From Gallionellaceae bacterium (GTDB lineage Bacteria; Pseudomonadota; Gammaproteobacteria; Burkholderiales; Thiobacillaceae), in the NCBI GenBank assembly GCA_028714875.1, contig JAQTLN010000023.1:4585-61722 (forward strand): a DNA stretch of 57,138 bases, given 5' to 3'. Under the pieces are notes generated by a model. That model saw nothing but the letters and a program-made list of their open reading frames with translations. It had not been told where the DNA came from and did no database searches. Made by a program: the position numbers and the translations under genes. This document shows, piece after piece, positions 1-57,138 of this stretch (positions are counted from its first letter, which is position 1; each line of letters starts with the position of its first letter).

Positions 1-18
1 GCGCCGGCGCACGGTGCC

Positions 19-1548
19 TCATTCGTAGGCCGGCAGGGTGGTCAGGCGGGCGTCGTCGACTGGTATGCCCACCGCGAAGTGGTAGACCACCTGGTATTTC
101 GTGTCTCCCAGCCCCAGCACTTCATGCACGGCGTCGTCGAAGAAGCAGCCGATGCCGGTGCCGCGCCAGCCGGCGGCTTCGGCTTCGAGGGTGAGGCAGT
201 GGCCGAGCATGCCGGCTTCCCAATGCAGATGGCGCCAGGCGGCGGGGTTGTCCGCGATGGGGGCGGCGAATTCGGCGATGAAGGCGAAGGTAACGGCGCT
301 GTGTGAGGCGATGTCCTGGTGGCAGGAGAGGGTGCGGGCGGTACGTTCGGTCTTGGCGGCGAGCAGTTGCAGCAGAGGGAGTTCCGGGTCGGCCGGGGTC
401 CAGGCGAACATTTGCGGCATGGCTTGTTTCAGGCCGGCCAAGGCGGTTTCTGAACGCGGCAACGCATAGAGGCCGGGTTTCAGGCCTTCGACGCGATGCA
501 CGAGCAGGATTGGGTGCACGCGCGGGGCGCGCGGCCACAACCGCCAGACCGGCGAGCCGCCCGGCAGCAGCGCGGCGAGCAGGCTACGGAAGACGGCATG
601 GGGCATCAGCGATTTGCCGTCGAAGGCCTGGGCGCTGCGGCGTTGCAGGATGACTTGCGTGGCGGGGAGGGTGGAGGTGGTGGCGACCGGTTTCGCCGCA
701 TGCGCCGGCGCGGGGGGCGCGGGCGGCAGGGGGCCACGGGTGGCCGCCGCGACTTCCTCGATCACCGGCCATTCATACATCGGCTTCACGTCGAGCAGGC
801 TGGGTTGGCCTGCCCAGTGGTTCCAGGTCGGCGGCGCGCCGGCGTCGGCTTGCAGGGTGACGATGACTTCGGCTTCCTCGGCCTCCACACCATTGAAATC
901 GGCGTCGCGATCAGTTCCGAGGCGGGCCGCGGTTTCCTCCGGATCGAGCGCCAGCAGGCGCGCTTGCCAGCCGTGCAGAGCGGCGGCGTAGGCGAGGGCG
1001 GCGAGTACATGGCCCATGTCCAGTTGGCAGTAGCGGAAGGCGCGTTCGCCGTATTTCCAGGCTTCGCGCCAAGGGATGGAGCTGTAGCCGAACCAGACGC
1101 CGGGTGCGGTGGCGTCGCCCCAGGCGCGCCGTTCCAGGCTATGGTCGCGCGCTTGGTAGTGAAAGAGACCGTCTTCCAGTCCAGGAACGCCGCTGGCGAT
1201 CAGCCAGGTTTCCGTCGGGTGCAGGTTGCCGGAGGAGGGGTGGGCGCGCAGCGACCAGCGGCTGCCGCCGTATTGTTTCCAGGCGGTGAGGCCGGCGCAC
1301 AGGCGCAGCAGGGAGCCCAGGCAGGCCGGTGTGAAGGCTTGCGCCGGGCGGGGTTGGTCAAGCAGGGGCCAGAGGATGTCCGTGGCCAGTATCTCGCGCG
1401 GCAGGGGCGTGACTTGGGTTCCCCGCCAGTGGCGGAAGGGGTCCGGCTGCGCCTCCCAATCGAGGGAGCCGGGGCCGGCGGCGTAGCGGTCGAGCTGGTG
1501 TTTGGTGCGGGCGTGATAGGCCAGCGTGCTGGCGATGCGGTCGTCCAC
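19..1548 (-). CDS. SagB/ThcOx-type FMN-dependent oxidoreductase
   Basis: The protein is a two-lobed nitroreductase-fold enzyme of the SagB/ThcOx family, which in peptide natural-product pathways oxidises azolines to azoles and elsewhere occurs as a stand-alone FMN oxidoreductase. Visible features are the family opening (KHQLDRYAAGPGSLDW, then QPDPFRHW), an RAHPSSGNLHPTE segment in the first lobe and a QRRSAQAFDGKSL segment opening the second. I chose the GTG at 1548 because GAGG lies 8 bases upstream and homologs begin near this point. An ATG at 1626 would add 26 proline-rich residues. No cyclodehydratase or precursor-peptide gene is visible beside it, so a role in azole formation is not supported. 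It is the last gene on the minus strand, downstream of the amidotransferase/transglutaminase cluster. The family call is strong; the substrate is unknown. Confidence 0.85.
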   Translation of the reverse strand: MDDRIASTLAYHARTKHQLDRYAAGPGSLDWEAQPDPFRHWRGTQVTPLPREILATDILWPLLDQPRPAQAFTPACLGSLLRLCAGLTAWKQYGGSRWSLRAHPSSGNLHPTETWLIASGVPGLEDGLFHYQARDHSLERRAWGDATAPGVWFGYSSIPWREAWKYGERAFRYCQLDMGHVLAALAYAAALHGWQARLLALDPEETAARLGTDRDADFNGVEAEEAEVIVTLQADAGAPPTWNHWAGQPSLLDVKPMYEWPVIEEVAAATRGPLPPAPPAPAHAAKPVATTSTLPATQVILQRRSAQAFDGKSLMPHAVFRSLLAALLPGGSPVWRLWPRAPRVHPILLVHRVEGLKPGLYALPRSETALAGLKQAMPQMFAWTPADPELPLLQLLAAKTERTARTLSCHQDIASHSAVTFAFIAEFAAPIADNPAAWRHLHWEAGMLGHCLTLEAEAAGWRGTGIGCFFDDAVHEVLGLGDTKYQVVYHFAVGIPVDDARLTTLPAYE

Positions 1549-1651
1549 TTTGAATGCCTCGTGCGCTAAGGGTCTGACGCATAGTGCGGGCGAGGCGGGA
1601 GGATGGCAATGCGGCGGGCGCGGCAACCGGCTCGCGACTTATTCGTGACGC

Positions 1652-1705
1652 GGGTTGAAAGCCCGCCTCGTGGCGGGCCTGCCGGCGAGACGCCGGCGCT
1701 ACACA
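1652..1705 (-). repeat. REP-like palindrome pair (GTAGCGCCGGCG family)
   Basis: Read on the minus strand, the stretch starts GTAGCGCCGGCGTCTCGCCGGC and continues into a second hairpin (CCCGCC..GGCGGG) with AAGCCC/GGGTTT. The same head recurs at 6425, 13316, 16273 and 36891, so this is one copy of a dispersed family. It lies between the SagB-type gene and the small unknown gene. Confidence 0.8.
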
Positions 1706-1711
1706 GGCTAA

Positions 1712-1969
1712 TTAACGGCTGGCTGGGCGGGTCTGCATGCTGCGCACGACGGCGGCGACCAGAGCCTCGATTTCGTTCCCGGACATATCCGGGAAGGTGG
1801 TCTGCAATTTGGTCATGGCCTTGTAAAAGGCCGCGCCGTTGTGGCTCGCGGGATTGCCCAGGAGGGGCTTGAGTAGGGCCTGGGCGGTATCGAAGTGCTC
1901 ACGGAGCGCCAAATTGCGGCGGCGCTCCGTTCGCGGCGGCTTGGCTGCCGTCTGGTTGTGTAATTGCAT
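1712..1969 (-). CDS. Small hypothetical protein (about 85 aa)
   Basis: I do not recognise this protein. It is basic and soluble-looking near the N terminus (KPPRTERRRNLALREHF), followed by a helical segment (FDTAQALLKPLLGNP) and a C-terminal helix (IEALVAAVVRSMQ). The start at 1969 gives MQLHNQ; another ATG at 1984 gives MDETNMQ. The longer open frame to 2107 is rich in residues from what appears to be leader DNA and is less likely. An upstream inverted repeat (2040-2079) may be an operator or transcript hairpin. No function is proposed. The reading frame itself could still be spurious, although its codon use resembles that of the neighbours. Confidence 0.45.
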   Translation of the reverse strand: MQLHNQTAAKPPRTERRRNLALREHFDTAQALLKPLLGNPASHNGAAFYKAMTKLQTTFPDMSGNEIEALVAAVVRSMQTRPASR

Positions 1970-2039
1970 GTTCGTCTCATCCATCTTGTAGTTGGCCACA
2001 CGGGCTGCGGGCCAAGGCGGGCAGCTTATCGCGGGGATA

Positions 2040-2079
2040 TGACGGCAATATTGCTGGTAGGTAATTACCAATGCCGTCA
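2040..2079 (-). promoter_or_regulatory. Dyad upstream of the small hypothetical gene
   Basis: TGACGGCA (2040-2047) and TGCCGTCA (2072-2079) form a perfect 8-base inverted repeat, and a 10-base palindrome GGTAATTACC sits between them at 2060-2069. Two nested symmetric motifs about 70 bases before a start codon look like a regulator-binding region. I have no direct evidence for the regulator. Confidence 0.35.
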
Positions 2080-2144
2080 AGGGGCGCGAGTATGCCCTTG
2101 TTCGCAACCACCACTAAGGGAAAAGATTGATTTATTGATGTAAA

Positions 2145-2873
2145 TCATGTGAAGCGCGCCCGCGCCATTGCGGCGAAGCGCGGTAACAGGCTGGCGGCAA
2201 TGGGGGTATCGCACAATCTGGCGCGTATCTGTTCGCAATCCTGGCCGGCCGAGCACAACTGCTGGGCGAGGTGGTGCACGTAGGCGTTCATGCGCTCCTG
2301 GTTGAATTCCGGGTGGAACTGGATGCCCCAGGCCTGGTCGCCGACGCGGAAGGCATGGTGTGGCTCGAACTCGTTGCCGGCCAGCAGAACGGCGTCCGGC
2401 GGCAGGATGCTCACGCTCTGGGCATGCACGGCCAGCCCGGGAAATCTCGCGGGTAGGTCGTGAAACAAGCGGTCGTCGCGGCTGGGGGGATAGAGGTTGA
2501 GGTCGACGCAGCCGATCTCCCGCCCCTTCGGGTGGAAATCGACGCGGCCGCCCATCGCCTCGGCGAGCATTTGATGGCCGAAGCAGATGCCGAGGAAGGG
2601 CACTTCGGCGGCGACCAGACGTGGCAGCCAGGCGAGAGCGCGGCGCATCCAGGGCAGGCGGTCGGTGAGCATCGCGTGGGCGCCGGTCATGATGACGGCG
2701 GCACAGGTTTCGGGTTCCGGCAGCGGTGCGTCGCGCCAGATTTCCACCACGTCGATCCGGTCGGCGGGCAGGTTCAGGCCGGGCAGCAGCCAGGCGTCAA
2801 AATCGCCCAGGCGGGCGGCTACATCGGGGAAGGTGCTGCCGGCTTTGAGGAGGATGAGGTTGCGAGTCGTCAT
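2145..2873 (-). CDS. Class I glutamine amidotransferase (GATase1)
   Basis: This stand-alone 242-residue class I glutaminase domain resembles the amidotransferase part of GMP synthase. The catalytic nucleophile is Cys97 in FLGICFGHQ, and the partner residues are His187 and Glu189 in IQFHPEF, so the triad is complete. No synthetase domain is attached; such enzymes hydrolyse glutamine to deliver ammonia or attack gamma-glutamyl compounds. The start codon overlaps the stop of the upstream transglutaminase gene (ATGA, 2870-2873), which implies translational coupling. Its place beside the transglutaminase, ATP-grasp and alpha-E genes suggests that it supplies ammonia or trims a gamma-glutamyl group in that system; this is inference. 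Confidence 0.85.
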   Translation of the reverse strand: MTTRNLILLKAGSTFPDVAARLGDFDAWLLPGLNLPADRIDVVEIWRDAPLPEPETCAAVIMTGAHAMLTDRLPWMRRALAWLPRLVAAEVPFLGICFGHQMLAEAMGGRVDFHPKGREIGCVDLNLYPPSRDDRLFHDLPARFPGLAVHAQSVSILPPDAVLLAGNEFEPHHAFRVGDQAWGIQFHPEFNQERMNAYVHHLAQQLCSAGQDCEQIRARLCDTPIAASLLPRFAAMARARFT

Positions 2874-3748
2874 GGCTTGTCGTCGAGTCGGGTCACGGTG
2901 ACCGCGACCTGCAAGGTATGTGTGCCACCGCCGTGGATGACGCCTTTGAGTGGGGTAACGTCGCCGAAGTCGCGGCCCCAGGCGAGGGTGAGATGGCCCT
3001 CGCCGGCGGCGATGCCGTTGGTGGGGTCGAAATCGTACCAGCCCAGTCCGGGCAGCCAGACGCTGATCCAGGCGTGGGTGGCATCGGCGCCCAGTTGCCG
3101 CGGCATGCCGGCGGGCGGTGTGGTTTCCAGATAGCCGCTGATGTAGCGGGCGGCCAGACCCAGCCCGCGCAGGCCGGCCAGGGCGAGATGGGCGAAATCC
3201 TGGCAGACGCCGTGGCGCTCCTTGAGCACTTCGTCCAGGGGCGTGTCGATCTCGGTGGCATTGGGGCGGTACTGGAAGTCGGCATGGATGCGCGCGGTGA
3301 GGTCGGCCACGGCTTCGAGCAGGGGGCGGCCGGGCGGAAAACTTTCGCCGGCGTACCGGGTAGCTTCCGCGTGCCGCGCGATCATGGGCGATTCCAGGCA
3401 GAACTCGCGCGCGGCGACGGCCTCGACGCTGAGGAAGCGTGGCCGCGTGGCCAGCGTTTCCCAGGGAGGCGAGGCGGGCGCCGGGAGCGCCGCCGCGCGT
3501 TCGACCACGCTGTGGCCGGTCACGCTCAGAATATGGTGCGGTTGCCGCGACATGAACCAGACGACCCGATTGCCCCAGACGTCGCGGCGCTCCTGACGGT
3601 CGTCGATGTTCGGATGCAGTTCCAGGTGGCTTTCCAGCACGCGTTGGCCGGGTGTGTCGCGTGGCAGCATGCGCGCCTCGCCGTAGTTGAGGTCGACACT
3701 CTGGGCGTAGTCATAGCGGGTGAGGTGTTCGATGTGGAAACGGGTCAT
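2870..3748 (-). CDS. Transglutaminase-like protease/transferase with N-terminal beta domain
   Basis: The 292-residue protein has the bacterial transglutaminase N-terminal region (about 1-85, MTRFHIEHLTRYDY) and a papain-like core. The triad is visible as Cys182 in RHGVCQDFAHL, His225 in ATHAWISVW and an Asp in YDFDPTNG (about 239-241). Such enzymes in this context are thought to cleave or transfer peptide amide bonds. There is no signal peptide, so it probably acts in the cytoplasm. The 3' end overlaps the amidotransferase start. The upstream gene is the ATP-grasp/alpha-E fusion, separated by a palindromic repeat pair (3755-3856). Family assignment is firm; the substrate is unknown. Confidence 0.88.
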   Translation of the reverse strand: MTRFHIEHLTRYDYAQSVDLNYGEARMLPRDTPGQRVLESHLELHPNIDDRQERRDVWGNRVVWFMSRQPHHILSVTGHSVVERAAALPAPASPPWETLATRPRFLSVEAVAAREFCLESPMIARHAEATRYAGESFPPGRPLLEAVADLTARIHADFQYRPNATEIDTPLDEVLKERHGVCQDFAHLALAGLRGLGLAARYISGYLETTPPAGMPRQLGADATHAWISVWLPGLGWYDFDPTNGIAAGEGHLTLAWGRDFGDVTPLKGVIHGGGTHTLQVAVTVTRLDDKP

Positions 3749-3754
3749 CGCGGG

Positions 3755-3856
3755 ATTCCCCCCTTTACCAAAGGGGGGCTAGGGGGGATTTCTGATGCTG
3801 ATGGCCGGGCATACGTCGTTAAATCCCCCCCGGCCCCCCTTTGGGAAAGGGGGGAG
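3755..3856. repeat. Palindromic G/C-run repeat pair
   Basis: Two hairpins of six C, TTTACCAAA or TTTGGGAAA, then six G are arranged around a central spacer, each followed or preceded by a GGGGGGATTT-type arm. The same unit lies inside the DUF2126 gene (8147-8244) and in the array after fliI (56297-56740). Here it occupies the gap between the ATP-grasp/alpha-E and transglutaminase genes. Confidence 0.9.
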
Positions 3857-3881
3857 AAAGACAGGCTCACCAAGCGGTCAT

Positions 3882-6395
3882 TCATGACTGCACCCCTCCC
3901 GCGTTCAGGGTATGCAGCTCCTGCACATGGGTGAACCAGGTCTGGGTGATGGCGCCGGAGGCGGTGCCGAGGGTGGCGCTGACCTCGTTCAGGATTTGAA
4001 TCAACTGAACACGTTTTTCTCTATCGAGGTGCGGGTCCGTCACACGGGAGGCGTTGGCGAGCAGCCGTTCTTCCACGTCGCGCAGCAAGTGCCGCGCCTC
4101 GCAGTGTTGTAGTGGGCGGGCGATTTCGCCGAGGTGCAGGCGCGCGGTGTTGAGTTGAAAGACCAGCGCGCGCGGGCTGTCCGTGTCCCACAGCAGCAGT
4201 TCCAGGACGCCGGCCAGGAACGGTTCGCCGCGGTAGCGGCGGCGGAAGGTGACCAGGCTGTCCGCGCTTTGCAGCACCAGGGACAGGCTTTCGCGTTGCG
4301 CCTCGTCGGTGAGCCGCGACTCCAGTATGCAGGTGAGCACGCTGCTGGCGGTGAGGCCGCGTTCGATGCGGCGGCCCAGGTCGAAAAAGCGGAAAGCGTC
4401 CGCGCGCGGCAGGGTTTCCGAAGCCAGGCCGGCGAGGCCGGCCAGGGTGTCGATCAAATGGCCGAGCCAGAGGTCGCTGCGTTCATGGCCGCGATTGCGG
4501 CGGCGCTTGCTCCAGTCGCGCTCGATGCGGTCGAGCAGGCGCCAGATCGCCACCGACCAGTATTCGCGTGTGCTGTAGGTGCAGGCGAGCAGGGCGCGCA
4601 CGGTATGGGCGAGGTTGCCGGGATGATCTTTGTGGGTGATCAGGTCGTGCACCTCGGCCGCCAGGGTCGCGGGAAAGTCGGCTTGTTCCAGCAAGTCGCG
4701 GGAGGCGGGCTGGTAGCCGACCATGCGCATCAGCGCGGTCAATACCGGCACCTGGCCGGGCGTGGTTTCCTCTTCCCAGAGTCCGTCGAGCAGCGCGCGC
4801 AGCAGGCGCGCCACGCCTTCCGCGCGTTCCAGGTAGCGGCCCGCCCAGAAGAGGTTGTCCGCCGCGCGACTGGTGAGGATTTCCGTCTCCGCCGGGTTGC
4901 CGGCGCCCAGCAGCACGCTGGAGGGAATCGCCTTGGGCGGCGCCGGGGTGACCCAGGTGTCTTTCGACAGCGCGCCGCTCTGGCTGGAAAGGAAGGCGCC
5001 GTCGCCGCAGCGGGTGAGGCCGCCGGGCATGGCGACATAGCCGTCGCCCTGGCTGACCAGGAAGGCGCGCAAGCTCATGTGTTGCGGCGCCAGACGGTGG
5101 TCGCGCAACGCCGGCACGCTGGACAGCGACATCGGCTGCTGTCCGACATAGAGGTGCGGCCGCGCCCGGATGCGCGCGCGCCAGGTGGCCAGTTGCCGGC
5201 GGTCCAGGTTCGCGCCCAGCACGGTTTCGCTGGCCTGGCCGCGAGCGATGGGTTTGAGCACTAGTCGCGGCAGGTTGGCCAGCACGTATTCGCATTCCTT
5301 TTCCTGCCCGCACCACCAGGTGGCGGCGGTGGGCAGGGCCAGGTCCTCGCCCAGTAGCATTCTCGCCAGACGCGGCAGGAAGGGCAGCAAAGCGGGATTT
5401 TCCAGGAGGCCGGAGCCGGGTGGATTGGCCATTGCCACCGTGCCGCGCCGCAGCGCCTCGATCAGCCCGGCGGTGCCCAGGCGCGAGTCCTGCCGGAGTT
5501 CCAGCGGGTCGCACCACTCCTCGTCGAGGCGGCGCAGGATCACATCGACGGGCTTGAGGCCGGATACCGCCTTCAGCCAGACCCGGCCATCGCGCACGGT
5601 GAGGTCGTCGCCCTGGGCCAGGGTGTAGCCCAGGCGCGCGGCCAGATAGGCGTGTTCGAAGTAGGTTTCGTTGGCCGGGCCGGGGCTGAGCAGCGCCACA
5701 TGCGGCTGCTCGCGCGGCGACAGTTTGACCAGCGCAGCCTGCACCGCCTTCAGCCAGTGGGTGAGTTTGGCGACGCCGGCGCCTTCCAGAAGCTCCGGGA
5801 AGGTGCGCGCCATCACCGCGCGGTTTTCCAGGGCATAACCGGCGCCGGAAGGCGATTGCGTGCGATCCGCCACCACCCAGACCCGGCCATCCGGCCCGCG
5901 CGCCAGATCCGCCGCGTACAGCACCAGTTGCCGCCGTTCGCCGGCGGGGGACGCGGACAGCGCGCCGAGCATCGGGCGTAGATAGCCCGCATGGCCGAAC
6001 ACCAGTTCCGGCGGCAACAGACCATTCTTGAGCACGCTCTGGGCGCCGTAGAGGTCGCGCAAGAGCAGGTCGAGCAGGCGCGCGCGCTGATCCAGCCCGG
6101 CCGCGATGACCAGCCATTCGTTGCCGTCCAGCACCAGCGGGATCGGGTCGAGTTCCCAGGTGCGGCTGTTGCCGCGAGGGTCGTCGTAGACGTGATAGGT
6201 GACGCCGTTCTCGCGCAGCAGCCGGGTGATGCGCTGTCCGCGCTCCGTCCACTCGCGCGCGCCGAAGCGGGTCATGCCCTTGACCAGATGCGCCCAGTGC
6301 GGGCGCACGCCGCTTCGCGTGTCCCACATCTCGTCCCAGGTGTTGGGGAGGGGGTGGTAGTCGGAGGAGGGGGTGAGCAGGGAAAGCTGGTTCAT
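3882..6395 (-). CDS. Circularly permuted type 2 ATP-grasp / alpha-E fusion protein
   Basis: The 837-residue protein joins two modules that are separate genes in many bacteria. Residues about 1-480 form a circularly permuted ATP-grasp ligase (conserved opening WDEMWDTRSGVRPHW and, later, YVYDDPRGNSRTWELDPIP-like and VALLSPGPANETYFEHAYLA-like stretches). From about residue 510 comes the all-helical alpha-E domain, opening with SRAADNLFWAGRYLERAEGVARLL. ATP-grasp enzymes join a carboxylate to an amine through an acylphosphate. This subtype is predicted to make peptide bonds or tags in clusters with transglutaminase-like enzymes. It sits between two transglutaminase genes on the same strand, consistent with one pathway. 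Product and acceptor are not known. Confidence 0.88.
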   Translation of the reverse strand: MNQLSLLTPSSDYHPLPNTWDEMWDTRSGVRPHWAHLVKGMTRFGAREWTERGQRITRLLRENGVTYHVYDDPRGNSRTWELDPIPLVLDGNEWLVIAAGLDQRARLLDLLLRDLYGAQSVLKNGLLPPELVFGHAGYLRPMLGALSASPAGERRQLVLYAADLARGPDGRVWVVADRTQSPSGAGYALENRAVMARTFPELLEGAGVAKLTHWLKAVQAALVKLSPREQPHVALLSPGPANETYFEHAYLAARLGYTLAQGDDLTVRDGRVWLKAVSGLKPVDVILRRLDEEWCDPLELRQDSRLGTAGLIEALRRGTVAMANPPGSGLLENPALLPFLPRLARMLLGEDLALPTAATWWCGQEKECEYVLANLPRLVLKPIARGQASETVLGANLDRRQLATWRARIRARPHLYVGQQPMSLSSVPALRDHRLAPQHMSLRAFLVSQGDGYVAMPGGLTRCGDGAFLSSQSGALSKDTWVTPAPPKAIPSSVLLGAGNPAETEILTSRAADNLFWAGRYLERAEGVARLLRALLDGLWEEETTPGQVPVLTALMRMVGYQPASRDLLEQADFPATLAAEVHDLITHKDHPGNLAHTVRALLACTYSTREYWSVAIWRLLDRIERDWSKRRRNRGHERSDLWLGHLIDTLAGLAGLASETLPRADAFRFFDLGRRIERGLTASSVLTCILESRLTDEAQRESLSLVLQSADSLVTFRRRYRGEPFLAGVLELLLWDTDSPRALVFQLNTARLHLGEIARPLQHCEARHLLRDVEERLLANASRVTDPHLDREKRVQLIQILNEVSATLGTASGAITQTWFTHVQELHTLNAGGVQS

Positions 6396-6424
6396 GGCCG
6401 AATACTACCCAAGCAAGGTGCTTT

Positions 6425-6559
6425 GTAGCGCCGGCGTCTCGCCGGCTTCGTCCTTCTGATCAGATTCACGAAGCCGGCGAGAGAGCGTGGTCGTTATGCC
6501 GCCGGGGTTTCGGCGGCATTACAACCACGGCCTACCCCTTGCGGGTGCGCCGGCGCTAC
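6425..6559. repeat. Inverted REP pair (BIME-like)
   Basis: The element opens with GTAGCGCCGGCGTCTCGCCGG at 6425 and closes with the mirror CGCCGGCGCTAC ending at 6559. A long central hairpin lies between them (CGTGGTCGTTATGCCGCC against GGCGGCATTACAACCACG). It fills the whole gap between the DUF2126 gene and the ATP-grasp gene, and could act as a transcript-processing or partial termination structure. Confidence 0.85.
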
Positions 6560-6565
6560 AGCTTG

Positions 6566-9500
6566 TCACTCGGGTTTTCGCCGCAGGTCCAGGGTATACG
6601 GATATTCCAGCGTGGGTTCTTCCGGGGGGGGCGCCATCAGGCGCAGGCCGCCGCCTTCGGGGATGAACTCGGCCACTCGGGCGAGGTCGGGCGGCACCTG
6701 GACCGGGCCGGGCGTGTGGTTCCAGTCCTGGTAGCGGTTGACGCGGCGCGACTCGGCCTCGTTGGCGTTGATCGGGAAGGTGTCGTAGCTGCGCCCGCCG
6801 GGGTGGCTGACGTGATAGGCGCAGCCGCCGATGGCCTTGCCGGTCCAGGTGTCGATCAGGTCGATCACCAGCGGGCTGTGCACGCCGATGGTGGGGTGCA
6901 GCGCGGAAGGCGGCTGCCAGGCGCGGTAGCGGATGCCGGCGACGTATTCGCCGTGGCGGCCGGTGGATTTCAGCGGCACCCGGCGGCCGTTGCAGGCGAC
7001 CACATAGCGGTTGCCGGAGAGGCCGCTCACCAGCAACTGGATGCGTTCCACCGAGGAGTCGACGAAGCGGGCGGTGCCGACGTTGCTGAGTTCCTCGCCC
7101 AGGACATGCCAGGGTTCGATGGCGGTGCGCAGTTCGATTTCGATGTCGTCGATATTGACCGTGCCGATGCGCGGGAAGCGGAATTCGATGAAGGGATCGA
7201 GCCAGTCGGCCTGGAACGGGGTGCCGGATTCCTGGATGTCGCGCACCACGTCGAGCAGGTCGGCGCGCACGTAATGCGGCAGCATGAAGCGGTCGTGCAG
7301 TTCGGTGCCCCAGCGCACCAGTTTGTGTCGGTACGACTTTTCCCAGAAGCGCGCGACCAGGATGCGCAGCAGCAGTGCCTGCGTGGCGCTCATCTGCCAG
7401 TGCGGCGGCATTTCGAAACCGCGGAACTCCACCAAGCCCAGGCGCCCGGTCGGGCTGTCCGGCGAGTAGAGCTTGTCGATGGAGAACTCGGAGCGGTGAG
7501 TATTGCCGGTGAGGTCGACCAGCAGGTTGCGCAACAGGCGGTCCACCAGCCAAAGTTGGCTGGTTTCGCCGGTCGGCATCTGCTGGAAGGCGATTTCCAG
7601 TTCATAGAGTTTCTCGTCGCGCCCCTCGTCGACGCGTGGCGCCTGGCTGGTGGGGCCGATGAACATGCCGGAGAACAGGTAGGAAAGACCGGGGTGGTGT
7701 TGCCAGTAGGTGACCAGGCTCATCACCAGGTCGGGCCGCCGCAACATCGGGCTGTCGGCCGGAGTGGCGCCGCCCAGGGTGACGTGGTTGCCGCCGCCGG
7801 TGCCGGTGTGGCGGCCATCGAGCATGAATTTTTCCGTGGTCAGGCGCGCCAGGCGGGCTTCCTCGTAGAGCACGCGGGTGTTGCCGATGAAGTCGTCCCA
7901 GGAACTCGCCGGGTGGATGTTGACCTCGATGACGCCAGGATCGGGCGTGACCATCAGGCGTTGCAAACGCCAGTCGCGCGGCGGTTCATAGCCTTCCAGG
8001 ATGACCGGAGTATCGGACTGCGCGGCGACCTGTTCGATGGCGGCGGTCAGTTCGAGGTACTGTTCCAGCGTGGACACCGGTGGCATGAAGATACGCACCA
8101 CGCCGCCGCGCGCTTCCACACAGAGGGCGGTGTGGATGACAGTAGCTCCCCCCTTTGCCAAAGGGGGGCGGGGGTGATTTGTTGTTGCATCTGTGCCGGC
8201 GTCGGAAAAATCCCCCCCCGCCCCCCTTTGGGAAAGGGGGGGGGCCGCCAGGCCTTGTTCCTGTATCTCGGGGTGCGCTTCCCGCGCCGGCTGAAACTCG
8301 GAATAGCGTCGGGCCACTTCGCCATAGCTGTCCGGAAGCTCACCGCGCGGCGCGAACAGGTCCAGCGGCCAGGTCGGCTCGCGTTCCGCCTCGGCCACCC
8401 AGGGCAGGCTGTCCAGCGGCAGACGCAGCCCTAACGGCGAATCACCGGGGATCAGGTAGAGGCGGCCACGGCGGAAACGCCAGACGCTGCTCTTCCAGCC
8501 GTTCCCGCTGTCATCCCAGGCGATGGGCAGGACGTAGCCGACCGGCTCATCGAGTCCGCGCGAGAGCTTGTCGGCCAGACTACGGCGCTCTATCGGGTCT
8601 TTCAGGTTGATTTTGGCCAGATCCAGGTTGGCCGGGTGTTCCGCTTCTTTCAACAGGTAATGCAGCGCGTCCTCATAGCCGGCTTGGCTATACGCGGCGG
8701 GCAGGCCGAGCCGGCTGCACAGTGCTTCCATGAAGGCGGCGGCCGTGGCGCTGGTGTGGCCGTATGACTTGCCTTCATCCGCCAGCAGTTCGGGGTTCTT
8801 CCACAACGGCACGCCGTCACCGCGCCAGAAAATCCCCAGCGCCCAGCGCGGCAGGGGTTCGCCGGGATACCACTTGCCCTGGCCGGAGAATTTCAGCCCG
8901 TTGGGCGCGAAGTGGTTGCTCAGGCGCTTCCACAAATCCCGCGCGCGCTCCAGTTTGTGGGGGCCGAGCGCGGCGGTGTTCCACTGCGCCGATTCCATGT
9001 CGTCGATGGAAACGAAGGTGGGTTCGCCGCCCATGGTCAGGCGTACGTCGTTTTCGCTCAGTTTCGCGTCCACCGCGCGGCCGAGGGCGTCGATGGCGAG
9101 CCACTGGTCGTCGCGGTAAGGCTTGGTAACGCGCGGGTCTTCGTGGATGCGCACGACACTGTTGTCGAAGCTGAAGGTGACCTCGCATTTGTCCGTGGCG
9201 CCAGTCACCGGCGCCGCGCTGACCGGGTCCGGCGTGCACGCCAGCGGGATGTGGTTTTCCCCGGCGAACAGGCCGGAAGTGGGGTCGAGGCCAAGCCAGC
9301 CGGCGCCCGGCACATAGACTTCGGCCCAGGCGTGCAGGTCGGTGAAATCGGCTTCCGGGCCGGAGGGGCCGTCGAGTGATTTCAGGTCGGCGGTCAGTTG
9401 CACCAGGTAACCGGAGACGAAGCGGGCGGCAAAGCCGAGGTGGCGCAGGATCTGCACCAGCAGCCAGGCGCTGTCGCGGCAGGAGCCGCGGCCCAGGGCC

Positions 9501-10018
9501 AGGGTTTCCTCGCAGGTCTGCACGCCGGGTTCCATGCGGATGTTGTATTGCAGGGCCTTCCAGACTTGCTGATTGATGTCCACTAGAAAGTCCTGGGTAG
9601 AGCGTGGCGTGTGCTCCACTTCCTTCAGCCAGGCCATCAGCAGGGGGCCGGATTCGACCCGCTCGCAATAGGGCACCAGTTCCTTGGTCAACTGTTCGTC
9701 ATATTCGAACGGGTAGTCCTTGGCGTATTCCTCCAGGAAAAAATCGAAGGGGTTGATCACCGTCATGTCGGCGATGACTTCGACCTCGAAGTCGAAGTGC
9801 GTGGTCTTTTCCGGAAACACCAGACGCGCCAGGTAGTTGCCGAACGGGTCTTGCTGCCAGTTGATGAAATGCTTTTCCGGCCGAATCCGCAGGGAATAGC
9901 CCAGGATCGGCGTGCGGCTATGCGGCGCCGGACGCAGACGCAGGATGTGCGGCGCCATGTTGACGGGTCGGTCGTATTGGTAGTGGGTCTTGTGACGAAT
10001 CGCGACGCGGATACTCAT
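6566..10018 (-). CDS. DUF2126 transglutaminase-family protein, carrying a repeat-encoded insert
   Basis: The 1150-residue protein begins with a transglutaminase N-terminal domain ([20 protein letters not shown]) and a core with Cys180 ([10 protein letters not shown]), His229 ([10 protein letters not shown]) and Asp245 (GLDPTSG). The long DUF2126 region fills the rest, including stretches such as [11 protein letters not shown] and [13 protein letters not shown]. Together with the ATP-grasp/alpha-E and small transglutaminase genes it forms the known but biochemically undefined peptide-ligase neighbourhood. Residues about 592-625 are encoded by the palindromic repeat at 8147-8244; they read [12 protein letters not shown]...PRPPLAKGG and are foreign to the family, yet the frame is kept. 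No signal peptide is seen. It is probably the first gene of the cluster. Confidence 0.9.
8147..8244. repeat. Palindromic G/C-run repeat inside the DUF2126 gene
   Basis: This is the same hairpin pair as at 3755-3856 (CCCCCCTTTGCCAAAGGGGGG and CCCCCCTTTGGGAAAGGGGGG around a spacer), here wholly inside a coding region. Its length and phase leave the reading frame open on the gene strand. Confidence 0.9.
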
Positions 10019-10245
10019 GGGATGTTTGTCCGGAGTGGGGGCTGGCGGAAAAGGGGGCGGGAATGAGCAAGGGAATGAGCAAGATTCGCGCCGGTTAAAT
10101 TTGCACCGGCGCGATATTGGCGTCAGCCATGCGGTGGGCAGGGAATAGTTGCGCGGGAGGCGTGACGATACGCCGTTCGCTTGCGCCGGTCAGCGCGCAT
10201 GAATGACGCGGGTTGCGGGGCGGTCGGCACCAATCTGGTGCGTCT

Positions 10246-10349
10246 GGCAGACTGTCGGACTTTGGAATCGTCGGCTGCGAATCCGACAAATACTGAGTTC
10301 GTCGGAGCCGATTTTCGCTATCGATGACCAAAGCCCGACAGGCTGCTAG
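10246..10349. repeat. Short MITE-like element related to 36974-37200
   Basis: The left end reads ACTGTCGGACTTTGGAATCG, and the right end CCAAAGCCCGACAGGCTGCTAG is nearly its inverse. The same termini bound a longer copy at 36974-37200. The copy here has imperfect ends and adjoins the next element at 10346. It lies in the 500-base non-coding gap between the DUF2126 gene and the substrate-binding protein gene. Confidence 0.65.
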
Positions 10350-10514
10350 TAGTCAGTCACCATGAATCGAATGGATGGCCCGTAGGATGTGGTGAGCGTA
10401 GCGAACCGCATCGATCTCGTTCGCATTGCATGGCGCGGTTCGCTACGCTCACCACACCCTACGTCAGAGTGGGGTGCGCTTATGTCCCTGTGTTTCAACG
10501 TGACTGACTACTAG
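10346..10514. repeat. Nested element with 15-base inverted ends around a GTAGGATG palindrome
   Basis: CTAGTAGTCAGTCAC (10346-10360) and GTGACTGACTACTAG (10500-10514) are perfect inverted repeats. Between them is a complete copy (10381-10463) of the GTAGGATGTGGTGAGCG...CTCACCACACCCTACG palindrome also found at 26209 and 35611. The remainder of 10019-10523 shows no credible gene. Confidence 0.7.
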
Positions 10515-10523
10515 GGCATCGTT

Positions 10524-11555
10524 TCAGCGGCTACGGCCGCTCCAGCGGCTATCGATGAAATCCCTATAGCGTAGTTGCGCGGCCGCCGGGTTGTCGCCGC
10601 TGACGGCATGGAAAAAGGCTTCGGAGTTGCGCGCCGCTTCTTCGCTGAAGGCGCCGTCCGGGCTGTAGATGTTCTTGTGCGCGGCCAGGTATGTTTCCAG
10701 CGACTGTTTTTCCTCCCCCTCCGGCAATTGCAGGCGCGCCACGATGTCTTGCGCGCTGTGTGTCGCTATCCAGCGCAGGCTGTCGCGCAGGGCGGTGTTC
10801 ATCCGACGAATCTTGTCCGGATGGTCGCGCAAGGTCTCCGTCGTGGTGGCCAGTTGGGTATAGAGAAAGCGCCCACCCAGGTGGGCCTTTGCCTCGGCTG
10901 GATCGTGCAGATCGACCAGGCGCAAGGCGAGTTTGTGTTTCTCCAGCAAGGTGGCGGCCGGTTCGTTGACCACGATGGCGTCGACCTGTCCCGATTCCAG
11001 CGCCGCGCTGTAATCGGCCAGGTTCTGCCCGGCATAGACGAAGTTGACGTCGTCGCCGCGGATGCCGTTGCGCTGGAGCAGGTATTCCGCGATCTGGCGC
11101 GCGGTGGATTTGCCCTGTTTGCTGCCGCTATGCGTGCCGATGGTTCGCCAGCGCAGGTCGGCGAGCTTGTGTATCTGTGATTTGAGATCCTGTCGCGCCA
11201 TCAGGACATAGGCGGGCGTCTGGGTGAGCGCGATGACGGATACCAGGTTCGGATTGGACAGTCGAATTCCGGCCAGCGCCGGCATGCCCAGTCCGGCGAA
11301 ATCACTGTTGTGATCGAGCATGTCCTTGACCGCCAGTGGCCCGCCACCGAAATAGCGCACGCTGAGAACAAACCCGGCCTTGCGGTCGGCGCCGATACGC
11401 GGCATCAGTTCCAGCGGCAGATAAGGCGCCGCATGGGGGCCGGGCATGGCGACCACCATGCGCATGGGTTCGGCCGCGATGGCCCGTTGCGGGAAATGGC
11501 CGAGCAGAAACGCGCACAGGACAAGGTTGCTTGCAATGATGGCTAAACGCTTCAT
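10524..11555 (-). CDS. Periplasmic ABC-type substrate-binding protein (SsuA/NMT1-like)
   Basis: This looks like the solute-binding component of an ABC importer of the nitrate/sulfonate/thiamine-precursor class. I chose the ATG at 11555 because a perfect AGGAGG lies 6 bases upstream and it begins a clear signal peptide ([19 protein letters not shown], likely cleaved after AIA before AEP). The start at 11597 would place 14 extra basic residues in front. Typical features follow: a [15 protein letters not shown] stretch, GLGMPAL, and [22 protein letters not shown]. No ATP-binding or permease gene is adjacent, so it is either an orphan or works with components encoded elsewhere. The ligand cannot be assigned. 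It is divergent from aroC. Confidence 0.8.
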
Positions 11556-11638
11556 GTGTTTCCTCCTGGGAGCGGTTCGCTGGCTATCGCCGCGCATGCG
11601 GTAAAATCCCGGCCCGATTCATTTTTCCCTCACCCACC

Positions 11639-12742
11639 ATGTCCGGCAACTCGATAGGCCTCGTTTTTTCCGTCACTTCCTTCGGTGAATCGCACGGCCC
11701 CGGCATCGGCTGCGTGGTGGATGGTTGCCCGCCCGGCCTGCGGCTGACCGAATCCGACATCCAGCTCGACCTGGACCGGCGCAAGCCCGGCACTTCGCGC
11801 CATGTTACGCAACGGCGCGAATCGGATACGGTGGAGATTCTCTCGGGCGTGTTCGAGGGCAGGACCACCGGCACCCCCATCGCCCTGCTGATCCGCAACG
11901 AGGACCAGCGCAGCAAGGATTACGGCAACATCGCCGAGACCTTTCGGCCCGGCCACGCCGATTACACCTACAACCAGAAATACGGTTTTCGCGACTATCG
12001 CGGCGGCGGCCGTTCCTCGGCGCGGGAAACCGCCGTGCGGGTGGCGGCGGGGGCCATCGCGAAAAAGTGGTTGTTCGAGAAATACGGCACTGTGATACGC
12101 GGCTACCTGGCGCAACTCGGTCCCATCGCCGTGACGTTCAAGGACTGGGACAGCGTGCGCGAGAACCCCTTCTTCGCGCCCGACCCTGAAGCCGTGGCGG
12201 GCCTGGAGGCGTACATGGACGAGTTGCGCAAATCCGGCGATTCGGTCGGCGCGCGCATCAACGTGGTCGCGGAAAACGTGCCGGTGGGCCTGGGCGAGCC
12301 GGTGTATGACCGTCTTGACGCCGATCTCGCCCATGCCCTGATGAGCATCAATGCGGTGAAAGGCGTGGAAATCGGTGACGGCTTCGCGGTGGTGTCGCAA
12401 CTCGGCACGCAACACCGCGACGAACTCACCCCGCAAGGCTTTCTCTCCAACCATGCCGGCGGCGTGCTCGGCGGTATCAGCAGCGGCCAGGACATCACCG
12501 CATCCATCGCCATCAAACCCACTTCCTCGCTGCGCCTTCCCGGACGCTCCATCGATGTGCGCGGTGAGCCGATCGAAGTGGTGACCCAGGGCCGCCACGA
12601 CCCCTGTGTCGGCATCCGCGCCACCCCCATCGCCGAGGCCATGCTGGCCATCGTGCTGATGGACCACGCCCTGCGGCAGCGGGCGCAGAACGCCGATGTG
12701 GTGTGCGCGACGCGGGCCATACCGGGTCATGTGGAGGAATGA
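11639..12742 (+). CDS. aroC: Chorismate synthase
   Basis: The enzyme makes chorismate from 5-enolpyruvylshikimate 3-phosphate using reduced FMN, the last common step to aromatic amino acids and folate. The signature stretches [18 protein letters not shown] near the N terminus and [15 protein letters not shown] at about residues 118-132 are intact. The length of 367 residues is normal. The start at 11639 has little Shine-Dalgarno character; a TAAAAT at about 11602 may serve as the -10 of a promoter in the 80-base divergent gap. The stop overlaps the ribosome-binding region of the following Uma2-like gene. Its product feeds the trp genes later in the window. Confidence 0.98.
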
Positions 12743-12743
12743 A

Positions 12744-13319
12744 ATGGGCAATGCGCTGGAAAAAACCGCTGAATTCACGCCCGAGGCCTATCTCGCCTGG
12801 GAGTCGGAGCAAAGCGAGCGCCACGAATATCTGAACGGCGAGGTGTTCCTGATGACCGGGACGACCACGACACACAACGTGATCGGCAGCAACTTTCTCG
12901 TCGCGCTGAGAAACGGCCTGCGCGGCAAGCCCTGTCGGGTCTACATGGCGGACGTGAAGCTGCGGGTGGAAACCACCAACTGCTATTTCTACCCGGACTT
13001 GATGGTCACCTGTTCCGCGAGCGACAGACAGCAGCCGCTGGTGCAGTCCGAACCCACCGTGGTGGTTGAAGTGCTGTCCGAATCCACCGCCGGCTACGAT
13101 CAGGGCACGAAATTCGAGGCCTACCGGCAACTGCCGTCCCTGCGCGAATACGTGCTGGTCGCCCAGGATGGCGCGCGGGTGCTGGTCTATCGCCGCGGCG
13201 AGGGCGTGGAGTGGATCGTGCATCCCTACGGCGCCGGGGAAATCGTGTCGCTGCCCAGCCTGGAGCTGAACATTCCGGTCGAACAGATCTACGAAGACGT
13301 CGATTTTGAGTCCCTGTAG
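12744..13319 (+). CDS. Uma2 family (DUF820) endonuclease-like protein
   Basis: The 191-residue protein belongs to the Uma2 group of PD-(D/E)XK-fold proteins, common as multiple genomic copies but of unclear role. The pattern is visible as EYLNGEVFLMTG, YMADVKLRV, YFYPDLMVTC and VVVEVLSESTAGYDQGTKFEAYRQLPSLREYVLV, which includes the expected acidic and lysine residues. I chose the ATG at 12744 because GGAGG lies 6 bases upstream; the open frame to 12696 overlaps aroC. It starts 1 base after the aroC stop, so it is probably cotranscribed. Its TAG stop (13317-13319) is the TAG of a GTAG-headed repeat. Mobile or accessory origin is likely. Confidence 0.85.
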   Translation: MGNALEKTAEFTPEAYLAWESEQSERHEYLNGEVFLMTGTTTTHNVIGSNFLVALRNGLRGKPCRVYMADVKLRVETTNCYFYPDLMVTCSASDRQQPLVQSEPTVVVEVLSESTAGYDQGTKFEAYRQLPSLREYVLVAQDGARVLVYRRGEGVEWIVHPYGAGEIVSLPSLELNIPVEQIYEDVDFESL

Positions 13320-13406
13320 CGCCGGCTTTATGGCCCGAAGGGCCGGTATCCTTCAGGGCCAGCCGGCTGTTTTCAAAGCGGCTGGCATTACAGAAATAGC
13401 CCCACC
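13316..13406 (+). repeat. REP-like palindromes after the Uma2 gene
   Basis: The stretch begins GTAGCGCCGGC, overlapping the Uma2 stop codon, and continues with two hairpins (GGCCCGAAGGGCC and CAGCCGGCTG..CAAAGCGGCTG). It occupies almost all of the space before the MFS gene. Confidence 0.7.
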
Positions 13407-13421
13407 GGCTTTCCTTCTCTT

Positions 13422-14564
13422 ATGACGGACATCCCCTACTGGCGCCTGTCCGGCTTCTATTTCTTCTACTTCGCCTTCGTCGGCGCGATGGCCCCGTTCT
13501 GGGGGCTGTATCTACATTCCCTGGAATTCAACGCCTTCCAGATCGGCGTGTTGATGTCTCTGCTCCAGGTGATGCGCATCTTCGCGCCCAACATCTGGGG
13601 GCACATCGCCGACCACACCGGCAAGCGCGTCGCCATCGTCCAGTTGGCCGCCCTGGTCTGCCTGATCGCTTTCGTCGGCGTCTTTTTCGCCAAGACCTTC
13701 TGGTGGCTGTTCGCGGTGATGTCGCTGATCAGCTTTTTCTGGAGCGCCTCGCTGCCGCTGGTGGAAGCCACCACGCTGTCGCACCTGGGCGACCGAACCG
13801 ATCGCTACGGCCGCATCCGTCTGTGGGGGTCGGTGGGCTTCATCCTGGTGGTGGTGGGGCTGGGCGCGCTGCTCGACCATGCTTCGATCAGCCTGGTGCC
13901 CTGGGTGGTGATGGGCTTGCTGGTCGGCATCGTGCTGACTTCCCGGGTCATTCCGGAAGCGGAGATCGCCCGCCAGGAGATGGTCCACATCCCCATGCGC
14001 TCGGTGCTGCGCCGTCCCGAAGTGGTCGCCCTGTTCGCCGCCGCCCTGCTGATGGCCGCCGCGCACGGGCCGTACTACACCTTCTTCACCATCCATCTGG
14101 TGCAGACCGGCTACAGCAAATCGATGGCGGGCTGGCTCTGGGCGCTGGGCGTGGTGTGCGAAATCGGCATCTTCCTGGTGATGCCGCGCGTATTCCGCAA
14201 GATTCGCCCGGAAACCGTGTTACTGGCCACGCTGCTCGCCGCCGCCGTGCGTTTTCTCCTGATCGGCTGGCAGGCCGGCAATCTGCCGGTATTGCTGTTC
14301 GCGCAATTGCTGCACGCGCTCACCTTCGGCGCCTATCACGCCTCCGCCCTGGCCCTGGTACACCGCCATTTCACCGGCAAGAACCAGGCACGCGGCCAGG
14401 CGCTCTACAACAGCATCGCCTTCGGCGTCGGCGGCACCATCGGCAGCCTCTATTCCGGCGCCGCCTGGGATGCGCTGGGCGCGGGTATGACCTACAGCAT
14501 CGCCTCCGGCTGCGCGCTGCTGGCGGCGGTCGCGTTTACCTGGAAATCACGTAGGTCGGGTTAG
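13422..14564 (+). CDS. MFS permease (MFS_1-like, HcaT-type)
   Basis: This 380-residue integral membrane protein of the major facilitator superfamily resembles the 3-phenylpropionate transporter (HcaT) and related MFS_1-like permeases. Hydrophobic segments run throughout, starting with YWRLSGFYFFYFAFVGAMAPF. A loop signature after the second segment reads WGHIADHTGKR, and a DRYGRIRLWGSVGF stretch sits near the middle, as is typical for the group. The substrate is not predictable. The last four codons and the stop fall within a GTAGGTCGGGTTAG repeat that starts at 14551, so the C terminus has been reshaped by the repeat. It probably shares transcription with aroC and the Uma2 gene. Confidence 0.85.
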   Translation: MTDIPYWRLSGFYFFYFAFVGAMAPFWGLYLHSLEFNAFQIGVLMSLLQVMRIFAPNIWGHIADHTGKRVAIVQLAALVCLIAFVGVFFAKTFWWLFAVMSLISFFWSASLPLVEATTLSHLGDRTDRYGRIRLWGSVGFILVVVGLGALLDHASISLVPWVVMGLLVGIVLTSRVIPEAEIARQEMVHIPMRSVLRRPEVVALFAAALLMAAAHGPYYTFFTIHLVQTGYSKSMAGWLWALGVVCEIGIFLVMPRVFRKIRPETVLLATLLAAAVRFLLIGWQAGNLPVLLFAQLLHALTFGAYHASALALVHRHFTGKNQARGQALYNSIAFGVGGTIGSLYSGAAWDALGAGMTYSIASGCALLAAVAFTWKSRRSG

Positions 14565-14637
14565 GCGCGGTTTTATCGCGCCGTAACCCGACATTGCGCT
14601 GTCGGGTTACGCGATAAGGCCGCTAACCCGACCTACG
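14551..14637 (+). repeat. GTAGGTCGGGTTAG palindrome
   Basis: The left arm GTAGGTCGGGTTAGGCGCGG is mirrored by CCGCTAACCCGACCTAC at 14621-14637, with an internal GTAACCCGACA..TGTCGGGTTAC hairpin. A second copy of the family is at 16314-16413. The MFS stop codon lies inside the left arm. Confidence 0.9.
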
Positions 14638-14716
14638 GTTCTACGGCTGGCCTAGTCATGTTGCATTGCGGTAGGCTCGCTGTCGGCATTCCGCCGGCCC
14701 ACCTCCGGTTTTCCCC

Positions 14717-16276
14717 ATGACATCGATTTTTCTCTACGACACCACCCTGCGCGACGGCGCGCAGCGCGAAGACATCTCCCTTTCCGTCGAGGACAAGCTG
14801 ACCATCGCGCATCGCCTGGCGGCGTTCGGCATGCATTACATCGAATGCGGCTGGCCGGGCTCCAACCCCAAGGATGCCGATTTCTTCGCCCGCGCCAACC
14901 GCATGAACCTGCCGGCGCGGCTGGCCGCATTTGGTCGTACCCGGCACGCCAACAGCCGTTGCGAGGACGACGCCAATCTGCACGCGCTGCTCGATTCCGG
15001 CACCCCGGCGGTCACCCTGGTCGGCAAGTCCTGGGATTACCACGTCAGCCATGTGCTGAAGACGACGGCGGAGGAAAACCTGGCGATGATCCGCGACAGC
15101 GTGGCCTGGATGAAAGGGCGGGGCAGGGAGGTGGTGTTCGATGCCGAGCATTTCTACGACGGTTTCCTTGCCAATCCGGATTACGCCCTGGCGACCCTGC
15201 GCGCGGCGGCGGAGGCGGGCGCTGACTGGCTGGTGTTGTGCGAGACCAACGGCGGCAAGCTGCCCTGGGAAATGGAAGCCATCACCCGCGCGGTGGCGGC
15301 GCGTTTGTCTGGCGCGAAATTGGGTGTGCACTGCCACAACGACAGCGGCTGCGCGGTGGCCAATTCGCTGGCGGCGGTGCGTTCCGGGGCGACGATGGTG
15401 CAGGGCACCGTCAACGGCTATGGCGAGCGTGTCGGCAATGCCGATCTGGTGACCCTCTTGCCCAATCTGCAATTGAAGATGGGGCATGCGGTATTGCCCG
15501 AAGAAAAATTGCGCGAGCTGACCGGCCTGTCGCGCTTCGTCGCCGAAGTGGTCAACCTGAAACACGACGACCACCAGCCCTACGCTGGCCATTCCGCCTT
15601 CGCCCACAAGGGCGGCATCCACGTCGCGGCGATTCTGAAAGCGCCGGATACCTATCAGCACATTGACCCGGATCTGGTCGGCAACGAGATGCGCTCGGTG
15701 ACGTCGGAACTGTCCGGTCGCGGCAATCTCCAGTTGCAGGCGCGGCGCATGGGGCTGGACCTCGACAACGAGGCGGCGCAGCACGTCCTCGGGCAGATCA
15801 AGCATCTGGAACATGAGGGCTTCACCTTCGAGGCGGCCGAGGCCAGCGTCGAACTGATGTTCCACCGCCTCAACGCTGATTACGTTCGCCCGTTCGAACT
15901 GCTCGATTACTTCGTCATCACCGAGCGTCGCCACGGCCGTGGCCTGCTCGCCGAGGCGACGGTGAAGGTCAAGGTCGGCGAGGTGGTGAAGTTTACCGCC
16001 GCCGAAGGCAACGGCCCGGTCAACGCGCTGGCCACGGCTTTGCAGGATGCGCTGGTGGAGGCTTACCCGGTGCTGCGCACGGTGCATCTGACCGATTACA
16101 AGGTCCGCATCCTCGCCGGCAGCGCCGGCACCGCCGCCAACACTCGCGTGCTGATCGACTTCCAGAGCGGTAGCGAAACCTGGACCACGGTCGGCGCCAA
16201 CGCCAACATCATCGACGCCAGCTGGCGCGCGCTATCCGACAGCATGGAATACGCGCTGGTGCGGCTGGGCATGTAG
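14717..16276 (+). CDS. cimA: (R)-citramalate synthase
   Basis: This alpha-isopropylmalate-synthase-like enzyme condenses pyruvate and acetyl-CoA to citramalate, opening the threonine-independent route to isoleucine. The TIM-barrel opening FLYDTTLRDGAQREDIS, the metal-binding HCHNDSGCAVANSLAA at about residue 205 and a C-terminal regulatory domain are all present in 519 residues. The residues ECGWPGSNPKD fit the citramalate group rather than LeuA, whose motif differs. The next genes are leuC, leuD and leuB, whose products can carry out the following steps of this route as well as leucine synthesis. The TAG stop belongs to a GTAGCGCCGGCG repeat at 16273. Confidence 0.93.
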   Translation: MTSIFLYDTTLRDGAQREDISLSVEDKLTIAHRLAAFGMHYIECGWPGSNPKDADFFARANRMNLPARLAAFGRTRHANSRCEDDANLHALLDSGTPAVTLVGKSWDYHVSHVLKTTAEENLAMIRDSVAWMKGRGREVVFDAEHFYDGFLANPDYALATLRAAAEAGADWLVLCETNGGKLPWEMEAITRAVAARLSGAKLGVHCHNDSGCAVANSLAAVRSGATMVQGTVNGYGERVGNADLVTLLPNLQLKMGHAVLPEEKLRELTGLSRFVAEVVNLKHDDHQPYAGHSAFAHKGGIHVAAILKAPDTYQHIDPDLVGNEMRSVTSELSGRGNLQLQARRMGLDLDNEAAQHVLGQIKHLEHEGFTFEAAEASVELMFHRLNADYVRPFELLDYFVITERRHGRGLLAEATVKVKVGEVVKFTAAEGNGPVNALATALQDALVEAYPVLRTVHLTDYKVRILAGSAGTAANTRVLIDFQSGSETWTTVGANANIIDASWRALSDSMEYALVRLGM

Positions 16277-16413
16277 CGCCGGCGTCTCGCCGGCTTTGTA
16301 GTTGGGTAGTTGGGTAGGTCGGGTTAGCGGCCTTATCGCGTAACCCGACACCCTGCCGGTTGTCCGCGTGTTGTCGGGTTACGGCGCGAAAAGCCGCGCC
16401 TAACCCGACCTAC
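16273..16413 (+). repeat. Two adjacent GTAG-headed repeats before leuC
   Basis: A single GTAGCGCCGGCGTCTCGCCGGC palindrome (16273 onward) overlaps the cimA stop. It is followed by a full GTAGGTCGGGTTAGCGGC...CTAACCCGACCTAC element (16314-16413) of the 14551 family. The rest of the gap holds only a weak promoter-like stretch near 16433-16460 (TTGCCC and TAATCC). Confidence 0.85.
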
Positions 16414-16484
16414 AGACTCACTCTCCATCGCCTTGCCCCCCTCCAACATGAAATAATCCGCCTCTTTCTTCAGCAGCCCACACC

Positions 16485-17912
16485 ATGACCGCCCCGCGCA
16501 CCCTCTACGACAAACTCTGGGACGCCCACGTCGTCCACCAGGAAGCCAACGGCACCGCGTTGCTCTATATCGACCGCCATCTGGTGCATGAAGTGACCAG
16601 CCCGCAGGCGTTCGAGGGCTTGAAGCTGTCCGGCCGCAAGTTGTGGCAGGCGAAGACGATTCTGGCCACGCCCGACCATAACGTGCCGACCACCGCTCGC
16701 GCCGCCGGCATTGTCGATCCAGTCTCGCGCACCCAGGTGGAGACCCTGGACGCCAATTGCGCCGAACTGGGTCTCAACGAATTCCGCATGAGCGATTCCC
16801 GCCAGGGCATCGTCCACGTCATCGGCCCGGAACAGGGCTTCACGCTGCCGGGCACTACCCTGGTGTGCGGTGATTCGCATACCAGCACGCACGGCGCTTT
16901 TGGCGCGCTGGCTTTCGGCATCGGTACTTCCGAAGTCGAGCATGTGCTGGCGACGCAATGCCTATGGCAGACGAAGTCACAGGCCATGCTGGTGAAAGTG
17001 GACGGTGACCTGCCGGCGGGCGTGACCGCCAAGGATGTCGCGCTCGCCATCATCGGCAAGATCGGCACGGCGGGCGGCACCGGCTACGCGCTGGAATTCG
17101 GCGGCTCGGCCATCCGTACCCTGTCGATGGAAGGCCGCATGACCCTGTGCAACATGGCCATCGAGGCGGGCGCGCGCGCCGGCATGGTGGCGGCCGATGA
17201 GAAAACGATTGCTTACGTCGAAGGCCGCCCGCAGGCGCCGAAAGGCGCGGACTGGGAACAGGCCGTGGCCTATTGGCGCACCCTGCATAGTGACGAAGGC
17301 GCCGCTTTCGCCGCCGTGGTGGAACTGGCCGCCGCCGAGATCCGCCCGCAGGTCACCTGGGGCACTTCGCCGGAGATGGTGTTGTCGGTGGAAGACAAAG
17401 TGCCGAACCCGGCCGACGCGCCCAACGCGGTCAAGCAGGCCGATTGGGAACGGGCGCTGGCCTACATGGGCCTGGCCGCCGGCACGCCGATCAATGAAAT
17501 CGCCATCGACAAGGCCTTCATCGGTTCCTGCACCAATTCACGCATCGAAGACCTGCGCGAAGCCGCCGTCGTGGCGCGCTGGGCCGTGTCTCAAGGGCGC
17601 CGCGTGGCCGCGACTGTGAAGCTGGCGATGGTGGTGCCGGGCTCCGGCCTGGTGAAGGCGCAGGCCGAAGCCGAAGGGCTGGACCGCGATTTCATCGCCG
17701 CCGGTTTCGAATGGCGCGATCCGGGCTGTTCCATGTGTCTGGCGATGAACGCCGACCGTCTGGAGCCGGGCGAACGTTGTGCCTCGACTTCCAACCGGAA
17801 TTTCGAGGGCCGCCAGGGCCAGGGCGGCCGCACCCATCTGGTGTCGCCGGCGATGGCGGCGGCCGCCGCCGTATTTGGACATTTCGTGGATATACGTGAG
17901 GTGCTGCAATGA
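16485..17912 (+). CDS. leuC: 3-isopropylmalate dehydratase, large subunit
   Basis: LeuC carries the [4Fe-4S] cluster of isopropylmalate isomerase, which converts 2- to 3-isopropylmalate, and in this context probably also handles citramalate. The cluster ligands are visible as Cys in GSCTNSR (about residue 349) and the CSMC pair (about 412-415); the substrate motif [24 protein letters not shown] is present. The length of 475 is typical. It begins the leuC - lipopeptide - leuD - leuB run, and its stop overlaps the start of the small lipopeptide gene (ATGA, 17909-17912). A candidate promoter sits just upstream, after the repeat pair. Confidence 0.98.
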
Positions 17913-18070
17913 CCCCGAAGAAACTCATCATCATCGGCGCGGTGAAACTGACCTTGCTGGTCATCGCCTTTGGCGTCGTCTACAGCATGTATGGCTGCAA
18001 CACCGTGCGCGGTGTCGGCCAGGACATCGAAAAGGCCGGCGAGGCCATCCAGAGGGCAGGCAACAAATGA
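17909..18070 (+). CDS. Entericidin-like small membrane lipopeptide
   Basis: A 53-residue gene sits between leuC and leuD with ATGA overlaps at both ends (17909-17912 and 18067-18070), so all three are translationally coupled. The product has a basic start (MTPKK), a hydrophobic segment ([20 protein letters not shown]) and then [19 protein letters not shown], which closely matches the mature part of entericidin A/B lipoproteins. The Cys30 context is MYGC rather than the usual L-A-G-C, so lipidation is probable but not certain. Entericidins are stress-linked outer or inner membrane lipopeptides. The location inside a leucine operon is a recurring betaproteobacterial arrangement; its reason is unknown. 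Confidence 0.85.
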
Positions 18071-18705
18071 ACCCATTCAATACCTTGCACGGCCTGGTCG
18101 CCCCGCTCGACCGCGCCAACGTCGATACCGACGCCATCATCCCCAAGCAATTCCTGAAGTCGATCAAGCGCTCCGGCTTCGGCCCCAACGCCTTCGACGA
18201 ATGGCGTTACCTGGATCGCGGCGAACCCGGTGTGGATTGCGCCGACCGTCCGCTCAACCCGGATTTCGTGCTCAACCAGGCGCGATACCAGGGCGCCTCG
18301 GTGCTGCTCGCGCGGGAAAACTTCGGCTGCGGCTCCAGCCGCGAACACGCCCCCTGGGCGCTGGAAGACTACGGCTTCCGCGCCATCATCGCCCCCAGCT
18401 ACGCCGACATCTTCTTCAACAACTGTTTCAAGAACGGTGTCCTGCCCATCGTCCTCCCCGCCGAGGTGGTGGATCGCCTGTTCAAGGAAACCGAAGCGAG
18501 CGAAGGCTACCGCCTCACCATCGACCTCGCCGCGCAAACCGTGACCACCCCGACCCATGAGGTGATCTCCTTCGAAGTCGACGGCGAGCGCAAGCACCGC
18601 TTGTTGCACGGCCTCGACGACATCGCGCTGACCCTGAAATTTACCAATGAAATCAAAGCCTACGAAGCCCGCCGCAAAGCTGAGGCATCGTGGTTGTTTG
18701 CCTGA
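18067..18705 (+). CDS. leuD: 3-isopropylmalate dehydratase, small subunit
   Basis: LeuD forms the swivel domain of isopropylmalate isomerase and partners LeuC. The 212-residue protein opens with [31 protein letters not shown]. It carries the family stretches [20 protein letters not shown] and [17 protein letters not shown], with normal length and no missing region. The ATG at 18067 overlaps the stop of the preceding lipopeptide gene; the upstream part of the open frame is a shadow of leuC. It is followed by leuB after 11 bases. Confidence 0.98.
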
Positions 18706-18716
18706 AAGGACAAGTT

Positions 18717-19778
18717 ATGAAACTCGCGGTATTGCCGGGTGACGGCATTGGCAAGGAAATCGTCGCGCAAGCGGTGAAGGTTCTCGACGTTCTCAAGCGC
18801 GATGGCGCCAAGATCGAAATGGAATTCGGCACGATCGGCGGCGCCGGTTATGACGCCGAGGGCGATCCGCTGCCGGAATCGACCCTGAAGTTGTCGAAGG
18901 CGGCGGATGCCGTGCTGTTGGGTGCCGTCGGCGGGCCGCAATACGACAAGCTGGATCGGCCGCTGCGCCCGGAGCGCGGCCTGTTGCGCATCCGCAAGGA
19001 ACTCAATCTGTTCGCCAACCTGCGTCCGGCGCTGCTCTATCCGGAGCTGGCCGGCGCGTCTTCGCTGAAGCCGGAAGTGGTGGCGGGGCTGGACATCATG
19101 ATCGTGCGGGAACTGACCGGCGACGTGTATTTCGGCCAGCCGCGCGGCATCGAGATTCGCAATGGCGAGCGGGTCGGCTTCAACACCATGATTTATTCGG
19201 AATCCGAAGTGCGCCGGGTGGCGCATGTGGCCTTCGGCATCGCCATGAAGCGCGACAAGCGTCTGTGCTCGGTGGAAAAAGCCAACGTCCTGGAGTGCTC
19301 GGAGCTGTGGCGCGACGTGGTGGCCGAGGTGGCGAAGGATTATCCGGAAGTCGAACTGTCCACCCTGTATGTGGACAACGCCGCCATGCAGCTGGTGAAG
19401 AACCCGAAGCAGTTCGACGTGATCGTCACCGGCAACATCTTCGGCGACATCCTCTCCGATCAGGCTTCCATGCTCTCCGGCTCCATCGGCATGCTGCCCT
19501 CCGCCTCGCTGGACGAGAACAACAAGGGCATGTACGAGCCGATCCACGGTTCCGCCCCGGACATCGCCGGAAAAGACATCGCCAATCCGCTGGCGACGAT
19601 CCTTTCCGTGGCGATGATGTACCGCTACACCTTCGCCGACATGGCCACGGCCGACCGCATCGAGAACGCGGTGAAAAAGGTCATCGCCCAGGGCTATCGC
19701 ACCGGCGACATCTGGACCGAGGGTAGTAATAAAGTATCGTGTTCGGCGATGGGCGATGCCGTCGTCGCCGCGATGTAA
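18717..19778 (+). CDS. leuB: 3-isopropylmalate dehydrogenase
   Basis: LeuB oxidises and decarboxylates 3-isopropylmalate with NAD to the leucine keto acid precursor; the same enzyme can act on 3-methylmalate in the citramalate route. The start at 18717 gives [16 protein letters not shown] and has AAAGGA six bases upstream; an ATG-like start at 18690 would overlap leuD. Substrate and Mg sites appear as [41 protein letters not shown] and [15 protein letters not shown]. The length of 353 residues is typical. It lies between leuD and asd. Confidence 0.98.
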
Positions 19779-19804
19779 TGCATTGATGAATCGAGGTCAT
19801 TGAA

Positions 19805-20917
19805 ATGAAACGAGTAGGTCTGATCGGTTGGCGCGGCATGGTGGGCTCGGTGCTCATGGGCCGGATGATGGAAGAACGGGATTTCGATCTTGTCGATCCG
19901 GTGTTCTTCACCACCTCCAACGTGGGCGGCAAAGGGCCCGCCATTGGCAAGGACGTTCCACCCCTGAAGGACGCGATGTCCGTTGACGAACTGAAGTCGA
20001 TGGACATCATCATCACCGCCCAGGGCGGCGATTACACGAAAGAGGTGTACCCGAAGCTGCGCGCGGCGGGTTGGAACGGCTACTGGATCGACGCCGCTTC
20101 CGCGCTGCGCATGAAGGACGAAGCCATCATCATCCTCGATCCGGTCAACAAGGACGTGATCAAGAACGGCATCTCTGGTGGCGTGAAGACTTACGTCGGC
20201 GGCAACTGCACCGTGTCGCTGATGCTCATGGCCATTGGCGGCCTGTTTGACGCCGGCCTGATCGAGTGGATTTCTCCCATGACCTACCAGGCCGCTTCCG
20301 GCGCGGGCGCGCGCAACATGCGCGAGTTGATCAAGCAGATGGGCGCGGTCCACGGCGAAGTGGCCGATCTGGTGGCCGACCCCGCTTCCGCGATCCTGGA
20401 AATCGACAAGAAGGTGGCCGACTACATCCGTTCCGACCGCTATCCGCTGGAAGCCTGGCCGGTGCCCCTGGCCGGCAACTTGATTCCCTGGATCGACGTG
20501 GCCCTGGCTTCCGGCCAGTCCAAGGAAGAGTGGAAGGCGCAGGTGGAAGCCAACAAGATTCTCGGCCGTTCCGATAATCAAATTCCCATCGATGGCCTCT
20601 GCGTGCGGGTTGGCGCCATGCGCTGCCATTCCCAGGCATTGACCATCAAGATGACCAAGGATGTGCCGCTGGACGAAATCCACGCGATCATCGCCGCGCA
20701 TAACGACTGGGTGAAAGTGGTGCCCAACGACCGCGAAATCACCATGCGCGAACTGACGCCCGCCGCCGTTACCGGCACCCTCACCGTGCCGGTGGGGCGC
20801 ATGCGCAAACTCAACATGGGACCGGAATACCTGACCGCCTTCACCGTCGGCGATCAGCTCCTCTGGGGCGCGGCCGAGCCATTGCGCCGCATGTTGCGCA
20901 TCCTGCTGGAAGCATGA
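19805..20917 (+). CDS. asd: Aspartate-semialdehyde dehydrogenase
   Basis: Asd makes aspartate semialdehyde from aspartyl phosphate with NADPH, feeding lysine, methionine, threonine and diaminopimelate. The nucleotide-binding start [18 protein letters not shown] and the catalytic Cys135 in [12 protein letters not shown] are intact, as is a [10 protein letters not shown] stretch holding the catalytic His. The length of 370 fits the gammaproteobacterial-type enzyme. The stop overlaps the usg-like start by 4 bases (20914-20917). Methionine synthesis downstream is represented in the window by metZ. Confidence 0.98.
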
Positions 20918-21843
20918 GGGTGAGCGACGCCACTTCCCATTTCGATCTGGCTGTTCTGGGGGCGGACGACCCTCTGGGCGAAGCCGTCCTGCGTTTGCTG
21001 GAAGAACGCGAAGTCGCCATCGGCAAGTTGTATCCGCTGACCCTGAACGACACCGAAGCCACCGTTGCTTTTGCCGGCAAGGATTGGCCTTGTATGACCG
21101 AGGCCGAATTCGACTTCAATCAGACCCAGGCGTTGGTCGTCGCGACCCGCGCGGCGGCCGCGCAAAGTCTGGCTGTGCAGGCACTCGCGGCGCGGCCGGC
21201 CATGCCGGTGGTCGGCGTGGCGGGAATAGAGCCCGCTCCCGCCGTGGTCGTGGCGCGTGTGCTCAGGGTGATCGACGCGCTGGCCGGCGCGCATAGCGCG
21301 GAGGCCTTCGTTGCGCTGTCCGTGGCGATGGCCGGCAAGGTCGGCGTTGATGAACTGTCCAACCAGACACGTGGCCTGTTCAATCTGGCCAGCCCGGACC
21401 CCGAGGTGTTTCCGTTGCAGATTGCCTTCAATCTGATGCCGCTGTCTGATCAGACATACGACGCAAGTTTGGCCGAGGCTACCGCCCGTCTGCTGGGCAA
21501 CACGGTCGAGGTCGGCTACAGCAGTATTCAGGCGCCGATCTTCTTCGGCGCCGCCGTCATGCTGCATGTTCGGGTCGAAAAGGCCGTGGATATGGAGAAG
21601 TTGCGTCAGGCGTTTGCTCGCGCCGATGGCGTTACCTTGATGGAAAGCGAATTGCCCGCCGGTATCCCGACGCCGGCCACCGACGCGGCGGACAGCGACG
21701 ACGTGTTCATCGGGCGCATCCAGGCCGGGGAAAATCATCTCAAACTCTGGCTGGTATTCGACCCACTGCGCCTGGAAGCCGCGCAGATCGTGGGGGTCGT
21801 GGAAAATTGGATTGATAAGCCGACAAATTCGATGCTAACGTGA
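20914..21843 (+). CDS. usg: Usg-like aspartate-semialdehyde dehydrogenase paralog, probably inactive
   Basis: The 309-residue protein keeps the layout of the Asd family: a degenerate nucleotide-binding domain ([20 protein letters not shown]) and the C-terminal dimerisation domain ([17 protein letters not shown], and [22 protein letters not shown]). The stretch that should hold the catalytic NCT cysteine reads [13 protein letters not shown], so catalysis is not expected. Such USG-1 proteins often follow asd or precede truA; their role is undefined. Translational coupling to asd (ATGA overlap) suggests a partner or regulatory function, which is inference. Confidence 0.85.
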
Positions 21844-21958
21844 GCATTCCTTCAAATAGCGCGCATAACCCCATGAGAGACTTCAATAAATCGTGTGGGT
21901 TCGGGTCGTTGGCGCATGCCGTTGCGGCATCAGGGTTAGAGGACATAAGGGCGGAGAG

Positions 21959-24829
21959 ATGCGTAAAACCATGAAAATCAGCGGGTTGTTGTGGGCGTTG
22001 CTGTTTGCGGTGGGGGGAGTGGAAGCCGCCGGCCTGGGCAAACTCAGCGTTCAATCTGCCTTGGGGCAGCCGCTCAAGGCCGAGATCGAACTGCTTTCCG
22101 TCAACAAGGACGAACTCCCCGGAGTGACCGCGCGACTTGCGGGCGCGGATGCCTTCAGACAGGCGCGCATCGACCGCACCGAGGCGCTTGCCACTTTGCG
22201 CTTCAGCGTCGATCAGCGCGCGAATGGGCAGCCGGTCATTCGTGTCAGCTCTAGCGCGCCTATCGCCGATCCGTTTCTGGATATGCTGATCGAGGTCAAC
22301 TGGAATTCCGGTCGCCTCCTGCGTGAATACACCGTCCTGCTGGATCCGCCGGCCGAAGCCAGAGCGCCGGCCCCGGTCCAGCCTGTCATCGCTCCCGAAG
22401 CCGCGCGCCCGGCGCAGTCGGCCGCCGCGCCCGCGCCGGAGCGCAAGACCGTCGCGGAACCCGCCCGACCCAGGGTGCCGGAAGCGGCCCCGCCCCGTAA
22501 GCCCAAACACTATGGCCCGGTCCAGAGCGGCGAGACGTTGCGCGGCATCGCGGGCAAGGTGAAGCAGGACGGCGTGACCCTCGAACAGATGATGGTCGGC
22601 CTCTATCAGGCCAACCGGGATGCGTTTTTCGCGGACAACGTGAACCGTCTCAAGCGCGGCCAGGTACTCAATGTGCCGGATGCGGAAACGGTTCATCTCC
22701 AGATATCACCCGCGCAGGCCGCCCGTACCCTGCAAAGCCATGCCGCCGACTGGCACGCCTACCGCAAGAAAGTGGCGGAAATGGCCGAGGAAGCGCCGCC
22801 TGCCAAGGCGCCGGATGCCGCCGCCGGAAAACTCGCGCCCAAGGCCGATGAGAAGGCTCCACCCGCGGCCGCCGCGCCCAGGGACATGCTCAAGCTTTCC
22901 AAGGGCGAACCCGGTGGCGCCGGCCGGCCGGACGGCAAGGTTCAGGAAAAGCTGCACGTGCTGGAAGAAGAACTGGCCTCCAGAGGCCGCGCGTTGCAGG
23001 AAGCGCAAGACCGGGTAGGGCAACTCGAGCGCACCGTGCGCGATATGCAGAAGTTGCTCGAACTCAAGGCGCAGGAAGCCGCCAAAGCGCCTCCCGCCGC
23101 CGCGCCCGCGGCACCGGCCGCGCCCGTCCCGACGCCTGTGGCGCAAGTGCATGAGGCCGCTCCCGCTCCCGCCGCGCCCCCGCCCGTGGTGGCGGCGAAG
23201 CCGACTCCCGCGCCCGTGGTGTTGCCGGCTCCGGTGGAACAGTCGAGTTCCAGCTGGATTTCCACCTTCATCAGCAATCCGCTCTACATCGGTGGCATCG
23301 TCGCCGCCGTGCTGCTGTCGGTGTTGCTGTGGATGATGATGGTGGGCAGTCGCCGCCGCCAGGGGCTCAACAAGTTCGAAGACAGCATCATGACCGGCGG
23401 GGAATTCAAGAACAACGCCGTGTTCAACGCCACGTCCTCCCCGTCGTCCAATAACGGCGCGGGTGCCGGCGCCAACACCGAAGGCAGCATGTTGTTGACC
23501 GATTTCAGCCGCCTCGGATTGGGAGCGATCGATACCCATGAGGTCGACCCCATCGCCGAGGCCGAGGTCTACATGGCCTACGGCCGTGATGCCCAGGCCG
23601 AGGAAATCCTCAAGGAAGCGCTTAACAAGGATCCCACCCGCCACGAAATCGCGCTCAAATTGCTGGAGATCTACGCCGCGCGCAAGGACACCCTGGCCTT
23701 CGAAACGATCGCGAGCGAGTTGTACGCCGGCCTCGGTGGACAGGGAACGCCGGTCTGGCAACGCGCGGCCGAGATGGGGCGCAGCATCGATCCATCCAAT
23801 CCGCTTTATCGCGCCACCGCTTCCGATATTCCCGTCGCTTCCCCGTTCGCGCCCAAAGCGAATGGCCAGCCGTCCGCCCCCGCGCCGGCCGCCGCCGCTC
23901 CCGCCCCGCAAAGCAACATCTCACAGAGTCTGGACGAAATGGACGACTGGGATACCCCGGCGCCTTCCATGGGAAGCGACGACGATTTCGACATCCCGAC
24001 TCCGGCACCCGCAGCGGCACCATTTGGTCGGCGTGAGGAGGCGCCCGCTCCCGAAACGTTCGCCCCGATGCGCTCCGCGCCCAAGCAGGAGGCCTACAGC
24101 GCCGCCCCCTTGGACGACGACTTCGCGCTTGAATTCGAACCGGCCGTAGCCGCTCCGGTGGCTCCCACGGCGGTGGAACCCATGTCGTTCGCCGAGGATG
24201 ATCTGGATTGGGATATGCCCTCCGCGCCGGTTCCCGCTGCGGAACCCGAGGAGATGGACACGGAGCCCATGCCCGAAGCCCCAGAGGCGAGCGAACCGCC
24301 TTCCTGGCAGGATTCGGGGCTGGAGTTCGCCGCTTCCCCGGTCTTCGACGAAGTAGCCGAGCCGACCGAGGAGATCGAATCTGTCCCGGTGCTCGATCTA
24401 TCCGGGATCGATCTCGAACTGGAATCCGAACCCGAGCCCGAACCCGTCGCTTCCGCACTGAATGAAATGCCGGCTCCCGTTCCGGTTGAAGAGGCTGAGG
24501 CGGAGATCGAAGCATTCGCGCCCGCGGACGACTTTGCTTTCGACATGGTCGATGAGTTCGCCCCCGCGCCCCTGGTCGAGCCCCCGCCCGCTCCGGCTCC
24601 CGCTCCCGAGCCGGAACTCGAAACGCCACCGGTGGCCGCCACGCCGCCCAGCGAAGAAGTGGCCGATCCCGAGTTGTGGGAAGAAGTGAATACCAAGCTC
24701 GATCTGGCCCGCGCCTATCTGGAAATGGGTGACAAGGAAGGTGCTCGCGAAATCCTTCAGGAAGTGCTGGGCGAGGGGGATGCGCTACAGAAATCCGACG
24801 CCGACAAGTTGTTGGCCGAGGCGGGCTGA
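21959..24829 (+). CDS. fimV: FimV-like pole/motility protein with LysM domain
   Basis: The 956-residue inner-membrane protein is of the FimV/HubP type, which marks the cell pole and supports type IV pili and flagella. In order: signal peptide (ending about VEAAGLG), FimV N-terminal domain (GLGKLSVQSALGQPLKAEIELL), LysM peptidoglycan-binding domain (from about 185, YGPVQSGETLRGIA), coiled coil, Ala/Pro linker, one membrane span (about 440-462) followed by RRR, a long acidic low-complexity region, and the conserved C-terminal FimV motif (about 902-956, LDLARAYLEMGDKEGAREIL). I chose the ATG at 21959; another at 21971 is possible. The flagellar genes later in the window agree with a polar role. 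Confidence 0.93.
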   Translation: MRKTMKISGLLWALLFAVGGVEAAGLGKLSVQSALGQPLKAEIELLSVNKDELPGVTARLAGADAFRQARIDRTEALATLRFSVDQRANGQPVIRVSSSAPIADPFLDMLIEVNWNSGRLLREYTVLLDPPAEARAPAPVQPVIAPEAARPAQSAAAPAPERKTVAEPARPRVPEAAPPRKPKHYGPVQSGETLRGIAGKVKQDGVTLEQMMVGLYQANRDAFFADNVNRLKRGQVLNVPDAETVHLQISPAQAARTLQSHAADWHAYRKKVAEMAEEAPPAKAPDAAAGKLAPKADEKAPPAAAAPRDMLKLSKGEPGGAGRPDGKVQEKLHVLEEELASRGRALQEAQDRVGQLERTVRDMQKLLELKAQEAAKAPPAAAPAAPAAPVPTPVAQVHEAAPAPAAPPPVVAAKPTPAPVVLPAPVEQSSSSWISTFISNPLYIGGIVAAVLLSVLLWMMMVGSRRRQGLNKFEDSIMTGGEFKNNAVFNATSSPSSNNGAGAGANTEGSMLLTDFSRLGLGAIDTHEVDPIAEAEVYMAYGRDAQAEEILKEALNKDPTRHEIALKLLEIYAARKDTLAFETIASELYAGLGGQGTPVWQRAAEMGRSIDPSNPLYRATASDIPVASPFAPKANGQPSAPAPAAAAPAPQSNISQSLDEMDDWDTPAPSMGSDDDFDIPTPAPAAAPFGRREEAPAPETFAPMRSAPKQEAYSAAPLDDDFALEFEPAVAAPVAPTAVEPMSFAEDDLDWDMPSAPVPAAEPEEMDTEPMPEAPEASEPPSWQDSGLEFAASPVFDEVAEPTEEIESVPVLDLSGIDLELESEPEPEPVASALNEMPAPVPVEEAEAEIEAFAPADDFAFDMVDEFAPAPLVEPPPAPAPAPEPELETPPVAATPPSEEVADPELWEEVNTKLDLARAYLEMGDKEGAREILQEVLGEGDALQKSDADKLLAEAG

Positions 24830-24851
24830 GGGGAGCCTTATAGGCCAACCC

Positions 24852-25442
24852 GTGCACCCGGCAAGCCGCATCCTGATCTATCTCCTGGCAGCCCTGGCAA
24901 TCCCGGGGCTGCCTTTTTTATGGCTGCCGTTGTTGCTGGTTCTTGCTTTGGCCGCGGACTTTTCGCGCCAACCTTGGCGTCTGGTCTGGCGCACACGCTG
25001 GTTGTTGCTGGTGCTGTTCCTGGGTTATGCCTACAGCCTGCCGGGTGAGCCCGCCTTGTCCTGGCTGGGCGCGGCATCGCCGACTCATGAAGGCCTCGCG
25101 CGCGGTGGCCAGCAGGCCTTGCGCTTGCTGGTGCTCCTGCTCTGGCTGGATGTGCTGGTGTTGCGATTGCCTACCGCGTCGCTGATGGCCGGTGTTTACA
25201 CCCTGTTGCGGCCTTTCACCCGGCTTGGGCTCGATGTGGAACGCGCCGCCCTGCGCCTCGGTCTGACCCTGCGCGCCATCGAAGGATTGGAACGGGGGCG
25301 CGGCAATCTACGCCGCCTGTTCGGCGAAGACCTGGGCGCGGATTTGCCGACAACGGTTCACCTGGAAATACACACCATGCAAGCACGAGATATGGTCCTT
25401 CCCGCACTCATAGGAATCCTGTTGCTATGGTTCAGCGCATAG
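24852..25442 (+). CDS. CbiQ/ECF T-component-like membrane protein
   Basis: The hydrophobic protein of about 196 residues has several membrane spans (ILIYLLAALAIPGLPFLWLPLLLVLAL, LLLVLFLGYAYSL, LLVLLLWLDVLVL) and a cytoplasmic stretch LLRPFTRLGLDVERAALRLGLTLRAIEGL. That stretch resembles the coupling helix region of energy-coupling-factor T components such as CbiQ. Neither an ATPase nor an S component is adjacent. GTG at 24852 is the only in-frame start in a suitable place and has no good ribosome-binding site; an apparent terminator at 24887-24919 lies inside the first 25 codons. The 3' end overlaps truA by 16 bases. The function is uncertain and the start is tentative. Confidence 0.6.
   Translation: MHPASRILIYLLAALAIPGLPFLWLPLLLVLALAADFSRQPWRLVWRTRWLLLVLFLGYAYSLPGEPALSWLGAASPTHEGLARGGQQALRLLVLLLWLDVLVLRLPTASLMAGVYTLLRPFTRLGLDVERAALRLGLTLRAIEGLERGRGNLRRLFGEDLGADLPTTVHLEIHTMQARDMVLPALIGILLLWFSA
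24887..24919 (+). terminator. Rho-independent terminator-like hairpin after fimV
   Basis: GGCAGCCC (24887-24894) pairs with GGGCTGCC (24906-24913), followed directly by six T. This is the classic form of an intrinsic terminator and lies 58 bases after the fimV stop. It is inside the predicted start of the next gene, so it may be an attenuator or a chance structure within hydrophobic codons. Confidence 0.5.
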
Positions 25443-26212
25443 CCCTGGGCCTGGAATATGACGGCCGCGCTTTCCACGGCTGGCAGACCCAGCCTGACGG
25501 CAACACCGTGCAGGATCACCTGGAGCGCGCGCTCGCCGTGATCCATGGCGCCCCGGTGAGCACCGTGACGGCGGGACGTACCGATGCCGGCGTCCACGCC
25601 AGCGCGCAGGTCGCGCATTTCGATGCCCATCATTCGCGACCGCTACAAGCCTGGGTACGCGGCGTCAACGCGCATCTGCCGGATAGCGTCTCGGTCTTGT
25701 GGGCGCGCGTGGTGACGGAGGATTTCAGCGCCCGTTTTTCCGCGCGGGAGCGGCTCTATCGTTATTTCCTGCTCAACCGCCCGGTGCGTCCCGCCCTGCT
25801 GGCCGGGCGAGTGGGCTGGATGCACGGCGAGATCGACGAAGCGGCGATGAATGTCGCCGCCGCCTACCTGATCGGCACCCACGATTTTTCCGCTTTCCGC
25901 GCCGCCGAGTGCCAGGCGAACAGCCCCATCCGTGAACTGCGCGAGGCCAGCATCACGCGCGACGGAGAGATGTTGACCTTCCAGTTCCGTGCCAATGCTT
26001 TCCTCCACCACCAGGTACGCAACATGGTCGGGGGCCTGCTCCGCGTCGGCCTCGGGCGGCGTCCGCCGGAATGGCTGGCGGAAGTGCTCGCGGGCCGCGA
26101 CCGCACTCGCGCCGCCGCCACCTTCGCGCCGGATGGCTTGTATCTGGCGGGCGTGCGCTACGATCCCTGTTTCGGGTTACCTGATACGCCGCCAATGAAA
26201 TCAATTGTGTAG
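25427..26212 (+). CDS. truA: tRNA pseudouridine(38-40) synthase
   Basis: TruA isomerises uridines 38-40 in the anticodon arm of tRNAs. The catalytic Asp53 is in TAGRTDAGVHA; YDGRAFHGWQ near the start and FLHHQVRNMVGGLLRVG near the end are diagnostic. The length of 261 is normal. The start overlaps the preceding membrane-protein gene by 16 bases. The TAG stop (26210-26212) is provided by the GTAGGATGTGG repeat that separates truA from trpF. The truA-trpF neighbourhood is common in betaproteobacteria. Confidence 0.98.
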   Translation: MVQRIALGLEYDGRAFHGWQTQPDGNTVQDHLERALAVIHGAPVSTVTAGRTDAGVHASAQVAHFDAHHSRPLQAWVRGVNAHLPDSVSVLWARVVTEDFSARFSARERLYRYFLLNRPVRPALLAGRVGWMHGEIDEAAMNVAAAYLIGTHDFSAFRAAECQANSPIRELREASITRDGEMLTFQFRANAFLHHQVRNMVGGLLRVGLGRRPPEWLAEVLAGRDRTRAAATFAPDGLYLAGVRYDPCFGLPDTPPMKSIV

Positions 26213-26290
26213 GATGTGGTGAGCGCGGCGAACCGCATCATGCCGCACGCGCCAAATCGATGCGGTTCGCCGCGCTCACCACATCCTACG
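26209..26290 (+). repeat. GTAGGATGTGGTGAGCG palindrome between truA and trpF
   Basis: The left arm GTAGGATGTGGTGAGCGCGG and right arm CCGCGCTCACCACATCCTAC are near-perfect mirrors around a 40-base centre that also pairs (CGAACCGCATC/GATGCGGTTCG). Other copies are at 10381-10463 and 35611-35693. It begins on the truA stop codon. Confidence 0.92.
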
Positions 26291-26295
26291 TCCTC

Positions 26296-26325
26296 CGAAA
26301 TTCGAAATTCGAAATCCGAAATTCC
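26296..26325 (+). repeat. Short tandem GAAATTC/GAAATCC repeat before trpF
   Basis: Four degenerate copies of an 8-9-base AATTCGAA unit run right up to the trpF start codon. The stretch is much richer in A/T than its surroundings and replaces any recognisable ribosome-binding site. Confidence 0.6.
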
Positions 26326-26326
26326 C

Positions 26327-26959
26327 ATGACCCGAGTAAAAATCTGCGGCATTACCCGCATCGAAGATGGTCTGGCCGCCGCCCAGGCCGGCGCCGATGC
26401 CATCGGACTGGTCTTCGTCGGTAAAAGCCCGCGCCATGTCACGCCGCAACATGCGCGCGAGATCGCCCGCGCGTTGCCGCCCTTCGTTTCCACCGTCGCC
26501 CTGTTCGTCAACCCAACGGCCGCCGAAGTGGAAGCCGTATTGAAAACCGTGCGCCCGGATGTCCTGCAATTCCACGGCGAGGAAACGGCGGATTTCTGCC
26601 GCGTTTTCGGCGTGCCTTATCTCAAGGCCTTCCGGGTAAGGCCGGGAGCCGATTTGCTACAATCCGCCGCCACTTATGCCGACGCTCAAGGCTGGTTGCT
26701 GGATGCCTGGAGCGAGGCGGCGCATGGCGGCACCGGCGAACGGTTCGACTGGGATTTGATCCCTCGTGATTTGCCCAGGCCGATGCTGCTGGCCGGTGGC
26801 CTGACTCCCGACAACGTGGCCTCCGCCGTTTACACGGTTCGTCCCTGGGCGGTGGATGTCAGCAGTGGTGTGGAATCGAGCAAGGGAATCAAGGACGCGG
26901 CGAAAATCGCCGCCTTCATCAAGGAAATCAGAAATGCACATGCCGCAGTTGGAATATAA
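26327..26959 (+). CDS. trpF: Phosphoribosylanthranilate isomerase
   Basis: TrpF converts phosphoribosylanthranilate to the carboxyphenylamino-deoxyribulose phosphate in tryptophan synthesis. The start at 26327 gives [11 protein letters not shown] with the catalytic Cys7; the general-acid Asp is in [22 protein letters not shown] and [16 protein letters not shown] form the phosphate site. The length of 210 is typical. The longer open frame upstream is repeat DNA. It overlaps the trpB start by 26 bases. There is no good Shine-Dalgarno sequence, only the A/T-rich tandem repeat. Confidence 0.98.
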
Positions 26960-28145
26960 GCAGCCCGATGCCCAAGGCCACTTCGGCCCCTACGGTGGTG
27001 TCTTCGTCGCCGAGACCCTGATGGCCGCGCTGGACGAACTCAAGCAGGAATACGAGGCCGCCCGCCACGACCCCGATTTCCTGGCTGAATTCCATCACGA
27101 ACTGCGCCATTATGTCGGCCGCCCCAGTCCCATCTACCATGCCAAACGTTGGTCGGAAATCCTCGGCGGCGCGCAGATCTACCTCAAGCGCGAAGACCTC
27201 AACCACACCGGCGCGCACAAGATCAACAACACCATCGGCCAGGCCTTGTTGGCCCGGCGCATGGGCAAGAAACGGGTGATCGCGGAAACCGGCGCCGGCC
27301 AGCATGGCGTCGCCTCCGCCACCGTCGCCGCCCGCTATGGCATGGAATGCGTGGTCTACATGGGCGCCGAGGATGTCATCCGCCAGTCGCCCAACGTGTT
27401 CCGCATGAAGCTGCTCGGCGCCAAGGTGGTGGCCGTCGAATCCGGCTCCAGGACGCTGAAGGACGCGCTCAACGAAGCCATGCGCGATTGGGTCACCAAC
27501 GTAGAATCCACCTTCTACATTCTCGGCACCGCCGCCGGCCCGCACCCTTACCCGATGCTGGTGCGCGACTTCCAGTGCGTGATTGGCGAGGAATCCAAGG
27601 TACAAATGGCCGAAATGCTCGGCCGCCAGCCGGATGCCGTCATCGCCTGCGTCGGCGGCGGCTCCAACGCCATCGGCATCTTCCATCCCTACATTTCGGT
27701 CGAAGGCGTGCGCCTGATCGGCGTCGAAGCCGGCGGCCACGGTATCAGTAGCGGCCAGCACGCGGCCCCCCTGAATGCCGGCACGCCCGGCGTGCTGCAC
27801 GGCTTCCGTTCCTACCTGATGCAGGACGCCAACGGCCAGGTCATCGAAACCCACTCGGTTTCCGCCGGCCTCGACTACCCCGGCGTCGGCCCGGAACACA
27901 GCTACCTCAAGGACATCGGCCGCGCCGAATATGTCGCTATCAACGACGATGAAGCCCTGGCCGCGTTCCACAACCTGTGCCGCTACGAGGGCATCATCCC
28001 CGCCCTGGAATCCAGCCACGCCCTCGCCCACGCCGCCAAGATCGCGCCGACCATGGACAAGGACCAGATTCTGCTGGTGAACCTGTCCGGCCGGGGTGAC
28101 AAGGACATCAATACGGTGGCGAAGCTGGCGGGGATTGAGCTTTGA
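26934..28145 (+). CDS. trpB: Tryptophan synthase beta chain
   Basis: TrpB joins indole and serine to tryptophan with pyridoxal phosphate and partners TrpA. The PLP lysine is Lys96 in [23 protein letters not shown] and the phosphate-binding GGGSNAIG are present, and the length of 403 is normal. The start at 26934 has AAGGAA eight bases upstream; an ATG at 26940 is the alternative. In relatives trpA follows directly, but here four accessory genes (28152-29791) intervene, the first beginning 6 bases after the trpB stop. Confidence 0.98.
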
Positions 28146-28151
28146 TCGGTC

Positions 28152-28391
28152 ATGCCCACCGCGCTGAGAGAGTATCCCTACCGGTATTTCTTCTATGCCA
28201 GTGATTGCGGCGAGCCTTCCCATATCCACGTTGAGCGGGACGACGATATCGCCAAGTTCTGGCTATCTCCTGTGCGACTGGCTTCCAGCGGTGGTTTTCC
28301 GCGCGCCGAGATAGCGAAAGTCCAGCGCATGGTGACGGAGCATCAATTTGAGTTGAAGGAGGCATGGAATGCTTACTGTCAGCACGATTGA
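28152..28391 (+). CDS. DUF4160 domain protein
   Basis: The 79-residue protein has the DUF4160 pattern: YRYFFYASDCGEPSHIHVERDD, then AKFWLSPVRLASSGGF and IAKVQRMVTEHQFELKEAWNAY. The group is almost always followed by a DUF2442 gene, as here, and the pair is suspected to be a toxin-antitoxin-like module, without firm biochemical proof known to me. It begins 6 bases after trpB and overlaps the DUF2442 gene by 23 bases. It opens the accessory islet that interrupts the trp genes. Confidence 0.85.
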   Translation: MPTALREYPYRYFFYASDCGEPSHIHVERDDDIAKFWLSPVRLASSGGFPRAEIAKVQRMVTEHQFELKEAWNAYCQHD

Positions 28392-28683
28392 AATCGATAT
28401 GCCGATGGCCGTGGATGTCTCGGTCAGCGAAGACACATTGAGTGTTGACCTGCGTGATGGTCGCAGCATTTCGGTGCCATTGGCGTGGTATCCGCGCCTG
28501 GCCAGCGGTTCCGCGAAGGAGCGCGGCAACTGGCGCCTGATCGGCCAGGGGTCAGGGATTCACTGGGAAGAATTGGACGAAGACATTAGCCTGATTGGTT
28601 TGCTGGAAGGTAAGCCGTCGGGGGAAAGCCAAAGCTCTTTTCAGCGATGGCTGGCGGCAAGGCTTAGTGAAATGAGCCTATGA
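28369..28683 (+). CDS. DUF2442 domain protein
   Basis: The 104-residue partner of the DUF4160 protein has the DUF2442 hallmark LSVDLRDGRSISVPLAWYPRLASGS and, near the end, IHWEELDEDISLIGLLEG. GGAGG lies about 8 bases before the start inside the DUF4160 gene. Its stop overlaps the HicB-like start (ATGA, 28680-28683), so the three small genes look like one translationally coupled unit. A regulatory or antitoxin role is an inference from the pairing. Confidence 0.87.
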   Translation: MLTVSTIEIDMPMAVDVSVSEDTLSVDLRDGRSISVPLAWYPRLASGSAKERGNWRLIGQGSGIHWEELDEDISLIGLLEGKPSGESQSSFQRWLAARLSEMSL

Positions 28684-28910
28684 CTGGAATGATTAAACCT
28701 GGCCATTACACATATCGTGTTACCTGGTCCGGGGAAGATGGTGAATATGTTGGTCTGTGCGCCGAATATCCGAGTCTTTCTCACCTGGCGCCGACAGGCG
28801 GCGAGGCGTTGGAAGGTATTTCCGTGCTGGTGCGCGGTGTGGCTGCTGAACTCATCACCAATGGTGAGCCAGTTCCGGAACTGAAGGTTGCACGGCTCAA
28901 GTGCGCATAA
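28680..28910 (+). CDS. Orphan HicB-like antitoxin-fold protein
   Basis: The 76-residue protein resembles the partial RNase H fold of HicB antitoxins (YRVTWSGEDGEYVGLCAEYPSLSHLAPTGGEALEGI), which normally masks the HicA RNase. It lacks the usual C-terminal DNA-binding ribbon-helix-helix or helix-turn-helix, and no hicA gene with its GSH box is beside it. It may neutralise a toxin encoded elsewhere, or serve the DUF4160/DUF2442 pair or the nuclease that follows. Its stop overlaps the region where the nuclease gene starts. Confidence 0.75.
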   Translation: MTGMIKPGHYTYRVTWSGEDGEYVGLCAEYPSLSHLAPTGGEALEGISVLVRGVAAELITNGEPVPELKVARLKCA

Positions 28911-28912
28911 TC

Positions 28913-29791
28913 ATGACAAAGCAGAAAAAAGAAGAAGGCGCTCAATTCGTTCGGTATTTTGGTCCACTGCTTGATGCTCTTCGCGGATTGGGTGGGTCGG
29001 GAACACCAGATGAAGTTGTTGAACAGATTGCTCAAGACTTAGCTCTTGCCGATGAAATTCAGAATGAACTTCTTCCATCCGGTGAATCTCGCTATCGTAA
29101 TCAGGTGGCGTGGGCGAGATTCTACCTTGTGCGAGAGGGATTTATTGATTCCTCTAAACGTGGCGTATGGAGCCTGACCGAGCGTGGGCGTAGTACAAGC
29201 CTCACTCCAGTTGAATCACGTGAAATATTCTTGAAGTGGGTTCGTGTCTTCCAGGAACAACGACGTGCAAAGGCGAATATTAAAGAGCCTATAGCAGAGC
29301 AAGTTGCAGAAGGGACTGGTACAACATCAAATGACTACCGGAATGATATTGTCGATTTGCTTCTTAATTTACCTCCGGCTGGCTTTGAACGTTTGGCCCA
29401 ACGCCTGCTTCGTGAGGCTGGTTTTGTCCAAGTTGTAGTCACAGGTAGCAGTGGCGATGAAGGGATTGATGGATACGGCACTCTCCAAATAAATCCACTC
29501 GTTTCATTTAAAGTATTGTTTCAATGTAAGCGTTACCGAAAATCTGTTTCTCCTTCACACGTCCGTGATTTTCGCGGAGCGATGGCAGGGCGTGCCGATA
29601 AGGGAATCATCATTACAACTGGCACATTTACTGCCGAGGCTCGCCGCGAAGCATCACGTGATGGGGTCCCGCCTATTGAACTAATAGATGGAGAGAAACT
29701 TGTGGATATGCTTGAGCACCTCGAACTGGGGCTCAGGCCCGTAACTGCCTATGAAATTGATGAGCAATTCTTCAATGAATTCAGGGGCTAA
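28913..29791 (+). CDS. Mrr-like restriction endonuclease
   Basis: The 292-residue protein has two parts: an N-terminal winged-helix Mrr_N domain (FVRYFGPLLDALRGLGGSGTPDEVVEQIAQDL) and a C-terminal Mrr catalytic domain. That domain shows the PD-(D/E)XK core as FERLAQRLLREAGF, GDEGIDGYG and VLFQCKRY. Mrr-type enzymes cut DNA carrying foreign modification. Codons are clearly richer in A and T than those of all neighbours (many AAA, ATT, TTT), which suggests recent transfer. I use the ATG at 28913; a GTG at 28901 would add four residues. There is no methylase partner nearby, consistent with a modification-dependent nuclease. Confidence 0.88.
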   Translation: MTKQKKEEGAQFVRYFGPLLDALRGLGGSGTPDEVVEQIAQDLALADEIQNELLPSGESRYRNQVAWARFYLVREGFIDSSKRGVWSLTERGRSTSLTPVESREIFLKWVRVFQEQRRAKANIKEPIAEQVAEGTGTTSNDYRNDIVDLLLNLPPAGFERLAQRLLREAGFVQVVVTGSSGDEGIDGYGTLQINPLVSFKVLFQCKRYRKSVSPSHVRDFRGAMAGRADKGIIITTGTFTAEARREASRDGVPPIELIDGEKLVDMLEHLELGLRPVTAYEIDEQFFNEFRG

Positions 29792-29799
29792 TTATTAAT

Positions 29800-29840
29800 T
29801 TCTGCGGGCAATAGGTGTTTGTGTTATTCCCACCGCAGAA
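29800..29840 (+). other. Inverted repeat between the nuclease gene and trpA
   Basis: TTCTGCGG (29800-29807) is perfectly mirrored by CCGCAGAA (29833-29840) across a 25-base loop. It lies in the 73-base gap before trpA and could be a weak terminator for the islet or a scar at its right edge. There is no T run. Confidence 0.4.
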
Positions 29841-29864
29841 CCATTCTGTTTGGATTACTGACCC

Positions 29865-30662
29865 ATGAGCCGAATTGGCCAAACCTTCACTCAACTCAAA
29901 GCCCACGGCCGCAAGGCCCTGATTCCCTTCATCACTGCCGGCGATCCGGCGCCTGGCAATACCGTGCCGCTAATGCACGCGCTGGTGCAAGGCGGTGCCG
30001 ACATCCTGGAGCTGGGGGTGCCGTTCTCCGACCCGATGGCGGATGGGCCGACCATCCAGCGGGCCAGCGAGCGGGCGTTGAAACACGGCGTCGGTCTGCG
30101 CGATGTGTTGGCCATGGTCACCGAATTCCGCAAGACCAACGCCGGCACGCCGGTAGTGCTGATGGGCTATGCCAATCCGATCGAGGCGATGGGCTGGGAT
30201 GGCTTCTGTAGCGCCGCCGCCGACGCCGGGGTGGATGGGGTGCTGACGGTGGATTACCCGCCCGAGGAGTCCGACGAATTCGCGGCGAAATGCGCCGCCG
30301 CCGGGCTGGACAACATCTATCTGCTGGCGCCGACCACGCCGGTCGCGCGGGTCGCGGCGGTGGCGAAGCTGGCGCGCGGCTTCATCTATTACGTCTCGCT
30401 GAAAGGCGTGACCGGCGCGGCGAGCATCGACATGAGCGAAGTCGCCGCGCGCCTGCCCGCCATCCATGCGGCGACCGGCTTGCCGGTGGGCGTGGGCTTT
30501 GGCATCCGCGACGCGGAAACGGCGCGGCAAGTGGCGGCGGTGGCGGACGCGGTGGTGATCGGTTCGCGCATCGTGCAGGAGATCGAGCAATCAGCGCCCG
30601 AGGCGATGCTCGATAATGTGAAGAATTTCGTGGCCGGCGTGCGCGCCGCCCTGGATAACTAA
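29865..30662 (+). CDS. trpA: Tryptophan synthase alpha chain
   Basis: TrpA cleaves indole-glycerol phosphate to indole for TrpB. The catalytic acid residues are visible in [15 protein letters not shown] (Glu49, Asp60). The [21 protein letters not shown] and [11 protein letters not shown] stretches complete the barrel active site; the length is 265. It now sits 1.7 kb from trpB because of the inserted islet and has no clear Shine-Dalgarno sequence. accD follows after 10 bases with GGAAATGTC before its start. Confidence 0.98.
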
Positions 30663-30672
30663 AGGAAATGTC

Positions 30673-31539
30673 ATGAGCTGGTTCCAGAAACTCATTCCCC
30701 CGAAGATCAAGCGGCGTGTCGAAGCGAGCAAGAAAGTGGTGCCCGAGGGCATCTGGAACAAGTGCCCGTCCTGTGAAGCCGTGCTCTACGCGGCGGATCT
30801 GGGGCAAAGCCAGCATGTCTGCCCGCAGTGCGGCCACCATCTCCGGATCGGCGCGCGCAAGCGGCTGGATTTGCTGCTGGATGAGGAAGGCCGCAACGAG
30901 ATCGGCGCCAATGTCTTGCCTATGGACGCGCTCAAGTTCAAGGACAGCAAGCGTTATAGCGACCGCATCATCGATGCCACTCGGGAGACCGATGAAAAGG
31001 ATGCCCTGGTGGTCATGGAAGGTTCCATGCTGGGGGTGCCGGTGACTGTGGCGGCGTTCGAGTTCCGCTTCATGGGCGGTTCGATGGGTTCGGTGGTGGG
31101 CGAGCGTTTCGTGCGTGGTGTCGAGGCCTCGATCCGCGACAAGAAGCCGTTCATCTGTATTTCCGCCAGCGGTGGCGCGCGCATGCAGGAGGGTTTGACC
31201 TCGCTCATGCAGATGGCCAAGACCTCGGCCGCGCTGACCCAGCTTTCCGCCAATCGCCTGCCGTTCATCTCGGTGTTGACCGATCCGACCATGGGCGGTG
31301 TCTCCGCCAGCTTCGCCATGCTGGGCGATGTGATTGTGGCGGAGCCGAAGGCCCTGATCGGCTTCGCCGGCCCGCGTGTGATCGAACAGACTGTGCGCGA
31401 GACCCTGCCGGAAGGCTTCCAGCGCGCCGAATTCCTGGTGGAACATGGCGCGGTCGATCGCATCATTGACCGCCGCGAGATGAAGCGCGCGCTGGCGCGC
31501 ATGTGCGCGCAACTCATGCGCAAGCCGACGCCGAACTGA
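30673..31539 (+). CDS. accD: Acetyl-CoA carboxylase carboxyltransferase subunit beta
   Basis: AccD is the beta half of the carboxyltransferase that makes malonyl-CoA for fatty-acid synthesis, with AccA encoded elsewhere. The N-terminal zinc ribbon is intact (Cys31, Cys34, Cys50 and Cys53 in CPSC and CPQC). The crotonase-type core follows: [28 protein letters not shown] and [16 protein letters not shown]. The length of 288 is normal. The neighbours trpA and folC are the usual betaproteobacterial order. Confidence 0.98.
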
Positions 31540-31582
31540 GCCGTTCGGTACTCGCGCGGACATCAGCCTGATCTGACCACGT

Positions 31583-32932
31583 TTGTTTTCCATACCGGGT
31601 TCCCTCTCCCCCAGCCCCTCTGATAAAGCCCCTACCCTTCGGTACCCCGGTGGGGGAGGGGAGGCGGTTAACCTTGCCGGCTGGCTGGCTCATCTCGAAG
31701 CGCGCAATGTCACCACTATCGTGCTTGGCCTGGAACGGGTGCGCGCGGTGGCCGACCGGCTCATGTTGCATCCGGCCTTCCCTCTGGTCACGGTGGGCGG
31801 CACCAACGGCAAGGGTTCTGTCTGCGCCTATCTGGAAGCCATGCTGGATGCGGCCGGCTATCGCGTCGGCTGTTACACCTCGCCGCATCTGCTGCGTTAC
31901 AACGAGCGCGTTCGGATCGCGGGCAATGAGGCCAGTGATGCCGATCTGTGCCGCGCCTTGGCGGCGGTCGAAGCCGCGCGTGGCGCCACACCCCTGACCT
32001 ATTTCGAGCAAGGCACGCTGGCCGCGGTGTGGTTGTTCCAGGAAGCCGGCGTCGATGTCGCCGTCCTGGAAGTGGGCCTCGGCGGCCGCCTCGACGCGGT
32101 GAACCTGTGGGACGCCGATTGCGCCGTGGTCAGCAGTGTGGACCTCGACCACCAGGCTTTCCTCGGCGACACCCGCGAACTGATCGGTTTCGAGAAGGCC
32201 GGCATTTATCGGGGCGGCCGTCCGGCCATCTGCGGTGACGCGAACCCGCCCGTCAGCCTGCTCGACCATGCCGCCGCCATCGGTGCCGATCTTCTTCGTC
32301 TGGGGTCAGACATCCACGTGGAAGTGGGAGCGCGCGGCTGGACCTGCCGGGTGCGTGAGACGGCATATCCCGCCTTGCCGCGCCCCGCCATGCCAGGCCT
32401 GCATCAGCTTGGCAACGCCGCCTGCGCCATCGCCGCCCTGTATACGCTGCGCGAGCGTCTGCCCGTGCCGATGCAATCGATTCGAGCCGGCATCGCGGCG
32501 GCGCGTCAGCCCGGGCGTTTTCAGGTGGTCGGCCAGGCACCCCTGCGCATCCTCGATGTGGCGCATAACCCGCATGCGGCGCGCGCGCTGGCCGCGAATC
32601 TCGCCGACTTGCCACCTACAGGCAACATCCACGCCGTATTCGCTATGCTGGCGGACAAGGATGTGGACGGGGTGATCGAGCCGCTCGCGGCCCATGTCGC
32701 CTACTGGCACGTGGCCGGTCTGTCCGGGCCGCGTGGGCTGCCTGGCGCGGCCCTGGGCGAGTACCTGGCGGCACGTTCGCTCAAGTATCAGGTCCATGAC
32801 GATGTCGCCGGTGCTTGGCAAGCCGCGTGTCGACTGGCGGGGTCGGCTGATACAATCGCCGCCTTCGGTTCCTTCCATACCGTGGCCGAAGTGATGGCCG
32901 CTCTCGAACACTCCACGAACCCGCATGGCTGA
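31583..32932 (+). CDS. folC: Bifunctional dihydrofolate/folylpolyglutamate synthase with repeat-encoded N terminus
   Basis: FolC adds glutamate to dihydropteroate and folates. The ATP loop VGGTNGKGSVCAYLEAML, TSPHLLRYNERVRI, LEVGLGGRLDAVN and LDVAHNPHAARALA are intact in 449 residues. The only in-frame start between the stop at 31574 and the conserved LAGWLAHLEARN is a TTG at 31583. The codons after it (31600-31663) are a palindromic repeat encoding roughly residues 7-27 (SLSPSPSDK...YPGGGGE), which have no counterpart in the family. The repeat has evidently replaced or extended the normal start region. The gene overlaps the SPOR-protein gene by 8 bases. Confidence 0.93.
   Translation: MFSIPGSLSPSPSDKAPTLRYPGGGGEAVNLAGWLAHLEARNVTTIVLGLERVRAVADRLMLHPAFPLVTVGGTNGKGSVCAYLEAMLDAAGYRVGCYTSPHLLRYNERVRIAGNEASDADLCRALAAVEAARGATPLTYFEQGTLAAVWLFQEAGVDVAVLEVGLGGRLDAVNLWDADCAVVSSVDLDHQAFLGDTRELIGFEKAGIYRGGRPAICGDANPPVSLLDHAAAIGADLLRLGSDIHVEVGARGWTCRVRETAYPALPRPAMPGLHQLGNAACAIAALYTLRERLPVPMQSIRAGIAAARQPGRFQVVGQAPLRILDVAHNPHAARALAANLADLPPTGNIHAVFAMLADKDVDGVIEPLAAHVAYWHVAGLSGPRGLPGAALGEYLAARSLKYQVHDDVAGAWQAACRLAGSADTIAAFGSFHTVAEVMAALEHSTNPHG
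31600..31663. repeat. CCCTCTCCCC-type palindrome at the folC start
   Basis: CCCTCTCCCCCAGCCCC is mirrored by GGTGGGGGAGGGG with a central CCTACCCTTCGGTACCCCGG. The same type of unit, in a longer form, is inside murU at 42406-42550. Confidence 0.8.
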
Positions 32933-33581
32933 TATCTCCGCGACCCAGGATGCTTTGACGCAGGACCAGATGGCATTGCGTCGTCGTGCTCGGCGCCGTC
33001 TGGTTGGCGCTATCGCGATTGCGCTCAGTGCCGTGCTGATCCTGCCCATGTTGTTCGATCCTGAGCCGAGGCCGCTGGGACCGGATGTGGACATTCGCAT
33101 TCCCGCGCCAAGCTCGGCGTTCGAAGCGGCATCCGAGACGGCGCCCGCTCTGCCCGCCGCCGTGGATGTGGAGGGACCATCGCCACAGTTGGCCGAGCCG
33201 ACCTTGCCGCCGCCCGCCGCCAAACCGGCTCCCGCCACCACGCCGGTCGAAGCCACAGCCGGCAAGAGCGATAAAGCCGTGGAGAAAGTCACGGAGAAAG
33301 AACTCGACAAAGCCGCCGTGAAGCCGCCACCGCCCTTGCCCAAGCCGACCGGCGCCTTCGCCAGCCACGGTTTCTATCTGCAACTGGGCGCCTTCACCAG
33401 CGAAAGCAATGCCCGGCAATTGCAGGAGAAGGTCGCCGCCGCTGGCTTCAGGGTGGGCACGGCCGATTCCAATGGGCAATACCGGGTAAGAGTGGGGCCG
33501 ATTCCGGAAAAAGATCGCGCGCTGGAAATGCAGGCCAAGCTCAAGGCCAAGGGTTTTACGTCGGTCATGCTGGGGCCATGA
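32925..33581 (+). CDS. SPOR-domain membrane protein (DedD-like)
   Basis: The 218-residue protein has a cytoplasmic basic start (LRRRARRR), one membrane span (LVGAIAIALSAVLILPMLF), a Pro/Ala/Lys-rich periplasmic linker and a C-terminal SPOR domain (from about 145, HGFYLQLGAFTSESNARQL) that binds peptidoglycan stripped of stem peptides at the division septum. This is the DedD layout, and the dedD-cvpA order beside folC and accD is widely conserved. It overlaps the end of folC by 8 bases and is followed by cvpA after 7 bases. Confidence 0.9.
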   Translation: MADISATQDALTQDQMALRRRARRRLVGAIAIALSAVLILPMLFDPEPRPLGPDVDIRIPAPSSAFEAASETAPALPAAVDVEGPSPQLAEPTLPPPAAKPAPATTPVEATAGKSDKAVEKVTEKELDKAAVKPPPPLPKPTGAFASHGFYLQLGAFTSESNARQLQEKVAAAGFRVGTADSNGQYRVRVGPIPEKDRALEMQAKLKAKGFTSVMLGP

Positions 33582-33588
33582 CATTGCC

Positions 33589-34077
33589 ATGAGTTCGATG
33601 GACCTGATCGCGCTCGGAATCTTCGCGTTTTCCGCCGTCCTCGGCCTGATGCGCGGTTTGACCCGCGAGGTGCTTTCCCTGCTCTCCTGGTTCGTGGCCT
33701 TCTATGCCGCCAAGTCGTTCGCGCCGGTGCTGGCGCCCTGGATACCTGGCCTGGACGCGCCCGCGCTCAGCCACGCGGCATCCCTGGTGGTGATTTTCGT
33801 GGCCGTGCTGATCGCGGCCAGCTTGTTGTCCGCCGCGGTCGGTGGCCTGGTCAAGGTGGCCGGCATGGGGCCTTACGACAGTCTGCTGGGCGGCCTGTTC
33901 GGGGCGGCGCGCGGCAGCCTTATTCTGCTTATGCTCACCCTGTTGGCCGGGTTGACCGCCTTGCCGAAAACGCATGCCTGGCAGGCTTCCCTGATCCACG
34001 GCCATCTGGAACAGGCGGCAGTCAAGCTCAAACCGTGGTTGCCGGCCGATATGGCAGCCCTGATTCAATACCACTGA
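33589..34077 (+). CDS. cvpA: CvpA family membrane protein
   Basis: The 162-residue protein has four hydrophobic spans and the CvpA opening [34 protein letters not shown]. The name comes from a role in colicin V production; in other species it affects envelope stress resistance and purine-linked phenotypes. It lies 10 bases before purF, the usual position. The family is confident from the [10 protein letters not shown] and [16 protein letters not shown] stretches. Confidence 0.94.
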
Positions 34078-34087
34078 GGTTTTTTCC

Positions 34088-35608
<1,521 letters not shown>

Positions 35609-35610
35609 CT

Positions 35611-35693
35611 CGTAGGATGTGGTGAGCGCGGCGAACCGCATCTTGCAAGACCGGTTGGATCAGCGCGGTTCGCCGTGCTCACCACACCCTACG
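35611..35693 (+). repeat. GTAGGATGTGGTGAGCG palindrome between purF and metZ
   Basis: The arms GTAGGATGTGGTGAGCGCGGCG and CGCCGTGCTCACCACACCCTAC are inverted. This is the third copy of the family at 10381 and 26209, with a different centre. Confidence 0.92.
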
Positions 35694-35710
35694 TCATATG
35701 GATACACATC

Positions 35711-36886
35711 ATGGATCAGCCCCTCCAGCCGGAAACTCTGGCCGTCCGCTCCGGCACTGTGCGTAGCCAGTTCAACGAGCATTCCGAGGCGATGTACCTC
35801 ACTTCCAGCTTCGTCTTCGCCAGCGCCGCCGAGGCCGCCGCGCGCTTCTCCGGCGCCGAGGCCGGGCCGATCTACGCGCGCTTTACCAACCCCGGCGTGT
35901 CCATGTTCGAGGAACGCCTCGCCGCCCTCGAAGGCGCCGAGCGTTGCGTTGCCTTCGCCTCCGGCATGGCGGCGATCCTCGCCACGGTGATGGGCCTGAT
36001 GAAAGCCGGCGAGCATGTGGTCGCCTCGCGCTCCATCTTCGGTTCCACGGTGCAACTGTTCAGCAACATTCTCGGACGCTTCGGCGTCGAGACCACCTTC
36101 GTCTCGCCCACCGACCCGGAAGAATGGCGCGCGGCCATCAAGCCGAATACCCGTTTGTTCTTCCTCGAATCGCCTTCCAACCCGCTCACCGAAGTCAGCG
36201 ACATTCGCGCCCTGGCGGACATCGCCCACGCGGCCGGCGCCTGGCTGGCGGTGGACAACTGCTTCTGCACGCCGATCCTGCAACGCCCGCTGGAGTTGGG
36301 GGCCGACATCGTCATCCACTCCGCCACCAAGTATCTGGACGGGCAGGGCAGGGTGCTGGGCGGCGCGGTGCTGGGCAAGAAAGATTTGATGGAAGGCGTC
36401 TATACCTTCTTGCGTACCGCCGGCCCGACGCTGTCCGCGTTCAACGCCTGGGTACTGCACAAGGGTCTGGAAACACTGGGACTGAGAATGCGGGCGCATT
36501 CCGAGAATGCGCTGGAATTGGCGACCTGGCTGGAAGCGCATCCCAAGGTCGCGCGCGTGTTCTACCCCGGCCTGCCCTCGCACCCGCAACATGAACTTGC
36601 CATGCGCCAGCAGAAAACGGGAGGCGGCATCGTTGCCTTCGAGGTCGCGGGCGGCAAGGACGCCGCCTGGAAAGTGATCGACGCCACCCGGATCATGTCC
36701 ATCACCGCCAACCTGGGTGATACCCGCACCACCATCACTCACCCATCGAGCACCACCCACAGCCGCATGACCCCGGAACAACGCGCCGGCGCCGGCATCG
36801 GCGACGGCCTCATCCGCGTCGCGGTGGGCCTGGAGGCGGTGGTGGATTTACGAAACGATCTGGCGCGCGGCCTGGACGCTCTTTGA
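35711..36886 (+). CDS. metZ: O-succinylhomoserine sulfhydrylase
   Basis: MetZ uses pyridoxal phosphate to make homocysteine directly from O-succinylhomoserine and sulfide. The PLP lysine is Lys207 in SATKYLDGQGR. The substrate and cofactor stretches SGMAAILATVMGLM and FLESPSNPLTEV, and the C-terminal ITHPSSTTHSRMTPEQR, agree with the Cys/Met PLP family and with the MetZ subgroup by length (391) and context after purF. I chose the ATG at 35711; the longer frame upstream is repeat DNA. CysK/MetB-like alternatives are less likely. Confidence 0.94.
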   Translation: MDQPLQPETLAVRSGTVRSQFNEHSEAMYLTSSFVFASAAEAAARFSGAEAGPIYARFTNPGVSMFEERLAALEGAERCVAFASGMAAILATVMGLMKAGEHVVASRSIFGSTVQLFSNILGRFGVETTFVSPTDPEEWRAAIKPNTRLFFLESPSNPLTEVSDIRALADIAHAAGAWLAVDNCFCTPILQRPLELGADIVIHSATKYLDGQGRVLGGAVLGKKDLMEGVYTFLRTAGPTLSAFNAWVLHKGLETLGLRMRAHSENALELATWLEAHPKVARVFYPGLPSHPQHELAMRQQKTGGGIVAFEVAGGKDAAWKVIDATRIMSITANLGDTRTTITHPSSTTHSRMTPEQRAGAGIGDGLIRVAVGLEAVVDLRNDLARGLDAL

Positions 36887-36890
36887 CGCT

Positions 36891-36923
36891 GTAGCGCCGG
36901 CGCCTCGCCGGCCCTCGGCCGGC
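36891..36923 (+). repeat. REP-like palindrome after metZ
   Basis: GTAGCGCCGGCGCCTCGCCGGCC with a second short stem, four bases after the metZ stop. It belongs to the GTAGCGCCGGCG family. Confidence 0.75.
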
Positions 36924-36973
36924 AATACGAGACAACCGAAGCGCCACCAAAGCCCGTCCCCCATCCATGAGTG

Positions 36974-37200
36974 CTAGCAGCCTGTCGGACTTTGGAATCG
37001 CCGGCTGTGAAACCACCGCGACGGCCCATTTTTCACCGGATTCTTGCACCCGCAAGGGGTACGCCGGATTCGTAATGTCGCTGAAGCGACAACGACTCCG
37101 TTGCCCCATAGTTCGACTATGCGGCAGCAAATCCGGCAAAAACTGCGCTCGTCGGGGCGGCTTCTCGCTATCGACGACCAAAGTCCGACAGGCTGCTAGG
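36974..37200. mobile_element. MITE-like element with 22-base perfect inverted ends
   Basis: CTAGCAGCCTGTCGGACTTTGG (36974-36995) is exactly inverted at 37179-37200. The 227-base body has no gene and contains internal symmetric stretches, including GTCGCTGAAGCGACA and CCATAGTTCGACTATGCGG-type motifs. A shorter relative is at 10246-10349. The form is that of a non-autonomous transposable element; no transposase or clear target duplication is seen. Confidence 0.7.
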
Positions 37201-37319
37201 CGGTTCCGGCTGCGCGGCGCGCTTCTGCATCACTGGCCGGATGCCGCCAGCGAGGGCGTCGGCGCTACAAGGTTGTTAGCGCTGTAATCGGCTCACAGCC
37301 GAAAATCGCGCCGAAGCCT

Positions 37320-38660
37320 TTATTCCTCCAGTCGGTATTCCACATAAGCGCGGTCGCGCACCTGCCGTACCCAATCCTCGAAGGCCTCTTCCGACTTGCG
37401 GTCGCGTAGGGCGCGGCGCGCTTCCAGGCGCTTGCGTTCCTGGGTGACGTCCTGGTCGCGCCGTTCCTGCACCTGAATCAAATGCCAGCCGAAGGGGGAG
37501 CGCACCGGATCGGAGACCTGGCCGGGTTTCAGCGCGTCCATCGCGCGCTCGAACTCGGGCACGGTGTCGCCGGGATTGAGCCAGTTCAGTTCACCGCCGC
37601 GATTGGCGGAGAGGTCGTCGGAATGCAGCTTGGCCAGTTCCGCGAAATCGGCGCCGTTTTCGATCCGTTCCTTGAGCAGGCGTAGGCGGTTGCGGGCGTC
37701 GTCATCGCTGACCACTTCGTTGGTCTTCACCAGAATGTGGCGCGCGCGGGTCTGCTTCACGACCAGTTGGACATTCTTGCCGCGCTTGTCCACCAGTTTG
37801 ACGATGTGAAAGCCGTTCGGGCTTTGAATTACTGAAGAACTCTCGCCCGGCTTCAGGGTTCTGACCACTTGGGCAAACAGGCTGGGCAGTTGCCCCTCGG
37901 AGCGCCAGCCCAGGCTGCCGCCTTGCAGTGCGTTCTGGGCGTCGGAGTAGGCCGCGGAAACCTGGCTGAAATGGGTGCCGGCCTGAAGTTCCGCCTGGGC
38001 TTTTTCCGCCTTGGCGCGCAACTCCGCCAGCTTTTCCGGGCTGGCGCCTTCCGGGGCCAGAATCAGGATGTGGGCGAGGTTGTATTCGTCCTGCTGATTG
38101 GCATCCAGCGCGGGGTTGGCGAGAAAGTTATCGATCTCGGCATCGGTGACCACGATCTTGTTGTCGACCTCGCGTTCCTTCAGTCGGGCGATGGTCATCT
38201 CCGAGCGGATCTGCTCACGGAAGGCGGCGAAATCACTGCCCTCGGCTTCCAGCGCTTTGCGGAACTCTTCGGGTGAGAGGTTGTTCTGTTGGGCGATGCG
38301 GGCCACGGCGCGGTCCAGAGCGGTGCCGTCGAAGCGGATGTTGGTGTCTTCCGCGATCTGCATGAGCGCGCGCTCGTTGATCATGCGCTCCAGTAATTGT
38401 TTTTCCAGCACGCGACGCGGCGGCGCCTGCGTCTTCTGGCTGGCAAGCTGGCTTATGACTTGCTCGACCCGCTTCTTCAGTTCGTATTGAGTGATCACCG
38501 CGTTGTTGACCACCGCCACGATGCGGTCGATATCCTGTGGGGCCGCCTTGGCGCCAGTCGTGCCAAGCAGGCTGGCGGCGAGCAGGATGGCGGCGATCGG
38601 GCGGGAAAGGCTAGCGCGCAAGGTCAGAGTAGGGCGTCGCGAGTTCGCTGCTTGGGACAT
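37320..38660 (-). CDS. surA: Periplasmic chaperone and peptidyl-prolyl isomerase SurA
   Basis: SurA escorts outer-membrane proteins through the periplasm. The 446-residue protein has a signal peptide (ending about GAKAAPQDID), an N-terminal chaperone domain (IDRIVAVVNNAVITQYELKKRV), two parvulin domains (about 185-285 and 300-400, with HILILAPEGASPEKL and RARHILVKTN) and a C-terminal helix region. The start at 38660 overlaps the lptD stop by 50 bases, so the pair is cotranscribed. LptD is a known SurA client in enteric bacteria, which fits the arrangement. Confidence 0.97.
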   Translation of the reverse strand: MSQAANSRRPTLTLRASLSRPIAAILLAASLLGTTGAKAAPQDIDRIVAVVNNAVITQYELKKRVEQVISQLASQKTQAPPRRVLEKQLLERMINERALMQIAEDTNIRFDGTALDRAVARIAQQNNLSPEEFRKALEAEGSDFAAFREQIRSEMTIARLKEREVDNKIVVTDAEIDNFLANPALDANQQDEYNLAHILILAPEGASPEKLAELRAKAEKAQAELQAGTHFSQVSAAYSDAQNALQGGSLGWRSEGQLPSLFAQVVRTLKPGESSSVIQSPNGFHIVKLVDKRGKNVQLVVKQTRARHILVKTNEVVSDDDARNRLRLLKERIENGADFAELAKLHSDDLSANRGGELNWLNPGDTVPEFERAMDALKPGQVSDPVRSPFGWHLIQVQERRDQDVTQERKRLEARRALRDRKSEEAFEDWVRQVRDRAYVEYRLEE

Positions 38661-40899
38661 AGCCGGTGATGCTCCGTTTGAGGACTTCCAGGGGGTTGGG
38701 GCCGAGTTTGGTCAAGCCGTTGAGTTCCAGTTGCAGGAAGAAGGCGCTGGAAGCCGTGGTCTGGCTGGTGGCCAGCCTTTGCACAATGCCGCGCAGGGAC
38801 CAGCAGCCGGCGTTGTATTCGAAACCGGCCAGGCCTTCAACCAGGCGAGATTCCTGGATCGAGTAATTGAGGCGGGCGAGGCCGTGCCACTTGGGGGCCA
38901 GCGGCCATTGGGCGGAGAAGTCGATCTGGTTGAGACTGCCCTGCGTGTAGCGGTAATCCGCGTTGAACAGTCGGCCGGGCCCTTCACGCCAGGTGCCGCC
39001 CAGGTTGGCTCTGACCAGACTATTGGTGTCGGTGTTGTATTGCAGACCGCTGGCGAGGCGCAGCTTGGGGTTGACCTGACTGGAAACCTGGGCGAGCAGG
39101 TCGGTGGTGTTGCGGCTGCGCGGGGTGACACCGGGAAAGGTGACTTTCTGGTCGGCAAAGTAATAGCGCTGCCCCAAGGTGACCTGGAGGCGTTCCGCGC
39201 CACTGCCTTGTTCCAGAAAGCGCGAGGTGACGGCCAGGGTCATCTGGTTGGCATCGTTGATGCGGTCGACGCCGATGTACTGGTTCTCCCGGAACATCTG
39301 GTCGAGTGAAAGATCGCTGACGCCGCTGTCGAAGACCGGAATGCTGGCCTGCTGTTTGTAAGGGATGTAGACGTAGTAAGCGCGCGGCTCCAGCGTCTGG
39401 GTGTAGGCACTATCGCGAAAAGTCATTTCGCGTTCGAGAAACAAGCCGGTATCCATGCTGAAGGTGGGCAGGCTACGGGTTGCATTGCTGAATCCGCCTG
39501 CGGGCGCGGCGGCCAGGTTGTCCATCATGTTGCGGGTGCTATCGTCCAGGGCGTAGCGGGTGATATGCCAACCCAGGCGCGGCGTGAAGGTGGAGTAAGG
39601 CGTGTTGATCGGCAGACTGATGCTGGGGTAGGCGTAGAGGCGACTGCCTTGCACATGATTGCCGGAAGTTTGATTGAAGCTCACGAATTCGCTGCTGAAT
39701 TCCATGTTCAGGCCGGCGTTTGTGAGGTTGTTCCGGTTTGCGCTGAGCGTGAGTTGCGGCAGTCGCTGGTAGGGTGCCACGATCGGCGCGGCGGGGTTCT
39801 GAAGCGTCTGGTAACCCTGTACGCGCCCCGTGGCCTGCCACCAGCCGGCGTTATAGGAAAGGTTGCCTTCCTGCAGCAGGTTGACCCGCGAAGTCTGGCT
39901 GACCAAGCTGGAGAGGTCGGTGAAATAGGTGTTGTCCGAGACTTTCTCGTAAAACAGGTTGCCGGACCAGTGGGAGTCGAAACGTTGCCGGTGCGCGATT
40001 TTTCCCAGGTAGCGGGTGTTATTGCTGACCTGGTCGTTGGGCAGCAGTTCCAGAGTCACCTCACCACTGTAAGCGGGTTCCAGATAGCGGAATTCGCCAC
40101 CCACCTGGAGTCCGCGCTTGCTCATTACGCGTGGGGTAATGGTGGCGTCGCGGTTGGGAGCGATATTCCAGTACCAGGGAAGGATCACCTCCAGTCCGCG
40201 TTCGTTGGTGGCACCATAGGTCGGCGCCAGGAAGCCCGATTTGCGTTTGTTATCCAGGGAAAAATCCAGCCAGGGCGTATAGAGGATGGGGGTGTTCAGG
40301 TACTCCACGCGAACCTGGCGCGCGCTGCCCACGCTGGAGATGTAATCCAGTTGCAGGTCGTCCATCTTCATCACCCAGTCGTCGTTGCCGACGGGGCAGG
40401 TGGTGTAGGTGGCGTCCGTCATCGCATAGCGATCCGGCCCCAGAAGATTGATGATGCTTGCCTGACCGCGCATGAGTTGGCCGGCATTGTTGTAGACGCT
40501 GTAACGGGCGTCCTTGATGTCGCCGATGTTATCGGTCAGTTTGAGTTTGAGGGTCGAACCCTCCAGCCGGTCCCTGTCCTGGATAAGTACTACATGGCCG
40601 CGCGCATTCGCTTCATCGCCAGGCTGATCGTAATGCAGCCAATCGGCCTCTATTGACTCGCGCAGATTGCGCATGACCACCTTGCCCTCGGCCTCGAAAT
40701 ACTCCCCATCGCGGCCGTGCAATTGATCGGCATCGACATGGGTCGGGCCTTCGACCTGTTGTCCCTTTTGCGCGCTATGACTGAGGGAGTGCGATGATTT
40801 CAGCGGCATCGTGTCGCTGGCGGCGAATGCCTCCAGGCAAGCCGCCGCGAGGCATAGTGAGAGCAACAAACGCGGGAAGGGAGGTACGGCGGGCGGCAT
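38611..40899 (-). CDS. lptD: LPS assembly outer-membrane protein LptD
   Basis: LptD is the outer-membrane barrel that inserts lipopolysaccharide together with LptE. The 762-residue product starts MPPAVPPFPRLLLSLCLAAACLEAFA (signal peptide), followed by the LptA-like domain (VDADQLHGRDGEYFEAEGKVVMRN) and the barrel (from about 200, LLPNDQVSNNTRYLGK). Cys residues in TTCPVGNDDW and near the C terminus (YNAGCWSL) are candidates for the disulfides needed for function. The open frame continues upstream to 42027, but that part is antisense to amgK. I chose the ATG at 40899, with a TATAAT at 40942-40947 as the likely -10. surA follows. Confidence 0.96.
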   Translation of the reverse strand: MPPAVPPFPRLLLSLCLAAACLEAFAASDTMPLKSSHSLSHSAQKGQQVEGPTHVDADQLHGRDGEYFEAEGKVVMRNLRESIEADWLHYDQPGDEANARGHVVLIQDRDRLEGSTLKLKLTDNIGDIKDARYSVYNNAGQLMRGQASIINLLGPDRYAMTDATYTTCPVGNDDWVMKMDDLQLDYISSVGSARQVRVEYLNTPILYTPWLDFSLDNKRKSGFLAPTYGATNERGLEVILPWYWNIAPNRDATITPRVMSKRGLQVGGEFRYLEPAYSGEVTLELLPNDQVSNNTRYLGKIAHRQRFDSHWSGNLFYEKVSDNTYFTDLSSLVSQTSRVNLLQEGNLSYNAGWWQATGRVQGYQTLQNPAAPIVAPYQRLPQLTLSANRNNLTNAGLNMEFSSEFVSFNQTSGNHVQGSRLYAYPSISLPINTPYSTFTPRLGWHITRYALDDSTRNMMDNLAAAPAGGFSNATRSLPTFSMDTGLFLEREMTFRDSAYTQTLEPRAYYVYIPYKQQASIPVFDSGVSDLSLDQMFRENQYIGVDRINDANQMTLAVTSRFLEQGSGAERLQVTLGQRYYFADQKVTFPGVTPRSRNTTDLLAQVSSQVNPKLRLASGLQYNTDTNSLVRANLGGTWREGPGRLFNADYRYTQGSLNQIDFSAQWPLAPKWHGLARLNYSIQESRLVEGLAGFEYNAGCWSLRGIVQRLATSQTTASSAFFLQLELNGLTKLGPNPLEVLKRSITGYVPSSELATPYSDLAR

Positions 40900-40941
40900 C
40901 ACGGGCGGTGTTAGAATTTCGACGTTTTTTTGACCGCGCGG

Positions 40942-40947
40942 ATTATA
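40942..40947 (-). promoter_or_regulatory. Candidate -10 element for lptD-surA
   Basis: The minus strand reads TATAAT here, 42 bases before the lptD ATG. The -35 region (about 40965-40970) is poor. The same bases lie just before the preferred start of the divergent amgK gene, so the two units share a very small control region. Confidence 0.45.
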
Positions 40948-40950
40948 GCT

Positions 40951-41943
40951 TTGGAACGCCTCGAACGTTTGACCGCCTGGACCCGTAGTGTCCTTCCCGG
41001 CCCCCTGATTTCCCTTTCTCCCGCCTCCGCCGACGCCAGTTTCCGCCGCTATTTCCGCGCGGTGACCGATTCCGGCAGCTTTGTGGTGATGGATGCTCCG
41101 CCCAGCCACGAGGACTGTCGGCCGTTTCTGCATGTCGCCCGCCTGTTCCGCGCCGCCGGGGTCAATGCGCCGGAAATCCTCGCGGAAAATCTGGCGGAAG
41201 GTTTTCTGCTGCTCTCTGATTTCGGCAATACCACGTATCTGGCCGCGCTCAACGAGACCAGCGCCGATCGCCTCTATCGCGATGCCAACAACGCGCTGAT
41301 CCAGATTCAGCTCGCCAGCAAGCCAGGCGAGTTGCCCGAATACGACGCCGAGTTGCTGCTGCGCGAGATGCATTTGTTTCCGGACTGGTATCTGGCGCGC
41401 CATCTCAGTATCGAGCTCAGCGACGAACAGCGCGCGGTGATGGAAGCGGCCTTCGCCACCATCCTCGCCAACAACCTGGCGCAACCAAAGGTCTATGTGC
41501 ACCGCGACTGGCACTCGCGCAATCTCATGGTCACAGAACCCAATCCCGGCGTGCTGGATTTCCAGGATGCGGTCTACGGCCCCATCACCTATGACCTCGC
41601 CTCCATCTACAAGGATGCTTACATCCACTGGGAAGAAGCGCGCGTGCTCGACTGGACGATCCGCTATTGGGAAGCCGCCCGCAAAGCCGGCCTGCCGCTG
41701 GCGAGAGACTTCGGCGAGTTCTACCGCGACTTCGAATGGATGGGCATGCAGCGCCACATCAAGGTGCTTGGCATCTTCGCCCGCCTCTATCACCGCGACG
41801 GCAAGGATGGCTATCTGAAGGACATGCCGCTGGTCATGGCCTACCTGCGCAAAGCTTGCGGCCGTTACAACGGCCTCGGCGACTTCATGCGCCTGCTCGA
41901 TCAAGTCGAAGGCAAGGCGGCGGATGTCGGCTACACCTTCTGA
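40951..41943 (+). CDS. amgK: Cell-wall amino sugar kinase (anomeric MurNAc/GlcNAc kinase)
   Basis: AmgK phosphorylates MurNAc and GlcNAc at C1 for recycling. The 330-residue aminoglycoside-phosphotransferase-fold protein has the N-terminal stretch SADASFRRYFRAVTDSGSFVVMDAP, the catalytic loop VHRDWHSRNLMV and the metal site VLDFQDAVYGPITYDLASIYKDAY. I prefer the TTG at 40951 (MERLERLTAW); a TTG at 40930 would put the start within the divergent lptD promoter. murU starts 1 base after the stop. Neighbours and motifs agree with the AmgK-MurU anabolic recycling pathway. Confidence 0.93.
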   Translation: MERLERLTAWTRSVLPGPLISLSPASADASFRRYFRAVTDSGSFVVMDAPPSHEDCRPFLHVARLFRAAGVNAPEILAENLAEGFLLLSDFGNTTYLAALNETSADRLYRDANNALIQIQLASKPGELPEYDAELLLREMHLFPDWYLARHLSIELSDEQRAVMEAAFATILANNLAQPKVYVHRDWHSRNLMVTEPNPGVLDFQDAVYGPITYDLASIYKDAYIHWEEARVLDWTIRYWEAARKAGLPLARDFGEFYRDFEWMGMQRHIKVLGIFARLYHRDGKDGYLKDMPLVMAYLRKACGRYNGLGDFMRLLDQVEGKAADVGYTF

Positions 41944-41944
41944 G

Positions 41945-42760
41945 ATGACGCCTCTTGGCTTCAAGGCCATGATCCTCGCCGCCGGCGAAGGCCGCCGGAT
42001 GCGCCCACTGACCGACCACACCCCCAAGCCACTCCTGCAAGCCGGCGGTAAATCATTGATTCAATGGCAGATCGAGCGCCTGAGACAGGCCGGTTTCGCG
42101 AGCCTGGTCATCAACCACGCCCACCTGGGCATGAAACTGGAAGACGCCCTGGGCGACGGCGCCGCGCTGGGCGTCGACATCGCCTGGTCGCGCGAAGCGG
42201 AACCCCTGGAGAGCGCCGGCGGCATCGCCACCGCCTTGCCCCTGCTGGGCGGCGCGCCTTTCCTGGTGACCAACGGCGACGTCTACGCCGAATTCGACTA
42301 CGCCCGCCTGCTGCCGGTGCTGCAAGAAATGGCCGGCAACCCCGACCACCTCGCGCACCTCGTGCTGGTGGACAACCCGCCGCATCACCCGGAAGGGGAT
42401 TTTGTTCTTCTCCCCTCGCCCATCGGGAGAGGGGCCGGGGGAGAGGGAGCGGCGATGAATGCGGCCACCACCGTCCATCCATTCCAACTTCCGTCGGACT
42501 GCCAGCCTCGTTCCCTCTCCCCCAACCCCTCCCCCGGCGGGGGAGGGGAGTGCTTTACCTTCTCCGGCATCGGCTGCTACCGCCCGGAACTGTTCGCCGG
42601 CATCGCCCCCATGACCAAAGCCAAACTCGCGCCCCTGCTGCGCGCGGCGATGGCCAAGGGCCAGGTGACCGGCGAGTATTTCGCCGGTCGCTGGGAAGAC
42701 GTCGGCACGCCGGCACGCCTGACCAATCTGGACGCGGAACTTGTGGCTTTGGTCCGATAG
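41945..42760 (+). CDS. murU: N-acetylmuramate-1-phosphate uridylyltransferase with repeat-encoded insert
   Basis: MurU joins UMP to MurNAc 1-phosphate, completing the AmgK-MurU recycling route. The nucleotidyltransferase signature AMILAAGEGRRMRPLTDHTPKPLL opens the protein; FLVTNGDVYAEFDY carries the metal-binding Asp, and FAGRWEDVGTPARL ends it. Between VDNPPHHPEGDFVL and FTFSGIGCYRPELF, residues about 155-202 are encoded by a palindromic repeat (42406-42550; LLPSPIGRGAGGEG... and LSPNPSPGGGGE). Relatives have only a short loop at this place. The gene stays open through the insert, so it is probably functional but longer. Confidence 0.92.
   Translation: MTPLGFKAMILAAGEGRRMRPLTDHTPKPLLQAGGKSLIQWQIERLRQAGFASLVINHAHLGMKLEDALGDGAALGVDIAWSREAEPLESAGGIATALPLLGGAPFLVTNGDVYAEFDYARLLPVLQEMAGNPDHLAHLVLVDNPPHHPEGDFVLLPSPIGRGAGGEGAAMNAATTVHPFQLPSDCQPRSLSPNPSPGGGGECFTFSGIGCYRPELFAGIAPMTKAKLAPLLRAAMAKGQVTGEYFAGRWEDVGTPARLTNLDAELVALVR
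42406..42550. repeat. CCCTCTCCCC-type palindromic repeat pair inside murU
   Basis: CTTCTCCCCTCGCCCATCGGGAGAGG and GGGGGAGAGG face TTCCCTCTCCCCCAACCCCTCCCCC and GGGGGAGGGGAG across a 50-base centre. A shorter version is at 31600-31663. It is wholly in frame. Confidence 0.9.
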
Positions 42761-42865
42761 GCTCGCGGCGGGTACATGTCAAATCCCCCGGTAAAGTACT
42801 GCGCCGAAGGGCGCATAACGCGCGTTTCATTTGACGTAATGTGAACCATGGATCACGGTTTGCTC

Positions 42866-43162
42866 ATGATTGAGATCATCAAAAGCGAGTCATTCGAATG
42901 CTGGCTGCTTGGTCTGAAGGATCGTCAGGCCCGGCTTCGGGTTCAAGCCAGAATCGACCGGCTGGCCGATGGCAATCCAGGCGACGTAAAACCTGTACGC
43001 GAAGGTCTCAACGAGTTGCGTATCGACTACGGCCCCGGCTACCGGGTGTATTTCATCCGGCGCGGGCCGGTGGTCATTGTTCTGCTGGCGGGTGGTGACA
43101 AAAGCACGCAGGACGCCGATATCAAGCGCGCCCTGCAACTTGCAAAGGACTGGAAGGAGTAA
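42866..43162 (+). CDS. RelE/HigB-type toxin of an addiction module
   Basis: The toxin is small and basic, about 98 residues, of the group called putative addiction module killer protein: MIEIIKSESFECWL, LKDRQARLRVQARIDRLADGNPGDVKPV, ELRIDYGPGYRVYFIRRG and VVIVLLAGGDKSTQDADIKRAL. I chose the ATG at 42866 because family members begin MIE; an ATG at 42848 would add six residues. It precedes its antitoxin (toxin first, as in HigBA). The likely action is cleavage of ribosome-bound mRNA. The pair lies between murU and pepP. Confidence 0.9.
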   Translation: MIEIIKSESFECWLLGLKDRQARLRVQARIDRLADGNPGDVKPVREGLNELRIDYGPGYRVYFIRRGPVVIVLLAGGDKSTQDADIKRALQLAKDWKE

Positions 43163-43165
43163 ACC

Positions 43166-43474
43166 ATGGCCGAAAAATTTTCCCGTTGGGATAGCGCGGA
43201 CTATCTCAAGACCGAAGAAGACATCAACGACTACTTCGACATCTGCGTCGAAGAGGACCCCGGCGACGGCAGCCTGATCCGCCGCGCGCTGGGCAGCATC
43301 GCTCGCGCGCGCAGCATGACGCAACTCGCCAAAGACACCGGCCTGGCACGCGAAGGCCTGTACAAGGCGCTTTCCGCCGAAGGCAACCCCGAGTTCGCCA
43401 CCATCATGAAAGTCATCAAGGCGCTGGGTCTGAAACTGCACGCCGGCAGTGCGCGGCATGCAACAACCCCATAG
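43166..43474 (+). CDS. Cognate HigA-like antitoxin (addiction module antidote)
   Basis: The 102-residue antidote is of the type paired with the preceding toxin: FSRWDSADYLKTEEDINDYFD at the N terminus and a helix-turn-helix (MTQLAKDTGLAREGLYKALSAEGNPEFATIMKVIKALGLKL) at the C terminus. It should bind the operator and the toxin. The gap to the toxin gene is 3 bases, with GGAAGGAG upstream. pepP starts 15 bases downstream of the stop. Confidence 0.9.
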   Translation: MAEKFSRWDSADYLKTEEDINDYFDICVEEDPGDGSLIRRALGSIARARSMTQLAKDTGLAREGLYKALSAEGNPEFATIMKVIKALGLKLHAGSARHATTP

Positions 43475-43489
43475 CGCCAGTCCGACACC

Positions 43490-44791
43490 ATGCAGCCTGA
43501 CATCGCCAGCCACCGCGCCCGCCGCGTCCATCTGTTGGAAACCTTGGGCGAGGGCGTCCTCATCCTGGCCACCGCGCCCGAGGTCATCCGCAACCGCGAC
43601 GCCCACTATCCCTATCGCTTCGATAGCCACTTCTACTACCTCACCGCCTTCCCTGAACCGGAAGCGGTGGTGGTGTTGATCGCCGGCAGGAAACCGAAAC
43701 AAATCCTGTTCTGTCGGGAAAAGAACGAGGAACGGGAAATCTGGGATGGTTTCCGCCACGGCCCGAAGGCGGCGAAGGTGGCCTTCGGCTTCGACGCGGC
43801 CTACCCGATCGGCGACATCGACAAGCGCTTGCCCAAACTCCTGGAAAACCAGCCGCGCGTCGCCTACGCCTTTGGCGCCGACCCCGCTTGGGATGCCCGT
43901 GTCATGGGCTGGATCAATACCGTGCGCGGCAAGGTGCGTAGCGGCGTTAGCGCCCCCGCCAATCTGAGCGATGCCCACGCACTGATCGACGCCATGCGCC
44001 TGATCAAGGACCGCCACGAAATCGACCTCATGCAGCGCGCCGCCGACCTTTCCGCCGAAGCGCACCGTTCGGTGCTGCGCCTGTGCAAACCCGGCATGGG
44101 CGAATGGGAGATCGAGGCCGAATTGCAACGTTGTTGGCGCGCTGGCGGTTGCCAGGCGCCGGCCTATACGCCCATCGTCGCGGGCGGCGCCAACGCCTGC
44201 GTGCTGCACTACGTCGGCAACGACCAGCCTTTGAAGGACGGCGACCTGCTGCTGATCGACGCCGCCGGCGAATACCACGGCTACGCCGCCGACATCACCC
44301 GCACTTTCCCGGTCAATGGCCGCTTCTCCGCCGCGCAAAAAGACGTCTACGAAATCGTCCTCGCCGCCCAACTCGCCGCCATCGACGCGGTGCGTCCCGG
44401 CAACACTTTCAACACCCCGCACGAAGCCGCCCTGAGCGTCCTCACCCAGGGTCTGGTCGATCTGAAACTGCTGCAAGGCGAAGTGGACGGTCTGATCGAG
44501 GCCGAAGCCTACAAACCCTGGTACATGCACAAGACCGGCCACTGGCTCGGCCTCGACGTCCACGACGCTGGCGACTACAAGATCAAAGGCACCTGGCGCG
44601 AACTGCAACCCGGCATGGCCCTCACCGTCGAACCCGGTCTCTACATCCGCCCGTCAGACGACGTGCCGGAAGCGTTGTGGAACATCGGCATCCGCATCGA
44701 AGACGACGTGGTGGTGACGGAAGCCGGCAACCAGGTGCTGAGCGCGGCTGCGCCAAAGACCGTGGCGGAAATCGAAGCGGCCATGAAGTAG
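43490..44791 (+). CDS. pepP: Xaa-Pro aminopeptidase (aminopeptidase P)
   Basis: PepP removes the N-terminal residue when the second residue is proline, using two Mn ions. The 433-residue protein has the creatinase-like N-terminal domain (RDAHYPYRFDSHFYYLTAFPEPEAV) and the pita-bread fold with metal ligands in LIDAAGEYHGYAADITRTF (two Asp), HKTGHWLGLDVHD (His), LTVEPGLYI and IRIEDDVVV (two Glu). Its usual partners are the ubiH-type genes downstream, from which it is now separated by a repeat cluster and a toxin-antitoxin pair. The TAG stop belongs to a GTAGCGCGGGCG repeat. Confidence 0.96.
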   Translation: MQPDIASHRARRVHLLETLGEGVLILATAPEVIRNRDAHYPYRFDSHFYYLTAFPEPEAVVVLIAGRKPKQILFCREKNEEREIWDGFRHGPKAAKVAFGFDAAYPIGDIDKRLPKLLENQPRVAYAFGADPAWDARVMGWINTVRGKVRSGVSAPANLSDAHALIDAMRLIKDRHEIDLMQRAADLSAEAHRSVLRLCKPGMGEWEIEAELQRCWRAGGCQAPAYTPIVAGGANACVLHYVGNDQPLKDGDLLLIDAAGEYHGYAADITRTFPVNGRFSAAQKDVYEIVLAAQLAAIDAVRPGNTFNTPHEAALSVLTQGLVDLKLLQGEVDGLIEAEAYKPWYMHKTGHWLGLDVHDAGDYKIKGTWRELQPGMALTVEPGLYIRPSDDVPEALWNIGIRIEDDVVVTEAGNQVLSAAAPKTVAEIEAAMK

Positions 44792-44932
44792 CGCGGGCGT
44801 CCCGCCTGCTCTGGTTGCCCTGGTGTCCTGGTTCCCACGCTCCGGCGTGGGAACCAGCCTTGGACGCTCCAGCGTCCATAGGCAGACGACGCTGGAGCGT
44901 CGAGAAGTGCTCCCACGCTGGAGCGTGGGAGC
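44788..44932. repeat. Cluster of hairpins after pepP
   Basis: A GTAGCGCGGGCGTCCCGCCTGC head overlaps the pepP stop. It is followed by GTTCCCACGCTCCGGCGTGGGAAC (44831-44854), GGACGCTCCAGCGTCC, CGACGCTGGAGCGTCG (44887-44902) and GCTCCCACGCTGGAGCGTGGGAGC (44909-44932). Several repeat types are stacked in under 150 bases. Confidence 0.85.
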
Positions 44933-45000
44933 CAGGTCGAAGCCTTGCGGCGATCGGGTAAGCTGGATAACCTGTATACGTTTGTAATTTGGAGTGGGTC

Positions 45001-45252
45001 ATGGCCGCGGATGTGGTGAGCGTGCGCTTGAGCGAATCCGACAAGGCGCGTCTGGATGAACTGGCCAGCCAGACCGGCAGCAGCCGCTCCGCCTTGGTGG
45101 CGGAAGCGGTGCGCGGCTACCTGGACGTCAATCAGTATCAGATCAGCCTGATTCGGGAACGGGTGGCGCTGGCCGACCAGGGCGCGTTCGCCAGCCGGGA
45201 GCGGGTCAAGGCTGCTTTCGCGCGCTGGGGTGTGGATATGGACGCGGCATGA
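45001..45252 (+). CDS. Ribbon-helix-helix (CopG/RelB-type) antitoxin
   Basis: The 83-residue protein carries a ribbon-helix-helix domain (VVSVRLSESDKARLDELASQTGSSRSALVAEAVRGYLD) and a C-terminal toxin-binding tail. GGAG lies 6 bases before the ATG at 45001. It precedes a ParE-type toxin by 3 bases, so it should repress its own operon. The upstream DNA has an A/T-rich stretch (GTATACGTTTGTAATTTGG) that may be the operator-promoter region. Confidence 0.88.
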   Translation: MAADVVSVRLSESDKARLDELASQTGSSRSALVAEAVRGYLDVNQYQISLIRERVALADQGAFASRERVKAAFARWGVDMDAA

Positions 45253-45255
45253 ACG

Positions 45256-45543
45256 ATGCGGATTGAATGGCTGGATGAGGCGCTGGTCGATTTCGACGAG
45301 GCGCTGGCCTACCTGGACGAACGCAACCCGGAGGCGGCGCGGCAACTGGCGAAAAGCATCCATCTCGCGGTGCAAAATTTGCTGAGTAATCCGGAGATCG
45401 GGCGTCCGGGACGGGTGCCGGGGACGCGCGAACTGGTCGTCGGCCATAGCCGCTACATCGTTCCTTATTGCCTCGTCGGCCGCGCCATCCATATCCTCGC
45501 CGTACTGCACGATGCCCGCGAATGGCCGGCGGCGTTGGGTTAG
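45256..45543 (+). CDS. RelE/ParE-family toxin
   Basis: The 95-residue toxin has the RelE/ParE fold pattern: IEWLDEALVDFDEALAYLDERNPEAARQLAKSIHLAVQNLLSNPEIGRPGRVPGTRELVVG, then RYIVPYCLVGRAIHILAVLHDAREWP. It follows the ribbon-helix-helix antitoxin, forming a standard type II module inserted between pepP and ubiH. Whether it acts on gyrase or on mRNA cannot be told from the sequence. Confidence 0.9.
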   Translation: MRIEWLDEALVDFDEALAYLDERNPEAARQLAKSIHLAVQNLLSNPEIGRPGRVPGTRELVVGHSRYIVPYCLVGRAIHILAVLHDAREWPAALG

Positions 45544-45560
45544 GAATCACAGGAAAACAC

Positions 45561-46718
45561 ATGATTGAACACGTAGACATCGCCATCATCGGCGGCGGCC
45601 CGGTGGGAGCTTCGCTGGCGTTGGGGCTGGAAGGTTCCGGGCTGTCGGTGGCGGTGCTGGAGGCGCGCGAAAAGCTGGAGGTGGCGGACCCGCGCGCGCT
45701 GGCCTTGTCGCAGGGGTGCCGTTTGACGCTGGAGCGGCTGGGCGCCTGGGCGGCGTTGGCGCCGGATGCCACGGCCATCGAGACGATTCATGTCTCGCAG
45801 CGCGGTGGCCTTGGGCGGGCGGTGCTGACGCGTGAGGATGCCGGGGTGCCGGCGTTGGGCTATGTGGCGGAATACGGGGCGTTGGTCGCGGCGCTGGCCG
45901 GGCGTCTGCTGGTCAGCGACGCTACCGTGGTGACCGGGGCGCGGGTGACTGATGTGGCGGCCACGAAGGCTTATGCCGCCGTGCGTTATCAACGCGGCGG
46001 CGCGGAACACTTGCTGACCGCGCGTATGGCGGTGTTGTCGGAAGGCGGCCGCGCGCTGCCGGCGCATATGCGGCAGGACAAGGATTACCGGCAATCGGCG
46101 GTGATTGCCAACGTGTCCACGCAACGCCCGCATGGCCGCCGCGCCTATGAGCGCTTCACGCCGGAGGGGCCGATAGCGTTGTTGCCTTTAGGTGACGACT
46201 ACGCACTGGTCTGGACCACGCCGTCGGCGCAGGTGGAAGAACGCCTGGCGCTGGGGGACGCCGATTTCCTGGCGCAACTGCAAGCCGCTTTCGGCGACCG
46301 CCAGGGGCGGTTCACCCACGCCGGGCCACGCGCGGCGTTTCCGCTCAAGCTGACTCTGGCGGCGGAATCGAAATCGCCACGCATTCAGCGCATCGGCAAC
46401 GCCGCGCATGTATTGCATCCGGTGGCGGGGCAGGGCTTCAACCTGGGCGTGCGTGATGCCTGGCATCTGGCGCAACGCATCCTCGATACGCCGCGCGAGC
46501 GCCTGGGTGAAGCCGCGATGAGCAACGCTTATGCGGCGGAGCGGCGTGTCGACGTGCTGGGCGGCAGTCTGATGACGGATATTCTGGTGGAAGCCTTTTC
46601 CAATGACCGTCCGTTGCTCGGGCATGCGCGCGGCGCGGCGCTGGCGTTGCTGGATCTGGCGCCGCCGCTGAAAACCCTGTTCGCCCGCAAGATGATGTTT
46701 GGAGCACAGGCATGGTGA
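45561..46718 (+). CDS. ubiH: UbiH-type FAD-dependent ubiquinone hydroxylase
   Basis: This class A flavin monooxygenase of ubiquinone synthesis is probably the enzyme that hydroxylates C4 or C6 of the ring. It has the FAD loop IAIIGGGPVGASLALGLEGSGLSVAVLE and a RALALSQG stretch. The second flavin site is GNAAHVLHPVAGQGFNLGVRDAW, with an SEGG in place of ADG, as seen in betaproteobacterial UbiH. I chose the ATG at 45561 because AGGA lies 6 bases upstream; the longer frame overlaps the toxin gene. The length is 385. The next hydroxylase gene overlaps it by 7 bases. Confidence 0.9.
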   Translation: MIEHVDIAIIGGGPVGASLALGLEGSGLSVAVLEAREKLEVADPRALALSQGCRLTLERLGAWAALAPDATAIETIHVSQRGGLGRAVLTREDAGVPALGYVAEYGALVAALAGRLLVSDATVVTGARVTDVAATKAYAAVRYQRGGAEHLLTARMAVLSEGGRALPAHMRQDKDYRQSAVIANVSTQRPHGRRAYERFTPEGPIALLPLGDDYALVWTTPSAQVEERLALGDADFLAQLQAAFGDRQGRFTHAGPRAAFPLKLTLAAESKSPRIQRIGNAAHVLHPVAGQGFNLGVRDAWHLAQRILDTPRERLGEAAMSNAYAAERRVDVLGGSLMTDILVEAFSNDRPLLGHARGAALALLDLAPPLKTLFARKMMFGAQAW

Positions 46719-48025
46719 TGGAAAGCGACATTGTGATTGTCGGTGGCGGCCTCAATGGTGCCGCGCTGGCTTGCGCCTTGCGGCATGGGCCGCATTCGGT
46801 GGTGCTGCTGGAGCCCCATCCCCCCTCCCTCACCGGGGGGATGGGGCAAGGGGCAAGGGGCAAGGAACAAGGTGAGGGCTTGCTTGCCCCTTGCCCCTTG
46901 CCTCTTGCCCCTGATGAACAGTGGGACCCGCGCATCTACGCCTACAGCCCCGGCAATGTGAACTGGATCAAATCCCTGGGCGGCTGGGGTGAGCCAGTGC
47001 GGGCGCAGGCGGTTTATCGCATGCGCATCCACGGCGACAGCGGCGGCCTGCTGGATTTCGACGCACTCGATGCCGGCCTGCCGGAACTGGCGTGGATCGC
47101 CGAGAACGGCCGCCTGCAAAGCGCGCTGTGGCGCGCGTTCGGCGACACGCCCAATCTGCGCGTCGTCACCACGCCCGCCGAGGCGATCACCTGGGGCGGT
47201 GACGGTCGCCACACCCTGCGCCTGGCCGATGGTTCCAGCTTGTCCACCCGTCTGCTGGTGGCCGCCGATGGCGCCAATTCCTGGGTGCGGCAACAGGCCG
47301 GCATCGGTTTTGTCCTGGAGGATTACCACCACGTCGGCGTGGTCGCCAATTTCGAGACTGAGAAGCCGCATCGCGGCGCGGCCTGGCAGTGGTTCCGCGC
47401 GGATGGTGTGCTGGCTTATCTGCCCTTGCCGGGCAATCGCATCTCGATGGTCTGGTCCACCCCGCCCGAGCATGCCGACGAATTGCGGGCATTGGCGCCG
47501 GATGATCTGGCGCGGCGGGTGGCGGAAGCGGGCCGGTACGCGCTGGGCGAATTGCGCTGTGTCACGCCCGCCGCCGGTTTCCCGCTGAAGCGGCGCCTGG
47601 CCGACGAGTGGGTGCGCCCCGGCCTGGTGTTGCTGGGCGATACCGCGCATACCGTGCATCCCCTGGCCGGCCAGGGGGTGAACCTGGGTTTTCGCGATAG
47701 CCGTTTGCTGGCCGAGGTGCTGCGTGGCGGCGGCGACCCCGGCGAGATCGGCCGTCTCACTGCTTATGCCGCGCGGCGGCGCGAGGATGTGGTGTCCATG
47801 CAAAGCGTCACCGGCGGTTTGCGGAAACTTTTCGGCCGCGAGATTCTCTGTACCCCCGGCTCGGGTAAAGCGTCCGAGCCGCCCCCCGAAGGGGCCAAGT
47901 CGTTCTTGGGACGGCCCGACGAACGACTTGAAAGCCTGATCCGCACCCTGCGCAATCAGGGCATGAATTTCACCGATCATTTCCCCCCACTGAGCCAGGC
48001 GCTCATGCACCATGCGGTGCTGTAA
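46712..48025 (+). CDS. UbiH/UbiF/VisC-family hydroxylase with two repeat-encoded inserts
   Basis: The second ubiquinone-type flavin hydroxylase has 437 residues, clearly longer than its relatives. It has the FAD loop IVIVGGGLNGAALACAL, VAADGANSWVRQQAGI and GDTAHTVHPLAGQGVNLGFRD. Two foreign stretches explain the extra length. Residues about 35-67 come from hairpin DNA at 46814-46911, between VVLLEPH and DEQWDPRIYAY. Residues about 383-406 come from DNA at 47859-47929, between KLFGREILC and SLIRTLRNQGMNF. Both keep the frame. The first lies close to the ribose-binding end of the FAD fold, so activity may be affected. Confidence 0.88.
   Translation: MVMESDIVIVGGGLNGAALACALRHGPHSVVLLEPHPPSLTGGMGQGARGKEQGEGLLAPCPLPLAPDEQWDPRIYAYSPGNVNWIKSLGGWGEPVRAQAVYRMRIHGDSGGLLDFDALDAGLPELAWIAENGRLQSALWRAFGDTPNLRVVTTPAEAITWGGDGRHTLRLADGSSLSTRLLVAADGANSWVRQQAGIGFVLEDYHHVGVVANFETEKPHRGAAWQWFRADGVLAYLPLPGNRISMVWSTPPEHADELRALAPDDLARRVAEAGRYALGELRCVTPAAGFPLKRRLADEWVRPGLVLLGDTAHTVHPLAGQGVNLGFRDSRLLAEVLRGGGDPGEIGRLTAYAARRREDVVSMQSVTGGLRKLFGREILCTPGSGKASEPPPEGAKSFLGRPDERLESLIRTLRNQGMNFTDHFPPLSQALMHHAVL
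46814..46911. repeat. Hairpin repeats inside the UbiH-like gene, first insert
   Basis: CCCCATCCCCCC is mirrored by GGGGGGATGGGG (46835-46846), and a GGGGCAAGG triplet repeat is mirrored by CCTTGCCCC repeats ending at 46911. The whole lies within an open coding frame. Confidence 0.88.
47859..47929. repeat. Three-hairpin repeat inside the UbiH-like gene, second insert
   Basis: Three consecutive stems are visible: GGCTCGG/CCGAGCC (47859-47880), GCCCCCCGAAGGGGCC (47881-47896) and AAGTCGTTC/GAACGACTT (47897-47929). No second copy was found in the window. Confidence 0.7.
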
Positions 48026-48045
48026 CCCCACCGGAGTTTTTGTCC

Positions 48046-48762
48046 ATGCGTAACCTCGTTCTCCTGCTCGCCCTTGTCGCCACGACCGTTTTGGCGAGTG
48101 ATACCGATATCCGCCAGTCCATCGAGAGCCGCTTTCCCGGCACCAAAGTCAGCGACATCAATAAATCCGTGCTGCCCGGCATTTACGAAGTGGTGATGGA
48201 AAGCCAGCAAGGCCCGATGGTGGCCTACACCGACGACAAGGGCCGCTATGTGATGGTGGGCGATCTGCTCGACATCAAAATGGAACGTAACTTCACGCGC
48301 GAGCGCATGGACAAGCTCACCGAGGTGAAATTCGACAGCCTGCCCTTGAATCAGGCGATCAAAACCGTGAAGGGGGACGGCAAACGCCGTCTGGCGGTGT
48401 TCTCCGACCTGGATTGCCCCTATTGCAAGAAGCTGGAAGCCGAGTTGGCCAAGGTCGATAACGTGACCATCTACACCTTCCTCTACCCCCTGCCCATGCA
48501 TGGCGACGCGCCACGCAAGTCGAAGCTGATCTGGTGCAGCAAGGACCGCGCCGCGGCCTGGGCCGATTACATGCAGAAGGGCAAGCTGCCGGCGGGCAAG
48601 GGGGATTGCGACAATCCCATCGACGAGAACCTGACCCTGGGCGCCAAACTGCGCATCGACGGCACGCCGGCAATGGTCTTCGCCAACGGCAAGCGGGTTC
48701 CCGGCTATATGGAAGCCGGGCGCCTCGACGCCATGCTGACCGCCTCCGAGAAAACCCGCTGA
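48046..48762 (+). CDS. dsbC: Thiol:disulfide interchange protein DsbC
   Basis: DsbC is a periplasmic disulfide isomerase. The 238-residue protein has a signal peptide (MRNLVLLLALVATTVLA), an N-terminal dimerisation domain (IRQSIESRFPGTKVSDIN) and a thioredoxin domain with the CPYC active site (FSDLDCPYCKKLEAEL). A cis-proline follows in RIDGTPAMVFANG. The start at 48046 has GGAG 9 bases upstream; a TTG at 48040 is a less likely start. Together with SurA it could serve LptD maturation. fleS begins 14 bases after the stop. Confidence 0.95.
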   Translation: MRNLVLLLALVATTVLASDTDIRQSIESRFPGTKVSDINKSVLPGIYEVVMESQQGPMVAYTDDKGRYVMVGDLLDIKMERNFTRERMDKLTEVKFDSLPLNQAIKTVKGDGKRRLAVFSDLDCPYCKKLEAELAKVDNVTIYTFLYPLPMHGDAPRKSKLIWCSKDRAAAWADYMQKGKLPAGKGDCDNPIDENLTLGAKLRIDGTPAMVFANGKRVPGYMEAGRLDAMLTASEKTR

Positions 48763-48776
48763 AGCCTTCTTCCGCC

Positions 48777-49649
48777 ATGAGCGAGGAAGACTGCAAGCGC
48801 GACGACGATGCCAAGCTGCGCCAGGCGTTCGCGCTGTTCAGCGCAACCTCGGAAAAACTGGCCGGCACCTATCTTGAATTGCAGGCGCAGATCGCGCGCC
48901 TGACCAGCGAGCTGGCCGCCGCCAATGGCGAGCTGGCGCGGCGCGAGCGGCTTTCCGCCCTGGGCGAGATGGCGGCGCAGGTGGCGCACCAGTTGCGCAC
49001 GCCGCTGGCGACCGCGCTGCTCTACACCGGGCATCTGGCGCGCCCGCAACTGGGTGATGCCGACCGCATCCGCTTCGCCGACAAGAGCCTGTCGCGCTTG
49101 CGCTACCTGGAGCGTCTGATCCAGGACATGCTGTTGTTCGTGAAGGGCGCGCGCCTGACGCCGGAAGCCTTCCCACTGCGTCCTTTGCTGGATGAGCTGG
49201 CGCAGACCCTGGAACCGCATGCCGCGCAGCGCAAGGTTCACCTGGAATTACCGGCGCCGGGCGCTGAAATTACCCTGGCCGGCGACCGCCAGGCCATCGC
49301 CGGCGCACTCATCAACCTGCTGGAAAACGCCTTGCAAGCCACGCCGGAAGGCGGCCGGGTCAGCCTGACGGTGGGCGGCCAGGGCAGCCCGTTCGCCGCC
49401 TTCCAGGTGGAAGACAGCGGTGCCGGCATCCCGGAAGCCGCGCGCGAACGCCTGTTCGAGCCCTTCTTCAGCACGCGCGGCGAGGGCAGCGGCCTCGGCC
49501 TGGCCATCGTGCGCCAGGTCGCGCAGGCGCATGGCGGCTGGGTGGATTGGGCGCCGCGCGAAGGCGGCGGCAGCCGCTTCACCCTGTACCTGCCCTTTGC
49601 CGGTAGCGAGGTAGCGCAGGCGTCTTTTAACGGAAGCAATCATGGCTGA
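48777..49649 (+). CDS. fleS: Flagellar two-component sensor kinase FleS
   Basis: The 290-residue cytoplasmic histidine kinase has no membrane segment. An N-terminal coiled coil (LELQAQIARLTSELAAANGEL) is followed by the phospho-acceptor His71 in MAAQVAHQLRTPLATALL and the ATPase domain (LLENALQATPEGG, VEDSGAGIP, STRGEGSGLGLAIVRQVAQAHGG). With FleR it controls mid-class flagellar genes in polar flagellates. A PAS domain present in Pseudomonas FleS is not obvious. The last residues (FNGSNHG) are encoded by a copy of the fleR leader, showing that a duplication shaped this end. Confidence 0.92.
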   Translation: MSEEDCKRDDDAKLRQAFALFSATSEKLAGTYLELQAQIARLTSELAAANGELARRERLSALGEMAAQVAHQLRTPLATALLYTGHLARPQLGDADRIRFADKSLSRLRYLERLIQDMLLFVKGARLTPEAFPLRPLLDELAQTLEPHAAQRKVHLELPAPGAEITLAGDRQAIAGALINLLENALQATPEGGRVSLTVGGQGSPFAAFQVEDSGAGIPEAARERLFEPFFSTRGEGSGLGLAIVRQVAQAHGGWVDWAPREGGGSRFTLYLPFAGSEVAQASFNGSNHG

Positions 49650-49757
49650 CGCCCCCAGTAGCGCAGGCATCCTCGCCTGCTCTTGGCGCTGAATGCAGGC
49701 GGGACGCCTGCGCTACAAGGGCGAGCTTGTTTCACACTAACGGAAGCAATCATGGCT
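49627..49757 (+). repeat. Direct duplication of the fleR start region around a REP pair
   Basis: TTAACGGAAGCAATCATGGCTGA-type sequence occurs at about 49627-49649 and again, as CTAACGGAAGCAATCATGGCTGA, at about 49736-49758. A GTAG...CTAC REP pair (49658-49716) lies between them. The first copy encodes the end of FleS and contains a decoy ATG; the second holds the real fleR start. Confidence 0.85.
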
Positions 49758-51104
49758 GAAGCCCTGCCCATCCTGGTCGTGGAAGACGACGCCCCGCTGC
49801 GCGAAGCGCTCATGGATACCCTGGAGTTGTCCGGCTACACCGCCCACGCCGCCGCCGACGGCGAGCAGGCGCTGGCCTGGATGGGCCAGGAGAATTTCGG
49901 TTTGGTGCTCTCCGATGTGCAGATGCCCGGCATGGACGGCCATGCCTTGTTGCGGACTCTGAAAGCACGCTGGCCGGAAGTGCCGGTATTGCTGATGACC
50001 GCCTACGGCCAGATCGACATGGCGGTGCAGGCGATGCGCGAAGGCGCGGCCGATTACCTGCCCAAGCCGTTCGAGCCGGATCGCCTGCTGGCGGCCGTGG
50101 CGCGTTATTACCGCGGCGGTGAGGGCGACCCGGAAAGCGAAGTGATCGCCGAGGATGCCGCCACGCGCGCCGTGCTCGACCTGGCTCGCCGCGTGGCGGT
50201 CACCGAGGCCAGCGTCCTGCTGACCGGCGAATCCGGAGTCGGCAAGGAAGTGTTCGCGCGTTTCATCCAGCGGCACTCGAAACGCTGTAAAGGGCCGTTC
50301 GTGGCGGTGAACTGCGCGGCGATTCCCGAGAACTTGCTGGAATCCGTCCTGTTCGGCCACGAGAAAGGCTCCTTCACCGGCGCGGCCAGTGCCCAGGCCG
50401 GCAAGTTCGAACAGGCGTCGGGCGGCGTCATCCTGCTCGACGAAATCTCGGAACTGCCGCTCAACCTCCAGGCCAAGCTCCTGCGCGTGTTGCAGGAAAA
50501 GGAAGTGGAGCGGGTCGGGGGACGCACACCGATCAAGCTTGACGTGCGCGTCTTCGCCGCCAGCAACCGCGACCTCGCCGCCTGGGTATCGGGCGGAAAC
50601 TTTCGTGAAGATTTGTATTACCGGCTCAATATCTTCCCCCTGGAAATCCCGCCTTTGCGGCAACGCCGTGGCGACATCGGCGCCCTCGCGCGGCATTTCC
50701 TGAAACGCTTCGAGAATGTGGTGGGGCGCGGCGGTTTCGCGCTGTCCAGCGCGGCCCTGAGCGAATTGACCGGCTATGGGTGGCCCGGTAACATCCGCGA
50801 GCTTGCGAATGTGCTGCAACGCGCCATGATCCTGGCGCCCGGAACGGAAATAGGTCCCGAACACCTGATGTTGCCGCGTGATCAGGCCAATGATTTGGCC
50901 AATCAGGCGGATCGGGAAACACCGCCTTCCGCCGATCTGGGTTTGAAGGACATGGAGCGGGAAACCATACTCGGCACGTTGCGTCGGTTGGGCGGTTCCC
51001 GGCGCAAGACGGCTGAAACGCTGGACATGAGCGAACGGACCTTGCGCCACAAGCTCAAGCAATACCGCGAAGCGGGCTATCTGGACGGAGACGACCTCCT
51101 ATAA
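49752..51104 (+). CDS. fleR: Sigma-54-dependent flagellar response regulator FleR
   Basis: The 450-residue protein is an NtrC-class activator with a receiver domain and phosphorylatable Asp55 (VLSDVQMPGMDG). The sigma-54 AAA+ domain has Walker A GESGVGKE at about 159-166, a GSFTGA variant of the GAFTGA loop at about 207, and ILLDEISELPLNLQAKLLRVLQ. A Fis-type helix-turn-helix (GGSRRKTAETLDMSERTLRHKLKQ) ends it. It should activate flagellar promoters with RpoN. The start at 49752 is the second copy of the duplicated leader. A TATAAT overlapping the stop (51100-51105) might act as a promoter for fliE. Confidence 0.95.
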   Translation: MAEALPILVVEDDAPLREALMDTLELSGYTAHAAADGEQALAWMGQENFGLVLSDVQMPGMDGHALLRTLKARWPEVPVLLMTAYGQIDMAVQAMREGAADYLPKPFEPDRLLAAVARYYRGGEGDPESEVIAEDAATRAVLDLARRVAVTEASVLLTGESGVGKEVFARFIQRHSKRCKGPFVAVNCAAIPENLLESVLFGHEKGSFTGAASAQAGKFEQASGGVILLDEISELPLNLQAKLLRVLQEKEVERVGGRTPIKLDVRVFAASNRDLAAWVSGGNFREDLYYRLNIFPLEIPPLRQRRGDIGALARHFLKRFENVVGRGGFALSSAALSELTGYGWPGNIRELANVLQRAMILAPGTEIGPEHLMLPRDQANDLANQADRETPPSADLGLKDMERETILGTLRRLGGSRRKTAETLDMSERTLRHKLKQYREAGYLDGDDLL

Positions 51105-51125
51105 TCGGTTGCAGGAGGCAAGGCG

Positions 51126-51452
51126 ATGAACGACATTGATTTGATGGTGAACCAGTTGCGTGCCGTGGCGGCTCAAGCCAGCGTCGGCGCGCCTGTCGGC
51201 GCCGCGAACGCGGCCACTCAGCCACCTTCCCAGGATTTCGCCACGCTGCTCCAGTCCGCCGTGGACGAGGTCAACAACACCCAGTTGGATGCCCGCCAAC
51301 TGACCAAGCAGTTCGAATCCGGCAATGCCGAAGTCAACCTTCAGGACGTCGTGCTTTCGCTTCAGAAAGCCAGCCTCTCTTTTCAGACCATGGTTCAGGT
51401 ACGCAACAAGTTGGTGAGCGCGTATCAGGAAGTCATGAACATGCAAGTCTGA
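51126..51452 (+). CDS. fliE: Flagellar hook-basal body protein FliE
   Basis: FliE links the MS ring to the rod. The 108-residue protein has the family C terminus (NLQDVVLSLQKASLSFQTMVQVRNKLVSAYQEVMNMQV) and the preceding DFATLLQSAVDEVNNTQL. GGAGG lies 7 bases before the start. It begins the fliEFGHI run, 21 bases after fleR. Confidence 0.97.
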   Translation: MNDIDLMVNQLRAVAAQASVGAPVGAANAATQPPSQDFATLLQSAVDEVNNTQLDARQLTKQFESGNAEVNLQDVVLSLQKASLSFQTMVQVRNKLVSAYQEVMNMQV

Positions 51453-51469
51453 TGGAAGACGACTGACGG

Positions 51470-53143
51470 ATGGCCCTGCAACTCCAAGAGTCCTTCAATA
51501 CCCTAGCCCACCGCTTCAACGAGCTTCCCGCCGCCAAAAAGATGTCACTGGCGGCAGCCGTGGCGGCTTCCATCGCATTGATCGTCGGCCTGTTTCTGTG
51601 GAGCAGCGCGCCCGACTACAAGGTGCTCTTCTCCAACCTGTCGGAACGCGACGCCGGCACGGTGAGCACCACCCTGCAGCAGATGAATGTCGTCTACAAG
51701 ACCGAGGCTAACGGCACCCTCATGGTGCCGGCCGATCAGGTCTACGACCTGCGCTTCAAACTGGCCGCGCAGGGCATTCCCAGGGGTGGGGCGGTGGGCT
51801 TCGAGATGATGGACAGCCCGAAGCTGGGCATGACCCAATTCCAGGAACAGCTTGCCTTCCAGCGCGGGCTCGAAGGGGAACTGGCGCGCACCATCCAGTC
51901 GCTGGCGCCGGTCGAATCGGCGCGGGTGCATCTGGCGATTCCCAAGCCTTCTGTGTTCATTCGCGACAAGCAGTCCCCTTCCGCCTCGATCCTGGTGAGC
52001 CTCTATCCCGGTCGCGCGCTCGATCCCGGCCAGGTGCAATCCATCGTGCATCTGGTGTCCAGCAGCGTGCCGGAGCTTTCGCCCAACAGCGTCACGGTGG
52101 TGGACCAGGCCGGCAACCTGCTCACCGCCAAGAACGATGGCCAATCGAAGCTCGGCCTCAACGCCAATCAACTGGAATACACCAAGGAGATGGAGGCCTA
52201 TTACGTGCAGCGGATCGAGGCCATCGTCGCGCCCATGGTCGGAGTCGGCAACGTCAAGGCCGAGGTGCGCGCCGATCTGGATTTCTCCGAAGACGAGGCG
52301 ACCAGCGAGAGCTATAAACCGAACCCCGCGCCGGATGCGCAAGCGATCCGCAGCCAGCAGTCGGTGGAAGACAACAACAATGGCGGCAACCAGGCACAGG
52401 GCGTGCCGGGCGCGCTGACCAACCAGCCACCCGGCCCCGCCACCGCGCCGCTGACCGCGCCCGCAGGCGCCAATGCCGGGCCGAACGTCGGCGCGGCGGG
52501 GCAGGGCGGCACTTCCAGCCGCAAGGAAAGCACCGTCAACTTCGAACTGGACAAGACCATCCGCCACGTCAAGGAGTCGCAGGGGCGAATCAAGCGACTG
52601 TCGGTGGCGGTGGTGGTCAATCACCGAGCGGCGGCCAAGGATAAGGAAGGCAAGGCGGGCAAGCCGACGCCGCTCTCGGCGCAGGAAATGACGCAGATCA
52701 ACAGCCTGGTGAAGGAGACGATGGGCTTCAACCAGTCGCGCGGCGACACCGTCAACGTGGTCAACGCGGCCTTCACCGCGAGCAAGGAAGAACTCGAAAT
52801 CCCGCTCTGGAAAGACCCGGACAATGTCTCGCTGGCCAAGGATCTGCTCAAGAATCTGATCATCTTCGGCCTGGCCTTCTACCTGGTATTCGGCGTGCTG
52901 CGGCCGATGCTGCGCGAGCTGGTGAAGCCGCCCGAGCCGGCGGCCGAGGGCGGCGCGGCGGAGGGCGAGGGCGCGGCCGAGGGCGTGCTCGGCGAGGACG
53001 GCGTGCTCTATGGCCCGGATGGCAAAGCGGTCGTGGCGCCGGTCGATACTTACGCGGAAATCCTCGCCAAGGTGCGCGAGTTCGCCAAGACCAACCCCAA
53101 GCTCACCGCTGAAATTGTCAGGGAATGGATGGCCAAGGAATGA
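51470..53143 (+). CDS. fliF: Flagellar MS-ring protein FliF
   Basis: FliF forms the membrane MS ring on which the rotor and export gate are built. The 557-residue protein has two membrane spans (about residues 24-45 and 463-485), ring-building motifs (YKVLFSNLSERDAG, GIPRGGAVGFEMMD, VESARVHLAIPKPSVFI) and a Gly/Ala/Pro/Asn-rich linker at about 300-345. The C-terminal FliG-binding segment ends in AEIVREWMAKE. The stop overlaps fliG by 4 bases. Confidence 0.97.
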   Translation: MALQLQESFNTLAHRFNELPAAKKMSLAAAVAASIALIVGLFLWSSAPDYKVLFSNLSERDAGTVSTTLQQMNVVYKTEANGTLMVPADQVYDLRFKLAAQGIPRGGAVGFEMMDSPKLGMTQFQEQLAFQRGLEGELARTIQSLAPVESARVHLAIPKPSVFIRDKQSPSASILVSLYPGRALDPGQVQSIVHLVSSSVPELSPNSVTVVDQAGNLLTAKNDGQSKLGLNANQLEYTKEMEAYYVQRIEAIVAPMVGVGNVKAEVRADLDFSEDEATSESYKPNPAPDAQAIRSQQSVEDNNNGGNQAQGVPGALTNQPPGPATAPLTAPAGANAGPNVGAAGQGGTSSRKESTVNFELDKTIRHVKESQGRIKRLSVAVVVNHRAAAKDKEGKAGKPTPLSAQEMTQINSLVKETMGFNQSRGDTVNVVNAAFTASKEELEIPLWKDPDNVSLAKDLLKNLIIFGLAFYLVFGVLRPMLRELVKPPEPAAEGGAAEGEGAAEGVLGEDGVLYGPDGKAVVAPVDTYAEILAKVREFAKTNPKLTAEIVREWMAKE

Positions 53144-54141
53144 GCGACGAAGACGGCATAAGAAAAACCGCCATCCTGATGTTGGCGATGGGGCACGAAG
53201 AAGCGGCCGAGGTATTCAAGTACCTGGGCCCCAAGGACGTGCAGAAACTGGGCACGGCGATGACCAGCGTGGGCAAGGTCAGCCGCGAGCAGATCGAAGC
53301 CGTGTTGCGCGAATTCCATGGCCAGACCGAAGGCCGCATGGATCTGGCGGACTCCGACGAATACATCCGTTCCGTGCTGACCAAAGCCCTGGGCGACGAC
53401 AAGGCGGCGCATCTGATCGACCGCATCCTGCAAGGCAACGAGAGCGCGGGCATCGAAAGCCTGAAGTGGATGGACTCCGCCACGGTCGCGGAAATGATTC
53501 GCAACGAACACCCGCAGATCATCGCCACGATCATGGTGCACCTGGATCGCGACCATGCCAGCGAAACCCTCAACCTGCTGCCGGAACGCCTGCGCAACGA
53601 CGTGATGGTGCGTATCGCCACCCTGGAAGGCATCCAGCCGATGGCCATGCGCGAACTCAACGAAGTGCTCACCCAGCTTCTCTCCGGCGGCGAAGTCGGC
53701 AAGAAAAGCAGCCTGGGCGGCATCAAGACGGCGGCCGACATCCTCAACTACATGGGCGGCGCCATCGAAGCCTCGGTGCTGGCCAACATCCGCGAACACG
53801 ACGCCGACCTGGCGCAGAAAATCCAGGATCAGATGTTCACCTTCGACAACGTCCTCGACCTCGACGACCGTTCCGTCCAGATGTTGCTGCGCGAAGTGCA
53901 GTCCGAGACCCTGATCATCGCCCTCAAGGGCACCACCGAAGACCTCAAGAACAAGATATTCAAGAACATGTCCACCCGCGCCGCCGAGGCGCTCAAGGAA
54001 GACCTGGAATCGAAAGGCCCGGTGCGCTTGTCCGAAGTCGAGGCGGAGCAGAAGGAAATCCTCAAGATCGTGCGCAAACTGGTGGACGAAGGCCAGATCA
54101 TCCTCGGCGGCAAGGGCGGCGACGAAGGCCTGGTGGAATAA
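53140..54141 (+). CDS. fliG: Flagellar motor switch protein FliG
   Basis: FliG couples the motor torque to the rotor. The 333-residue protein opens MSDEDGIRKTAILMLAMG, carries the EHPQIIATIMVHLDRD armadillo region, and ends with the charged C-terminal torque helix (about 270-300, MLLREVQSETLIIALKG). I chose the ATG at 53140 within the fliF stop (ATGA overlap); a start at 53125 would add five residues. It partners FliM and FliN encoded elsewhere. Confidence 0.97.
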   Translation: MSDEDGIRKTAILMLAMGHEEAAEVFKYLGPKDVQKLGTAMTSVGKVSREQIEAVLREFHGQTEGRMDLADSDEYIRSVLTKALGDDKAAHLIDRILQGNESAGIESLKWMDSATVAEMIRNEHPQIIATIMVHLDRDHASETLNLLPERLRNDVMVRIATLEGIQPMAMRELNEVLTQLLSGGEVGKKSSLGGIKTAADILNYMGGAIEASVLANIREHDADLAQKIQDQMFTFDNVLDLDDRSVQMLLREVQSETLIIALKGTTEDLKNKIFKNMSTRAAEALKEDLESKGPVRLSEVEAEQKEILKIVRKLVDEGQIILGGKGGDEGLVE

Positions 54142-54161
54142 CCGCCTTGCCCGCCTGAACC

Positions 54162-54845
54162 ATGTCCCGCGTCATTCCCAAGGAACAGCTCACCGCCTAC
54201 CAGCGTTGGGAGCTGGGCAGCATCGATCCTGTCATCAACGAGCCGGTCGCGGCGCCAGTCGAAGCGGCGCCCACGGAACACGAGCCGGAGACGCTTCTCA
54301 GCGTGCCCCTGCCCACCGCCGAGGATATCGAGCGCATCCAGCGGGAAGCCTGGCAGGAAGGCCATGACCTCGGGCGGGAGGAAGGCCGCAAGGTCGGTTA
54401 CGAGGATGGCTACAAGACCGGCGAAGTACACGCCGAGCGCCTGCGGCTTCTGGCGGAGGCCTTGCAGGTGGAGAGCCTGCGCCAGGACGATGCCATAGCC
54501 CGCGAGATACTCGAACTGGCGCTGAACGTCGCCCAGCAAATCCTGCGCGTCACCATCCAGGCCAACCCGAAAAGCATCCTCGTCGTGATTCGCGAGGCGC
54601 TGCAATCCCTGCCCACCCTGTCCGGCCACCACAAGGTCGTGGTGCATCCCGAAGATGCCGGCATCGTGCGCGACTGGCTGGCCAAGGAACACGGCCACCT
54701 TTCCTGGAAAGTGGTGGAAGACGATCAGTTGTCGCGTGGCGGCTTCCGCTTTGAAAGCGCCCACAACGAACTCGACGCCTCCCTGGAAACCCGCTGGCGC
54801 GAAATCACCAGTTGCCTCGGCACCGAGACTACATGGATGGACTGA
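54162..54845 (+). CDS. fliH: Flagellar assembly protein FliH
   Basis: FliH holds the FliI ATPase at the export gate. The 227-residue protein has the expected GxxxG-rich segment ([22 protein letters not shown]) leading to a coiled coil and a C-terminal domain ([26 protein letters not shown]). The sequence is otherwise poorly conserved, so position between fliG and fliI adds weight. It overlaps fliI by 13 bases. Confidence 0.93.
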
Positions 54846-56245
54846 GCCGGGCCGCCGCGCTGGTGACCTACCTGCGCGATTGCCAGGAAGCGGTCGCGCA
54901 GATCGCGGCGCCCTGGCGCACCACCGGCCGCCTCACCCGGGTCGCCGGGCTGGTGATGGAAGCATCCGGCCTCAAACTCGCCACCGGCGTCTCCTGCAAA
55001 GTGGTCATGCCGGGCGGCCAGCAGGTCGACGCCGAAGTGGTGGGCTTCTCCGGCGAACGCCTCTACCTCATGCCCTCCACCGATGTCTACGGACTGGCGC
55101 CTGGCGCCGTGGTCGAAGTCACCTCGGTCTGCGGTTTCGACCCGCCGCGCATGTACAAATCCTTCTTCCGCCGCCGCCGCATCGAAGACCGTATCCGCCA
55201 GATCGCGGTCGGGCCGGAATTGCTCGGCCGCGTCATCGACGGCGCCGGCCGCCCCCTCGACCGTCTCGGCGCCCTCGAAGCCTCGCGTCGCGCCCCCCTG
55301 CACGCGCGCCCGTTCAACCCGATGGAACGCGAACCGATCCGCGACGTGCTCGACGTCGGCGTGCGCGCCATCAACGCCCTGCTCACCGTCGGACGCGGCC
55401 AGCGCATGGGTCTGTTCGCCGGCAGCGGCGTCGGCAAATCCATGTTGCTGGGCATGATGGCCCGCTATACGGCGGCCGATGTGGTGGTGGTCGGGCTGAT
55501 CGGCGAACGCGGCCGCGAAGTGAAGGACTTCATCGAAAACATCCTCGGCGAAGAAGGCCTGCGCCGCGCCGTGGTGGTCGCCGCCCCCGCCGACGCGCCA
55601 CCGCTGCTGCGCCTGCACGGCGCCGCCTACGCCACGGCGGTCGCGGAAAACTTCCGCGACCAGGGCCTCGACGTGCTGCTCATCATGGATTCGCTCACCC
55701 GCTACGCCCAGGCGCAGCGCGAAATCGCCCTCGCCGTCGGCGAACCCCCCGCCACCAAGGGCTACCCGCCCTCGGTCTTCGCCAAGCTCCCGCAACTGGT
55801 GGAACGCGCCGGCAACGGCCGCGCCGCCGGCGGCTCCATCACCGCCTTCTACACCGTCCTCATGGAAGGCGACGACCAGCAAGACCCGGTAGCCGACGCC
55901 GCCCGCGCCATCCTCGACGGCCACATCGTCCTCTCGCGGCAACTCGCCGACCACGGCCACTACCCCGCCATCGATATCGAAGCCTCCATCTCGCGCGCCA
56001 TCACCGAACTCCTCTCCAAGGAAGAACTGGAACGCGTGCGCCGCTTCAAAAGCCTCTACGCCCGCTACCAACGCAGCCGCGACCTCATCACCATCGGCGC
56101 CTACCAACGCGGCAACGACACGCTGCTGGACGAAGCCATCCTCCTCTACCCGAAGATGGAGAAATTCCTCATGCAAGACTTCCTCGACAAGGAAGACTAC
56201 CCAAGCAGCCGTGAACAGTTGACTGGACTGCTAAGCGGCACCTGA
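54833..56245 (+). CDS. fliI: Flagellum-specific ATPase FliI
   Basis: FliI is the F1-beta-like ATPase of flagellar type III export. The 470-residue protein has the P-loop [20 protein letters not shown] at about 195-214, [59 protein letters not shown] and the C-terminal [12 protein letters not shown] chose the ATG at 54833; an upstream ATG-like start at 54812 adds seven residues. In most genomes fliJ follows directly; here a repeat-only region follows instead. Confidence 0.97.
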
Positions 56246-56296
56246 ACCGCCGGCTTTGCCGCCCGGCACCCCCATCCCCAAGACGCAATTGCGTTG

Positions 56297-56740
56297 CCCG
56301 TCAACCAATACGCAAGCGCGTGATCGAGTGGCCTCCCCCTTTCCCAAAGGGGGAATGAGGGGGATTTAGCAACGTTGGCCTGAGCGACCGCCCCAGAAAT
56401 CCCCCCCAGCCCCCCTTTGAAAAAAGGGGGGAGTCGCGCCCCAGTCATGCAAACGGCAGACACCCACGCTCGCGTTGCCCGCCGACCAATGCGCAAGCGC
56501 GTGATCGAGTGGCCTCCCCCTTTCCCAAAGGGGGATCGAGGGGGATTTAGCGACGTTGGCCTGAGCGACCGCCCCAGACCCCCCCCAGCCCCCCTTTGAA
56601 AAAGGGGGGAGTCGCGCCCCAGTCATGCAAACGGCAGACACCCACGCTCACGTCACCCGCCGACCAATGCGCAAGCGCGTGATGTAGTGGCTTCCCCCTT
56701 TCCCAAAGGGGGATCGAGGGGGATTTAGCAACGCCTGCCA
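56297..56740. repeat. Tandem array of a 180-base unit containing G/C-run palindromes
   Basis: Landmark GCAAGCGCGTGAT occurs at 56312, 56493 and 56671 (spacings 181 and 178). Each full unit holds CCCCCTTTCCCAAAGGGGG, a GATTTAGC arm, GCGACCGCCCCAGA, and an inverted CCCCCCAGCCCCCCTTTGAAAAAAGGGGGG arm. About two and a half copies follow fliI. The palindromes match the family at 3755 and 8147. Confidence 0.9.
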
Positions 56741-56834
56741 ACGCACCAGCCCCGAAAAACGGCTCTATGGTTTGCAGTGGGTAGTCGAGCCAGCTCGGTG
56801 GGCAGGTCACGCCGACACCCGCATAGCGGCGATG

Positions 56835-56920
56835 GTAGCGTGCGCCGTGCGCACGATTGCTAGTGTCACAAGGGGTGCCGGGCTCTGCGGGACATGAGTC
56901 GTGCGCACGGCGCACGCTAC
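56835..56920. repeat. Inverted REP pair (GTAGCGTGCGCCGTGCGCAC)
   Basis: GTAGCGTGCGCCGTGCGCACGA at 56835 is mirrored by GTGCGCACGGCGCACGCTAC ending at 56920. A spacer of about 45 bases separates the arms. Confidence 0.85.
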
Positions 56921-56969
56921 GGAGATCGTAGAAGCGGACTTGCCCGCGATAGCCACCGATGCATCGCGG

Positions 56970-56998
56970 GTAGGGGCGGGTTTCAAACCCGCCCCTAC
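56970..56998. repeat. GTAGGGGCGGGTTT palindrome
   Basis: GTAGGGGCGGGTTT is directly followed by its inverse AAACCCGCCCCTAC, forming a nearly loop-free stem. It sits in the repeat-rich tail after fliI, where no gene is visible until the extreme right edge. Confidence 0.85.
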
Positions 56999-57116
56999 GG
57001 CTAAGCGCTACCTGTTGCGTCCCGTGTGATTATGTACCCGTTCGCAGTTGGCCGCTGTTTCGAGCCCGCGAACTGATGCCGCAGCTTATTGCCTCGCTAA
57101 CCGAAGAGCCGCACCC

Positions 57117-57138
57117 ATGAGCCAAGTCCACCCGCTAG
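57117..57138 (+). CDS. Possible start of a gene cut by the window edge
   Basis: An ATG at 57117 opens a frame reading MSQVHPL to the last base. Only seven codons are visible and the upstream GAAGAG is a weak ribosome-binding site. I cannot identify it; fliJ would be expected in this neighbourhood but nothing visible supports that. Confidence 0.25.

Follow-up and report, generated by a model that had tools for sequence, protein, structure and literature searches.

A candidate nitrogen-starvation operon that joins a predicted DUF2126 amide ligase to a glutamine-amidotransferase-like enzyme

We propose that four adjacent genes from a Gallionellaceae bacterium form a nitrogen-starvation system for the synthesis and hydrolysis of glutamyl or peptidyl amides, in which a class I glutamine-amidotransferase-like enzyme (the GATase) acts as hydrolase. 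We give this reading about an even chance. The genes lie on the minus strand of the stretch of DNA that we analysed (57,138 nucleotides, hereafter the window, whose positions we use throughout). In order of transcription, they encode: a 1150-amino-acid protein (6566..10018) with a transglutaminase part (amino acids 6-246; Bact_transglu_N and Transglut_core in Pfam) and DUF2126 (amino acids 276-1146), a predicted amide ligase with a glutamine-synthetase (GS) fold; an 837-amino-acid fusion (3882..6395) of a circularly permuted ATP-grasp (CP_ATPgrasp_2, 475 bits, and CP_ATPgrasp_1) with Alpha-E (186 bits); a transglutaminase-like protein of 292 amino acids (2870..3748; again Bact_transglu_N and Transglut_core); and the GATase, a lone domain of 242 amino acids (2145..2873; Pfam PF00117, NCBIfam PRK09065). 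The start codon of the GATase and the stop codon of the transglutaminase overlap by 4 bases. An initial annotation of this DNA had listed the four same-strand genes, their families, and the overlap, and the list of open reading frames, Pfam, and NCBIfam agree with it. A PHROGs search gave no match.

The ATP-grasp/Alpha-E/transglutaminase set (the core trio) is a predicted peptide-ligase neighbourhood, and the published accounts, where they treat it, give no demonstrated product (PMC6376114, PMC5666114, PMC2588565), just as the initial annotation had said; the papers that we found name no substrate either. Its prediction as a peptide ligase was thus already known, and related clusters were known to be nitrogen-controlled in two other organisms. 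In B. cenocepacia, I35_5080-5083, which encode DUF404/407 (ATP-grasp), DUF403, a transglutaminase, and a large transglutaminase, are at -6.0 to -9.4 in an ntrC mutant (PMC5491218). In P. putida under nitrogen limitation, PP_2686-2688 are up 11 to 37 and PP_2685 is at 1.1 to 4.8; the value for PP_2685 in the table's first column (1.12) shows no change (PMC7801951), which counts against our proposal. PP2685-2687 were up in another study (PMC3325844), and PP_2685 and PP_2688 were up on nitrate (PMC8050072). Abundance in marine metagenomes also links these domains with urea metabolism (PMC3597751). Against the published work that we found, what is new is the conserved sigma-54- and NtrC-type elements before a DUF2126 operon, a structure prediction that gives DUF2126 a GS fold, and the GATase variant in most of the genus. 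None of the papers in the collection that we searched contains the word DUF2126.

Ahead of the first gene is a sigma-54-type promoter, a -24/-12 element of the form GG-N10-GC (CGGCGCGAATCTTGCT; 10078..10093, minus strand), which starts 75 bases before the start codon of 6566..10018. Further upstream, an NtrC-type palindrome (GCACC-N5-GGTGC; 10227..10241, minus strand) starts 223 bases before that codon. All 16 upstream regions examined from the genus have a sigma-54-like site that scores at least 5.5, and 13 of them also have the NtrC core; the three without it count against our proposal. (With dinucleotide shuffling, the rates are 5.8% for the site, 1.3% for the NtrC core, and 0.075% for both.) These 16 regions come from a set of 17 loci, of which L076 had no usable start and was left out. 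They are 35-49% identical to the window's region, and 15 are distinct, with L040 and L088 having their last 150 bases in common.

Among 117 distinct upstream regions, 32 have a site that scores at least 6 (0.4% of mononucleotide shuffles do) and 12 score at least 7 (0.04%). Most of the 32 sites (23) are 46-56 bases ahead of the start. A score of at least 6 is reached in 21 of the 25 regions in the window's family. Because 85 of the 117 regions are below 6, and just 11 of the 92 outside the family reach it, we consider sigma-54 control to be lineage-limited, which is another point against our proposal. At the operon-internal fusion gene, none of 33 regions reached 6. The operon of Azonexus fungiphilus DSM 23841 (L156) has both a sigma-54-like site and an NtrC palindrome, with no adjoining GATase. 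When we scanned the whole window for sigma-54 sites with mismatches, we found 25 where 31 were expected, which is no better than chance, so the case for sigma-54 rests on position and conservation.

Exact NtrC palindromes occur 23 times in the genome, versus 6 times for a reversed-pattern control. Of the 20 that we examined, three have a sigma-54-like site within 400 bases downstream: the operon, rnfA, and one weak site. The rnfA gene (TIGR01943; L206 2610, G000:C19) is another place in this genome with an NtrC palindrome and a sigma-54 site as a pair. RpoN is encoded in the genome (457.6 bits, above the cut-off). In the window's own assembly (54 contigs), the best match to NtrC has 413.7 bits, below the cut-off of 558.6; it adjoins a kinase with a membrane-like start, so presumably it is not NtrC. 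NtrC is over the cut-off in 87 of 101 genomes and in 20 of the 22 other genomes of the genus, and its low score in the window's own assembly counts against our proposal.

If our proposal is correct, then in scarce nitrogen an NtrC-type activator at 10227-10241 would switch on the promoter at 10078-10093 (the sites and their conservation are observed; we infer their use), and all four genes would be transcribed from this promoter. The predicted GS-fold domain and the ATP-grasp would each use ATP to activate a carboxylate, which would then be coupled to an amine to give a glutamyl or peptidyl amide. Hydrolysis of such amides would fall to the two papain-like domains and, in most members of the genus, to the GATase. 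The Cys-His-Glu triad of the GATase would cut a gamma-glutamyl bond, as reported for the GAT-like enzyme of aniline degradation, which hydrolyses gamma-glutamylanilide, a gamma-glutamyl amide from a GS-like ligase (PMC11335346). Overall, reversible conjugation would let the cell capture scarce nitrogen and release it again. A point against our proposal is that a transglutaminase domain might form bonds and not just cut them. The conserved putative nitrogen-starvation promoter suggests when to seek the product of the operon, and the predicted GS fold and the coupled GAT-like enzyme suggest which bond to seek, which turns the question into a concrete metabolomics and assay experiment.

DUF2126 (PF09899) makes up most of the 1150-amino-acid protein and matches across the full profile (1311 bits). 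Since the domain is predicted to have a GS fold, the ATP-grasp is not the sole candidate for the bond-forming enzyme. The initial annotation had assigned bond formation to the ATP-grasp, and the motif residues of that domain are kept, but it overlooked DUF2126 as a second candidate ligase, and it did not mention the nitrogen-control elements. In an alignment of 15 ATP-grasp proteins, every one has Asn191, and Glu190 and Lys381 are each kept in at least 90%. We take these to be the metal and ATP residues, whose loss the initial annotation had suggested looking for. A solved relative of the ATP-grasp part is 3n6x. The catalytic triads given in the initial annotation are also conserved: Cys180/His229/Asp245 in 39 of 39 large proteins, Cys97/His187/Glu189 in 21 of 21 GATases, and Cys182/His225/Asp241 in 70 of 70 small transglutaminases, although this last Asp had been placed at "about 240". 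In the DUF2126 part, Glu332, Glu698, His745, and Glu864/Arg866 are invariant. A sequence search of solved structures with the large protein gave no match. We take Rv2566 itself to be a DUF2126 protein. The family of transglutaminase and carboxylate-amine ligase fusions to which it belongs has the same domain order as the window's protein (PMC2588565). The exact GhExE signature described there (PMC2588565) has no match in the window's 1150-amino-acid protein, where the nearest motif is GGEPT at 330-334 (kept in 56 of 56); the window's protein also differs by a REP-encoded stretch in its variable linker.

To look at conservation we used the window's own genome and those of 100 relatives (101 genomes). 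Of these, 44 have DUF2126 and 51 have Alpha-E, and because all 44 DUF2126 genomes also have Alpha-E, the pairing is not due to chance. We also scanned a genome collection for DUF2126 loci and considered the best 80 of 592 confirmed loci. Judging by their record titles, these 80 belong to Proteobacteria, Bacteroidota, Verrucomicrobia, Nitrospirota, Planctomycetes, and other groups; 45 of them have the transglutaminase and 46 have a fusion-length ATP-grasp. A circularly permuted ATP-grasp with Alpha-E and a transglutaminase occur together in the window, in a neighbourhood that is conserved.

The window's operon can be compared with several described systems. The predicted operon of Iyer et al. 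2009 encodes the same three kinds of protein together, with induction reported in Pseudomonas under nitrogen limitation (PMC6376114, PMC5666114). In contrast, the window has the ATP-grasp and Alpha-E as one protein, begins with the transglutaminase-GS-fold fusion, adds the GATase, and has its Anbu-like gene elsewhere in the genome. I35_5080-5083 of B. cenocepacia encode the corresponding four protein kinds and are NtrC-dependent, but there the ATP-grasp and Alpha-E have a gene each, and the account of these genes names no GATase (PMC5491218). Like the window, the amine-utilisation pairs AtdA1/AtdA2 and NpaA1/NpaA2 (PMC11335346) have a GS-fold ligase and a GAT-like enzyme in one cluster. Unlike these, the window's operon adds an ATP-grasp, Alpha-E, and two transglutaminase domains, and there is no oxygenase among its genes. 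Iyer et al. 2008 describe a GAT-like thiol peptidase beside a different GS-fold family (PMC2588565).

The GATase is well above the cut-off for PRK09065 (279.8 versus 205 bits). In Pfam, it matches GATase with 59.9 bits and Peptidase_C26 with 28.5 bits (cut-off 20.5). PuuD, a gamma-glutamyl-GABA hydrolase, belongs to the Peptidase_C26 family, which is not the leading family here, so the matches do not point to a PuuD-type enzyme. Solved relatives of the GATase include a glutamine amidotransferase without a stated function (1.6e-12), a GMP synthetase subunit (5.2e-12), and then a gamma-glutamyl peptidase (5.9e-11); that the first two rank above the peptidase counts against our proposal.

Of the 101 genomes, 21 have a GATase over the cut-off: 16 are among the 44 DUF2126 genomes and 5 among the 57 that lack DUF2126. 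This leaves 28 DUF2126 genomes, including 4 from the genus, with no GATase of this family over the cut-off, so the enzyme is not a required source of ammonia for the core chemistry. The initial annotation had suggested that either glutamine-derived ammonia or a gamma-glutamyl group was part of the chemistry; the gamma-glutamyl group is the better half of this guess. Within the genus, 18 genomes have DUF2126 and 14 of these have the GATase, which directly follows the transglutaminase in 12, with junctions of -10 to +45 bases. Linkage of the GATase to the trio in relatives, which the initial annotation proposed to survey, thus holds within the genus. In G003, part of the trio is on a different contig from DUF2126 and the GATase is still attached. 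In L044 (G016:C20), the DUF2126 gene and the ATP-grasp fusion are some 9 kb apart, with other DNA in between, and the transglutaminase and GATase stay beside the fusion.

Outside the genus the linkage fails. None of the best 80 of the 592 scan loci has a GATase beside the operon (considering open reading frames of at least 80 amino acids and BLAST E of 1e-6), and one, L155, has a weak match (24%) at 7 kb. In 43 of the 45 scan loci with a transglutaminase, at least 1000 bases lie beyond it. In our set of relatives, 8 loci outside the genus have the transglutaminase, and none has the GATase beside the operon. These results rule out universal linkage. A plasmid search with the GATase gave 165 records, every one below 60% identity, and the best were annotated just as glutamine amidotransferase.

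In a tree of 21 GATase sequences, the 15 genus copies that are related to the window's form a supported clade (100/97). In this clade 12 copies are linked, the three unlinked copies nest among them, and three label changes are needed, so, judging from the tree, linkage looks ancestral in the genus, with the separations occurring later. It may have returned in the window's line. The two genomes with the GATase and DUF2126 unlinked, G006 and G017, are also the two with broken DUF2126 genes, so separation goes with decay. (For this pair of loci, L076 and L047, profile positions 1-101 and 644-826 are kept in G006, and the gene in G017 is in three pieces, one with an internal stop. The breaks may be assembly errors.) From these comparisons, we favour the view that the GATase is a lineage-specific hydrolase added onto an older core and not an ammonia donor.

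We also considered whether a hydrolase of some kind regularly occupies the slot after the transglutaminase. Outside the genus, 29 loci have a co-directional open reading frame there, and we scanned 27 of these with Pfam, leaving out an ATP-grasp and a DUF2126 gene. There was one each of an M20 peptidase, a Peptidase_Mx, a Gln_deamidase_2, and a histone-deacetylase-type protein; one Anbu-like protein (by BLAST only, with no Pfam match); three more transglutaminases; three with only a sub-threshold match to CbiA; ten without a family; and six unrelated proteins (HD, TetR, two DEAD helicases, FliL, and an MS channel). Given these mixed families, the idea of a fixed hydrolase slot is weak. The Gln_deamidase_2 (glutaminase) gene is from Flavobacterium restrictum (L130 17044-17994), directly after the transglutaminase.

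The GATase might instead channel ammonia: it would hydrolyse glutamine and hand the ammonia to the ATP-grasp or the GS-fold domain, much as CarA passes ammonia to CarB. Partnership of a GATase1 with an ATP-grasp has precedent, and the invariant triad, the tight junctions in the 12 linked genomes, and the GMP synthetase glutaminase subunits among the best solved matches all fit this idea. However, we think it quite unlikely, given the 28 DUF2126 genomes without the enzyme, the best 80 of the 592 scan loci with no GATase beside the operon, and two genomes (G022 and G001) that keep the GATase without DUF2126 or Alpha-E. These two genomes are also a difficulty for our own proposal, as are G007, G015, and G018, which have the whole trio but no GATase. 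(G012, also of the genus, has DUF2126 but no GATase.) A trio without a GATase, as in G007, G015, and G018, would be expected if the GATase were a hitchhiker that abuts the operon by chance and belongs to a separate cluster. That cluster would include a gene for an NMT1/SsuA-like periplasmic binding protein upstream of the operon (10524..11597, minus strand; Pfam and NCBIfam), a gene for a 131-amino-acid protein that starts 37 bases past the GATase (1712..2107, minus; no Pfam or NCBIfam match), and, 85 bases beyond that, a gene for a SagB-family nitroreductase-type protein of 535 amino acids (19..1626, minus; TIGR03605, 87.4 bits, cut-off 78.4). The SagB-family gene is possibly the last gene of the operon's transcript. 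Five other genomes of the genus have a homologue of the 131-amino-acid protein after the GATase, and in G006, G017, and G022 the GATase lies near both the binding protein and the 131-amino-acid gene, with no adjoining trio. Still, most of the GATase clade is linked with the exceptions nested inside it, linked copies have diverged to as little as 51-60% identity to the window's, and separation in G006 and G017 accompanies decay of DUF2126. We therefore consider hitchhiking to be rather unlikely.

Another alternative is a Gram-negative analogue of pupylation: in nitrogen-starved cells, a peptide or glutamate would be put onto proteins so that Anbu disposes of them, and the GATase and the transglutaminases would remove the tag. 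Besides the predicted GS-fold ligase, this is suggested by a second Alpha-E operon in the same genome (L033 13071-18023, G000:C36; ATP-grasp 547 bits, Alpha-E 286 bits), which has a perfect sigma-54 site (TGGCACGCTCCTTGCA) 43 bases ahead of its start, a divergent Anbu-like gene, and an adjoining M17 aminopeptidase gene. Sites that score at least 6 are found at 22 of 54 separate ATP-grasp genes. The Anbu-like gene matches Pfam's Proteasome family just below the cut-off (22.3 versus 22.4 bits), so we apply the name Anbu-like from its context. Pupylation matters for mycobacteria in nitrogen starvation (PMC8223512), and the Anbu-side genes of P. putida are up in nitrogen limitation (PMC3325844, PMC7801951, PMC8050072). 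On the other hand, the Anbu-like gene is on another contig, outside the window's operon, and just 1 of 40 Anbu upstream regions scores at least 6. In a related operon, phosphate release by the ATP-grasp was the only activity reported and no Anbu peptidase activity was seen (PMC6376114), which also counts against our own proposal. Where Iyer et al. 2008 discuss the transglutaminase-ligase fusions, they find no Pup-like open reading frame beside them and favour small peptides (PMC2588565). Tagging therefore seems improbable to us. We are similarly doubtful of a bolder version, in which an NtrC- and sigma-54-switched counterpart of pupylation, or a peptidyl-carrier nitrogen cycle, would have the GS-fold ligase with its own papain-like domain conjugate glutamate or a peptide and work with the Anbu-side operon, and in the genus the coupled gamma-glutamyl hydrolase would undo the conjugate. 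The small peptides of Iyer et al. 2008 (PMC2588565) suggest instead a glutathione-like or RiPP-like metabolite, with the SagB-family protein (19-1626) as a tailoring oxidase and the nitrogen control incidental. But a SagB homologue follows the GATase in just one other genome (G017), and NtrC-type control would fit scavenging better than making a product, so we would not expect this to be correct.

The operon also contains repeats. A pair of REP-like palindromes lies in frame within the DUF2126 gene (8145-8246, minus strand), in a hypervariable linker, and similar-looking inserts are at the same place in L043, L044, and possibly L041. Allowing one mismatch, the palindrome pattern occurs about 700 times on each strand of the genome, versus 3-4 times for a reversed control. 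A second pair (3758-3856) fills the gap between the ATP-grasp/Alpha-E gene and the transglutaminase gene. Upstream of the operon, a MITE-like dispersed repeat (10350-10515) has 81 matching pieces in the genome, counting both strands, and five of these, including the window's, are nearly full-length at 83% or more.
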